Virus record (IMG/VR): IMGVR_UViG_3300045107_000843
Span: 1 to 33,247 of that record
Reading direction: 5' to 3' (one strand)
DNA length: 33,247 nt
Source of the DNA: a virus
Shown: positions 1 through 33,247 of the stretch, piece by piece
How positions within the stretch are numbered: the first letter of the stretch is position 1
Layout of the letters: each line of letters opens with the position of its first letter
Notes under the pieces: model-generated
What the model saw: the letters and a program-made list of their open reading frames with translations, nothing else
Databases searched by the model: none
Told to the model about the DNA's origin: nothing
Translations under genes and position numbers: made by a program

Positions 1-486
1 TTAATGTTGCGGATTATGCTTTTTCGCGCGCCGCCACTCCCACGGCGGCACCGGTTCCTTGTCGGACCACAGCCCCCGCCGCCCGGCGCGCGCTTGCGCC
101 TCAAGCTCGAGCAGCGCGCCATCCTTGCTGTACTGCCGATACACCCAGGCCATGCCGGTGCGCACCTGGTGCTGATCCACGTCTTCGCCCTGGCAGATCA
201 CGCGCGCCACAGTGCGCCCGTAGCGGTCCGTCTTCTCGGGGGTGACCTCAGCCATTCGGCCAAAGCACAAGGCCGCCAGCGACTGCCGGGCGCGCTCGCC
301 AAAGGCCTGCTTCTTCTCCGGCGCATCTATCCTGGCCAGGCGCACGCGGATCTGCTCACGGTCGCGCAGCACGGTCATGGTGTCGCCGTCAGCGATGCCC
401 ACTACCTTGGCCTCGAAGGCACCAGCCGCCAGCGGCAACGTCAACAACAGGGCTGTCACAACTTTTCTCATGCCTAATTCTCGCAT
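1..486 (-). CDS. Secreted thermonuclease (SNase-like, TNase domain)
   Basis: This is a staphylococcal-nuclease-fold endonuclease that cleaves DNA or RNA and is probably exported. The N-terminus (about residues 6-23) is a signal peptide, with RK, a Leu/Ala-rich core and an AGA-type cleavage site. The OB-fold follows. With numbering from the first Met, R49, D54, E57 (IRVRLARIDAPE) and R91 (DRYGR) match the catalytic Arg, metal-binding Asp, catalytic Glu and second Arg of the family. At 161 aa the gene is complete, with its stop codon at bases 1-3. The second ATG (position 471, Met6) may be the true start because the signal peptide begins there; neither start has a strong SD. It follows a strong terminator (501-543), so it may be expressed separately from the repeat protein upstream. 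A role in degrading host DNA after lysis or competing DNA is inference. Confidence 0.88.
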   Translation of the reverse strand: MRELGMRKVVTALLLTLPLAAGAFEAKVVGIADGDTMTVLRDREQIRVRLARIDAPEKKQAFGERARQSLAALCFGRMAEVTPEKTDRYGRTVARVICQGEDVDQHQVRTGMAWVYRQYSKDGALLELEAQARAGRRGLWSDKEPVPPWEWRRAKKHNPQH

Positions 487-500
487 GGCGCTAGAAACGC

Positions 501-543
501 AAAAAGACCCCGACCACTCCGCGCGATTGCGGAGCGGCCGGGG
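501..543 (-). terminator. Rho-independent terminator
   Basis: The stem pairs CCCCG and CTCCGC (508-522) with GCGGAG and CGGGG (529-543). On the minus strand it is followed by five T residues (505-501). It lies between the repeat protein and the nuclease. Confidence 0.8.
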
Positions 544-563
544 CCAGTTTGAAGCGGGAACGC

Positions 564-1691
564 CTAGAAGGTCTTTACCAGCATCTGCGCGACATCCGCC
601 CAGTGCCCGGTCTCCATGTCCACCTCGCAGCGGATCCGGTAGCGAACGCCGGAGACGCCGCCGATGACCCGCTGCATGACCTTCGTGCCGGAAATCACCG
701 GCGCGCCGTCAAGCATCGCCTCGGGATTGTCATCGGTGTCGTAAGCGGTGATGCTGACGGTAGCGCCTGTTACGGTGGTGCCGAAGCGCTTAAAGTCGAA
801 GGTGAGCGCGTCGATTATCTCGGCGGGGTCTTTTTGCGGGAAGGTCGCAACGGGCATGGTCGGGCTCGGAGTGGCGATGTGGACGAAATATCGGATCGGA
901 ACGACGGCGGCGTAGGCGCGCCAGGCCACGACCACATACCAGTTGCGGTCAGGCGTGGTCGGGGTAACGTAACCTGCAGCTGTGGCCGTTTCGACAGCGT
1001 TGGCAACTGCCGTTGCCACGAGGTTGTACACGGCAGTGACGCTGGGCGCATCGCCGGCCGCCGCAGCGTCAATGACCGCTGCCGACAAGACGCCGGTAGC
1101 CGCCGCAGTATCGAGCGCGCTGGCGACTTCTGCTGCGATAACTGCCAGGGCCAAGGAAGCGCCAGCGCTATCGGTTGCGGACGCAGCCTCAACGACGGCG
1201 ACCGATCTTGCCAAGGCGCCGGTACCGGCATCCGCCGCGCTGGCGGCTTCCGTGACGCTGGCGACGGTGAGGCCACCGGTAGAACTCGTGTCCGTCGCCG
1301 TTGCCGCTTCCGTGGCCCCGGCGCCAAAGCTGCCGCCGGCCGTCCAAGTATCCGCAGCCGCGGCGACCGCACTGCCGCTGACTACGAAGACCGCAGCGCC
1401 GGACGACACATCGGCGGCTGCCGCAGCGGCGACCCCTTGCGCGGCCAGGCTTGCAATCGCGCTCGGCGCATCGAAGGCTGCGCCAGTTGCCGTGCCTTGA
1501 ACTGCGAAGGCTGCCGCAGCTATTGGCGAATCAGCGGCAGCCGCCGCCTCCGTCAGTACGGCAACGCTGATCGCCGCGTTGGCGCTCGCGTCGGCGGCGC
1601 TGGCCGCCTCGGTTGCGCTGACGTTGTAGACCGTCCCGGTATCGTCTGCACTGCCTGTTGGGCCGCCAGAGGTGGGGAAGAAGCCTGACAT
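564..1691 (-). CDS. Repeat-rich putative virion or surface protein
   Basis: The protein has 375 aa. Residues 23-242 are eleven consecutive Ala-rich repeats of exactly 20 residues, with a consensus near x4-(T/V)-E-A-A-S-A-A-D-(S/T)-x7; the Asp is at repeat position 12 in nearly every unit. The C-terminal 130 residues are different: a Trp/Tyr-rich strand segment (DRNWYVVVAWRAYAAV), then a compact beta-rich domain ending ...GHWADVAQMLVKTF. That domain resembles small phage structural domains with a GG-x-GVRYRIRCEVDM-type strand. It starts just upstream of the exported protein's stop region. The repeats suggest a long, flexible or coiled appendage, and fibre or adhesin is a guess. No catalytic motif is visible. 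The family is not recognised by name. Confidence 0.75.
   Translation of the reverse strand: MSGFFPTSGGPTGSADDTGTVYNVSATEAASAADASANAAISVAVLTEAAAAADSPIAAAAFAVQGTATGAAFDAPSAIASLAAQGVAAAAAADVSSGAAVFVVSGSAVAAAADTWTAGGSFGAGATEAATATDTSSTGGLTVASVTEAASAADAGTGALARSVAVVEAASATDSAGASLALAVIAAEVASALDTAAATGVLSAAVIDAAAAGDAPSVTAVYNLVATAVANAVETATAAGYVTPTTPDRNWYVVVAWRAYAAVVPIRYFVHIATPSPTMPVATFPQKDPAEIIDALTFDFKRFGTTVTGATVSITAYDTDDNPEAMLDGAPVISGTKVMQRVIGGVSGVRYRIRCEVDMETGHWADVAQMLVKTF
966..1625 (-). repeat. Eleven in-frame 60-bp (20-residue) coding repeats
   Basis: Codons 23-242 of the 564-1691 gene form eleven units of exactly 60 bp with diverged DNA but a conserved E-A-A-x-A-x-D core. Units have the same length with no indels, so the period is under selection at the protein level. 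Confidence 0.85.
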
Positions 1692-1692
1692 A

Positions 1693-2442
1693 TCAGGTCA
1701 CCGTGATCGCGCCGTAGGTCGGCAGCAGCGGCAGGCCGCGCGCCTCCGTATCCGGGCTGCTGGTGCCGCTGGGGTAGGTCACGTTGTCGTAGATGGGGTT
1801 GCTGATATCCGGGTTGCAGCTGTTGGCCTGGCCGATCTGGCCGCCCAGGTACTTCAGGTAGCAGGGGTACGAGGGCGAGGTGAGCGTGACCTGAATCTGC
1901 CCGCTGACGATGGCCGCCGCACAGGCGATGCTGGTGCCGGAGAAGTCGGCCGCGGTGTTGCAGAGGAAGCCGCTCGGCGCGCCGCCGCTGGGCGTGGAGA
2001 TCGCATTCCCACCCTCGTGCACGACCGCCAGCGTGACCACGTTGCCCACGCGCGAGACCGGCGTCTGGTTGATGGTCGGGCCGCGTCCGCTGAAGGGCGC
2101 GCCGCTGGGCCCGTTAGCGCTGGCGCCAAGGAATTTCAGTGCGGACTGGATGCAGCGCATCATGCTGCGCCGCTGTTGGCCGCTGGTGTCATCGAAATGG
2201 AGCGCATCGCCGCTGGCGCGCGGAAGGTCGATGGTGGTCCAGCCCACCTGAACGTTCGGCCAGCTATTGCTGGCGGCGTACACCTCCAGGTTGCGCTCGG
2301 CCGCGCGGATGTTCTCGAGGTTGCCGTCCTTGTCGAAGCACTCGACCACGTAGCGTCCTTCGGCGTGCGCCTGCTCGACTGCACCGCCGGCAGCGGCGAC
2401 CACGGCAGCCGCCACGGCGGCAGCGATTACTTTTTCTTTCAT
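1693..2442 (-). CDS. Exported protein of unknown function
   Basis: The 249-aa protein begins with an Ala/Val-rich hydrophobic segment (residues about 5-27, MKEKVIAAAVAAAV...AHA) that looks like a signal peptide. Next comes RYVVECFDKDGNL, a motif that recurs at the N-terminus of small phage structural proteins of the T7-like ECFDKDG type. The rest is Gly/Ser/Pro-rich with about eight Cys, which suggests disulfides or metal binding. The start is supported by AAGGGGA six bases before ATG. A terminator lies upstream (2470-2494), and the repeat protein begins one base after its stop. It may be a virion or surface-exposed protein. The signal-like N-terminus on a structural-type motif is unusual, and I do not assign a function. 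Confidence 0.7.
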   Translation of the reverse strand: MKEKVIAAAVAAAVVAAAGGAVEQAHAEGRYVVECFDKDGNLENIRAAERNLEVYAASNSWPNVQVGWTTIDLPRASGDALHFDDTSGQQRRSMMRCIQSALKFLGASANGPSGAPFSGRGPTINQTPVSRVGNVVTLAVVHEGGNAISTPSGGAPSGFLCNTAADFSGTSIACAAAIVSGQIQVTLTSPSYPCYLKYLGGQIGQANSCNPDISNPIYDNVTYPSGTSSPDTEARGLPLLPTYGAITVT

Positions 2443-2469
2443 GGAAATTCCCCTTTGGGACTGAGAAAA

Positions 2470-2494
2470 GAAAAAGGCCCGGGGTTACCGGGCC
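2470..2494 (-). terminator. Rho-independent terminator after the spanin genes
   Basis: A 7-bp perfect stem, GGCCCGG (2476-2482) with CCGGGCC (2488-2494), is followed on the minus strand by TTTTTCTTTT. It is placed 30 bp after the outer spanin gene and before the SD of the 2442 gene. Confidence 0.8.
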
Positions 2495-2523
2495 TCTAGT
2501 GAGGTAGGAAAGACGCGGGCGCG

Positions 2524-2859
2524 TCAGGGGTTGGGCTTGGCTTCGTCCCAGCAGCCGGCGGTCGCGGCGTTGAGCTTGGTGCCGTAGGTTTCCCAGGCGG
2601 CGCGGTCGCTTTTGAGCGCGGAGAGGGCGTAATCGATGCCGGTACCGGGCGGCAGGGAGCCGTACTTGTTGACCGGCTTATCGGGGCGCGCGCCGGCGGC
2701 GCACTTCACCGGCACTTGCACCTTGACCTCGACGGTGCGGACGGCAGGCGTCGGCGTTCCGCAGCCGGTCAGTGCCATGCCGGTAAACGCAACCGAGCAG
2801 GCGACTTTCGTTATCCGGGAAAACACCGCCGGAGAATTTCGTTTTGAACTATCGACCAT
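2524..2859 (-). CDS. Outer spanin lipoprotein (Rz1-like)
   Basis: This is the outer-membrane half of the spanin complex that fuses inner and outer membranes in the last step of lysis. Translation from the ATG at 2859 gives 111 aa with a signal peptide and a lipobox, ALTGC, so Cys33 is the predicted lipidated residue. A Pro/Val-rich periplasmic stretch follows (TPAVRTVEVKVQVPVKC). The start overlaps the last 11 bases of the inner spanin gene in another frame, and GGAGG lies six bases upstream of the ATG. Overlapping i-spanin/o-spanin pairs are the known arrangement. The open frame extends upstream to 3078, but that part is the shadow of the i-spanin gene. Confidence 0.85.
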   Translation of the reverse strand: MVDSSKRNSPAVFSRITKVACSVAFTGMALTGCGTPTPAVRTVEVKVQVPVKCAAGARPDKPVNKYGSLPPGTGIDYALSALKSDRAAWETYGTKLNAATAGCWDEAKPNP

Positions 2860-3301
2860 TGTCAGCCTCCACCATCGCGCGCGCGGCGGTGCAATCGTCC
2901 ATGGCCGCCGGCCGCTGATAGGCATCCGCCTTTGCCTTCTCAGTGGTGAGGCGGTCAATGACCGGTTTGGCTTTCTCGGTGGCGGCCTGGCTCGTTTCCA
3001 CGCGCTTTTTACCTTCGGCGGCAGTCGCCTCGATGGAAGCGTTTTGCTTGGTGATTGCGGCTTCCAGCGTCGTGGCATTGGCCTGGCTGGTCTTCAGGTC
3101 GCTTTTGAGGCGCTCGATCTCTGCGTCTTTGGCGGCCAGAGCTGCGGCGTCCTTACCCTTTTGCCAGTGCGCGCCGCCCAGAAGCAGCAGCCCGGCCAGC
3201 ACGGCTACGCCGATGGCTTTCCAGGCCCAGGGCGGAACCTTGGCCAGGAAGCCGAGCACACCCCCGAAGAAGGCGCGCGCGGCGAGCAGGAAGGCGATCA
3301 T
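2849..3301 (-). CDS. Inner spanin (Rz-like)
   Basis: The 150-aa type II membrane protein has one transmembrane segment at about residues 25-44 (WKAIGVAVLAGLLLLGGAHW). A long heptad-like Ala/Lys/Glu coiled coil follows in the periplasm (about 50-130). This is the i-spanin pattern; it would pair with the overlapping outer lipoprotein. The ATG at 3301 overlaps the stop of the upstream small membrane protein (ATGA), which supports this start over the GTG at 3310. The rather Phe-rich extra N-terminus (FLLAARAFFGGVLGFLA) could form a second membrane-associated helix. Confidence 0.85.
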   Translation of the reverse strand: MIAFLLAARAFFGGVLGFLAKVPPWAWKAIGVAVLAGLLLLGGAHWQKGKDAAALAAKDAEIERLKSDLKTSQANATTLEAAITKQNASIEATAAEGKKRVETSQAATEKAKPVIDRLTTEKAKADAYQRPAAMDDCTAARAMVEADNGR

Positions 3302-3471
3302 GGAAGCCACCGATCAGCCGCAAATGCCAGGGCGCCGCAGACGATGCCGGCACCCCAGAACTTCAGCAAGTAGACACCGCCACGGCCCTCGGGGTCGGCG
3401 CAGGCGAGTACGCCAAGGGCGAGGCATACGACGGCCAAGAAGATGAACAGGCAGACGATGACGGTTTTCAC
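3298..3471 (-). CDS. Small two-helix membrane protein of the lysis cassette
   Basis: This 57-aa protein was read directly from the sequence. It starts at a GTG (3471) that overlaps the upstream TGA (GTGA), with GAGGAG eight bases upstream, and ends by ATGA overlap with the i-spanin start. It has two hydrophobic helices, about residues 3-24 (TVIVCLFIFLAVVCLALGVL) and 33-52 (VYLLKFWGAGIVCGALAFAA), separated by a charged DPEGRGG turn. Size, topology and its place between endolysin and spanins fit a small holin or antiholin, but no family was recognised, so function is inferred from context only. Confidence 0.72.
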   Translation of the reverse strand: MKTVIVCLFIFLAVVCLALGVLACADPEGRGGVYLLKFWGAGIVCGALAFAADRWLP

Positions 3472-3851
3472 GATGACAACTCCTCTTCATTGCCGGGGAA
3501 TGGCGGCAAGTCCACTACCCGGCCAGCAAGGGCGTGCGTGCAGTCGCTGAGAAATTGAATGCGGCCGTCGGTAACGAATGAATGGCAGCAGGTATCGGCT
3601 GCTTCAAACTGCGGCGCGGGCTTAGGGAAGCCAGCCGCACACCATGCGTCGTAGCTGGTCTGCCCGGACAGCGTGAAATCTCTGCCGCGAACAAGGATTG
3701 ACGGACTAAAGGTCGGGCAGTCCGGCTTGCCGTTGTATTCCCAACGGGGTTTGCCTTCGACCTTGACGGCGTGCGCCTCATCGCAGCCAGGGCACCAGAA
3801 TGCCAACTGGCCGCCCTGTTGATTGCGCAGGAATTTTCCGATCGCGCCCAT
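3468..3851 (-). CDS. DUF6527 family phage protein (zinc-binding)
   Basis: The 127-aa protein starts at the ATG overlapping the endolysin stop (TAATG). Features are WCPGCDEAH near the N-terminus, a DCPTFSPSILVRG segment, CCHSFVTDGRIQFLSDCTH in the middle, and a C-terminal DLPPFP. This pattern belongs to the DUF6527 family, found in phage lysis regions and often mislabelled 'ammonia monooxygenase'. The Cys/His pairs suggest a structural zinc site. The molecular role is unknown. Its place between endolysin and membrane/spanin genes suggests a link to lysis or the envelope. Confidence 0.8.
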   Translation of the reverse strand: MGAIGKFLRNQQGGQLAFWCPGCDEAHAVKVEGKPRWEYNGKPDCPTFSPSILVRGRDFTLSGQTSYDAWCAAGFPKPAPQFEAADTCCHSFVTDGRIQFLSDCTHALAGRVVDLPPFPGNEEELSS

Positions 3852-4405
3852 TACACCCCCAAGACCTTGCGCGCCTGGTTCCAGATCGCCACGCGCTCGG
3901 CATAGCCGTTGGTATCTCCGATCGGCGCAGTTTTGCGCCCCCGGTTGACCATGTCGCAGACCCCGTCGAAGTCGCCTGCATCCGCCCACACGTTGATCCC
4001 GTGCGACTGCCAAAACCAGCAGGCGGAGCGTGCGGCGTTGCTGGGCTCTTCGAGCAAGCCCGGTTGGTTCTCGCAGTCAATGCCCAGGGCGGCGGCAGCC
4101 GCGTGATAGTTGGCGCGGCCGGTAACTTGGATCAGGCCGCGCCCCATGAATCGCTTGCCGTCGCCGGGCTGGAGGTTGCCCAGATCCCGGCGCCCCTCGT
4201 AGCCGACCTGTGCGGGTGTCGGCCCCCACAGCTCGCGGGTGTATTGCAGGCGCCCCGACTCGTGCCCAACCTGTGAGAGGAACGCCGCCTGGCGAACAGG
4301 CGTGTCGATCGCGTAGAGCGCCATCGCCGCAGTAAGCGGTTCGGCCCATCTCTGGGCGAGCGCCACCGCGCAGCCCATGATGCTGCGGAGTTGTTCCGAA
4401 TCCAC
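3851..4405 (-). CDS. Endolysin, glycoside hydrolase family 19 (chitinase-like lysozyme)
   Basis: This muralytic enzyme would cut the glycan strands of peptidoglycan at the end of infection. The 184 aa carry the GH19 signature: AFLSQVGHESGRL with the putative catalytic Glu49, a second acidic residue near Glu58, YEGRRDLGN, and the RFMGRGLIQVTGRANY block. No signal peptide or transmembrane anchor is seen, so it should need a holin for release. The start is a GTG at 4405 with AGGAG five bases upstream. It is the first gene after the plus-strand methyltransferase insertion. Late transcription would have to cross that gene antisense to reach it. Confidence 0.92.
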   Translation of the reverse strand: MDSEQLRSIMGCAVALAQRWAEPLTAAMALYAIDTPVRQAAFLSQVGHESGRLQYTRELWGPTPAQVGYEGRRDLGNLQPGDGKRFMGRGLIQVTGRANYHAAAAALGIDCENQPGLLEEPSNAARSACWFWQSHGINVWADAGDFDGVCDMVNRGRKTAPIGDTNGYAERVAIWNQARKVLGV

Positions 4406-4453
4406 GCTTGCTCCTATTCGCGCGCCGACTGGCGCCGAGTTGTCCGCTGATGA

Positions 4454-4464
4454 GGTGCTACACT
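4454..4464 (+). promoter_or_regulatory. Possible extended -10 promoter for the methyltransferase
   Basis: TGCTACACT (TG at 4456-4457, -10 hexamer TACACT at 4459-4464) lies about 27 bases before the methyltransferase ATG. No good -35 is seen at the right spacing, so this would be an extended -10 type. An own promoter is expected for a gene facing the late operon. Confidence 0.35.
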
Positions 4465-4490
4465 TCTGTTACAAATCAAACAGATGACCC

Positions 4491-5318
4491 ATGCTCAAAA
4501 GAACTATTAAGGGCGCGCTGCATACCCTGGGGCTGGATGTTGTGCGGTGGGTTCCGCCATTGCCACCGCCCGCTCAACGCCTGCACCCTAAAGTGCTGAC
4601 GCACCGCCAGCTGATTGACCTCATCCGCGACCTGTCCTACTGGCAGGACAAGATCAAGGTCTACGAGCACTTCACTGCGGCGTCCGCTCAGGGCTCGTGG
4701 CTCGACCTGCGCGATGGAGCGCCGCGACGTGCGGCAGAGCCTGCGCTGCTGGCTCACGAGGGGAAAATTCACTACGGCTGCGGCAATACCTACTTGCCGG
4801 GCTGGCTCAACATTGACCTGACGTCAATGGAGCAAATCGAGAAAGAGCGCCAACAGGCAAAAGCCGCGCAGCCCGATATCGAGTTTCCGAACTACGCTTT
4901 CGTCAACCTGCTGGAGCGTCACCCTTTTTCGGACAATTCAGTCAGATTCGGTTTTTCCGAAGACATGATTGAGCACCTAACGCAAGGGCAATCGATTTTT
5001 GCTCTAAGCGAGATGTACCGGACACTCACGCCCGGCGGCATCCTGCGCCTCACCTTCCCATGCCTGGAGGGTGTTCTGGCCAAGCACTACACGCCGCCGA
5101 CCTCGGAGCGCGTCATGCAAGGCGAGTTCGAGGCCTATGAATTCTGGGATCACATCCACTTTTATTCCAAAGAGGAACTGCGCCTGGTTGCCGAGCACCT
5201 CGGTTTCCGGGACATGCGCTTCGTGGATTTTCATCAGTCCGAGTTTGCCGAGTTGCGCGGCCTCGAGACGCGCAGCGAGCAAGTCGGGCTGAACTTGTAC
5301 GTGGAGATGACGAAGTAG
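4491..5318 (+). CDS. Class I SAM-dependent methyltransferase (moron)
   Basis: The 275-aa protein has a SAM-binding motif I (KIHYGCGNTYLPGWLNIDL, residues about 92-110), a motif resembling SEDMIEHL, and a GGILRLTFP strand. This is the pattern of the COG4627-type methyltransferases common in cell-surface glycan clusters. Its substrate cannot be read from sequence. It is transcribed against the late operon, with 85 bp separating it from the divergent endolysin start and only 2 bp from the convergent stop of the membrane protein. Parts of its 3' half are visibly AT-richer than neighbours. These are marks of an independently acquired cargo gene, perhaps altering the host surface; that role is inference. 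The SD before ATG is weak. Confidence 0.85.
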   Translation: MLKRTIKGALHTLGLDVVRWVPPLPPPAQRLHPKVLTHRQLIDLIRDLSYWQDKIKVYEHFTAASAQGSWLDLRDGAPRRAAEPALLAHEGKIHYGCGNTYLPGWLNIDLTSMEQIEKERQQAKAAQPDIEFPNYAFVNLLERHPFSDNSVRFGFSEDMIEHLTQGQSIFALSEMYRTLTPGGILRLTFPCLEGVLAKHYTPPTSERVMQGEFEAYEFWDHIHFYSKEELRLVAEHLGFRDMRFVDFHQSEFAELRGLETRSEQVGLNLYVEMTK

Positions 5319-5320
5319 AG

Positions 5321-5764
5321 CTACGGGAGCGCCTGCTTCACGTTCTTGGCTGCTTCTGCGGCGTCTGCTGCGACTTCGGTGATGTCGGCATCGGCGCGCT
5401 TGTTGATGTAGTTGAAGGTCCACCGCACCAGCGCCCAGGCGGGCAGGCCGGCCGCGAAGGCAATGGCGACGATGGCCATGAGGCCAAAGTAGTCGAGCTC
5501 GCCAGCGGCGCTCACGGCCCAGCCGCCAATGCCGAAGTACTTGACCAGCCAGGAGCCGCCGCACATCGACCCAACCACGGTGGAGACCAAGCCCACCGCC
5601 CATTCCTTCGGGCTGCGCGGCGTCATCGTGCACATCACCACCAAGGAAGCCAGGCCCGCGCCAATCGCCCCCATGCCGGCGAGCCAGCCGATCATCTTGA
5701 AGCTCGCCACGCCGGCCAGCCCCGCCGCCGCGCCCGCGGCCTCCACTGCAGATTGTTCGCTCAC
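5321..5764 (-). CDS. Membrane protein, holin candidate
   Basis: The 147-aa protein has three clear transmembrane segments, about residues 22-46, 54-84 and 92-118, with a charged C-terminal tail (NKRADADITEVAADAAEAAKNVKQ). Three membrane spans, a polar C-terminus and a place just before the endolysin fit a class I-like holin, but no specific family is recognised. The start is a GTG at 5764 with AGAGGA six bases upstream. The 57-aa membrane protein at 3298 is a competing holin candidate; one could be the antiholin. Confidence 0.7.
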   Translation of the reverse strand: MSEQSAVEAAGAAAGLAGVASFKMIGWLAGMGAIGAGLASLVVMCTMTPRSPKEWAVGLVSTVVGSMCGGSWLVKYFGIGGWAVSAAGELDYFGLMAIVAIAFAAGLPAWALVRWTFNYINKRADADITEVAADAAEAAKNVKQALP

Positions 5765-5777
5765 AAGTTTTCCTCTG

Positions 5778-5799
5778 AAAAGTGCCGCCCTTTCGCGGC
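5778..5799 (-). terminator. Weak hairpin and U-tract before the membrane protein
   Basis: The stem is GCCGC (5784-5788) with GCGGC (5795-5799). On the minus strand it is followed by ACTTTTC and then the SD AGAGGA. A short stem and broken U-tract make it a weak terminator. Confidence 0.4.
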
Positions 5800-5822
5800 G
5801 TTAAACGCGGGGTGCGATCGGA

Positions 5823-6260
5823 TTACGTGCCGGCGGGGAAGGTGGGTCGCGTCGGCATCGTGCCCGTGCCGGATGCGATGATCTCGCGCAGGTTGGCGCG
5901 GTATGCTTTCCAGGCGCTGGGCACCTCCTCGCCCACCTCGAAGCAGCGGAGCACCGTGGTGTCGGACTTGGACAGCGCCTGGCGTGCCTGGTCCTGCAAC
6001 TCGGCCGAGGCCTCGGCGGCAGCTGCGGCGACGTTCAGCGCGGCTACCTCGTCCGCTGTCAGTTCAACGGAGCCGGGTGGCAAAAGGGCCAAGGAACGAT
6101 TCGCGCCGGGCGCGTAGGTGTAGGTCGGATTGCCTGAATCATCGACCACAGGCGCGCCATCCGCGTCGAGCACCGCGGTCGCAATCATGCATTCCCCTGC
6201 AGCGATGTCCTCCGCCGAAAGGAAATGCAGGTTGTTCTGCTGGTCTTTGAAATATGCCAT
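5823..6260 (-). CDS. Tail fibre assembly chaperone
   Basis: The 145-aa protein starts MAYFKDQQNNLHFLSAEDIAAG, typical of the small proteins encoded after tail fibres. It ends with a Phage_tail_APC/XkdW-like C-terminal region, with DTTVLRCFEVGEEVPSAW and KAYRANLREII. These proteins help fold or attach fibres. A perfect AGGAGG-type SD precedes the ATG. It directly follows the tail fibre gene (9 bp apart). Confidence 0.82.
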   Translation of the reverse strand: MAYFKDQQNNLHFLSAEDIAAGECMIATAVLDADGAPVVDDSGNPTYTYAPGANRSLALLPPGSVELTADEVAALNVAAAAAEASAELQDQARQALSKSDTTVLRCFEVGEEVPSAWKAYRANLREIIASGTGTMPTRPTFPAGT

Positions 6261-6268
6261 GCTTCCTC

Positions 6269-7738
6269 CTAGCGAAGTTCCTGGCTGAGGGAGCCATTAC
6301 CGTTACTGATGCTCGGCACGTAACTCGCGCCGGGCGGAATGATCACCACACCATTGCCGCTGCCGGTCGTGGTGGCGTTACCGGCGGAACAAACCGTAAT
6401 TGCAGTGCCGTTGATGGTGACCACGAAAGAGCCCACGGCCGAGCCGTTGCTGCTTATTGAACAGGCAGCCATGATCGGCTTGCCCGTGGTGTTGTAGTAC
6501 GTCGTGCCGTTCGTGCGCGAAACGGCCTGCCAGGTTTGGCCATAGCCCAGGCTGGAAAGGGCAGTCAAGGCTTGGCCGCCAGTGCCCTGCACGACCGTTG
6601 GCGCGCTTGCCCAGGTACCAGCGGTGGCTTCTGTGATATCGATGAAGCCGCGCACGCGGAAAGGGCTGTTCGCCGAAACCGATGACGCTGAGTAGATTAC
6701 GCCGGCGGAGTTTGAGCTACCGCTGATCGTGGTCGGGCTGATCAGCGTGGTTTCGTCCAGATTCAGCCCCCCCGCGATGTTGGCGATACACAGTACGGGA
6801 GTGCCACCGTTGTAAGCGTCGAGCAGGACCAGGCGCGCGGCCTGGCCGCTGACGGTGCCCAGCGTCGCGCCGCTTGGCACGTTGATGGAGAGGCTGCCCG
6901 GAGTCGCGGAAACCGGCGCGCCGTTGGTCAGAGTGGGATTGCGGAAGGCGAGCGGGGTGGTGCGGGTATGGGTAGCGGTGAGGGCGTTTGACGCAACCGA
7001 CGCGCCCACGGAATCGATATCAAGCTGCGTGGACGCGCTCGTTACTCCCGTCGCCGGGTTCAGCAGTACCCATTTGTCGGCAGTCGAGTCGTATTGCAGT
7101 TGCAGCCAGTGGCCCGCACCCGCAATGTCCCCGACGGCAAGCGCGGCCAGCGCGCCCTTGACCATGGTCTTCCCTGCGTACGTGGGGTTGGTGATAGTGC
7201 TTGCCGCCCCCGCGCGGACATATACGGGAACCCCCTGAAAGGCTGCATTGAGCGTCGGCAGCGTGATCGAGGCGGTAATGACATTGGCGCTACCGGCAGG
7301 TGCGGGGTCAATGTATTTGCCGAGGGCGCCGAGGAAGGACGCGAAGTCCAGCCAGTTCGCGGGCGAGCCCCCATCGGGATCGGTCGTGTTGTTGTCTGCC
7401 GTGCAGACCCAATATCCGGTGCCGGCCGAGTTGATGAGGATGGCGCCCTTGGCGTAGCCGCCGATCGCGGTGGCGAAGGTCGAGTCGTACGCGTAGACGG
7501 CGCCGGCCTGGAGGGCTTGCAACTGGGCCGTGACGGCGTACAGCAAACCATTGAAGTCCGCACCGAATGGCGGCGAGCCGCCGGCCGAGATCGGCGTCAT
7601 GGTGATGGCGGGGAACCCGGTATCGTAAGCCGCATTCGCCGCCGAAGGAGCAGCTGAATGGAGGTCGGGAACCGTGTTCTTCGTCCCGGCGGAGGCGAAC
7701 AGCACCTTGATGCGCGCGGCGAGGGCTGCGAGCTGCAT
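6269..7738 (-). CDS. Tail fibre protein
   Basis: The 489-aa protein is rich in Gly, Ser, Thr and Ala. The N-terminal 140 residues carry the conserved virion-attachment module seen in many proteobacterial phage fibres: TKNTVPD, FPAITMTPISAGGSPPFGADFNG and IGGYAKGAILINSAGTGYW. The remainder is a low-complexity beta-rich shaft and a C-terminal tip ending in NGNGSLSQELR, expected to recognise the host. A terminator-like hairpin (7756-7777) sits just upstream, with GGAAG before the ATG. A chaperone gene follows. Confidence 0.88.
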   Translation of the reverse strand: MQLAALAARIKVLFASAGTKNTVPDLHSAAPSAANAAYDTGFPAITMTPISAGGSPPFGADFNGLLYAVTAQLQALQAGAVYAYDSTFATAIGGYAKGAILINSAGTGYWVCTADNNTTDPDGGSPANWLDFASFLGALGKYIDPAPAGSANVITASITLPTLNAAFQGVPVYVRAGAASTITNPTYAGKTMVKGALAALAVGDIAGAGHWLQLQYDSTADKWVLLNPATGVTSASTQLDIDSVGASVASNALTATHTRTTPLAFRNPTLTNGAPVSATPGSLSINVPSGATLGTVSGQAARLVLLDAYNGGTPVLCIANIAGGLNLDETTLISPTTISGSSNSAGVIYSASSVSANSPFRVRGFIDITEATAGTWASAPTVVQGTGGQALTALSSLGYGQTWQAVSRTNGTTYYNTTGKPIMAACSISSNGSAVGSFVVTINGTAITVCSAGNATTTGSGNGVVIIPPGASYVPSISNGNGSLSQELR

Positions 7739-7755
7739 GGACTTCCTTTCAAACG

Positions 7756-7777
7756 AAAAGGCCGCCCGGAGGCGGCC
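7756..7777 (-). terminator. Terminator-like hairpin upstream of the tail fibre gene
   Basis: A perfect 7-bp stem, GGCCGCC (7760-7766) with GGCGGCC (7771-7777), has a 4-nt loop and is followed on the minus strand by TTTT and then the fibre gene SD. Confidence 0.72.
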
Positions 7778-7795
7778 TGAATAGGATGGTTGCGC

Positions 7796-8473
7796 CTAGA
7801 CTGCGTCTTCGATGCCGGAAGTCGGGAAGAACGTGCCGACGTTCCAGGGCGCGAAGGACTGGGCTTCGGCAAAGCCGAAGGTCTCGGCCGGGTTCAACTG
7901 CTCGATGCGCACTAGGACGCCGGATGGACGGGGGATGGCGCCGCTGTTCAGCAAGATCGCGAGTTCCACGTTCGACAGGAAAAACTCGAAGGTGAATGTG
8001 ATTTCCATCGTGCCAGTGCGCTGCACGTAGGTGCGGCCGCGCGCCCCAAACTGGAAGCGCAGCAGGCGATTGATGCCGGGGATGGTCGCATCCGTGATAT
8101 TCGACATCGCCTTGAGCAGGATCAGCTGCCGATATTGCGCGTCGGGAAGGGAATAGACCTCGGTGGCGCCCACACCGTCGAAAAACACGCCCGAGCCAAA
8201 GGGCAGCGGATCCGTGGGCGACGCCCCGGTGTAGGCCTCGTGGAAACCAAAGTACTGCGTGTCGGGGATCACCTTCAGCAGGCGCGACACGCCCACGATC
8301 TTTCCCCAGATGTCGAGCCCGTAGGTGCTCGCGGTGGTGATATCCCAAATCGCTGCGAAGAAGCCGTCGATATCGTCGGCAGGGTCTACCGCCTGGTTGA
8401 AAGTCTCGATCAGCGCCGTGATGGTTGGCGAGTTCGCGTATTGCGCCAGAATGGTGTCGCGCCAATTCTGCAT
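7796..8473 (-). CDS. Baseplate protein, DUF2612 family (gpI-like)
   Basis: The 225-aa protein has the DUF2612 pattern: an N-terminal MQNWRDTILAQYANSPTITALI, the STYGLDIWGKIVGVSR block, then the FGFHEA insertion, and LPDAQYRQLILLKAMSNITDATIPGINRLL. The family occupies the P2 gpI-like place in simple contractile baseplates, between protein J and the fibre. It ends GTFFPTSGIEDAV. It starts one base after the baseplate J stop. Confidence 0.85.
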   Translation of the reverse strand: MQNWRDTILAQYANSPTITALIETFNQAVDPADDIDGFFAAIWDITTASTYGLDIWGKIVGVSRLLKVIPDTQYFGFHEAYTGASPTDPLPFGSGVFFDGVGATEVYSLPDAQYRQLILLKAMSNITDATIPGINRLLRFQFGARGRTYVQRTGTMEITFTFEFFLSNVELAILLNSGAIPRPSGVLVRIEQLNPAETFGFAEAQSFAPWNVGTFFPTSGIEDAV

Positions 8474-8474
8474 G

Positions 8475-9698
8475 TCAGGCGATCGTGACGGTGATATTGC
8501 TCTCGGTCACAGTCGGAATCTGGTCAATGCCGACGGTGATGGATGGCGAGGTCGCGCCGACCGCCGACGGGCCAACGAGCAGGTTGACGATGCTCACATT
8601 GTCGTCAACGGAGGCCACGGCGGCGTAGTACTTTGAGGCGAAGACCGTGGAGCCAATGCGCGCGCGCTGGCCGCCCTTCTGCCCGTTGAAGACGGCAATG
8701 ATCGCGGCCTTCACCAGATCCACGATGTTCGCCGGCAGATTCGGGTTGGGGGTAATCTGAACCGCGAAATATACGGCCCTCGGCGCTGCGGTCTGCCACT
8801 TGATCACGTACGTGGGCTGTGGGACCGAGTAGGCCGTGTCGGTGATCGTATAGCTGGTGCCGCCGTTGTAATCACACCCGGCGGACACGTTGTTCCAGAG
8901 CGCATTCGCGATATCCGCCGCCTGGCCCCCGCTCACGCACGCGTAGATCGAATGCGGCAGCAGGGTGACACTGGTCACGCCCTTGGTCACGGAAGCGGAG
9001 GTCGGGTTGTCGATCACGTAGGCATCGATCACACCCGGCACCACGCTCTGGTCAAGCAGGGCCCCGAGAACGGCCCCATTCACGTTCACGCTGTTTTTGG
9101 CCACCGACATGCGCCGGCGCCACTCGAAGTCCGCGCGGTTCTCGATCAGGCGCCCGACCACACCATCAGCTGCGTTCAGGACGCGATCCCAGCCGGGGAT
9201 GGCGCTTTGAATCTTCGATAGCGTTCCGGAGGGGCACGCGATCGGCCCGCCGACCAGGCACTGAAAAGTACCATCAACCTGACCGCCGGCGGGGATGGTG
9301 ATGGCTGCTGTTGCAGCATACACATTGCCGGACGTGTCCTCGACCGTGCTGCCGGCCGGGATCACCACGTTGGCAGCGCCGTAGCAGGTGGCGGTTACGA
9401 CCGTGGCCTGCGCGATCACCCGGTCGATGAAGTAGATGCGCCCGATCGCGTCTTGCCAGCGACCGTCCGCATAGTCGGGGTTCACCAGGTTGGACATGAG
9501 CGCGATTTGCGCGTTCTTGTCGGCGATGATCGCAGCCTCGGCCTGCGCAAGCTGGCCTTGAGGCGTGTGCAGGCTCGGGTCCAAGCCGCCCCCGAAGGCC
9601 GCGTCGATATCGGCCTGGCGGCCCGCCAGGATTGCCGTCTCTTCGGGCAGCACCGGGCCGGTGGCCTCGAAGGTGATGCTCGGGACGTTGGTGTTCAA
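8475..9698 (-). CDS. Baseplate wedge protein J
   Basis: The 407-aa protein belongs to the Baseplate_J family (PF04865). It has the HTPQGQLAQAEAAIIADKNAQI segment near residue 45, GSTVEDTSGNVYAA, RRRMSVAKNSVNVNGAVLGAL, and the closing VASVDDNVSIVNLLVGP block. It forms part of the baseplate wedge with the gp25-like protein upstream. The start is a TTG at 9698 with AAGGAG seven bases upstream, overlapping the gp25-like stop. Confidence 0.92.
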   Translation of the reverse strand: MNTNVPSITFEATGPVLPEETAILAGRQADIDAAFGGGLDPSLHTPQGQLAQAEAAIIADKNAQIALMSNLVNPDYADGRWQDAIGRIYFIDRVIAQATVVTATCYGAANVVIPAGSTVEDTSGNVYAATAAITIPAGGQVDGTFQCLVGGPIACPSGTLSKIQSAIPGWDRVLNAADGVVGRLIENRADFEWRRRMSVAKNSVNVNGAVLGALLDQSVVPGVIDAYVIDNPTSASVTKGVTSVTLLPHSIYACVSGGQAADIANALWNNVSAGCDYNGGTSYTITDTAYSVPQPTYVIKWQTAAPRAVYFAVQITPNPNLPANIVDLVKAAIIAVFNGQKGGQRARIGSTVFASKYYAAVASVDDNVSIVNLLVGPSAVGATSPSITVGIDQIPTVTESNITVTIA

Positions 9699-10042
9699 AA
9701 CGCGACTCCTTGGATATTGCCTTGCTCGTCGGTCACCTGCACCTGACCCGAGAGATTGCGCATGTCAAACGTGCTGAAGTAGACGGCAGCCTTGACCACG
9801 CCCGGCACCGACTCGGCCGCCTTCTGAATCTGGCGGCGCACGAAGGCAAGAGTCGGCCACTGCCCCAGTATTTGCCAGTGCGGCACGCCGATGGAGGTGT
9901 CAAACCAGCATTCACCGAGAAAGGTCTTGATCGCGGTAGCCACGTTCTGCGCGATCGCATACGGGTCGCTGCCGACAGCGATGTTGTTGTTGGCGTCCGA
10001 GACCAGATCCCAGATGGTGCGATCGAGCAGCAGCGTCTTCAT
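9695..10042 (-). CDS. Baseplate wedge protein, gp25/W-like
   Basis: The 115-aa protein starts MKTLLLDRTIWDLVSDANNN and contains IAQNVATAIKTFLGECWFD, the DUF2634/gp25-like pattern, with DTSIGVPHWQ after it. This small lysozyme-fold protein links sheath to wedge in contractile systems. The ATG overlaps the spike gene stop (ATGA), and a TTG overlap joins it to baseplate J. Confidence 0.88.
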   Translation of the reverse strand: MKTLLLDRTIWDLVSDANNNIAVGSDPYAIAQNVATAIKTFLGECWFDTSIGVPHWQILGQWPTLAFVRRQIQKAAESVPGVVKAAVYFSTFDMRNLSGQVQVTDEQGNIQGVAF

Positions 10043-10686
10043 ACCGGGCCACCGCTGGTGCCGCCGCCTGGGATGACGCCGTTGTGGCGATGGGTCACCA
10101 GGTCGATACTGTTGAGCATGAAAGAAGGAGTCAGGAAGGTGATCTTGGAACTGGCCGTGACCTTCACGTCAGGCGCGGTGATCTCGACTTCAGGAGCCTG
10201 GATGGTGACCTTCGTTGGCGATGTGATGGCGATACCGTCCGCGCTGAATTGCACGAACTGCGTCGGCGCGGCACCGACAATCGAATAGAGGTAAACGCCA
10301 TCGGCCATGTCGAACACGCGCGCCGAGCCCGGGGGCGCCGCGCCCTGGGCCTCCAGCATCCCGGAGATATCCTTCTCGGAGAACACGGCGATGCCGATAT
10401 CACCTTCCTGCGGGTCCATGATGACGGCGTTTGCGCCGGCCTGAACCCGCATGTAGGGCAGGTCCACCAGCTTGGCGCGCGTCGAGGCCTGGCCAAGGTC
10501 GGACACCATCTCGATCATCGGGATTACGGTCACCCGGCCGATCGCCGCCACGCCGCCGTTGTTGGTGCAGGAGAGCACCTTGACGGGGATGGCGGTGTGC
10601 ACCGCCTGCAGCATTTGGCGCACCAGGCGAACGGCCTGCGCGCCGGGGTCCGCCCAGTCTGCCGGGTCCGTGGAAGCGAAGGTCAT
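10039..10686 (-). CDS. Baseplate spike (gpV/Gp138-like)
   Basis: The 215-aa protein has an N-terminal OB-like region (AVHTAIPVKVLSCTNNGG, GRVTVIPMIEMVSD). A beta-helix-like stretch of short alternating strands follows (ITSPTKVTIQAPEVEITAPD), then a C-terminal HRHNGVIPGGGTSGGPV. HxH near the C-terminus is typical of iron-binding spike tips. The likely start is the ATG at 10686 that overlaps the hub stop (ATGA); an in-frame ATG at 10716 exists but would overlap more. Confidence 0.87.
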   Translation of the reverse strand: MTFASTDPADWADPGAQAVRLVRQMLQAVHTAIPVKVLSCTNNGGVAAIGRVTVIPMIEMVSDLGQASTRAKLVDLPYMRVQAGANAVIMDPQEGDIGIAVFSEKDISGMLEAQGAAPPGSARVFDMADGVYLYSIVGAAPTQFVQFSADGIAITSPTKVTIQAPEVEITAPDVKVTASSKITFLTPSFMLNSIDLVTHRHNGVIPGGGTSGGPV

Positions 10687-11594
10687 TGCTGTTGGCGATC
10701 CAGTGGCGTTTTCCAAAGCTCAACGGTGCTGAACCATGGCCCGTTGGGTATCAGGGTAGACAGTTCGTGCCGAACGCGGGAGACGGTCCAGTAGCCGGTA
10801 GCCTTCTTGATCGCGGAAGTAAGCTTTACCCCGTGGCCGATCAGGATTTGCGGGTTGGCGACCACGCGAATCGTCACGCCGTTGGTGGTGAACATCGGGT
10901 AGCCGACCAGGCCGGTTTCGGGCGATATGTCGTGGACCGCTCGGTTGCCCGTCGGCCCGGTATTGAGCGGCCAGTAGTCGATGCGGCCGTTGCCGACCAC
11001 AATCTTCGCCGCGGCGGCATGGGCAAGCACCTTGATGCGGTCGCCCAGGGACCCGTTGAGCACCTGGTTTGTGAGAACCGTGCTGAGGCCATGATTCTGC
11101 GAAGCCATGCCGATCTCGGCCGCCAGGTCATCGATCATCTGCGACGCCGGCACGCGCCCGGCGTACGTGCGCGCGGGCGTCAGCTTCAGGTTTAGCGCGT
11201 TGTCAGAGGTGGCGAGGACGTTGAACGCCACCTCCGGCATGCCCGAATAGTCCGGCGAGCCTGAGATGATGGTGCCGTCAAAAAACAGGGACGGCCGGTG
11301 AAGTTCGTCGCCAACGCGCACCTGCAAGCGCCAGCGCGGCCGGGATTGGAGAGTTCCGACCACGGCTTCGTAGGGGTTGTACCCATAGAAGTTCATGTCG
11401 GCCTCGTCCATCCCCCAGATCCGCAGGTTCAGGTTCTGGTAGGCAATGCCGCCGCCGCCGAGTGCATCGGACTGCAACTGCACGCGGTGCTCGGACAGGT
11501 CCACCTGCTGCACGGCCTTCGCGCCCTGGGCGGTTGGCAGGTTGTCGAGCAGGGTGAAAGCTACCTCGATCGACCGGCGAACGTAATTGCTCAT
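10683..11594 (-). CDS. Baseplate hub protein (gp27-like)
   Basis: The 303-aa protein starts MSNYVRRSIEVAFTL and includes RIWGMDEADMNFY, a hub-type FFDGTIISGSPDYS, and AGRVPASQMIDDLAAEIGM, matching the hub proteins of Pam3-like minimal contractile baseplates. It would form the trimeric ring that holds the spike. The ATG at 11594 overlaps the plug gene stop (ATGA), so the longer frame to 11615 is rejected. Confidence 0.82.
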   Translation of the reverse strand: MSNYVRRSIEVAFTLLDNLPTAQGAKAVQQVDLSEHRVQLQSDALGGGGIAYQNLNLRIWGMDEADMNFYGYNPYEAVVGTLQSRPRWRLQVRVGDELHRPSLFFDGTIISGSPDYSGMPEVAFNVLATSDNALNLKLTPARTYAGRVPASQMIDDLAAEIGMASQNHGLSTVLTNQVLNGSLGDRIKVLAHAAAAKIVVGNGRIDYWPLNTGPTGNRAVHDISPETGLVGYPMFTTNGVTIRVVANPQILIGHGVKLTSAIKKATGYWTVSRVRHELSTLIPNGPWFSTVELWKTPLDRQQQ

Positions 11595-11887
11595 TCGCCC
11601 GCTTCCAGGTAGCACAGGACAAAGCGATCACCGAGACCGGTGTAATCCGGGTCATCAGTGCCCTGCGTATCGAGCACGCACAGGTCGCCGATGAAAGGGA
11701 GGTAGGCGTATCGCACCAGTCGGCAGGCGTGCCTGCACACGATCCAGGAAACGATGGTCACGCCGCCCGCGATCAGGGTCAGGAACAGGCCTTGAGCCTT
11801 CTGGTTCACGGTGAGCACGCAGTTCTGGCCGCCGAGCACCACTTCCAGCGACTGGGCCGGCACCGGGTTTAGGGGAATGGTCTGCAT
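11591..11887 (-). CDS. Baseplate plug protein (Pam3 gp18-like)
   Basis: The 98-aa protein starts MQTIPLNPVPAQSLEVVLGGQNC and ends with the family block YLPFIGDLCVLDTQGTDDP, then YTGLGDRFVLCYL. This matches the phage baseplate plug family described from phage Pam3. It sits between the Dit-like protein and hub, as in other members. Confidence 0.87.
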   Translation of the reverse strand: MQTIPLNPVPAQSLEVVLGGQNCVLTVNQKAQGLFLTLIAGGVTIVSWIVCRHACRLVRYAYLPFIGDLCVLDTQGTDDPDYTGLGDRFVLCYLEAGE

Positions 11888-12870
11888 CAGAGAATCCCCG
11901 CGGCGTAGCTGCGTACGGCGGACACGCCCTGCGAAATAGCGCCATTGACCACCGACGTGACGCCGGCCGGCACGCCACCGCTGACGATGGAGTTGCCTAT
12001 GGAAAAGGCGGCTCCGAACGCCGACGACGACGGGCTCAGCAGCGATTGCGCTGCGCCCAGGACTTGGCCCGCGCTGTTGGGGAGCCCATTCAAGGCGGCA
12101 TTGATCAGGGTCTTACCGCTCGATGCCATGTTCTGAACGGTGCCGAGGAACGGGCCGGCGAGGCTTTGCGCCTGCTGGTTGAGCGTGTTGACCACCGAGT
12201 TCTGCAGATTGTCCAGCGGGCCGGCAGCGGTTTGGCCCTGCGGCCTCGTCTCGGCGGCGCTGGGCGCGGCAGTGTCGAGGTAGCGTGCGACCGCCGTCTG
12301 GCGAATCTCCATGAACGCGCAATCGACCACCAGCATGGAAACGCCGCCCGCGCTCTCGCGACGGTAGTCGAACCGCTCCAGGCTGCAGCTCTCGAATACC
12401 TGGTCAGGCGTGACCACCGTGAAAAGGTCGGTGGAATTGACCGCATCCTCAAGCGCCTCGATCGCGCTGCGGCGCGTGTCTTTCCGGCTTCCAAAGACAG
12501 CGGCCGTCAGCGAGTCGCCGCCGGTGACGGCAAAGCGCACGGAAACGTCGAAAGGGTTGTTGACCTTGTTGTAGGCCGCGAAACTTCCGGTACCGCCCGG
12601 CGGCGCCTCAACCGGGTGCGTCCCAGACTTCGCCTCGTTCCGGTACTCCACCGATAGGATGGTGTCAGGGATCAGCAGAGGAAAGCCACGCTCGTCGGCG
12701 ATGATCCACTGCGGCGCGCGACCGCCGGCACCGAACAGCATGCCAATGCCGAGCGCGTCGAACTTGAGCAGCACCGGCGGCAGGAACCGGGTTGCCAGGC
12801 CGATTGCCGTGCGGCGAAGGTCTGGCACCCCGAGGGCGGCCGGGATATCAGGGAAGGGGATCAGCGGCAT
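11887..12870 (-). CDS. Dit-like baseplate/tail protein
   Basis: The 327-aa protein has an N-terminal segment with PQWIIADERGFPLLIPDTIL and EYRNEAKSGTHPVEA, then PFDVSVRFAVTGG, and LEDAVNSTDLFTVVTPDQVF. This is the Dit-like pattern of proteins that join tube and baseplate just after the tape measure. The C-terminal 110 residues are Ala/Ser/Gly-rich helical low-complexity sequence (VLGAAQSLLSPSSSAFGAAF). It starts one base after the tape measure stop. Confidence 0.75.
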   Translation of the reverse strand: MPLIPFPDIPAALGVPDLRRTAIGLATRFLPPVLLKFDALGIGMLFGAGGRAPQWIIADERGFPLLIPDTILSVEYRNEAKSGTHPVEAPPGGTGSFAAYNKVNNPFDVSVRFAVTGGDSLTAAVFGSRKDTRRSAIEALEDAVNSTDLFTVVTPDQVFESCSLERFDYRRESAGGVSMLVVDCAFMEIRQTAVARYLDTAAPSAAETRPQGQTAAGPLDNLQNSVVNTLNQQAQSLAGPFLGTVQNMASSGKTLINAALNGLPNSAGQVLGAAQSLLSPSSSAFGAAFSIGNSIVSGGVPAGVTSVVNGAISQGVSAVRSYAAGIL

Positions 12871-12871
12871 G

Positions 12872-14644
12872 TCAGTTCGCCGCTGCGGTCATGGAATAGG
12901 TGAGCAGCGGGTGATTGTTGAGAGCGGTCTGCGCGTCGCGCGCGATGCCTGCGGCGTCGGTCGCCTGGGTCTGGATATTCACCTCGCCGATGCGGGTTTC
13001 GACCGTGACGTTCTTGCCACTGCCACCCGGTACGGCCGCGTTCTGGGCGAGGATTTGCTCAGCATAAGAACCGCGGCGCGCCATTTCGCCTTGCATGTCG
13101 GCGGGGCGCTCGTACAGTTTCGAGACAAGCGCGCCGGCCTCGCGCGCGGTCTTGGCCTGGCGCAGCTTGTCGCCGGCACCGGCCTCGGTGTTTTTCAGTT
13201 CCCAGGCGACAAATTCCATCTGCTGCTCCAGCGAGGAGCCTTTCATTTCGCGCCCGAACACCTCTTTGAACTTCGCCTGGCGGTCCGGATGCCACTGGGC
13301 GATCCCGTAGGCCTTGCCGCTGTCGCCGACGGCGCCGGTGTTCATCCGGCTCTCGGCGTGCAAGTTCGCCACGATGCCGGCCGCCTGCTCGCGGGTGTAG
13401 CCCTTGTTCATGAAGAAGGCGATTGGGTCGCCGGTGTTACCCGGCGCGCCAGTGACGGGGCCACTGGAGGTGCGGCTGCCGCCGTTCATACGGTCCAGCG
13501 CTTCCTGCGCGTCCTTGTTGCCGCCGGCGGCCATGATCTTGGCCGAGGTCTCGCCGAGCTTGTCGCTCAGGAAGTTGCGAAGCTTGCCGAGCATGCCACC
13601 GAACACCGAATTGTCGAGTTTGGACGTGATCTTGCCGATCCACTCAACGAAATCGCCCATGTAGCCGATGATGTTGCGCCAGCCCTCGCCGATGGTGGAC
13701 ACCAGCCCGGATAGGAATTGAAAGAACTCCCCGGTTTCTCCCTTGTGGTCGGATACCCAGGCAGAGAACTTGTTCAGGAGTTCGATCGTTTCCTTCAGTT
13801 GCGGCTTAAGCGCGACCAACAGGGTGTCGGATGCCCCTTGCGCAGCGTTCTTGACGCCAGTCCACGCCGCGTCCGCCTCCTGGGCGGTTCGGCCCATTTC
13901 CTCGGTCTTCGCCGATGCCGCCTCGGCAGCGCGCACGTACTCGGCGAAATCGGTGTCGCTCAGCTGGATGATCGAAGACAGGCCTTGCAGGCCGGCCTGC
14001 GCCAACCGCACTTCCTTGTCCTGCGGGGAGAGGCCGCGCAGCGATTCGCGCAGCTTCTTGATCATCACGTCGGCGTCGTTCACGTCGTCCGGCGACAGGC
14101 CCAACTGCGCCAGCGCGCCCTGCGCCTGGGAACCGCCGTAGGCCTGCTCGCGCTTGACCGCCTGCTGCACGCCGGAAATGGCGCCGATAACGGCGTCGCG
14201 GCTGCCGCCCCACTTTTCGGCGACCTGGCCCCACTTGTCGAGGGACTTCATGGAGTTGCCAAGCAGCTGAGACTGGCGATAGAGCGCAGCGTTGCCGCCG
14301 ACGATGTTCGCGATGAATTCCTTGGCGCCGGCCGCCCCGAGTAGGGCTGCACCGATGCCCATGATCTCGTTCTTGACCTTGCTGTACACCTCCAGCGATT
14401 TGCGGGAGTTGGTCTCGCGCTCCTTCTCCTGCTTGCGCTGCTCCTCGCGCTGGCGCCGCTGCTGCGCGGCCTGCTGCTTGCGCTGGGCGCCGAGGTCGCC
14501 CTCGGCCTTTTTCGTGCGCTTGACTTGGCCGTCAACATCGCGCGCCATCTGCTCGCCGGCCGCCGAGGCTTCTTTCGTCCCTTTCTTGAATTCCTTGGGG
14601 TCGAAGCCCAGCGTCACGAACAACTGGTCAATGACGGTTGGCAT
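12872..14644 (-). CDS. Tape measure protein with C-terminal tail lysozyme
   Basis: The 590-aa protein begins MPTVIDQLFVTLGFDPKEFK, a common tape-measure start. A strongly charged coiled coil (about 45-85, rich in RKQEKERE) and an amphipathic helical middle follow. Residues about 406-530 form a Phage_lysozyme2-type domain: DPIAFFMNKGYTREQAAGI, NLHAESRMN with candidate catalytic Glu431, and GKAYGIAQWHPDRQ. The domain would cut peptidoglycan during DNA entry. The helical part implies a rather short tail. The start overlaps the frameshift-encoded chaperone end by 17 bases, a usual arrangement. Confidence 0.92.
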   Translation of the reverse strand: MPTVIDQLFVTLGFDPKEFKKGTKEASAAGEQMARDVDGQVKRTKKAEGDLGAQRKQQAAQQRRQREEQRKQEKERETNSRKSLEVYSKVKNEIMGIGAALLGAAGAKEFIANIVGGNAALYRQSQLLGNSMKSLDKWGQVAEKWGGSRDAVIGAISGVQQAVKREQAYGGSQAQGALAQLGLSPDDVNDADVMIKKLRESLRGLSPQDKEVRLAQAGLQGLSSIIQLSDTDFAEYVRAAEAASAKTEEMGRTAQEADAAWTGVKNAAQGASDTLLVALKPQLKETIELLNKFSAWVSDHKGETGEFFQFLSGLVSTIGEGWRNIIGYMGDFVEWIGKITSKLDNSVFGGMLGKLRNFLSDKLGETSAKIMAAGGNKDAQEALDRMNGGSRTSSGPVTGAPGNTGDPIAFFMNKGYTREQAAGIVANLHAESRMNTGAVGDSGKAYGIAQWHPDRQAKFKEVFGREMKGSSLEQQMEFVAWELKNTEAGAGDKLRQAKTAREAGALVSKLYERPADMQGEMARRGSYAEQILAQNAAVPGGSGKNVTVETRIGEVNIQTQATDAAGIARDAQTALNNHPLLTYSMTAAAN

Positions 14645-15235
14645 GTTCGATCATCCGATTGTGGTTGTGCACGCGCACGGCGTTGATTTCCAGCAAGTCC
14701 CACAGGCCTTCCAGCCCGTAGACGGTGTCCAGCTCGTGCAGCGTGGCCACGCCCGCCTGCACCGCCGCAGCGATGCTGTGCGGGACGTTGACGCAGTGAA
14801 TCAGGCGCTCGTGGCCGCCGGGCCGGATGCCGAAGTCGATGGGGCGGCGGCCATGGAAAAATCCAGGTGCAGCTTGAAGACCTCCATCCGCAAGCGCAGT
14901 CGGGTGAGGACTTCGCAGATATCGTCCTCGATGAGCCGGCGCACCACGTCCTGGTTGCCCGGGTTCGGCACCACCTGCACGCAGTCCATCATCTCGTCCA
15001 GAAGCGGGGCGATATCCTCGTAGTTCGCGTGGTTCAAGACGTCGTAACCGAGGCGGGCGATATCCTGCATGCCGCCGGACAAGGCGTCGCCGACTTCCAC
15101 GCCGGCCTTGCCCAGCGCCAGGAGCGCGCGGATCGCCCACTTCTCGGCGCGCGATGCCGCCATCTCGGTGAGCAAGAAGACCTTGCCTTTGTCGCGGCCC
15201 TCGGCCGAGACCGTGAAGGTGAGTGTCTTCCTCAC
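14628..15235 (-). CDS. Tail assembly chaperone, long form by -1 frameshift (gpGT-like)
   Basis: The short chaperone's frame and the next frame are joined at a run of five T (14861-14857). Slipping one base back on TTT (codon 126, 14860-14858) moves reading to TTC at 14858, continuing as FHGRRPIDFGIRPGGHERLI to a stop at 14628. The fusion would have 202 aa, with 76 from the second frame. The second frame has no start of its own at the right place, yet its last 77 codons read as a normal protein (LHELDTVYGLEGLWDLLEIN). Two-ORF frameshifted chaperones just before the tape measure are the lambda G/GT arrangement. Confidence 0.75.
14801..15235 (-). CDS. Tail assembly chaperone, short form (gpG-like)
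   Basis: This 144-aa, mostly helical protein is MRKTLTFTVSAEGRDKGKVF, then LTEMAASRAEKWAIRALLAL, with an Ala/Ser-rich end encoded after the slippery site. The motif AEKWAIRALLALGKAG is the usual core of tail chaperones in contractile phages. The GTG start overlaps the tube stop (GTGA). It binds the tape measure and recruits tube protein during tail assembly. Confidence 0.82.
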   Translation of the reverse strand: MRKTLTFTVSAEGRDKGKVFLLTEMAASRAEKWAIRALLALGKAGVEVGDALSGGMQDIARLGYDVLNHANYEDIAPLLDEMMDCVQVVPNPGNQDVVRRLIEDDICEVLTRLRLRMEVFKLHLDFSMAAAPSTSASGPAATSA

Positions 15236-15675
15236 GCCGTGCGCTCCGGGATCATGCGCTGGAACATCAACTCGTAGCGCACGCCGTCAAGGGTTGCCTT
15301 GGCGGCCGGAAAGCCGGGCTCGGATTTCAGCGTGCCGTTCACCAGGGTGATCTTCTTGTTGATCGCCGGCAGGAGAATGGTGCCGCTGCAGGTGTAGACC
15401 TCGCGCGCGGCTTCGGTGGCGTTCACCCAGTCATCGAAGAAGGGGATGCTGGGGCTGTTCGCCAGCAGCTCGATCGTGAGGTTCCGCAGGTTGAAGATGA
15501 AGCCGTAGGCCACCAGGCCGTCGGCGCCCATCTCGCCGTGCGCGAGTTCGCGCGTGCCACCGTCGAACATCGCGTCGGTGCGGAAGCCCTCGATCTTTTG
15601 CGGAACAGGGTAAAGGTTTTGGACCGCCAGCGTGAGCACGCTGTTCGCGCTGGTGATGGTCGTGGGGTTGGACAT
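15232..15675 (-). CDS. Tail tube protein
   Basis: The 147-aa protein follows the sheath gene and has the compact beta-rich tube pattern: NPTTITSANSVLTLAVQNLY, a DAMFDGGTRELAHGEMGADG loop, TIELLANSPS and a final YELMFQRMIPER. It resembles DUF3277-like tube proteins that pair with DUF3383 sheaths. GGAG precedes the ATG, immediately after a terminator-like hairpin. Confidence 0.83.
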   Translation of the reverse strand: MSNPTTITSANSVLTLAVQNLYPVPQKIEGFRTDAMFDGGTRELAHGEMGADGLVAYGFIFNLRNLTIELLANSPSIPFFDDWVNATEAAREVYTCSGTILLPAINKKITLVNGTLKSEPGFPAAKATLDGVRYELMFQRMIPERTA

Positions 15676-15691
15676 TGGCGGGCTCCAAAAG

Positions 15692-15712
15692 AAAAAGCCC
15701 GCCGAAGCGGGC
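15692..15712 (-). terminator. Terminator-like hairpin between sheath and tube
   Basis: The stem is GCCCGC (15697-15702) with GCGGGC (15707-15712). The loop is CGAA on plus, which reads as a UUCG tetraloop in RNA, followed by TTTTTCTTTT and then the tube gene SD. Confidence 0.78.
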
Positions 15713-15732
15713 CTGAATTACGGTGGGAAGGC

Positions 15733-17421
15733 CTACTGGATCGCGATCGAGGCCATCTCGATTGCTTGGATGGAGCCGCCGTCAGCGTAGTAAAGGGTCA
15801 TGGGGGGAGAGGCGCGCGCAGCGCGGACCTGAGCGGTGGCCGGTACGATCTGCAGGATGTAGCCCTTGCTGATGATCGCCTGGCTGCCGTCGAAGCCCAG
15901 GGCGTTCTGGATAATCGCCTTCTGCTCCTCCGACAGCGTCGTGCCGATGCGGATGGCGCCGAAATTCAGGCCGGCATTGATCGGGTCCAGGCAGGAAGCC
16001 TCCACCATGGCGTACCCGTCGCTGTTGTAGGGAATGCTGTTGACGTTCATCAGCAGGGTGATGATCGACAGCTGGAGGTTGGCGTTCAGCCAGATCTGGT
16101 CGAGGAAGGTATCCAGCCACGCGAAATCCCCGCTGATTGCGCCGGCGTAGAAGAAGTTGAACTGGTCCTTCGCCGTGGCGTAGGCGCCGTAGAAGTTGTA
16201 ACCGTTGGCCTTCAGGTTCGACGCGGCGGTGGCGTCGGTGACATACGGCGTCAGGCCCGATTGGCCCTTGAAGGCCAGGGTGGCGCGACCGTTCAGGCGG
16301 TCGAAGTCGAGCGAGGCGGCGAAGCCCAGGACAAAAGCCGCGTGCGTCTGGTCGCCGAAGACCGGGACGGAGCCGCTGCTGTCGGTGTTCTTGAGGTACG
16401 CGCCCCAGGTGGTGGTGCTGTTGGCGACCTTCGCGTTCACGTCCGTATCCCAGCCGACATAGCCGAAACGGTTGTTCTGGGCATCGGTCCAGGCGCTGAA
16501 GTTCTTTTTGTCGGCGAGCAGGGGCTCCCAGGTGGACGTGAACAGCGCCCAGTTCTGCGTGACGGTGGTCACGAGGTTGGACATAAAGGCGTTGGGCGAA
16601 CCCGCCTCGGCGCCCTGCGACGTGGTGGCGCCGGCCGCCGCCGTGAGGCCCAGGCCGGTAGTGAAGGCATTGGCGGTGGCTGCGGTGATGGAGGAGGGCG
16701 CCGAGCTGATGGTGGTGCTGGCGACGGTTTGGGACGTGCTCACCGTATAGGTGCCGGCGCCGCCGGTACCGGTGCCAAGGGCGGTGATGGTCGTGCCAGC
16801 CGTGACGCCAGTACCGGAGATGGTCTGGCCGACGCGCAGCGTGCCCGAGGTGACCGCGCTGACGGTCAGCGTGCTGCTGGCGATGGCGCCGGTGAACACC
16901 GCGCCCGCGCCCACCGAAGCGGAGGTGAGGATAAATGCGCTCTTGATCGAGTCGTACACGCAGCTCACGCCGGTGAATGCGGACTGGATTGCAGAGGCTG
17001 CCGCGCTGAAGCTGCCTATCGCTGCGAGGTTGATGCTGGAGGAGTTCTTCGCCACGCCGTCAACGGTCAGGGCAATGGTGCCGCTACCCAGAGCCTGCAG
17101 CTGCGCCAGCGTCAACGCCGCAAGGCTCGCGCCCTGGAGCCAGGCAGCTACAGCCGCCGCCGGATACTGGGCGAAATACAGCTTGCCCGGCGTCTTGGTC
17201 TTGTTGTTCGGGCCCTTGAAGTAGATGGCCGCCATGGACGCTTCCACGGAGTTAACCCCGTAGTAGGCGGCGACATCATCCTTGTTGGCGAAGGGCACGG
17301 CCGCGCCGATCGGCGAGTAGGCGCTCTGGGACAGGATCAGACCATTCAGGTCGATTGCCGAGCCGGCGGCGGAAAGTACAGCGGGGTTGACCCGGACAAT
17401 CTGACCGATTGGGATGGACAT
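15733..17421 (-). CDS. Tail sheath protein, DUF3383 family
   Basis: The 562-aa contractile sheath protein begins MSIPIGQIVRVNPAVLSAAG and contains SAYSPIGAAVPFANKDDVAAYY, PGKLYFAQYPAAA, and the C-terminal core RATLAFKGQSGL and NGYNFYGAYA, typical of DUF3383. Residues about 177-240 are an inserted Gly/Thr/Ser-rich domain (TLTVSAVTSGTLRVGQTISG and following) also found in the head protein at 21354. It is the structural signature that makes this a myovirus. A terminator-like hairpin precedes its SD (GGAG). Confidence 0.92.
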   Translation of the reverse strand: MSIPIGQIVRVNPAVLSAAGSAIDLNGLILSQSAYSPIGAAVPFANKDDVAAYYGVNSVEASMAAIYFKGPNNKTKTPGKLYFAQYPAAAVAAWLQGASLAALTLAQLQALGSGTIALTVDGVAKNSSSINLAAIGSFSAAASAIQSAFTGVSCVYDSIKSAFILTSASVGAGAVFTGAIASSTLTVSAVTSGTLRVGQTISGTGVTAGTTITALGTGTGGAGTYTVSTSQTVASTTISSAPSSITAATANAFTTGLGLTAAAGATTSQGAEAGSPNAFMSNLVTTVTQNWALFTSTWEPLLADKKNFSAWTDAQNNRFGYVGWDTDVNAKVANSTTTWGAYLKNTDSSGSVPVFGDQTHAAFVLGFAASLDFDRLNGRATLAFKGQSGLTPYVTDATAASNLKANGYNFYGAYATAKDQFNFFYAGAISGDFAWLDTFLDQIWLNANLQLSIITLLMNVNSIPYNSDGYAMVEASCLDPINAGLNFGAIRIGTTLSEEQKAIIQNALGFDGSQAIISKGYILQIVPATAQVRAARASPPMTLYYADGGSIQAIEMASIAIQ

Positions 17422-17437
17422 GAGGGCTCCAGAATGG

Positions 17438-17459
17438 AAAAAGCCGCGCGGTGGCGGCT
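17438..17459 (-). terminator. Terminator-like hairpin upstream of the sheath gene
   Basis: AGCCGC (17442-17447) pairs with GCGGCT (17454-17459) and is followed on minus by TTTTT. It overlaps the stop codon of the upstream neck gene and stands just before the sheath SD. Confidence 0.65.
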
Positions 17460-18039
17460 AGAGAAGGGGTTTGAGACCGTTCCAGGGCTCGGAGGGCAGC
17501 CCTGGGTTGATGGGGGTGTCTTTGGTCACCGGGTTGCCAGCGTTGCCGATTTCGAGCTTGTCGGCGAAGTCTTGCGGGACGGTTACGGTGGGAGTGAAGC
17601 CGAACTTCAGTTCCAGCTTCCAGCGCTCGAGGAATTCCTCTTCACCGGTGATGAGCGGCAGCTGCGTGGCGTCATTCGCGTGTAGCGGCGCAATCCCGTC
17701 GGGAAATTGGCTGACGGCGTATTCGTCCCGGAACACCGTGGCCACGGTCACGGCCTGCGCTTGTGCGGCCTTGCCGTAGAAGTCGAGTTGGAGCGACAGC
17801 TCGTGCGTGCCGCGGATGGCGAGCGTGCCCGGGTTCGTGCCGGGGTCGGTATACGTGTGGGTGTTGGTACCCAGTCGGCGGATAGCGCCCGGCGTGACCG
17901 CGATGAACCCGCCGCGCGGCATCGGGGTGCGGTTTTCCTGCGCGCGGACGATCTCGACATCGGCGCCGAGCACGGTCTTGAGGAACTTGCCAACCTGCTT
18001 GACGACTTCCGCTTGGGTCAGGTCAATTGTTGCTGGCAT
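17458..18039 (-). CDS. Neck/tail terminator protein (gp12-like)
   Basis: The 193-aa protein begins MPATIDLTQAEVVKQVGKFLKTVLG and has ENRTPMPRGGFIAVTP, GTHELSLQLDFYG, VTVATVFRDEYAVSQ and FLERWKLELKFGF. This is the LIC_12616/neck terminator gp12-like pattern. Such proteins cap the tail tube and sheath and dock to the head. It overlaps the gene upstream by 17 bases. Confidence 0.8.
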   Translation of the reverse strand: MPATIDLTQAEVVKQVGKFLKTVLGADVEIVRAQENRTPMPRGGFIAVTPGAIRRLGTNTHTYTDPGTNPGTLAIRGTHELSLQLDFYGKAAQAQAVTVATVFRDEYAVSQFPDGIAPLHANDATQLPLITGEEEFLERWKLELKFGFTPTVTVPQDFADKLEIGNAGNPVTKDTPINPGLPSEPWNGLKPLL

Positions 18040-18424
18040 CGTCCACCTGCAGCACCACGTCAGCCGAACTCCAGCCGTCCCAGGTGATCACGTTCCCGAA
18101 AATCTTCCAGGTCCTGTCCGGGCCGCCGCGCTCCTCGGGGAAGCACAGGATGTCGCCGCCCTTGGCGTCAACGCGGACCACGCCGCGCACCGCGCCGTAC
18201 ATGAAGACTGTGCGCAGGGTGCCGCTGATGTTCAGGCCATCGGCGCGCTTCAGGCCTTCGCTGGAAATAGCCTGCACCTGCGCTTCGACCTGGTATTCAT
18301 CGTAGACGGGGGTACGGTTGAGTTCATCGTCTTGCTCGAACTCGCCCGTGGCTTTCTTCCAGACGATGACCCAGTTGGGGTTCACGCGCCGGATTGCGCT
18401 ATTGGCTATGCCACGCAGGTTCAC
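18023..18424 (-). CDS. Probable head-closure/neck protein
   Basis: The 133-aa protein lies between the gpG/gp10-like protein and the tail terminator. It contains NPNWVIVWKKATGEF, VYDEYQVEAQVQAISSEGL, TLRTVFMYG and GRTW-like DRTWKIFGNVITWDGWSSAD. The sequence is beta-rich, and its place and size fit a head-closure protein, but I do not recognise the exact family. The GTG start overlaps the upstream stop (GTGA). Confidence 0.68.
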   Translation of the reverse strand: MNLRGIANSAIRRVNPNWVIVWKKATGEFEQDDELNRTPVYDEYQVEAQVQAISSEGLKRADGLNISGTLRTVFMYGAVRGVVRVDAKGGDILCFPEERGGPDRTWKIFGNVITWDGWSSADVVLQVDDASNN

Positions 18425-18981
18425 TTGCTCACCACCAGGTGGGTGATGTTCGCCTGCAGCATGCCGGAGTCGTGCAGCGGCTTGTCGTCGGCCCCGTAAT
18501 TGGTCTTGCCCTCGGCCACGCGCGCGGCGGCCTGGCCCACGGTCTTGCCGGTCACCACCAGAGACGGATCATTGGCGCGCATGCCGCGCAGCATCACGGT
18601 GATGGGCGACAGGGCCGGCGCATTGACCTCGCTGATCTTCTTCTGGATTTGCCCGGCGGCGTCTGCTCCCAGCGGTTCCAGTACTGACTCGATCGTGGCT
18701 TCGCCCGCGATCACGCGCGCGGCACCATCCGCCATGAATTCGCCCCACTGGTCGCGGTGCTCGGCGATGGTAGGTCGGATAAAAGGGCGCGGTGGTATGC
18801 TCACCTCTGGCGCGCCGTACTCTTGGATTGCCGCCACGTAGGCGTAGGGCGTGCCGCCCTCGTAGGCGCCTTCCAGGACACCGACCTTGACCTCTTTCTT
18901 CCCGAGTTCTTCGGCAGCGCCTTCAAGCTTGCGCGCGATCTTTTCGATCTGACGCGACAGCCGCTGAAAATTTTCCGCCAT
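18421..18981 (-). CDS. Virion morphogenesis protein (Mu gpG/HK97 gp10-like)
   Basis: The 186-aa protein starts MAENFQRLSRQIEKIARKLE. It contains the hallmark block PYAYVAAIQEYGAP, then IPPRPFIRPTI, and a C-terminal KPLHDSGMLQANITHLVV. This pattern is shared by neck proteins that act in head-tail joining. The longer frame back to 19143 is rejected because it has no sense upstream. Its start codon overlaps, on the other strand, the start of the zinc ribbon gene. Confidence 0.83.
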   Translation of the reverse strand: MAENFQRLSRQIEKIARKLEGAAEELGKKEVKVGVLEGAYEGGTPYAYVAAIQEYGAPEVSIPPRPFIRPTIAEHRDQWGEFMADGAARVIAGEATIESVLEPLGADAAGQIQKKISEVNAPALSPITVMLRGMRANDPSLVVTGKTVGQAAARVAEGKTNYGADDKPLHDSGMLQANITHLVVSK

Positions 18982-19222
18982 GATCGATTTCTCAGGTGTT
19001 CCAAAGGTCGTGCTCGATGAGGAGATTCCCCTTGAGTGCGGGAAGTGCACCTTCCGGTTCTGGCGCCGGCTCGCGGAACTCGCGCAACTGCAGCGCGACA
19101 CGCTGTTCGCGGAATGCCCGCGGTGCAGCACCATCATCGACATAGACGAGGCAGAGTTCGAACAGGCTATCCGCCAACTATCAGGAATAGCCGCTCTTCG
19201 TCGCGATATGGCCGCCGACTAG
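18980..19222 (+). CDS. Small zinc-ribbon protein on the opposite strand
   Basis: This 80-aa plus-strand frame fills the 240-bp gap between two minus-strand neck genes. It has two Cys pairs, ECGKC and ECPRC, 26 residues apart, then the acidic tail TIIDIDEAEFEQ. This resembles the Com-type translational regulator of Mu, which has the same CxxC...CPRC layout. GC at third codon positions is high through the middle. It has no clear SD. A 61-codon TTG-initiated minus-strand frame (18992-19177) covers the same bases and cannot be excluded. If real, this is a rare counter-oriented gene in the structural operon. Confidence 0.5.
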   Translation: MIDFSGVPKVVLDEEIPLECGKCTFRFWRRLAELAQLQRDTLFAECPRCSTIIDIDEAEFEQAIRQLSGIAALRRDMAAD

Positions 19223-19674
19223 CGCTGCACCCCATAGGCGCGCCGGAAAGCGCTGCGCTCGCCCAGGCCACCGAGGTAGACGCCACCGGCGCCGGCCACG
19301 CGCAGCAGCGCCCACAGCTGCAAACCGTACGAGCTGCTGGCCAGCCATTGCTGCCAGGCGGTCTTGACGGGCGGCGGCGCAAACGACACGGAAACCCCGC
19401 CCTCGGTGGCCGAAACGATCGGCCCGCCGGCAACCTGCGCGCCACCGGTGCCGGCGACTGCGCCTTGCGCGTTGGGCGCGATACCGTTGTAAGCCAGCGT
19501 CATCAGGTGTGCCGCCATCAGCTGGCAGGCCAGGTCGTACCGGGCGCCCGACAGTGCCCAGCCCTCGCGCAGGTACTCGCCGGCATCGTTGAACCAGATA
19601 TTCAGCAGTTCATCGCTGTAGGCGGTTTCGTCCGCAAAGGCAGGGAACTTCTGCCGGAAGGCCGAGATATCCAC
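19219..19674 (-). CDS. Head-tail connector, DUF4054 family
   Basis: The 151-aa protein begins with the family motif FRQKFPAFADETAYSDELLN and contains ARYDLACQLMAAHLMTLAYN, typical of DUF4054 connectors that bind the portal ring. A Gly/Ala-rich loop and a Tyr/Trp-rich end (AWQQWLASSSYGLQLWALL) follow. The start is a GTG two bases after the upstream stop. Confidence 0.85.
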   Translation of the reverse strand: MDISAFRQKFPAFADETAYSDELLNIWFNDAGEYLREGWALSGARYDLACQLMAAHLMTLAYNGIAPNAQGAVAGTGGAQVAGGPIVSATEGGVSVSFAPPPVKTAWQQWLASSSYGLQLWALLRVAGAGGVYLGGLGERSAFRRAYGVQR

Positions 19675-19676
19675 GA

Positions 19677-20105
19677 TCAGGCAGCCTTGCCTTTGCCGCG
19701 CCTGGTCACAGCGTTGTCGGTCGCGCTCATGACCTCGGGGTGCTTCTCGTCTTTTTCCTCGTAGTGAGCCGGGGAGCGCGGCTGCGACCCCTTGTCCACG
19801 TTCATTTCGGAGGCGAACTTGTCGGCGGCGGGCGTGCTGCCGCCTTCTTCGACGACCATGTAGCCATTTTTTTCGAAATCCTTGAACGCGTCGATCTGGC
19901 GCAGAGTATTCAAGTCCTCTTCCGAGACCGTGGTTACCACGCCGTGCGGCGTCACCAGGGCGCGGTCGGCAATGCCGGAGCCGCCCTTGATGTGCACGGT
20001 CTTGAGCACGCGGGGCGTCATCCCGGCAGTAAGCTGCTCGGGCTTCAGGGCTTCGTAGAGGTGAAAGGCCTGGGCATTGGCCAGGGAGGAAATGACGTGG
20101 GGCAT
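19677..20105 (-). CDS. Hypothetical head-region protein
   Basis: The 142-aa protein follows the capsid gene. The start at 20105 (MPHVISSLANAQAFHLYEAL) has AAGGA six bases upstream; the longer frame to 20309 is an antisense-like extension of the capsid gene and is rejected. The N-terminal half has a short Gly-rich strand (LKTVHIKGGSGIADRALVTP), resembling small head proteins that carry an N-terminal 'VxIxGG' strand. The C-terminal third is charged and disordered, ending RRGKGKAA. No function is assigned. Confidence 0.7.
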   Translation of the reverse strand: MPHVISSLANAQAFHLYEALKPEQLTAGMTPRVLKTVHIKGGSGIADRALVTPHGVVTTVSEEDLNTLRQIDAFKDFEKNGYMVVEEGGSTPAADKFASEMNVDKGSQPRSPAHYEEKDEKHPEVMSATDNAVTRRGKGKAA

Positions 20106-20127
20106 GAGCGTTCCTTTATCGGCGATG

Positions 20128-20151
20128 GGGCGCGCTTTACCCGGCGCGCCC
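20128..20151. other. Strong hairpin after the capsid gene
   Basis: A perfect 8-bp inverted repeat, GGGCGCGC (20128-20135) with GCGCGCCC (20144-20151), has an 8-nt loop. No U-tract follows on either strand. It may stabilise the 3' end of capsid mRNA rather than terminate. Confidence 0.55.
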
Positions 20152-20167
20152 AAGGCGGGTAGGTGGC

Positions 20168-21298
20168 TTAGATGCCGGAGTAGCGCACCACGGCGTAGGG
20201 GCGCTTCAGCATCACGCCCGCCGTCGCGTTGGTGTAGTCCTCGATGTAGGCCTTGGCGGTCTTGTGCGTGCCCAGCGCCTGGAACTTCGACGGGACGGCC
20301 TGCACCCACACGCGGCTGTCGTCGGTCGCGCTATCGTTCACCTCCTCGGCGTACATGTAGAACACGTTCGCGCCGCCGTTGGCCTGCTGCAGCTGGGGGG
20401 CGTTCGCCACGCGCATGTTCGGGTAGGTGTCCTTGATCCACTTGGCCACCGAGTTGCCGAACTGGCTCACCACGGTCAGGTACTGCGCCTGGGCGGTGGG
20501 CAGCGCCAGCACGATCGGCGCCTTCATCGGATCGATCACGCCCTGCGACTGCGCCTGCAGCGCGGCTGCGGCGGTGCGGATGTCGGCCACGATCTCCAGG
20601 TAGGTCTTGCTGGACCACAGCGGTGAGGCAGAGGCGCCGTTCGGCACGTTCTGGTACGCGGGCAGGGCCGGGTCGTTCAGGAAGCCGTAGGTGCGGTTGT
20701 TGCCGCTGTTGTAGCCGACGAAGCCGATCAAGTTGCGCTGGATATCCAGCGCCTGTGCGGCGGAGACGCGCTTTTCGGCGGCGTCGTTCAGCTTCATCGT
20801 GGCGGCGCGCGCTTCTTCGAGCGTGGAAACCTGCATGCCCTTTTCGAAGCGCACGATGGTGCGGCGCTCGAAGTTCACGTTCCAGTCGCTCAGGGGCACG
20901 TTGGTGTAGTCGCCGTAGGGAACGGCGTCGCCCAGGTTTTCCAGCACGCCCTGCACCACTTCTTCGTCGTGCCAGGAGCCGACCGTGGTGATGCCCACCA
21001 GCTCGTCGATCGCGCGGATCGCCATCACCACGCGGACGAAGCCGGGCAGCCAGGCTTGCAGGAACTGGACGGGGGCACCCAGGTTGGCGGAGGTAATGCC
21101 GCCCTGGGTGTCATCCATCGCGAACGCCATGGCGCCATCGAGGAACTTCATGTCGAAGGCGATGCCGGCGCGCGCCAGGGCGCGGTAATCGCCGACGTTG
21201 GCGGCGTCCATCACGATCGCCGGTTGGTTCTCGCGGGCGCGCGCGGCCAGGTCACGGCCACTCAGGTGACCGTGAACCTTGGATTTTTGCGTATGCAT
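20168..21298 (-). CDS. Major capsid protein, DUF2184 family
   Basis: The 376-aa protein starts at the ATG at 21298 (MHTQKSKVHGHLSGRDLAAR), supported by GGAG seven bases upstream and by the terminator hairpin just before it. It contains the family's ...AIDELVGITTVGSWHDEEVV, QALDIQRNLIGFVGYN, GFLNDPALPAYQNV and VWVQAVPSKFQALGTH segments, typical of DUF2184 HK97-fold capsid proteins. The ORF extends 31 codons further upstream, but that stretch crosses the hairpin. Confidence 0.9.
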   Translation of the reverse strand: MHTQKSKVHGHLSGRDLAARARENQPAIVMDAANVGDYRALARAGIAFDMKFLDGAMAFAMDDTQGGITSANLGAPVQFLQAWLPGFVRVVMAIRAIDELVGITTVGSWHDEEVVQGVLENLGDAVPYGDYTNVPLSDWNVNFERRTIVRFEKGMQVSTLEEARAATMKLNDAAEKRVSAAQALDIQRNLIGFVGYNSGNNRTYGFLNDPALPAYQNVPNGASASPLWSSKTYLEIVADIRTAAAALQAQSQGVIDPMKAPIVLALPTAQAQYLTVVSQFGNSVAKWIKDTYPNMRVANAPQLQQANGGANVFYMYAEEVNDSATDDSRVWVQAVPSKFQALGTHKTAKAYIEDYTNATAGVMLKRPYAVVRYSGI

Positions 21299-21313
21299 TC
21301 TGTTTCTCCAAAG

Positions 21314-21335
21314 AAAAGGCCCGCCGAAGCGGGCC
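21314..21335 (-). terminator. Terminator-like hairpin upstream of the capsid gene
   Basis: A perfect 7-bp stem, GGCCCGC (21318-21324) with GCGGGCC (21329-21335), has a UUCG loop in RNA and is followed by TTTTCTTT and the capsid SD GGAG. The core hairpin is the same as at 15692-15712. Confidence 0.75.
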
Positions 21336-21353
21336 TTATTGGGTTTGAGTGGT

Positions 21354-22100
21354 TTAGGCGGAGGTGGTGAGGCGCGCGACGGTGAGGCCACCGCCGCCGG
21401 AAGTCACCGGGTAGCGGTAGATCGAGGCGCCGGAGATCAGCGTGCAGCCGTTGCTCGCCGAGCCGCCGGGGGCAACAGCAGACAGCTGGCCGGTGATCGC
21501 GTTGTACTGGATCTGGTCACCGATATTGCCGGTGCCGGGCAGCGCGATCACGATGTCGCCCATGGTCATGAACTCGCCATCGTCGTAGTCGAGGATGAAG
21601 TTCTGCGGCGCCAGCGAGCCGCCGGCCGGGGTGCCCGACATCTTGTAGACATTGCTATGCGCCAGGATGCCGGCGAACACGAACCTGCCGGTGCCGGTGA
21701 CGGTGGTGCTCGCGGCGGTCTGGGAGGCCGACACCTGGTAGGTACCGACGCCGCCGGCTGCGCCGGTCTGGGTGAGCGCCTTGACGATCTTGGTGCCGGC
21801 GGTGATGCCGGAGCCCGAGATGGTCATGCCCGGGGTCAGCGCGCCGGAGCCAACCGCAGTGACGGTGAGCACGGTGCCGGCGATGGAGCCGGTCACGGAG
21901 GCGCCCTGCGACGGGGCGCCGCCGACGATGGCCTGGCCGTTGGTGGCGTCCTTGGTGTAGGCGTAGCCCACGATGTTGTTGTTGCCACCGAGGGAAAGCA
22001 GCGAATTGACCGTCAGCTTTTCGGCACGGGTGGGGCCTTCGTTCTGCATGGTGCCGGGCTGGCCGAAACCTTGCTGAACGTTCACAGAAGCTTGGAACAT
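21354..22100 (-). CDS. Head decoration-type structural protein with inserted surface domain
   Basis: The 248-aa protein lies directly upstream of the major capsid gene. Its frame resembles 'structural cement' proteins: GFGQPGTMQNEGPTRAEK, a central LGGNNNIVGYAYT block, a C-terminal DGEFMTMGDIVIALPGTGNIG and GCTLISGASIYRYPVTSG. Residues about 70-137 are an inserted Gly/Thr/Ser domain (TVLTVTAVGSGALTPGMTIS and following) that also occurs in the tail sheath. It probably stabilises or decorates the capsid. I do not see an enzymatic motif. Confidence 0.8.
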   Translation of the reverse strand: MFQASVNVQQGFGQPGTMQNEGPTRAEKLTVNSLLSLGGNNNIVGYAYTKDATNGQAIVGGAPSQGASVTGSIAGTVLTVTAVGSGALTPGMTISGSGITAGTKIVKALTQTGAAGGVGTYQVSASQTAASTTVTGTGRFVFAGILAHSNVYKMSGTPAGGSLAPQNFILDYDDGEFMTMGDIVIALPGTGNIGDQIQYNAITGQLSAVAPGGSASNGCTLISGASIYRYPVTSGGGGLTVARLTTSA

Positions 22101-22140
22101 GGTGTTCTCCTAATTCGAGGAAGGGGAGCGCGTGCGCGGC

Positions 22141-22845
22141 TTAGACGGGCGACATCTGCTTGGCAAGCCAGTCAGCGCCGCCGGCCGCGCTGTCCATCGC
22201 AGTGGTCTTCTGCTGGGCGGGCGGCGTGCGGCCGTGCAGGTAGCCGTTCAGGGTTGCCAGTTCCGCACCCTTGGCCGGCTTCAGCTCGAGCTTCTTGCAG
22301 GCGTACGTCGCCACCTCTTGCTCGGTGAGCATTTCCGCGTGGTCGAAGGCGCCGGTGAACTGCGAGACCTTGGCGGCCAGGCTCGTCTTCTTGACGATCT
22401 GCTCCTGCGCGCTGCGCACGCCGGCCGCCACCTTCGCGTCCACTTCCTTGGCGTCCATGGCGCCGGGGTTGCTCAGCACCGGGCCTTTGCCCTCATTGGT
22501 GCCGGAGGGGTCGTCGTCTTGCTTCTTGGGGGTGCCGTCGCCCGGGCCGGGGTCGGCATTGTCGGTGGCGACCTTCTTGCCTTCGAGCGCGTCCATACGC
22601 TGGCACAGGGCGTCCACGGTCTTGGTCAGGTTCGCCATCGGGTCGCCGTCATTGGCCCCCTCGGCGTTGGCGTCCGGGTCGTCGGCATTGGCGGCGGGAT
22701 CGCCCGCGCCCGGGTCGCCGCCGCCCTGGGCAGCCTTAAACGCGGCCACGGCCTTGACGAGTTCGTTCAACTGAGCGACGAGGGATTCCAGCGTCACGCC
22801 GGAAGAGCCGCCGCCCTGGGGCGCGTTGTTGCTGGGTTGGTCCAT
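22141..22845 (-). CDS. Nested scaffold protein (internal start inside the protease gene)
   Basis: An internal ATG at 22845 (codon 548 of the protease fusion) is preceded by GAGGA with 7-nt spacing, a better SD than that of the full gene. Translation gives 234 aa: MDQPSNNAPQGGGSSGVTLE, a coiled-coil-prone start, a long acidic Asp/Gly/Ala/Pro stretch, and a basic/helical C-terminus with ATYACKKLEL. This is the lambda C/Nu3 arrangement, in which the scaffold is both part of the protease polyprotein and made alone. Confidence 0.65.
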   Translation of the reverse strand: MDQPSNNAPQGGGSSGVTLESLVAQLNELVKAVAAFKAAQGGGDPGAGDPAANADDPDANAEGANDGDPMANLTKTVDALCQRMDALEGKKVATDNADPGPGDGTPKKQDDDPSGTNEGKGPVLSNPGAMDAKEVDAKVAAGVRSAQEQIVKKTSLAAKVSQFTGAFDHAEMLTEQEVATYACKKLELKPAKGAELATLNGYLHGRTPPAQQKTTAMDSAAGGADWLAKQMSPV

Positions 22846-24486
22846 GTCTTGATCCTCAGTGGATTGAAAGTTGGAATCACAGGTGAATACGAAGCGGTCA
22901 GCCTGGTCCTGCACTGCCACTTCCGGTCCCATCCGGCCCTCATCTACGAGGGCAAGGTGGTTGCCGCGAATTTCACGCTGGACGTAGTCATAAGGCTGAC
23001 CATTCCAGGTGCCGGGCGTCGCGTCGTAGCGGCAGCGATAGCCGCACGAAAGCTCGCGTTTGCCCTGTTCGATCCTGGTCTTCATCGCTTGGGAGAAGAC
23101 CCGCAGGTTGCCGTAGAGAACGCCGTCCTTGAAGTAGACGTTCTCGCCGATGACGCCTTGCACCCCCTTCTTTTCGGCAGGGGTGAGGCCTTCATCCTCG
23201 GCGCCGAGCATGGTGTGGTTGTCGATCCACGGGGAGAGCTTGAAGCTCTCGATCGCCTCGGCGCTGCTCAGCTCTTCCGCCGGCCGGTAGACGCGGTACA
23301 TGGCCTGCGGGTCCGGCGCGTCCGGGATCTGGTTGCCGCGGTACTCGAAAATCCCGACCTTGGAAATCGGGTTGTTCTCGACGGTCATGTAACCGTTGAG
23401 GTCGATATCGCGCTTGTCTTCCGCTACCGCAGAATCCTTGGAAGGGGGTATACTTTGCTCTGCCCCCTTCGCAGGCTGGTTCTTCTCCTCCCCGGAAACG
23501 GGTTGGGCCCCAGGCACACCGGTTGGGGGCTTTGCTTTTGCGGATGACACGATGAAGTGGTCGTAGTGCTCGTGTCCGTCGCGCTTCTCGTGCGTGACGA
23601 TTCCCACCTCGAAATCCTCGCCGCCCATCGAAACTTTGGCCGTGTACTTGTGCGCGGCCTTGATGTGTGCGCGCGCCAGGCGGTCCGGAACCGAACCGCT
23701 GTAGGACGCCTTCTCCAGCATCTGGGGCAGCGCAGCAATCAGCTTGATTTCTGGCGGATTGGCGCCGTTCAGGGAATGCTTCAGGCCCTGGCGCGTCACC
23801 TTGATGTCGTGGCCCGAGTTCGAGTTCTTGAACGACTTGCCGGCGATATGCTCCTCGGCATACTTCATCGCGGCCTTGCGCAGTTCCTTCGTGTCGCTGT
23901 GCTCGCCTACTTCCTTCCCCGTAAGGCTGGCGTGGGCCTCGCCACCGCCTTCACCGAACTGGCCGTTGGCTGCTCGCGGATGCTTCGACTCATCGAAGTC
24001 GGCGTCCATGCCGAAGTTGCGCGGGTTGGCCGCGAGGATCTGCTCCGCAACGCCAGGGTGCAGCGGCGAGGGCAGGGCGCTCGGCCGGCACCACTGCCAG
24101 GCCAGGCTCTCGTCGTTCAGGATCGGCTCGAAGGCCTCGGTCTCGCACACGAACAGCGCGAAGCCGTTCTCGGTGAGCACCGGCACCAGGTCCTCGGGGA
24201 AGTGCGCAATTTCCTCGTAGCTTTCGCGCATTGCCGCGACGGCGGGTTCTTCGCCGGGCTCGATGTGCCCTGCCGGGAAAGACCAGTGGCCGGGATAGGC
24301 ATTGGTGTCGTGGCCGCGCTGGATAAGCAGCACTTCCGGCCCGGCAAAGTAGGCGATGCCGGCGGCCACCGCGGCGCTCGCCTCGACCGCAGGTTCCGCG
24401 CGATCGAACGCAATGCCCATGCGCGACCAGGCGGACAACAGGCGACCGGCCTGCTCAGCCTTGCGGTGCGTACGGGCGCGAGCCAT
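22141..24486 (-). CDS. NUDIX-LPD3-prohead protease-scaffold fusion
   Basis: The 781-aa protein has at least four parts. Residues about 38-165 are a NUDIX hydrolase with box GHIEPGE...RESYEEI (G73, E79, R87, E88, E91, E92). Residues about 237-313 resemble the LPD3 polyvalent-protein domain (LKHSLNGANPPEIKLIAALP, then HYDHFIV). Residues about 358-530 are a DUF2213 prohead protease (RDIDLNGYMTVENNPISKVG; candidate catalytic residues S480 in ELSCGYRC and H510 in GNHLALVDEGR). Residues 548-781 are scaffold-like. Packing a nucleotide-pyrophosphatase-type domain onto a maturation protease is unusual; the NUDIX substrate is unknown. It follows a small disordered protein with little intergenic space. 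Confidence 0.87.
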   Translation of the reverse strand: MARARTHRKAEQAGRLLSAWSRMGIAFDRAEPAVEASAAVAAGIAYFAGPEVLLIQRGHDTNAYPGHWSFPAGHIEPGEEPAVAAMRESYEEIAHFPEDLVPVLTENGFALFVCETEAFEPILNDESLAWQWCRPSALPSPLHPGVAEQILAANPRNFGMDADFDESKHPRAANGQFGEGGGEAHASLTGKEVGEHSDTKELRKAAMKYAEEHIAGKSFKNSNSGHDIKVTRQGLKHSLNGANPPEIKLIAALPQMLEKASYSGSVPDRLARAHIKAAHKYTAKVSMGGEDFEVGIVTHEKRDGHEHYDHFIVSSAKAKPPTGVPGAQPVSGEEKNQPAKGAEQSIPPSKDSAVAEDKRDIDLNGYMTVENNPISKVGIFEYRGNQIPDAPDPQAMYRVYRPAEELSSAEAIESFKLSPWIDNHTMLGAEDEGLTPAEKKGVQGVIGENVYFKDGVLYGNLRVFSQAMKTRIEQGKRELSCGYRCRYDATPGTWNGQPYDYVQREIRGNHLALVDEGRMGPEVAVQDQADRFVFTCDSNFQSTEDQDMDQPSNNAPQGGGSSGVTLESLVAQLNELVKAVAAFKAAQGGGDPGAGDPAANADDPDANAEGANDGDPMANLTKTVDALCQRMDALEGKKVATDNADPGPGDGTPKKQDDDPSGTNEGKGPVLSNPGAMDAKEVDAKVAAGVRSAQEQIVKKTSLAAKVSQFTGAFDHAEMLTEQEVATYACKKLELKPAKGAELATLNGYLHGRTPPAQQKTTAMDSAAGGADWLAKQMSPV

Positions 24487-24488
24487 GT

Positions 24489-24830
24489 TCAGCCCAGCCG
24501 CTCCACCAGACGCTGAATGAGCGCCTTGGCCTGGGCTTCGAAATGGTGCAGGATGCCCATGTTTTCGAAGTGATGGACCTTCCCCATCAGCACATGCAAT
24601 TCACCCAGCAGGCCGCCCGTCGTGGGTTCTTCGGGTGCCGCGCCGCCCTCCGCTGCAGGGGCGCCAGGAAGGGGAGCGCCATCGGTCGCCGAGTCCGAAG
24701 TTGCAGCGGAAGCGTCTCCCGACGTGGGCGGCGCGGCAGTGGTCTCGCTGGGCGCGGCCTGGCCGCTGCTCTCTTGCGAATCGTTCGGCTGCGCGTCGGC
24801 GCCGGCCGGGGTGTTGGCTTCATTTTCCAC
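24489..24830 (-). CDS. Small disordered protein with helical C-terminus
   Basis: The 113-aa protein is Ala/Pro/Ser/Thr/Glu-rich and acidic through about residue 70. It ends in a helix, LGELHVLMGKVHHFENMGIL, and HHFEAQAKALIQRLVERLG. The start is a GTG at 24830 with GGAG seven bases upstream, overlapping the minor head gene end. It lies between the minor head and protease genes, so it may be a minor capsid or scaffold accessory. No family is recognised. Confidence 0.7.
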   Translation of the reverse strand: MENEANTPAGADAQPNDSQESSGQAAPSETTAAPPTSGDASAATSDSATDGAPLPGAPAAEGGAAPEEPTTGGLLGELHVLMGKVHHFENMGILHHFEAQAKALIQRLVERLG

Positions 24831-25695
24831 TTGGGTTCTCCTTTGGCTTGAAAATCACGGGCCGGGCGATGCAATGGCATTGCGGCAGGGTGCCGGGCAT
24901 GCCATAGACCGGGCGCCCGTACATCTCGCCGATGTAAGGGGGTGTGTCGTAACGAAAAATGCCGCCGTTCAGTCCCCGGTGGCCGTCAACGGTTTGGTCG
25001 GGGCGGGCAGCGTGCAGCTTCCGCGCGTGGTCGCCGCGGCGCCCGCTGTGCACCCATTCGAATTCCTCGATGCCGAGGCTCTTGCAGCGCTCGGCGTTCA
25101 CCGCCTGGAAGACCTTGCGCGTCTGGTCGCCGGCCACGGCGCGCGCCTTGCGGATGCTCTGCGGGTACCGCTGCTGCATGTACGGCACCAGTTCCTTGAG
25201 CCCCTGGCCGCCGGTGATGGAGCGCATCGTGGCGCCGCCGACGTCGGCCAAGTACTTCTCGGGGATGGTGCGCACCAGCTGCGCGGCCTCGTTCGAGGAC
25301 GCGGTGATGATCTCCTGGATGCGGCTATTCATCAGGCTGGCATCCAGCTTCAGGCCTTCGCCGACATCGCGTAGGCTGGCCTCGATCGATCGCTGCGAGT
25401 GCGTGAGCGTGCGGGTCACCATGCGCTTGACCGCGCGGCTGCCCCATTTGCGGAACAGCGGCGTGTACTTGTCGCGCACCTCGTTGAGGATGATGCGCGC
25501 GCGTGCTGCGGGGTTGCCGCCGTCAGGCAGGGCGGCGTCCATGGCGTAGCCGGGATGCTCAAGCAGCTGGCGCAGGCGCTTCTCGGTCTCCTCGTGCATC
25601 TTCCGCACGAGCGTGATTACGGTGTTCCCGAAGTCCTCAGCAACGCCGGCCGAGGAGACCAGGGGCTTACCCCGGACCCGGTTGTCCGGCGCCAC
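24820..25695 (-). CDS. Minor head protein (Mu F/SPP1 gp7-like)
   Basis: The 291-aa protein contains a helical N-terminal region and the C-terminal Phage_Mu_F signature: NAERCKSLGIEEFEWVHSGR, GDHARKLH, a Gly-rich link, and CHCIARPVIFKP preceded by YGMPGTLPQ. These proteins sit inside the head near the portal and help DNA ejection. The start is a GTG at 25695, overlapping the end of the portal gene. Confidence 0.88.
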   Translation of the reverse strand: MAPDNRVRGKPLVSSAGVAEDFGNTVITLVRKMHEETEKRLRQLLEHPGYAMDAALPDGGNPAARARIILNEVRDKYTPLFRKWGSRAVKRMVTRTLTHSQRSIEASLRDVGEGLKLDASLMNSRIQEIITASSNEAAQLVRTIPEKYLADVGGATMRSITGGQGLKELVPYMQQRYPQSIRKARAVAGDQTRKVFQAVNAERCKSLGIEEFEWVHSGRRGDHARKLHAARPDQTVDGHRGLNGGIFRYDTPPYIGEMYGRPVYGMPGTLPQCHCIARPVIFKPKENPSGK

Positions 25696-27187
25696 CGGTG
25701 ATCCCCAGTTCGATTGCCGCAGCTACCGCCTCGTCATCAAGGCCCAGGTCCCGCAGCACTTCCTCGTCTTCGTCGTCATGGCCGAGCGTGTTGTAGCCGG
25801 AATCGCGGTCCGTGGCCAGGCGGCGGCGCACTTCCTCCGGTTGCAGCACGCCAGCCTCGATGTAGCCCTTGTCGGTCTGGCCCTTCTTGCTGTTCAGTTC
25901 AGCCAGCTCCTCGGCGGTCGGCGTATCGGTCGGGTTCCACGTCACCGTGGTCTCCACCTCGTCGTCCGGGCAGTAGGAGCGCAGCACCAGCGCGTGGTGG
26001 CGCTCGACAAAGGCCGTGAGGTCGTGCTCCTGCAGGCTCTCCAACTCTTCGTGGTAGTTGGCTTCCTCGTACTCGCCAGTGGCGTTGAAGCCCTTGGGCG
26101 AGGTGCCGAGCAGCTTCGTCGCCGGGACGTTCGACGCCGCGGCCACGAGCTGGTACTGGTTCATGATCGTGTTATCGAGGTCGCCTAGCGAGGTCTCGAA
26201 CTGCTGGAACTGATCGCCTTCCATGCCGAGCCACACGCCGTGGTTGTTGGCCATCTCGTTCATGCGGCCAACGCGCGCGAGAACGTCATCGCCGGCAGCC
26301 ACCATGGATTCATCTGTGGTGGTGACATGGCGCAGGCGCTTGGACATGGCCAGCAGCGGGCCTTCATTCGCTGTGCGCTCGGCCGCGTAGACGCGCTCCA
26401 TGATCAGCTGCGGTACTGGCATGCCGCCATAGAGGTAGGCAGGCTTGAGCAGATCCGCGACTTCCATGTTGCGGAAGATGGCCAGGTGCGAGCGGTGATA
26501 GCGCCGGCCGCCCACGCGCCAGTAAAGCGGCTCGTAGAAGTGCTGGTCGCCCGGGTTAGAGACGTTCGTCACCTCGGGCACAACCCAGTACGGGTCCACC
26601 TGGGTGATGCCCTTGTAGCTGCCGGGCGTCACGCCATCAATGTTGAACGGCTTCTCGTAGTACTCGGGATCGGTGGATTCGACATTGAACACGGCGATGC
26701 GAATGCCGAAGATGCGCCCGAATCGCACGAACTGCTCCGCGTTCCAGCGCAGCTTGAACTTCTTGTCGTACTTCTTGATCACCGCCTCAGCCTCTTTGCT
26801 GAGTTCGCTGCCATCGACGGTGACGACTTCAAAGCCGTTCCGGGTCGCGTCGCGCGCGGGGATCGAACACGCCTTGTTGATCAGCCAGTTCTGGGTGAGC
26901 AGCGCGCAGACCTGGTAGCCGATGAAACCTTGGCTGGCGTACCAGTTCAGCTGCGCTTCGTTCAAGCTGCCCCAGCCGTTGAACTGGGCTTTCAGACCCG
27001 AGTCACCTCCGGCGTTGTCCTGCGCGGTACCGGCGGCGGCCTTCGGGTGCTTGGACAGGATGAAGTTCAGCACGTCGCCGGCACCCACCAGCGGGCGGGC
27101 GCTGCCGTCCGCGACGTGGGTGGAGAAGATCGAGCGCGCGCGCGAGGGCGTGGGCTCTTCCTTCTGTCGGCGAAACCAGTTGAACAT
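25667..27187 (-). CDS. Portal protein, DUF1073 family
   Basis: The 506-aa portal forms the dodecameric gate for DNA packaging. It has the DUF1073 pattern: GFIGYQVCALLTQNWLINKA, ARDATRNGFEVV, RFGRIFGIRIAVFNVES, VGGRRYHRSHLAIFRN, and AASNVPATKLLGTSPKGFNA. Some database entries for this family carry an 'Acb1-like' label from related proteins; I see no separate nuclease-type domain here. AGAGGG precedes the ATG, four bases after the terminase stop region. Confidence 0.93.
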   Translation of the reverse strand: MFNWFRRQKEEPTPSRARSIFSTHVADGSARPLVGAGDVLNFILSKHPKAAAGTAQDNAGGDSGLKAQFNGWGSLNEAQLNWYASQGFIGYQVCALLTQNWLINKACSIPARDATRNGFEVVTVDGSELSKEAEAVIKKYDKKFKLRWNAEQFVRFGRIFGIRIAVFNVESTDPEYYEKPFNIDGVTPGSYKGITQVDPYWVVPEVTNVSNPGDQHFYEPLYWRVGGRRYHRSHLAIFRNMEVADLLKPAYLYGGMPVPQLIMERVYAAERTANEGPLLAMSKRLRHVTTTDESMVAAGDDVLARVGRMNEMANNHGVWLGMEGDQFQQFETSLGDLDNTIMNQYQLVAAASNVPATKLLGTSPKGFNATGEYEEANYHEELESLQEHDLTAFVERHHALVLRSYCPDDEVETTVTWNPTDTPTAEELAELNSKKGQTDKGYIEAGVLQPEEVRRRLATDRDSGYNTLGHDDEDEEVLRDLGLDDEAVAAAIELGITGGAGQPGPG

Positions 27188-28582
27188 TTACACCCTCTGA
27201 AAAATCGAGTTCTTCCGGTTCAAGTGCATTTCATAGGCACCCGCACTGGCGTCGGCGTCATCGTCGTGCGCCGCTTCGGGGAAGCCTTCAAGGCAGGCGA
27301 AGTAGGCATCGTTCCAAAGCCCGCGCACGACCTTCACGTTCCCGGCCTTTGCCTGCGAGCTAAAAGGCCCGAAGCGGGTGACCTTGTCTCCGGTCTCGCG
27401 CTCGTAGCCGACGGAGAAGCCGGCGAGCTGCTTGACCATGTAGTTGGCTTGCGCCTTGCCGGCCTGGCCAGGGTCTTGCGGAAGGCCGACGCGGCAGGTG
27501 CGCCCGTCAGCTTTGGCGGTGTTCTTGATCGCTGTTTCCACGTCGCCAGGCCCGGATTGCATGCGCTCGACGTGCGCGATCACGATGATCTTGGTTTCGC
27601 GGCTGTAGCCCATCTTGAGGCCCACAGTCCAGTCGGGATCGTTGTCTTCGTTCTTCTCGGTGGCGGCCAGGTCCCAATACCGCACCCACTTCAGGTCGGC
27701 GGGCACCTCGTCCGGCTCGATCACTTCGACCCAGGCGCGCTTGAAGTACATGCCGCTGGCCGGGCGAATTTTCCAGTTGCCACCGAGCAGGCGCTTCTGT
27801 TCGACCTCCGGCAACGCAAGCAGGTTGGCCTTGTAGCCCGGATCCGCTTTCATCAGCGCCGGGTTGTCCGTGAGCTTGCCGGGGATGAACGTTACCGACT
27901 TCGGCTGAGGCTGCTCATCATGGTCAGGCGGCAGTTCCTCGTTGCCGTATTTCTCGACAAGCTCTTCCCGCGAGTCGCCCCAGATGATGGCGTCGCCGCG
28001 GCGGATGAACCAGCGCAGCACGCCGGCGCGCTCGGGGATCGGGAAGCCAGTGTCCTGGTCGATCCACCAGGCGATGAACTCGGCTACCCAGCTGTCCGCG
28101 TCCGGGTTGCAGGTGGCGCGCACATACGGGCGGACCCCGCACATCGTGCGGTTCCGCGACAGCATGTAGAAGAACTGGTACTTCGTGAAGTGCGTCAGCT
28201 CATCGAAGCCGATGAGCGGGACCGCGCTGCCCTGCCAATCGAGCACGGTGTGCTCGTGCTGCAGGTGCTTGAAGCTGACCGTCGCGCCGCTGGGGAAAAG
28301 GAACTGCGAGTCCCCGACCTTCGGCTGCGCGCCGAGGAGCGGATACAGCCGGCTCGCCTCATCCCAGAGGCCGCCCTCGTTGAAGATCTGTGGCGAGGTG
28401 CGGCGGAAGATGACGGCGCCGAATTCGCCGTTGCCGACGTGCCGCAGCGGCTCGGCCAGCAGGCCGAAGGTCTTGCCGCATCCCGCGGCGCCGCCGGCAA
28501 TGACGATGTCAGCCGGCGATGAAAGCCAATTCTCCTGGAAGCCCGGCTGCGGTCTAATTTCCCTGGTTGGGGTCTCGGCCAT
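27188..28582 (-). CDS. terL: Terminase large subunit
   Basis: The 464-aa packaging motor has an ATPase domain with Walker A GGAAGCGKT (residues 30-38), Walker B VPLIGFDE (121-128, D127/E128) and the coupling motif RATCNP (155-160). The C-terminal RNase H-fold nuclease domain has candidate metal ligands D304 (RYWDLAATEK), D370 (LPQDPG) and the acidic HDDDADASAGAY near residue 440. The start overlaps the small subunit gene by 29 bases. It cuts and pumps DNA into proheads together with the portal. Confidence 0.95.
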   Translation of the reverse strand: MAETPTREIRPQPGFQENWLSSPADIVIAGGAAGCGKTFGLLAEPLRHVGNGEFGAVIFRRTSPQIFNEGGLWDEASRLYPLLGAQPKVGDSQFLFPSGATVSFKHLQHEHTVLDWQGSAVPLIGFDELTHFTKYQFFYMLSRNRTMCGVRPYVRATCNPDADSWVAEFIAWWIDQDTGFPIPERAGVLRWFIRRGDAIIWGDSREELVEKYGNEELPPDHDEQPQPKSVTFIPGKLTDNPALMKADPGYKANLLALPEVEQKRLLGGNWKIRPASGMYFKRAWVEVIEPDEVPADLKWVRYWDLAATEKNEDNDPDWTVGLKMGYSRETKIIVIAHVERMQSGPGDVETAIKNTAKADGRTCRVGLPQDPGQAGKAQANYMVKQLAGFSVGYERETGDKVTRFGPFSSQAKAGNVKVVRGLWNDAYFACLEGFPEAAHDDDADASAGAYEMHLNRKNSIFQRV

Positions 28583-29261
28583 TGCTGGGCAGGTAGATCA
28601 TGACCGGTGGCGGCGCTGCCGGGAGCGGCTTACCGTCGGCACCGGTGTGCTCGTGCTTGTGCTTCTCGGTGTTCATGCCGAGGTGCTTGGCCACCATCTC
28701 CCAGGCCTTGTCCTGGGAGTTCATCTTGACCTCGATGCCGTCTTTCGTGACCTTCACGCCTGCGTACAGGGCGCGGGCGCCGGGCGACAGGTAGCGCGTG
28801 TCCTTGAAGAAGGGCGTTCCCACGCCTTCGCCGTGGCACTCCGGGCACTTGGGGTGCGGGTCGCGCGTGCCATCGTAGCCAAGCTCGGCCGTGATCGGCT
28901 CGTCGGGGTTCTCGCGCTGGCGCGCCGCGAGTTCGCCGGCGGTGAGTTGGTAGGCGAAGCCCTTGCCCCAGCAACAGCGGCAGCAGGTGCGCCGGAACTC
29001 CACCAGCTCGTTCGGATCGGCCGTGGCCATGGCGAGCCACTGGCGCAGCACGGTGTCGGCGTTGACCAGCGTGCGCGCAGACCGCGCGTCCATTGCCGCC
29101 TTGATCGCGTTGCAGATGACCTGGTCATCGAGCATGCGCGTGGCCTGCCTGCGCGCCGCGCTCTCGCTGTAGCCGGCGCGGATAGCCGCCTGGGTGCCAT
29201 TCAGGTCCACCAGGAATTCCTCGACAAAGCGCTTCTGGCGAGGATTAAGGGATGCGGACAT
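28554..29261 (-). CDS. terS: Terminase small subunit
   Basis: The 235-aa protein begins with the Terminase_2/XtmA motif LNPRQKRFVEEFLVDLNGTQ and AAIRAGYSESAARRQATRML, a DNA-binding helix-turn-helix. A middle Cys cluster (C93, C94, C96, C97 and C139, C142 in HPKCPECHGEG) suggests a zinc ribbon inserted after the HTH. GGAGG lies six bases upstream of the ATG. It recognises the packaging site for the large subunit, and follows the non-coding RNA-like region. Confidence 0.9.
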   Translation of the reverse strand: MSASLNPRQKRFVEEFLVDLNGTQAAIRAGYSESAARRQATRMLDDQVICNAIKAAMDARSARTLVNADTVLRQWLAMATADPNELVEFRRTCCRCCWGKGFAYQLTAGELAARQRENPDEPITAELGYDGTRDPHPKCPECHGEGVGTPFFKDTRYLSPGARALYAGVKVTKDGIEVKMNSQDKAWEMVAKHLGMNTEKHKHEHTGADGKPLPAAPPPVMIYLPSNGRDPNQGN

Positions 29262-29308
29262 GAAAGGCCTCCGGCGAGGGCGGCGCGCGCGGAGCGGCTG
29301 AAGAAATG

Positions 29309-29330
29309 GCCCAGCGCGTGAGCGCCGGGC
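29309..29330. other. Hairpin upstream of terS
   Basis: GCCC-A-GCGC (29309-29317) pairs with GCGC-C-GGGC (29322-29330) around a GTGA loop, with one A/C mismatch. It lies about 50 bases upstream of the small terminase start. It might be a translation or packaging-site element; no U-tract is present. Confidence 0.4.
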
Positions 29331-29366
29331 AATCCACCAAAGGAGGAGGGTGGAGGAGACAAACTG

Positions 29367-29920
29367 GAGTGGTGATGCCCACTCAGTAGCCGGCGCGGCA
29401 GAACCGCGTGGCTACCGGCTGGACACCGCACAGGCAACGCGTCCGACACCCTTTCGGAAAGGGACTAGGGGGTGCGACTTACGCCGTTAGCGGGGCAACT
29501 ACCCCTGCAAGGTACGAGGGCTGGCTACTCGCTGCGTCGCGGGCCCGTTGCGCCCCGGGAACCTCGCGACATCCGCTTTCACCAACAAGGAAGAAGCCGT
29601 TATCGTTGACGCTACCGTGCGTGGGGGCCTAGGGGATTAACCCGGGGCCTCGCGAGCCACCTTCACCGCGCGTGTCTCTGTCCGCCGCCGCTCACCCCTG
29701 ACAAGGCTTGCATTGGCACGGCACTGTCAGATGCCGCCAGCTTCTTGCTTGTTGGTGCCGTTTACGTTTCCGGCGCCTCAGCCCCTTTTGGGGAGGCCGC
29801 CCTTGCGCCCTCGCGGGCCATAAACCTGAACCCGGTTGCCCATCCGGGGTTCCGCACCGGGCATCCCCAGGGGAAACGGCTTAAGCACATTTGCCTCAGT
29901 TGGCGTAGTGGTTCCGTGCC
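29367..29920 (-). ncRNA. Candidate large structured non-coding RNA (ornate, tRNA-adjacent)
   Basis: The stretch between the tRNA and terminase (29262-29931) has no convincing gene on either strand but is densely structured. On the minus strand an 18-nt long-range helix joins 29757-29740 to 29597-29580 with 17 of 18 matches. GGCACGG (29920-29914) matches CCGTGCC (29721-29715), and GCCGTTT (29880-29874) matches AAACGGC (29763-29757). Local hairpins include GAACCCCGG/CCGGGTTC (29852-29828), GCCC-GCGA-GGGC with a GNRA loop (29818-29807), a bulged stem at 29797-29775, GTCGCG/CGCGAC (29570-29536), CCCTTT/AAAGGG (29463-29449), GTAGCC-CGCGG/CCGCG-GGCTAC (29415-29386) and GAGTGG/CCACTC (29384-29367). 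Location next to a phage tRNA recalls GOLLD and ROOL RNAs, but no sequence match to either is claimed. Ends are approximate. Confidence 0.6.
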
Positions 29921-29931
29921 TTGCTGCTGTG

Positions 29932-30007
29932 TGGTTGCGGGAGAACGATTCGAACGTCCGACAGCAGGGTTATGAGCCCCGCGCTCTACCGACTGAGCTA
30001 TCCCGCC
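29932..30007 (-). tRNA. tRNA-Met(CAU), hybrid initiator/elongator features
   Basis: A complete 76-nt cloverleaf including encoded CCA: acceptor GGCGGGA, D-arm GCTC-AGTCGGTA-GAGC, anticodon arm CGGGG-CTCATAA-CCCTG, variable loop CTGTC, T-arm GGACG-TTCGAAT-CGTTC, 3' TCCCGCAACCA. Anticodon CAU allows Met (initiator or elongator) or, if lysidine-modified, Ile2. The 1:72 position is a G-A mismatch, and three consecutive G-C pairs (29-31:39-41) close the anticodon loop; both are initiator-type features. The 11:24 pair is C:G, which is elongator-type. It lies on the late transcript after the promoter and terminator. Confidence 0.93.
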
Positions 30008-30111
30008 TTGATCTGATCTACATGGCGCGCCTACAAGGTTGACCATCGAGAGACTAGGCCTCGACGATACCTGCTAAGTTCGACGTGTCAAGCACTAGCG
30101 CAAATCGAAAA

Positions 30112-30144
30112 CAAAAAGCCCGCGCGGTTTGCACCGGGCGGGCT
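30112..30144 (-). terminator. Terminator (tR'-like) downstream of the late promoter
   Basis: A 7-bp stem, AGCCCGC (30117-30123) with GCGGGCT (30138-30144), is followed on minus by TTTTTG. Its end lies about 60 nt after the predicted transcription start, so it would make a short leader RNA unless polymerase is terminator-resistant. Confidence 0.78.
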
Positions 30145-30178
30145 CTGGTCGGATTTTTAGCTATGCCAACTAAGACGC

Positions 30179-30207
30179 TATATACGCCACGGTTTGGCGG
30201 GTGTCAA
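30179..30207 (-). promoter_or_regulatory. Strong sigma70 promoter (pR'-like late promoter)
   Basis: On the minus strand, -35 TTGACA (30207-30202) and -10 TATATA (30184-30179) are separated by exactly 17 bp, near consensus. The spacer contains an inverted repeat, CGCCA-N5-TGGCG, a possible protein-binding element. The promoter lies just after the stop of the Q-like gene and would start transcription near 30172. Confidence 0.78.
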
Positions 30208-30213
30208 CAACCC

Positions 30214-30229
30214 GGCCTTAAATAAGGCC
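30214..30229. other. Palindrome at the end of the Q-like gene
   Basis: GGCCTTA and TAAGGCC form a perfect 7-bp inverted repeat around two bases, spanning the stop codon of the regulator gene, directly upstream of the promoter -35. It may be an operator or hairpin. Confidence 0.5.
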
Positions 30230-30883
30230 GCAGGCGCGCAATGTGTCCTCGGCCGCCTTCATCGCATCTTCCTCGATGCCTGGCGCGGCGCGCCGCCCCT
30301 TCTTCGATCGGCTGCCGCCAAAATAGGTAGCCACCTTCTGCGCGTGCGCGGCCACGGTGTGGCGGTCCACGCCGTGCTTCGCCGCGAGGTCGCTGAACGA
30401 CGGCCGTTGCGACTTCGGGGCGAACTGCATCAGCACGTATTCCCGGCGAAGCAGGCTGTTGGACGTGCACCCTGCCAGTGCGGTGCGGCGGACATGGTCG
30501 GCAAGGTAGCTGATCGCGTTCTGCCATTCCTGGCTGAACTTGTGGCCGGAGCAGCAGGAGGCCTTGCAGTCGCAGGGCACGGTCGGTGGCGCTGAGCGCG
30601 CGATCAGAAGCGCCACCTTGAGCGGGCCCAGCTGCTGAATCTCCTGGCGCACCATCCCCGCCTGCGCGGCGCCGTCGAGCCCGGCCAGGCCGGAGCCTTC
30701 CCCGCGCGTGGTGTCAGCCATCCGGTTCATCACCGGCCGGTCGTACGCGCCTTCGGAGAAGTGGAAGGCGAACGTAAGCGCTGCATGCGCGCTCGCGAAC
30801 AGCGGATCCTCTTTCATAGTCTGACTACCCCTGGTTGTTTCCCGTGAAACTTGAGGTTCTTCTTCAAGTACGGCTTCGGTCAT
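30218..30883 (-). CDS. Zinc/HTH protein, candidate late-gene antiterminator (Q-like)
   Basis: The 221-aa protein has a Cys/His cluster CDCKASCCSGH (C104, C106, C110, C111, H114) followed by a helix with EWQNAISYLADHV, another Cys139, and a helix-turn-helix-like end (about 161-190: FSDLAAKHGVDRHTVAAHAQ). These features fit a DNA- or RNA-polymerase-associated regulator. It lies immediately upstream of a strong promoter and terminator that precede all late genes. This is the layout of lambda Q, pR' and tR', which is why I call it Q-like; sequence similarity to known Q families was not tested. The ATG overlaps the upstream gene's stop region. Confidence 0.6.
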   Translation of the reverse strand: MTEAVLEEEPQVSRETTRGSQTMKEDPLFASAHAALTFAFHFSEGAYDRPVMNRMADTTRGEGSGLAGLDGAAQAGMVRQEIQQLGPLKVALLIARSAPPTVPCDCKASCCSGHKFSQEWQNAISYLADHVRRTALAGCTSNSLLRREYVLMQFAPKSQRPSFSDLAAKHGVDRHTVAAHAQKVATYFGGSRSKKGRRAAPGIEEDAMKAAEDTLRACGLI

Positions 30884-31194
30884 GATCCCTCCCTTGTTTC
30901 ACTTGGCGCGCGGATGAGCCGCACGCCGACGAAGGTGCCAACCTTCGAATCGTCGGCAAAGCTGTAAGTCAGGTGCAGCACATCCTTGGCCTGGCAGGTG
31001 ATTGGGCGCGCGAACGTGAGGGTTGTGGGGCCTTCGGTCGCCAGCGGCCTGGTGTTCCACAGATCAACGCTCTCCGCCGTCGCTCCGCAGCCCTCGCACT
31101 CCGGACCGGTTTTGCCCTCACCGTTCATCCAGCCCTTCGCGTCGATATCCGTGCTGCCGCAGAATGGGCAGGGAAGAAGGACTTCCCCGCTCAT
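30880..31194 (-). CDS. Lar-like restriction alleviation zinc-ribbon protein
   Basis: The 104-aa protein begins with the Lar_restr_allev pattern LLPCPFCGSTDI, then ECEGCGATAESVDLWNTRP (C9, C12, C33, C36 as zinc ligands). Members help phages against host type I restriction, although many phage copies are unproven. After residue 55 a C-terminal extension (TLTFARPITCQAKDVLHLTY) of unknown role follows. ATGA overlap with the upstream gene marks the start. Confidence 0.75.
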   Translation of the reverse strand: MSGEVLLPCPFCGSTDIDAKGWMNGEGKTGPECEGCGATAESVDLWNTRPLATEGPTTLTFARPITCQAKDVLHLTYSFADDSKVGTFVGVRLIRAPSETREGS

Positions 31195-31394
31195 GGGCGC
31201 CTCGTCAGTGCTTTGGTGCGCGCGCGGTGCTCGTGATCGTCGCGGCAGTCCTGGTCGCAGAACAGGCCTACGGCCAGCGGCTCCTCGCAGTTGTAGCAGG
31301 CGCCGATCGGGCGCAGCTCCGGCGCGCGTGTGCGCAGCGCGCGCTCCAGTGATTGTTCTATCTCGTCAGATGCGAGATCAGCGATGTCGGGCAT
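31191..31394 (-). CDS. Small zinc-finger protein
   Basis: The 67-aa protein has an N-terminal acidic helix and the Cys pattern CYNCEEPLAVGLFCDQDC (C33, C36, C46, C50), a treble-clef or TraR/DksA-like zinc ribbon. GGAGGGG lies just before the ATG. Such small zinc proteins are common in phage early regions; function is unknown. Confidence 0.75.
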   Translation of the reverse strand: MPDIADLASDEIEQSLERALRTRAPELRPIGACYNCEEPLAVGLFCDQDCRDDHEHRARTKALTRRP

Positions 31395-31418
31395 TTCCCC
31401 TCCTTATAGTGTTGCGGG

Positions 31419-31634
31419 CTACCGTGCCCAAACTTTGCGAATTGCGACGAGGGGCAGGCGCCCCAGGCTGTAGCAGACCCCCACCAGCACCGGCACAAGC
31501 ACAGGCGCGAGGGTCCACCACCAGGTGATCGCCACCGCGCCGCTGAGCTTCAGCGTGAGCAGCACCACCTGCGCCACGGCGAGCACGCACAGGAATGCGA
31601 TGGCAACCAGAAAATTGCGGTCCTTCTCGTTCAT
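31419..31634 (-). CDS. Small membrane protein
   Basis: The 71-aa protein has two hydrophobic helices (LVAIAFLCVLAVAQVVLLTL and ITWWWTLAPVLVPVLVGV) and a basic C-terminus (IRKVWAR). The start at 31634 (MNEKDRNF) is preferred because GAGAGGA lies upstream. The longer frame to 31655 lacks such a site. No family was recognised. Confidence 0.65.
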   Translation of the reverse strand: MNEKDRNFLVAIAFLCVLAVAQVVLLTLKLSGAVAITWWWTLAPVLVPVLVGVCYSLGRLPLVAIRKVWAR

Positions 31635-31689
31635 GGTGCTGGTCCTCTCGATCAACCTTGTTATTTGGTCAACGTGGTCATTTGTTGTC

Positions 31690-31717
31690 TTTTAAAACCC
31701 CGCCCCGAAGGGCGAGG
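31690..31717 (-). terminator. Rho-independent terminator
   Basis: An 8-bp stem, CCCCGCCC (31698-31705) with GGGCGAGG (31710-31717), one G-U pair in RNA, UUCG-type loop, followed by TTTTAAA. It lies between the 31746 gene and the 31634 gene. Confidence 0.75.
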
Positions 31718-31745
31718 TTCGATGCATCGACGTGTTGCTGATGGC

Positions 31746-32051
31746 TTAGACGTTGCGCGTGGTGTCGCGCATTCGCCAGTTCATGTAACCGTCGCGCTGG
31801 GCCACCACGCTGCGCAGGACCACGGCAATACGCTCCGCCCCGGCTACGCCGGGACTTCGCGCGCCGTGGACCGGGCCGGCGGGAGTCGGGTTCATATCCA
31901 GGATTGCGATGCTCAGGTCATGTGCCTGCATCGCGTGGGCCACGGCCTTGTCAGGCGCATAGGCGTCGCCGGGGCTGAATGCCACGGCGCAGACGATGGC
32001 CACCAGGCAGATCGCCAGGAAGCCACGCAGGGAGTGCAACAACTTCGTCAT
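31746..32051 (-). CDS. Small secreted protein
   Basis: The 101-aa protein starts best at the second ATG (32051), with AGGAG six bases upstream. The N-terminus is a signal peptide, KLLHSLRGFLAICLVAIVCA, with an AYA-type cleavage site near residue 32. The remainder has no recognisable domain. A secreted small phage protein might act in the periplasm, for example in superinfection exclusion; this is not supported beyond topology. Confidence 0.65.
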   Translation of the reverse strand: MTKLLHSLRGFLAICLVAIVCAVAFSPGDAYAPDKAVAHAMQAHDLSIAILDMNPTPAGPVHGARSPGVAGAERIAVVLRSVVAQRDGYMNWRMRDTTRNV

Positions 32052-32097
32052 GCTCATCTCCTTCTATCGCCGGTGGTGGGCGCCGGCACCCTTACTT

Positions 32098-32571
32098 CTA
32101 TGCGGGCGCGCCCGGCTCCAGCGTGCAAAGCCACTTCGCGAAGGTGGCGTTCGACAGCGCCTCCGCGCAGCGTTTCTCCCGGATGTGGGCGATGGCCGTG
32201 CTCGGATACCAGCCGTCCCGGATCAGCGCCAGTGCGACGATCAGGCCCGAACGGTTCCAGCCGGCTTCGCAGTGCACCAGCGTGGGCCCGAGCTTCCGGC
32301 AGGCACGCACCTGGTCCGCGATCATCACCAGCCGGTCCACCGGCGGCAGCGACGGGCCGTCCATGAACGGGTAGATGGTGATGTGCTGGCCCGCGCGCGG
32401 CGCGTGGTGGGGCTTTCCATACAGGTCGAACACGAATTCAAAGCGCCGGTGCCCCTCGGCCGCGTCGTACCCTGGCCAGCCGCCCTGCCAGAGGTCGCCA
32501 TCGATCAGCGAATAGTGGCCGGTCGGGCGCAGCCAGTCGCTGCTGTTCAGAGTCGTGCCGTTGGTGATCAC
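32098..32571 (-). CDS. Dual-specificity protein phosphatase
   Basis: The protein tyrosine/dual-specificity phosphatase active site HCEAGWNRSG (HCx5R) is complete: Cys101 and Arg107 from the GTG start, with Asp in IYPFMDG as candidate general acid. The likely start is GTG at 32571, which overlaps the upstream TGA (GTGA) and has GATGGGGG before it; an ATG at 32598 would give nine more residues (166 aa total). It may remove phosphates from host or phage proteins during takeover; the target is unknown. Confidence 0.85.
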   Translation of the reverse strand: MITNGTTLNSSDWLRPTGHYSLIDGDLWQGGWPGYDAAEGHRRFEFVFDLYGKPHHAPRAGQHITIYPFMDGPSLPPVDRLVMIADQVRACRKLGPTLVHCEAGWNRSGLIVALALIRDGWYPSTAIAHIREKRCAEALSNATFAKWLCTLEPGAPA

Positions 32572-33014
32572 GCTACCCCCATCAGTTGCTTCAGCCATTG
32601 AATGCCGCGCTCATCGCGCACGGCCGCTCCGTCCACCTCGATCACGCGCCAGCCCGCCAGCAGCGACAGGGCGCGCTTCTCGATATCGGCGGCGGCGCGC
32701 GCTTTCACCCGGTGCGCTCCGCCCTGCACCTCCACGCCAATGCGCAGCGCCGGCCATGCGAAGTCCAGGCGGAAGTCCCGGCCGGTGATGTGGAAGTACT
32801 CGGTCACCGGCGCCGGCAGGCCGTGGGCGGCGATCTGCTGCTCGAAGCGCACTTCAAGCTGGCTGCGCTCGCGCGGCGGCTTGATATCGGCCTGCACCTC
32901 GGCGCGGCCGGGCGACTGCCGGCGGTCGGCAGGTTGCTCCCCGGCAATGCCGCGCACGCCGCCGGCGGCCACGCGCTCGGCCACCATTTCGCGCGTCCAC
33001 CGCACCTCGCTCAT
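32568..33014 (-). CDS. PD-(D/E)XK endonuclease-like protein (DUF559/Vsr-like)
   Basis: The 148-aa protein has the nuclease core FRLDFAWPALRIGVEVQGG (D84, E95, Q97) and later DIEKRALSLLAGWRVIEVDG, matching the DUF559/Vsr superfamily. The usual Lys of ExK is Gln here (EVQ). Such proteins may be nicking enzymes or resolvase-like. It starts by ATGA overlap with the FtsK-gamma gene. Confidence 0.82.
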   Translation of the reverse strand: MSEVRWTREMVAERVAAGGVRGIAGEQPADRRQSPGRAEVQADIKPPRERSQLEVRFEQQIAAHGLPAPVTEYFHITGRDFRLDFAWPALRIGVEVQGGAHRVKARAAADIEKRALSLLAGWRVIEVDGAAVRDERGIQWLKQLMGVA

Positions 33015-33247
33015 TTCACTAGCCTCCGGCGCCCGTACTGGTCCATCTTGGTGACCACGCCGCCGGCCTCCAATTGCTCAAGAAGCGCAGCAGCGCGGTT
33101 CCAGCCGATGCGCAGGCTGCGTTGGATGATCGAGATACCGATGTACTTGTGGTTCCCGCGCACTACTTCCGCCGCTTTTTCGTAGAGTTCGTCGCGATCG
33201 GCGGCGGGCCCAGGGACCGCTCTCTCGCCGCTATCGCAAGCAGCTGC
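33011..33247 (-). CDS. C-terminal part of a protein with an FtsK-gamma DNA-binding domain (partial)
   Basis: The visible 78 residues read from the window edge include DELYEKAAEVVRGN, then the winged-helix signature IIQRSLRIGWNRAAALLEQL, EAGGVVTKMDQYGRRRLVK. This matches the FtsK-gamma domain (its bacterial form has VQRxFRIGYNRAA) that reads KOPS motifs in chromosomes. The Asn and Arg of WNRAA correspond to DNA-contacting residues. The part beyond the window edge decides if a motor domain is present. The stop overlaps the nuclease start by ATGA. Confidence 0.85.
   Translation of the reverse strand, partial: AAACDSGERAVPGPAADRDELYEKAAEVVRGNHKYIGISIIQRSLRIGWNRAAALLEQLEAGGVVTKMDQYGRRRLVK

Follow-up and report, generated by a model that had tools for sequence, protein, structure and literature searches.

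A double-hairpin RNA of the family RF02278, at 29361-29301 on the minus strand, is the best-supported RNA of the locus which lies between the tRNA-Met gene and the terminase genes of this phage. It belongs to a phage-wide family whose pairs covary and which is associated with terminase genes, and the 565-nt stretch upstream of it showed neither homology nor excess folding over its whole length. We lean towards reading 30091-29301 on the minus strand as a small phage non-coding transcription unit, which carries tRNA-Met, the 565-nt body and an anti-Shine-Dalgarno (anti-SD) double-hairpin RNA.

Organization of the locus

The window analysed here is a viral record of 33,247 bases at its full length. 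On the minus strand the order is upstream gene, terminator hairpin, promoter-like site, tRNA-Met, 565 nt, double-hairpin RNA, terS and terL. The features are as follows.

30883-30218, minus strand: upstream gene
30107-30144, minus strand: hairpin and U-run (inverted repeat I6), likely the intrinsic terminator of the upstream gene (30883-30218)
30064-30091, minus strand: promoter-like site TTGACA-16-TATCGT, 10/12 consensus matches
29932-30007, minus strand: tRNA-Met(CAT), initiator-like, CCA encoded
29367-29931, minus strand: 565-nt non-coding body, from the tRNA to the double-hairpin RNA
29740-29757, minus strand: 5' arm (in RNA sense) of the long-range helix
29580-29597, minus strand: 3' arm (in RNA sense) of the long-range helix, 17/18 complementary
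29367-29427, minus strand: local hairpin of high stability, at the body's 3' end, z -5.2
29301-29361, minus strand: double-hairpin ('toxic') RNA, RF02278, 52.4 bits against a cut-off of 50
29309-29330, minus strand: second, terminator-like hairpin of the double-hairpin RNA, with degraded U-tail CATTTCTTC
29267-29272, minus strand: terS ribosome binding site GGAGGC, the predicted partner of GUCUCC in the double-hairpin RNA
28554-29261, minus strand: terS, terminase small subunit (Terminase_2, E=5e-32)
27188-28582, minus strand: terL, terminase large subunit (Terminase_6N/6C)

The two arms of inverted repeat I6 (30117-30128/30133-30144) are 92% complementary, and TTTTTGTTTT comes next on the minus strand. 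The sequence TTGACA-16-TATCGT is the sole promoter-like site within 29150-30300, where shuffled sequences are expected to give 0.2; as a match to the consensus it is a candidate promoter. Just as the first-pass annotation had it, the stretch is flanked by the tRNA (30007-29932, minus strand) and TerS (29261-28554, minus strand) and shows no coding signal: six ORFs were tested and a PHROG family was found for none. On this PHROG result, coding sequence at 29367-29931 was rejected. It is supported that this stretch is non-coding, runs on the same strand as the tRNA and the terminase genes, and belongs to a locus with a structured RNA. Elsewhere in the window, a phage-borne dual-specificity protein phosphatase (DSPc, E=5e-9) was identified at 32098-32598 on the minus strand.

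Three features of the window's tRNA-Met are marks of an initiator tRNA: G1.A72 is unpaired, position 73 is an A, and the anticodon stem has three G-C pairs (GGG/CCC). The initiator A11-U24 is absent from its D-arm, in which GCTC/GAGC is of the elongator type. Among the beta genomes carrying RF02278, the best chromosomal matches are initiator tRNAs, with 76-78% identity. The host of this phage is inferred solely from the RF02278 match and this tRNA similarity. A tRNA-Met with mismatched 1-72 was also seen upstream of the terminase in the TerL relatives L033, L040 and L045/L046, at these positions.

L033, 391-466: tRNA-Met gene
L040, 2008-2082: tRNA-Met gene
L045, 855-931: tRNA-Met gene

The double-hairpin RNA of the window

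RF02278, named 'Betaproteobacteria toxic small RNA', was matched at 29361-29301 on the minus strand with 52.4 bits and E=6e-8 for the whole window, which is only just above the curated cut-off of 50. The element is 61 nt long, begins 6 nt beyond the edge at 29367 and ends 40 nt before terS, and it had been overlooked by the first-pass annotation. It is built of a UGUCUCC tail, a hairpin with a CUCCUCCUUU loop, GGAUU and a terminator hairpin. Its fold is much more stable than that of shuffled sequence (z about -5, that is -4.9), and the MFE structure is identical with the centroid, showing two hairpins together with an unpaired CU-rich 5' tail and loop.

The chromosomal RF02278 RNAs of Burkholderia cenocepacia ('double-hairpin RNAs') were detected on Northern blots, overexpression of ncS27 led to slower growth and its silencing to the opposite, and for the CU-rich parts of the chromosomal RNAs the prediction is that they mask ribosome binding sites (PMC5688073, PMC4603805). 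A discrete short transcript and the slowing of growth are known for chromosomal members only (PMC5688073, PMC4603805). The window element shares with ncS03, ncS05, ncS27 and ncS62 of this species the UGUCUCC tail, the UCC...GGA hairpin with CU-rich loop, GGAUU and the terminator hairpin. In the proteobacterial genomes searched, chromosomal RF02278 RNAs are free-standing and number up to nine per genome, and in several of them the -10 distance is occupied by AT-rich sequence resembling TATAGT. In contrast, the window element sits between a tRNA and terS, lacks a -10 box of its own at the right distance, and has a degraded U-tail.

The CcsR or 'cuckoo' RNAs of Alphaproteobacteria are short RNAs whose CU-rich unpaired stretches are complementary to ribosome binding sites. 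The NmsRa/NmsRb (RcoF) RNAs of Neisseria are likewise short RNAs with CU-rich unpaired stretches complementary to the ribosome binding site (PMC5688073). Compared with NmsRb, the window element is sub-threshold in Rfam (24 of 52 bits). We know of no phage context for the NmsR and CcsR RNAs.

A phage family of double-hairpin elements

To our knowledge, double-hairpin RNAs have so far been known only from chromosomes. Narrower RF02278 patterns gave no true viral relatives, but a broader pattern, TGTCTCCTCC-N8-26-GGATT-N0-4-GCCC, found them and matched 50 stretches in viral contigs. About 40 of the 50 are clear elements with UGUCUCC, a hairpin closed by UCC/GGA, GGAUU and a terminator hairpin with U-tail.

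Because UCC, GGA and GCCC are imposed by the search pattern, they are uninformative. The pattern leaves free the pairs inside hairpin 1 and the terminator's 3' half. Folding was better than in shuffles (p<=0.05) for hairpin 1 in 84% of the elements and for the terminator in 100%. The same parts covary, with 61 double-change cells against 28.7 in shuffled data (reached in 0 of 500 shuffles) and a covariation score of 0.273 against 0.094, which is also far above every slid register. The window's scores with our own covariance models R1 and R2 are circular, as the window is in the training set, and its Rfam score is not.

When 20 loci were scanned with Rfam, only two of the 20 elements reached the RF02278 cut-off and other families covered none, which makes the phage elements a diverged branch of an already known kind. 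In this scanned subset most phage relatives are below the Rfam cut-off. Across the phage family the CU-rich anti-SD loop of RF02278 has mostly been lost and the UGUCUCC tail kept; the window retains the loop. Such a loss of the anti-SD loop means that the chromosomal mechanism may not carry over to most of the phage relatives. Shine-Dalgarno sequences of the form GGAGACA, which match UGUCUCC, were not enriched in the genes of element-bearing phages. Judged by Rfam 15 and open-access papers, the phage branch of double-hairpin RNAs looks new. One viral contig (L294) contains two double-hairpin elements, at 4789-4850 and 3024-3080, both on the minus strand.

Association with terminase genes, tRNAs and other RNA modules

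A terminase subunit is encoded downstream in 13 of the 20 element loci tested by profile search, which makes at least 13 of about 38 overall; these loci were partly picked for terminase-looking ORFs, so 13 is a floor and not an unbiased rate. The downstream terminases belong to Terminase_2, Terminase_6, GpA, the Sf6 type and PHROG terminase families.

Such a position is also what a terminase leader acting only in cis would have, in which the tail of the 61-nt element would pair with the terS ribosome binding site and the second hairpin would attenuate, keeping the packaging genes late or low. We consider this rather unlikely. It agrees with the predicted fold of the terS leader, where GUCUCC pairs with the GGAGGC of the terS SD in both MFE and centroid, with the many relatives whose distance to the terminase genes behind them is some tens to hundreds of nt, and with the strong-to-weak terminators immediately ahead of the operon. 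However, the fold of the whole leader is not unusual (z -1.3), and free-standing sRNA members occur in the chromosomes of host genomes. In L267, L301 and L169 the element is separated from the terminase by further genes or tRNAs, and some relatives precede genes other than terminase, such as the helicase gene dnaB (L288), the polymerase gene polA (L292) and a methylase gene (L294).

Transfer RNAs are found on both sides of the element. A tRNA ends 1-3 nt before it in L301 (Gly), L305 (Met) and L307 (Met), and tRNAs come after it in L275, L301 and L169. L169 is a portal-gene relative of the window phage (55% identity), and has about 335 nt of non-coding sequence, the element, tRNA-Asn and terS; its element scored 34.7 bits with R1 and 38.0 bits with R2. 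The following modules were also identified in the gap, upstream of the element.

L307 3212-3295, L308 7512-7595, L284 2455-2538, L267 2466-2549, all minus strand: ~85-nt module
L295 1402-1489 (plus strand), L275 3663-3748 (minus strand), L287 5430-5519 (minus strand): ~85-nt module, further loci
L264, L267, L283, L286, L299, L302, L312: ~76-nt module, directly before UGUCUCC
L169 3241-3331, L301 4166-4256, both plus strand: tRNA-like stretch of ~92 nt

The ~85-nt module is a three-helix RNA upstream of the element in seven phages, with double changes in 10 of its 30 pairs (0 of 500 shuffles). It was not found in 200 Burkholderiales genomes, in a search run without positive control. The ~76-nt module, also in seven phages, abuts the element, shows double changes in 6 of 24 pairs, and its closing stem reaches to within a few nt of the double-hairpin RNA. 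The tRNA-like stretch occupies the same non-coding gap in two loci and has acceptor-, D- and anticodon-like arms; it lacks a normal T-loop and is not called by ARAGORN. Rfam gave no match to any of the three in the loci scanned, and the window carries none of them.

A wider reading, which we offer tentatively and with rather low confidence, is that the terminase-proximal gap of many phages, probably those of Betaproteobacteria, is a hot spot of non-coding RNA. Interchangeable modules, namely initiator-like tRNAs, the ~85-nt, ~76-nt and tRNA-like modules and the 565-nt body of the window as a larger structured one, would act there with anti-Shine-Dalgarno RNAs and jointly retune late translation initiation.

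Folding of the 565-nt body

The first-pass annotation had proposed that 29367-29931 is a large structured RNA. The inverted repeat, the non-coding nature and the position of the stretch were confirmed; the fold of the whole region (z -0.43) and the 7-nt complements gave the large RNA no support.

The 18-nt inverted repeat at 29580-29597/29740-29757 lies exactly where it had been placed and is 17/18 (94%) complementary, with the arms 142 nt apart. This 94% is unmatched among the 25 longest inverted repeats (>=16 nt, within 600 nt) of the 33-kb window, where the runner-up has 89%. The match had been called improbable by chance, which is correct: when the region was shuffled 400 times by a first-order Markov model, 0 of 400 reached it and the highest value was 16/18, three times. 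The helix has an ensemble probability of about 1.0 and is extended by a helix of 12 bp, 29716-29729 with 29607-29620. The central 178-nt arm folds better than 100 of 100 shuffles (z -2.9), for an arm chosen post hoc. Hairpin 29427-29367 has z -5.2, with as stable a fold in 0 of 100 shuffles, and can pair in two alternative ways, either as 29419-29386 plus 29384-29367 or as 29427-29374. The central arm, this hairpin and the 61 nt at 29361-29301 are the only three parts which stand out against shuffles.

Over the whole 565 nt neither the minus strand (z -0.43) nor the plus strand (z -0.83) shows a folding excess over shuffles, and the whole unit including the tRNA folds like shuffled sequence (z 0.23). 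Folding of the 5' 174 nt and of the 152 nt at 29579-29428 is no better than that of shuffles. Long-range pairs are ordinary, being reached by 44% of shuffles, and the 5'-3' closure is reached by 28%. The 7-nt long-range complements, which had been counted as part of the structure, are at chance level, as there are 18 exact ones against 19 +/- 7 in shuffles. Outside the region, the strongest local RNA folds of the window are at 448-547 (z -6.2) and 21248-21347 (z -5.8), both on the minus strand.

Comparison with known large RNAs and search for homologues

Like GOLLD and ROOL, the stretch is a phage non-coding sequence of several hundred nt beside a tRNA (the junction here is at 29932/29931), and a large RNA resembling them had been suggested. 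It differs from both in that Rfam matches neither, even for the 570 nt alone at E<=10, and in having no homologues found. OLE and HEARO likewise had no Rfam match in the window, nor on the 570 nt alone at E<=10. On these Rfam results, membership of 29367-29931 in the GOLLD, ROOL, OLE or HEARO families was rejected.

Homologues of the 565 nt were found neither by blastn against phage and plasmid records, nor by nhmmer and sensitive blastn in about 240 loci collected via TerS, TerL, portal and the upstream gene, nor in about 400 Burkholderiales genomes, nor in the element-bearing loci and 10 viral records with the element. The matches which these searches returned were only to the tRNA, to the double-hairpin or short chance ones. 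A pattern for the arms found eight viral stretches with one 18-mer each, and wider similarity was absent. The closest relatives by TerL (63-70% identity) and TerS (about 50%) are without the arrangement of the window. The tRNA-Met and the double-hairpin RNA are direct neighbours in two other phages, L305 and L307, so the tRNA/element arrangement does not always include the 565-nt body. In one TerL relative (L024, 964-1640), about 680 nt without clear gene follow a tRNA-Thr, and they are dissimilar to the stretch of the window.

A novel class of large structured RNA, similar to GOLLD and ROOL by behaviour and not by descent, closed by a helix after the tRNA and with the 17/18 arm as its core, seems to us improbable. 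What suits it is that no inverted repeat in the window is better, that the central arm (z -2.9) and the 3' hairpin (z -5.2) fold well, that the position after tRNA-Met is as in GOLLD env-38 (PMC12286853), and that other phages have covarying RNA modules at the same place. Against it stand a whole-region fold that does not exceed shuffles, chance-level closure and long-range pairing, no homologues found and negative Rfam results at E<=10. A large folded RNA at 29367-29931 is unproven, and the 565-nt body may act as a spacer or as a processing scaffold, or may form a private structured module. That the stretch acts as DNA, where proteins for packaging (at a cos/pac site) or for another purpose would bind ahead of terS with the inverted repeat as paired sites, is very unlikely. 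Inverted repeats suit dimeric proteins, and cos and pac sites are often in or just before terS. However, covariation at the RNA level is seen in the RF02278 element and its relatives, paired operators would not be expected to have 142 nt between them and a helix that continues inward, and the tRNA is a genuine gene.

A proposed small non-coding transcription unit

In the small transcription unit which we prefer, a dedicated promoter past the terminator of the upstream gene would drive a single transcript, with the initiator-like tRNA-Met first, the lineage-specific 565-nt body next and the RF02278-type RNA of about 61 nt at the 3' end. The second hairpin of the double-hairpin RNA would serve as a (weak) terminator just before terS. 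The tRNA would be freed by tRNA-processing enzymes; the double-hairpin RNA would either be released or stay as a 3' domain. As a spacer or processing scaffold, the 565-nt body would take the place that tRNAs and the ~85-nt and ~76-nt modules have in other phages.

The UGUCUCC tail and the CUCCUCCUUU loop would mimic an anti-Shine-Dalgarno sequence and pair with the ribosome binding sites of mRNAs, which would damp the translation of these mRNAs in trans and possibly also act in cis on terS translation. We infer transcription, processing and ribosome binding site pairing in the window phage, with pairing in trans as is assumed for the chromosomal kin. In favour of the unit are the RF02278 match, the covarying viral relatives with their terminase and tRNA neighbours, the promoter-like site and tRNA order of the window, and the findings on the chromosomal RNAs of B. 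cenocepacia. Several points count against it: the promoter is a consensus match, the tail of the terminator is degraded, the double-hairpin RNA has no -10 box of its own, its RF02278 score is barely above the cut-off, most phage relatives have lost the anti-SD loop, and GGAGACA is not enriched among phage Shine-Dalgarno sequences.

Protein-centred annotation leaves the gap before terminase genes blank, and this gap is a good hunting ground for new phage RNAs. The chromosomal double-hairpin RNAs slow growth by an uncertain mechanism, and the phage double-hairpin RNAs are natural variants for probing the targets of the RNA. Since diverged members are widespread among viral contigs and often lie close to terminase genes and tRNAs, it seems that phages employ, or have borrowed, anti-Shine-Dalgarno RNA mimics, and with these RNAs they could tune protein synthesis.

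Follow-up and report, generated by a model that had tools for sequence, protein, structure and literature searches.

Among the closest described counterparts of the tRNA considered here are the bacterial initiator tRNA-fMet, the bacterial elongator tRNA-Met and a laboratory conversion of the latter into the former, which Varshney, Lee and RajBhandary reportedly achieved in 1993 with an engineered C1-A72. The acceptor pair G4:C69 is linked to formylation. According to the available portions of two sources (PMC7949028, PMC11231383), formylation is driven by the 1:72 mismatch, assisted by G2:C71, C3:G70 and A11:U24, the three consecutive G-C pairs of the anticodon stem (3GC) serve the ribosomal P site, and moving the mismatch together with 3GC into elongator tRNA-Met leads to initiation in E. 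coli. For phage tRNAs, the usual views of function are codon supply or escape from tRNA-cutting defences (PMC10264068, part available), and tRNA-fMet itself is treated, in the available text of PMC10264068 and PMC12482277, only as a target of VapC or as absent from one phage. We found no description of phage tRNAs(CAU) as mixed-identity initiators in a literature search that covered titles and abstract openings, with subscription journals little represented. The phiLM21-like prophages encode 10 tRNA-Met(CAU) and four tRNA-fMet(CAU) as single tRNA genes, for which the available part of PMC12429752 proposes no role in initiation; that both labels are in use for closely related prophages of a single family agrees with a mixed identity.

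The DNA analyzed here (the window) is an IMG/VR virus record of 33,247 bases, of the linear class, whose gene content is that of a contractile-tailed phage, including terminase, portal, head, sheath and tape-measure genes on the minus strand (Pfam and PHROG scans). The same strand also encodes a large protein (22141-24486) that matches NUDIX hydrolase in its first part and head maturation protease in its second, and a dual-specificity phosphatase domain is encoded by a further phage gene there (32098-32598; Pfam PF00782). The sole tRNA gene of the window is called tRNA-Met(CAT) by ARAGORN and scores 58.5 bits against Rfam RF00005 (cut-off 29), in agreement with the initial annotation, which had left the strand unstated (Table 1). 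With position 1 at base 30007 and A72 at 29936, and read 5' to 3' on the minus strand, the tRNA has an unpaired G-A at 1:72, followed by G2:C71, C3:G70, G4:C69 and G5:C68 in the acceptor stem; 3GC (G29:C41, G30:C40 and G31:C39) beneath the anticodon loop CUCAUAA, the whole 29-41 stretch (GGGCTCATAACCC) being identical to that of the initiator; the 3' end CCCGCAACCA; and C:G at 11:24 of the D stem, where A11:U24 is absent. The features from which a mixed initiator/elongator identity had first been proposed (the G-A mismatch, the three G-C pairs with the CAU loop, the initiator-like 3' end and the elongator-like C11:G24) are all present in the sequence.

Table 1. Features around the tRNA gene of the window, in the order in which they lie along the minus strand.
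Feature	Position	Strand	Basis and remarks
AlpA/Q-like transcription antiterminator gene (predicted), 221 aa	30218..30883	minus	Directly upstream of the tRNA; AlphaFold with Foldseek and VIA
Promoter-like site, TTGACA-17-TATATA	30179..30207	minus	Just after the antiterminator gene; script scan, 10/12 matches; absent from a stricter scan
Intrinsic-terminator-like hairpin and T-run	30108..30146	minus	Between promoter and tRNA; ViennaRNA -22 to -23 kcal/mol, then TTTTTGTTTT
Second promoter-like site, TTGACA-16-TATCGT	30064..30091	minus	Just upstream of the tRNA; 10/12 matches; 1 found vs 0.2 expected
tRNA(CAU), encoded CCA, 76 nt	29932..30007	minus	ARAGORN, Rfam, sequence
Terminase small subunit (terS)	28554..29261	minus	First clear late gene after the tRNA; Pfam Terminase_2, E 5e-32; phrog_51
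Terminase large subunit (terL)	27188..28582	minus	Pfam Terminase_6N; phrog_979, E 3e-164

Identity was scored with position models of 62 distinct bacterial tRNAs(CAU) (21 initiator, 22 elongator Met and 19 Ile2-like) from genomes of Pseudomonadota, the phylum of the Mesorhizobium record L023; leave-one-out assignment was correct for 61 of the 62, with the initiator set having been picked by A11:U24 plus A72 and the other two by C11:G24, features that are consequently fixed by design. Over its whole length, the window tRNA scored best as an elongator, 28.6 bits above initiator. By region, elongator led by 24.5 bits in the D arm, by 8.9 bits in the anticodon arm and by 2.5 bits in the T arm plus variable loop, and initiator led by 7.4 bits in the acceptor. 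Judged by its sequence, the window tRNA combines the body of an elongator tRNA-Met with an acceptor end like that of an initiator and with the three G-C pairs of the initiator anticodon stem. With the bacterial initiator it shares the unpaired 1:72 with A72, G2:C71, C3:G70, 3GC, the CAU anticodon and the 3' end; it differs in its C11:G24, its elongator D arm and whole score, and its G1, since C1 (as C1-A72) was found in 21/21 bacterial initiators, a base that was not fixed by their selection. With the bacterial elongator (GGCGGR..CGCUACCA type) it shares the D arm, the whole-molecule score and a G50-U64 wobble, but 1:72 is paired in all 22 elongators sampled (G-U or G-C) and 3GC occurs in none. 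The pair is the weak G1-U72 in 16 of these 22, which indicates that weak 1:72 pairing alone is tolerated in elongation. Position 50:64 was also considered as a second initiator trait and rejected: it is non-Watson-Crick in 19/44 mismatched phage tRNAs (among the matches listed) and in 15/22 bacterial elongators, and a wobble so common in the latter does not discriminate. The laboratory conversion resembles the window tRNA in combining a 1:72 mismatch and 3GC in an elongator tRNA-Met body, except that the window tRNA is natural, phage-borne and has G1-A72 instead of C1-A72.

A scan of viral contigs with the frame TAGCTCAG..TAGAGC (containing C11:G24), a CAU anticodon and a 3' CAACCA returned at least 119 stretches, and the 74 distinct phage CAU tRNAs among the matches listed had C-A (22), A-A (16), G-A (13) or U-A (23) at 1:72. 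In a control scan with the anticodon left open (at least 120 stretches, 58 of them in new loci), the 47 well-formed distinct non-CAU tRNAs among the matches listed had U-A in 46 cases and C-A in one. After removal of the window tRNA and three tRNAs with fewer than five of the six other acceptor pairs from the CAU set (74 to 70), and of one tRNA, a G-A, from the non-CAU set by the same filter (48 to 47), 1:72 was unpaired in 49/70 distinct CAU tRNAs vs. 1/47 with other anticodons (Fisher p 5e-15, among the matches listed). The contrast held for clusters at 85% (15/31 vs. 1/33, p 2e-5, among the matches listed) and was not significant at 80% (2/14 vs. 1/27, p 0.26, among the matches listed), a level at which most CAU tRNAs fall together in a single cluster and significance is lost. 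Trees were built without positions 1 and 72, A72 being constant through the choice of pattern. Among the matches listed, the CAU tree had 29 changes at position 1, then 1, 5, 5 and 4 at positions 2-5, and 18 and 13 at positions 6-7; the non-CAU tree, again among the matches listed, had a single change at position 1 and about 13 at each of positions 3-7, which the partner positions mirrored. A variable position 1 next to guarded pairs 2-4 is the pattern that recognition by the formylase would produce. G2:C71, C3:G70 and G4:C69 occur jointly in 46/50 mismatched and 7/16 paired Met-like phage tRNAs, and in 0/29 Ile2-like and 0/47 non-CAU tRNAs (both comparisons among the matches listed).

It is important to note that the mismatch is a minority form: when the 3'-end restriction was lifted (118 of at least 120 stretches used), 11 of the 112 distinct phage tRNAs(CAU) among the matches listed had A-A, C-A or G-A, one G-A of these being a misparsed sequence. 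Clear 1:72 mismatches in this unrestricted sample nearly all had A72, the initiator base (among the matches listed). On the bacterial side, the C11:G24 frame with A72 was found in 0/398 Pseudomonadota genomes (one phylum, that of the Mesorhizobium record), and the same frame with C, G or U72 in 91/100 genomes of that phylum. Hence, the body-plus-A72 form is not a host form within the Pseudomonadota sample, and many of the viral contigs may come from hosts elsewhere; a looser pattern gave 0/118 in Bacteroidota, the phylum of a Mucilaginibacter record (G004), a count that has no positive control and says little. That many phages carry such tRNAs and the sampled bacterial chromosomes do not suggests that phages may have evolved start tRNAs of their own.

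The nearest relatives of the window tRNA are those of viral loci L059 and L120, which are identical to each other and keep G1-A72, 3GC and C11:G24, with 6:67, 7:66, 28:42 and T-stem pairs changed yet still paired; the tRNA of L115 also has all three traits. Pairing at 1:72 is therefore not restored in either of these homologues; restored pairing in homologues with no initiator traits was what the initial annotation had named as speaking against its reading. Recurrent in phages, specific to CAU, and kept in the nearest homologue with compensated stems, the mismatch is, by these sequence comparisons, more than chance. The full 3GC is rarer: leaving out 6 of the 50 mismatched tRNAs for poor T stems, it is present in 6/44 among the matches listed (the window, L059/L120, L115, L081, L127 and L139), compared to 0/22 bacterial Met-like tRNAs and 0/16 paired phage Met-like tRNAs among the matches listed. 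The other 38/44 mismatched phage tRNAs (among the matches listed) are without 3GC, and the class as a whole may therefore not consist of dedicated initiators. All six tRNAs with 3GC lie upstream of head or packaging genes, namely terS-terL (window and L120), terL (L115), terS (L081 and L127) and a major head gene (L139), genes that were looked up individually and do not constitute a blind count. The first open reading frames after 43 tRNAs of the mismatched class (120 in total) include terminase, portal and head-tail families (PHROG, Pfam), whereas no such families were among the 25 commonest at 36 control loci (104 open reading frames), a comparison of families and not a per-locus count. At the same time, the close relatives of terS (L002-L005) and of the antiterminator gene (L006-L008) have no tRNA, which makes the tRNA an accessory gene and not a fixed part of its neighborhood.

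The initial annotation had placed the tRNA with the late genes, and its surroundings bear this out. The order in the window is antiterminator gene, first promoter-like site, hairpin with T-run, second promoter-like site, tRNA, terS and terL; the hairpin did not appear on the minus strand in a separate scan of the window. The product of the upstream gene had no Pfam or PHROG match, and a PDB sequence search with its family profile gave nothing useful. Its AlphaFold model (mean pLDDT 73.6, mostly helical, moderate confidence) had AlpA as its best Foldseek matches in the PDB (7xya/7xyb, E 3.1e-3 and 7.6e-3) and in VIA (Z 12.8 over 139 residues, rmsd 3.0, and 12.1), followed by lambda Q (7ubn, Z 7.0), with all other rows at or below 4.9. 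Thus, as modeled, the product has an AlpA fold, an assignment to be read with care for a helical model of moderate confidence. The gene at the equivalent place in L120 matches AlpA in sequence (E 1.1e-11) and shows no sequence link to that of the window (BLASTP E 0.19); that is, the likeness between the two antiterminators is through the AlpA fold in the former and AlpA sequence in the latter. AlpA of P. aeruginosa works from a promoter, taking RNA polymerase through the intrinsic terminators that lie downstream (PMC7969949, part available). The window appears to have this AlpA-type layout, and antitermination at its terminator is a prediction from the order of promoter and terminator. In L059/L120 the order is likewise promoter-like site, terminator (its T-run starting 13 nt before the tRNA) and tRNA, followed in L120, which reaches further, by an HNH gene and an unrelated terS-terL. 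No clear gene accompanies the window tRNA in its leader of about 950 nt. About 570 bases of this leader (29362-29931), also without a clear gene, separate the tRNA from a match to the Rfam 'Betaproteobacteria toxic small RNA' (RF02278; 29301-29361, minus strand, 52.4 bits, cut-off 50), which lies directly upstream of terS and has a terminator-like hairpin at its end; this match is a hint that the host may be a betaproteobacterium.

A similar arrangement is found in rhizobial phages. The TerL of Rhizobium phage RHph_TM3_3_3 is a DNA-level relative of that of the window, and in this phage, in phiLM21 and in the Rhizobium prophages L029 and L032, a NusG-like antiterminator gene is followed by a G1-A72 tRNA with A11:U24 and then by the terminase genes. 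The phiLM21-like Sinorhizobium prophages and RHph_TM3_3_3 share with the window a single G1-A72 CAU tRNA between an antiterminator gene and terS-terL, but differ in the initiator body (A11:U24), an extra U2-C71, the lack of a full 3GC and the NusG-like type of the antiterminator. In 17/17 loci with an AlpA-like (4: the window, L059/L120 and L115) or NusG-like (13) gene upstream on the same strand, the tRNA was of the G1-A72 kind, a count that is inflated and not an unbiased rate, since the queries came from G1-A72 loci and ancestry is shared within each family. Of the TerL relatives from bacterial genomes, 16 had 4 kb or more of upstream sequence (L019 and L024 being too short), and a CAU tRNA lay upstream in four of these 16 (L017, L029, L031 and L032); that of L032 was missed by ARAGORN and found by Rfam, which was run on 8 of 18 loci, and the tRNA of L023 was not counted, as it lies 7 kb downstream of terL and has the form of a chromosomal initiator of the same genome.

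Several variants were seen alongside these loci. Two open acceptor pairs, G1-A72 and U2-C71, characterize the tRNAs(CAU) of the rhizobial phages or prophages L259, L472, L029 and L032. Initiator-bodied tRNAs numbered 97 distinct in viral contigs among the matches listed; some are near contig ends and may be host attachment sites, and they were excluded from the CAU contrast. U2-C71 also occurs in 13 of these 97 (among the matches listed). The tRNA-Met of Pseudomonas phage PfAn1 (L260) has the anticodon loop CCCAUAC, with C33 instead of the usual U. Four viral contigs (L009, L011, L014 and L016) carry, in addition to a tRNA of the G1-A72 kind, a nearby tmRNA gene (tag GKADEWIFMGSVGG) and a tRNA-Ile.

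Based on the 1:72 mismatch and 3GC in an elongator body, we favor, with moderate confidence, the hypothesis that the window tRNA is a phage initiator tRNA, a natural elongator-to-initiator conversion that would be expressed with the late operon. Under this hypothesis, an elongator tRNA-Met would have gained the unpaired G-A and the three G-C pairs under the anticodon loop; the AlpA/Q-like antiterminator from the upstream gene would let RNA polymerase read through the terminator, which would make the tRNA the earliest product of late transcription. It would be charged by the host with methionine; its open acceptor end, in which G2:C71 and C3:G70 are present, would be recognized by the host formylase; and IF2 would deliver it to the P site, where it would supplement or replace the host initiator pool during translation of the capsid and tail genes. 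All steps of this scheme, from charging and formylation to P-site use and late expression, are predictions from the sequence, as is a benefit to the phage. Against such a role stand the elongator score (by 28.6 bits), the missing A11:U24, G1 in place of C1 and the 38/44 of the class that are without 3GC, and the many mismatched phage tRNAs of this last group could be something else. In favor of selection for the role, two tRNA bodies and two types of antiterminator converge on G1-A72 before terminase genes. A broader and more tentative version is that phages evolved dedicated initiator tRNAs at least twice, from initiator-type (A11:U24) and elongator-type (C11:G24) bodies, and placed them first in antiterminator-controlled late operons, which would raise initiation capacity during virion protein synthesis. 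The further suggestion of the initial annotation, an influence on start-codon choice, found no support: the CAU anticodon is that of the host initiator, which leaves no sequence basis for an altered preference among AUG, GUG and UUG. The associated remark that several late genes start with GTG or TTG holds loosely, as the best starts of the 36 open reading frames of the window were ATG in 23, GTG in 11 and TTG in two, from a crude Shine-Dalgarno scan that has no background rate for comparison.

Alternatively, the window tRNA might be an elongator or dual-use tRNA-Met that is charged, at most partly formylated and used mainly at internal AUG codons, the mismatch being tolerated or tuning EF-Tu binding. 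The whole-molecule score is that of an elongator, and many bacterial elongators have a weak G-U at 1:72; moreover, the E. coli initiator joins elongation when formylase is low, and human mitochondria use one G1-U72 tRNA-Met for both steps (PMC7949028, part available). We nonetheless regard this alternative as rather unlikely, given that the mismatch is CAU-specific with the formylase pairs kept (among the matches listed), that clear mismatches in the unrestricted sample nearly all have A72 (among the matches listed), and that the same locus in related phages holds initiator-bodied tRNAs. An intermediate situation is conceivable as well: slow formylation without A11:U24 could allow the window tRNA to serve both initiation and elongation. 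It is also possible, but improbable, that the tRNA is an insurance or resistant copy that sustains initiation during infection when host nucleases of the VapC type destroy tRNA-fMet; the hybrid body may be harder to recognize, but the initiator-identical stretch at 29-41 leaves the usual cleavage region unaltered.

A non-translational role, as an element of late-transcript processing or of the leader, as an attachment-site copy or as a restored host tRNA gene (tRNA-dependent lysogeny), seems very improbable to us. Such a role would suit a lone tRNA in a leader devoid of clear genes, and phage tRNAs can replace host tRNA genes upon lysogeny (cited in PMC12429752, part available). However, the cloverleaf is full and intact, with stems that are compensated in the homologue; the absence of body-plus-A72 from the 398 Pseudomonadota genomes indicates that no common host gene was copied to produce it; and the tRNA encoded by phiLM21-like prophages differs from the tRNA at their integration site (PMC12429752, part available). 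Finally, a tRNA-Ile2 with C34 changed to lysidine, the competing identity named in the initial annotation, is contradicted, in spite of the CAU anticodon and A73, by a score 33.5 bits below Met (24.5 of these from the acceptor stem) and by G-C pairs at 4:69 and 5:68 in place of the TilS determinants C4:G69 and C5:G68, and we give it almost no weight.

If the window tRNA is indeed a phage tRNA built to start proteins, it would add a third use, control of initiation, to codon supply and escape from tRNA-cutting defences. The classic tRNA engineering experiment would moreover have its counterpart in nature, and the tRNA, with G1-A72 for C1-A72 and no A11:U24, would be a convenient means of testing which features of an initiator are truly needed outside E. 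coli.

Follow-up and report, generated by a model that had tools for sequence, protein, structure and literature searches.

A putative Q/AlpA-type antitermination switch before the late genes of a tailed phage and an uncatalogued protein family with a palindromic predicted binding site

Organization of the switch locus

We analysed a window of 33,247 nt that covers positions 1 to 33,247 of the IMG/VR virus record IMGVR_UViG_3300045107_000843. On its minus strand, a gene encoding a 221-aa protein with a CDCKASCC sequence and a helix-turn-helix is located directly upstream of a late promoter and the late operon, a position that is also kept in relatives (Table 1). The reading frame closes with a TAA stop codon at 30220–30218. 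The cysteines of the encoded protein form a Cys4 motif (C104-x-C106-x3-C110-C111, CxCx3CC) and all four are invariant across 53 family sequences. A flexible, conserved N-terminal loop lies at about residues 46–67, and the helix-turn-helix extends over about residues 163–189 with D173, R174, H175 and T176 as its recognition residues. Downstream of the terminase small subunit gene, the late genes continue on the same strand to the window start and encode the terminase large subunit, portal, head protease and neck proteins, followed by sheath, tape measure and tail fibre proteins. This arrangement reproduces what a preliminary description of the sequence had listed, namely a zinc/helix-turn-helix protein gene, then a TTGACA-17-TATATA promoter, an early terminator about 60 nt past the start and late genes that all point in the same direction.

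Table 1. Features of the switch locus, in the order of transcription
Feature	Position	Strand	Basis or remark
Q/AlpA-like antiterminator gene	30218–30883	−	221 aa; motifs, fold match to AlpA, lambda Q and 21Q
-35 element TTGACA	30202–30207	−	10 nt after stop codon
Predicted protein-binding palindrome CGCCA-AACCG-TGGCG	30185–30199	−	Matches DRHT helix expectation; in register with pause element
-10 element TATATA	30179–30184	−	Sequence
Predicted transcription start	30172	−	From spacing only, ~7 nt after -10
Predicted -10-like sigma pause element CATAGC	30160–30165	−	A 28 bp from repeat centre
Intrinsic terminator, tR'-like, AGCCCGCCCGGTGCAAACCGCGCGGGCT-TTTTGTTTT	30108–30144	−	Folding, module conservation
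First late gene, terminase small subunit	28554–29261	−	Profile matches, gene order

The 17-nt promoter spacer (30201–30185) reads CCCGCCAAACCGTGGCG and carries an inverted repeat whose distal half is CGCCA (30199–30195) and whose proximal half is TGGCG (30189–30185). The terminator consists of a strong stem (30144–30117) followed by TTTTGTTTT and is placed approximately 55–65 nt past the predicted start; the folding of leader plus terminator had a z-score of −3.5. The -10 element matches TATAAT at only four of six positions, and a generic promoter scan, which requires the final position to be T, missed the promoter for this reason. The pause element likewise differs from the usual GATAc. Taken alone, a repeat paired at 5/5 positions around N5 arose in 0.7% of shuffles of the window spacer, and the full grammar, which we defined as the promoter, the repeat and an A at +28 from the repeat centre, occurred once on both strands of the 33 kb window, at the switch.

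In the leader (30179–30145, minus strand), short complementary arms surround the -10-like element (TTAG..CTAA in the window), as they do in many relatives. The arms formed 4.1 pairs versus 3.4 ± 0.11 in mononucleotide shuffles, and we make no claim on a leader hairpin because related sequences were unweighted in this comparison.

Conservation of the module among relatives

Relatives of the 221-aa protein numbered 286, 267, 262 and 212 in IMG/VR scans that gave four overlapping sets. With tblastn, relatives without assigned function were found in Bordetella phage PHB09, Achromobacter phage CF418P1, Burkholderia phage Bcep176 and Shewanella phage QDWS. One plasmid also encodes a relative, and of 300 genomes sampled from one bacterial order, 8 contain a family member.

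We then searched downstream of the relatives' readable genes for the module promoter with the pattern TTGAn-16/18-nAnnnT. It was found in 83 of the 89 relatives with a readable gene, leaving 48 elements after removal of near-copies. In these 48 non-redundant relatives, the gene is followed by a promoter whose spacer carries an inverted repeat, then by a -10-like element and a terminator, the last being part of the module 20–50 nt further on in the located elements. The stop codon TGA often lies inside the -35 sequence TTGAC, and intervening genes in some loci place the module 0.2–1.4 kb further downstream. Six loci were not located automatically, where L001 and L068 show the module by eye and L085 is truncated. 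Among the 89 loci, no recognisable module was found in L019 and L061 and none in the most distant relative, L090; it is present in the very distant members L314 and L317. A scan of 980 kb of relatives for the grammar gave 47 occurrences at modules and 3 elsewhere.

Scored with an N5 loop and a centre 14–17 from the -35 element, the spacer repeats paired on average at 3.9 of 5 positions versus 2.2 ± 0.11 in 1000 shuffles, and at least four of five positions were paired in 67% of the repeats versus 5% of the shuffled spacers. The sequence of the repeat varies between phages and its position is constant.

Five loci (L005–L009) encode proteins with near-identical N-terminal halves and differing C-terminal halves, L005, L006 and L008 sharing one form and L007 and L009 the other, and the latter two have extra sequence before the promoter. 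The pattern, read from the sequences, looks like domain swapping by recombination.

Correspondence between recognition helix and half-site

Across the family, distances between helix-turn-helix sequences tracked distances between repeats (r = 0.40; 0.32–0.38 with other regions fixed), and for other regions of the protein the correlation was lost under the same control. Residues of the N-terminal domain were also considered as tracking the site and were rejected, their association vanishing with the helix held fixed. Residue 175 had the strongest association with the half-site of the 177 protein columns, and residue 174 was tied to the inner base. Helices with xRHT were paired with CGCCA, as in the window, those with RDT with CCGCA, RQT with CGACA, ARNT with GGGCA and HRNT with GTGCA, and these pairings hold on different protein backgrounds. 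The window's own combination of DRHT with CGCCA fits the code fully.

Half-sites predicted from the helix agreed with the observed ones at 230 of 260 positions, the maximum in 20,000 permutations being 194, where the permutations ignore relatedness. The rule was applied unchanged to 38 new members and named the best half-site correctly in all nine for which a prediction was made and the module was automatically located. Among six further new members with a prediction, two had the predicted site at 9/10 in a directed search and four keep mainly the proximal half. Three residues of the recognition helix thus appear to predict the DNA sequence that would be bound. The repeat had been put forward in the preliminary description as a possible binding element, a role for which its covariation with the recognition helix argues.

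Register of the repeat and the pause element

Counted from the repeat centre, 26 of the 32 elements had a TA dinucleotide at +27/+28, with A at +28 in 91%, while the best TA frequency was 17/32 when counted from the -35 element and 21/32 when counted from the -10 element. The TA is better fixed from the repeat centre than from either promoter element, and therefore the repeat keeps step with the transcribed -10-like element. Such a relation, as read from the aligned elements, is expected if the protein reading the repeat docks on a sigma-paused polymerase. A matching half-site with A at +28 could be placed in all 41 members with a prediction, which serves as a consistency check because the placement favours the +28 register; degenerate halves among the 41 were distal in eight and proximal in two.

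In the AlpA system, the AlpA-binding element (ABE) occupies positions −25 to −20 and the -10-like CACGAT positions −1 to +5 (PMC9371919), and the distance from the site centre to the A is therefore 22.5 bp. The same 22.5 bp separate the centre of the proximal half-site (+5.5) from the A of the pause element (+28), which suggests that the proximal protomer would be the one to enter the RNA exit channel.

Predicted fold

An AF2 model of the window protein, built with 53 family sequences, had a pLDDT of 87.9. Foldseek over 350,542 solved chains ranked AlpA first (E 3e-3, probability 1.0). With VIA-align, the model scored Z 13.5 (146 aligned, 3.2 Å) and 12.5 against the AlpA complexes, 7.3 over 141 residues against lambda Q and 4.9 over 97 residues against 21Q. 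A second family member was modelled with AF2 from another alignment of the family that it headed. AlpA was again the best match among solved structures, at Z 14.4 (146 aligned, 2.8 Å) with the first unrelated row at 5.0, and the AlpA scores of both models were well above later unrelated rows. 82Q and GafZ were not among the structure-list matches, which is uninformative about either. The conserved loop at about residues 46–67 was modelled with low confidence, lies where AlpA and 21Q form their nozzle and is likely a nozzle as well. R174, H175 and T176 probably correspond to the AlpA contact residues K138, S139 and T140 (PMC9371919). A match between a model and a known fold does not by itself prove function.

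The fold also bears on whether the 221-aa protein acts on the promoter as a conventional repressor or activator, the terminator then ending a short leader or guarding the neighbouring tRNA gene. Such regulators typically place a helix-turn-helix on a palindrome, and a dimer bound to this palindrome within the promoter could block sigma, but the repeat is in register with a transcribed element and not with the -35 or -10 element, the terminator belongs to the module in the located elements, and the whole fold matches AlpA and not a repressor. We regard this explanation as very improbable.

Relation to catalogued families

Scans of Pfam, NCBIfam and PHROG gave no family match for the 221-aa protein, and the family scans returned a few weak matches to generic helix-turn-helix and sigma region 4 models. 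When all PDB sequences were searched in profile and single-sequence mode, nothing relevant to the protein was returned, and AlpA was not listed at E 10. A literature search found no experimental work on the family, and no mention of antitermination or late genes was found in the paper on the Bcep176 infection transcriptome (PMC12584637).

The same gene position and the similar general fold would also suit a divergent member of a catalogued Q family, i.e. 21Q (PF06530), lambda Q (PF03589) or 82Q (PF06323). This is very improbable in our view, since neither these Pfam models nor the Q-like PHROG 127 were among the matches listed for the 53 members, hhalign with lambda Q gave a probability of 0.1%, and the site is a palindrome and not the direct repeat of 21Q. 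By sequence, the family does not belong to any of the three Pfam Q families, and we conclude that it is a large uncatalogued family of its own with a palindromic predicted binding site. That the protein might define another antiterminator family had been suggested beforehand, and the HMM comparison, in which no model of a known Q family matched, agrees with this.

Proposed antitermination switch

The gene order, module conservation, fold similarity, helix–site covariation and fixed register observed here are best explained by a late-gene switch of a tailed phage, which very probably acts by processive antitermination of the Q/AlpA type. The Q-like reading of the preliminary description is strengthened by the conservation of the module in dozens of unrelated phages and by a predicted fold nearest to AlpA and then to lambda Q and 21Q; the lambda-like switch that it outlined had its parts correctly named and lacked the pause element and the register of that element to the repeat. 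It is extremely improbable that promoter and terminator make up a stand-alone small-RNA gene with an unrelated neighbour: a promoter with a terminator at about 60 nt does resemble a short-RNA gene, and lambda makes such a leader RNA too, but changes in the spacer repeat go along with changes in the recognition helix encoded by the adjacent gene, and the leader has no Rfam match.

For the antitermination switch, we infer pausing, loading, nozzle formation, dimeric binding and read-through as follows. The host sigma70 polymerase would read the promoter (30207–30179), and without the phage protein a transcript of about 60 nt would end at 30117–30108. Once the polymerase has left the promoter, capture of CATAGC by sigma region 2 would make it pause. 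The 221-aa protein would bind CGCCA-N5-TGGCG, probably with one protomer per half-site and with R174 and H175 as the reading residues. At the proximal half-site, the N-terminal loop and helix of the protein would be inserted into the RNA exit channel to form a nozzle; terminator hairpins could then not form and the polymerase would read into the terminase-to-tail operon, while the distal protomer may help loading. Two protomers per palindrome are suggested by its symmetry, whereas AlpA loads as a single molecule.

We further consider it likely that residues 173–175 specify the palindromic half-site in a readable code, that the protein loads as a dimer and that the register is set by the paused complex and not by the promoter. 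The dimer-on-palindrome arrangement would be distinct from that of AlpA, with one site, and from that of 21Q, with a direct repeat. If these residues specify the half-site, late promoters would be predictable from the protein.

Comparison with known antiterminators

AlpA of Pseudomonas aeruginosa (PMC7969949, PMC9371919; PDB 7xya, 7xyb) gave the best structural match, which covers most of the chain, and shares with the 221-aa protein a C-terminal helix-turn-helix, a site between the -35 and -10 elements, a -10-like element near the start, an intrinsic terminator downstream and the 22.5-bp distance from site centre to A. The two differ in that a single AlpA molecule reads one 6-bp site in place of a palindrome of two half-sites, that the Cys4 motif belongs to the 221-aa protein, that sequence similarity is not detectable and that the target here would be the entire late operon of a phage. 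Lambda Q (PF03589; PDB 7ubn) resembles the present system in its location before the late genes, a site in the spacer, a sigma pause, a terminator just downstream, a zinc motif and the structural match noted above, but has no sequence similarity to the family, whose site is palindromic. 21Q (PF06530; PMC6606751, PDB 6jny) is a Q of the nozzle type whose promoter contains two sites and whose structural match is weak, but its sites are direct repeats (TGAGCA) rather than an inverted repeat, and its Pfam model did not match. The antiterminator GafZ, from the gene transfer agent of Caulobacter (PMC11150451), also has an almost perfect palindrome between -10 and -35 and differs in acting together with GafY, IHF and Nus factors. 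The GafZ authors reported no structural similarity to AlpA or Q (PMC11150451), and the likeness of GafZ to the present family, drawn from the published description, is confined to the palindromic site.

Among published antiterminators, we found loading at a promoter site described for the three Q families, AlpA and GafZ. The authors of the AlpA study predicted that more such antiterminators would emerge by structure (PMC9371919), and the present family, which occurs in hundreds of viral contigs and some proteobacterial prophages and is unnamed in Pfam, NCBIfam and PHROGs, would be an instance. With its many natural helix–site pairs, the family allows tests of how a Q protein selects a promoter, and of whether it is the initiation complex or the paused complex in which the site is read. 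The code would also provide a rule by which late promoters could be found in many phages without annotation.

Other features near the switch

Two genes upstream of the antiterminator-like gene, a DksA-like zinc-finger protein is encoded at 31191–31394 (minus strand; phrog_54, E 1.6e-8), and a dual-specificity/tyrosine phosphatase-like gene is located in the early region at 32098–32598 (minus strand). In lambda, too, a phosphatase gene (NinI) is found shortly before Q. Past the terminator and ahead of the terminase genes, a tRNA-Met gene (29932–30007, minus strand) is preceded by its own promoter-like TTGACA-16-TATCGT at 30091–30064 (minus strand), and tRNA genes near the switch were also seen in several relatives (L002, L028 and L029).

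In the late leader, just upstream of the terminase small subunit gene, positions 29301–29361 (minus strand) match the Rfam model RF02278, Betaproteobacteria toxic small RNA, with 52.4 bits versus a threshold of 50; the match was not found in 20 related loci. This RNA is toxic in E. coli when cloned and its function is unknown (PMC4603805). The stretch of about 650 bp between the tRNA and the terminase small subunit genes (29280–29930) is without a convincing gene and could hold a packaging site.
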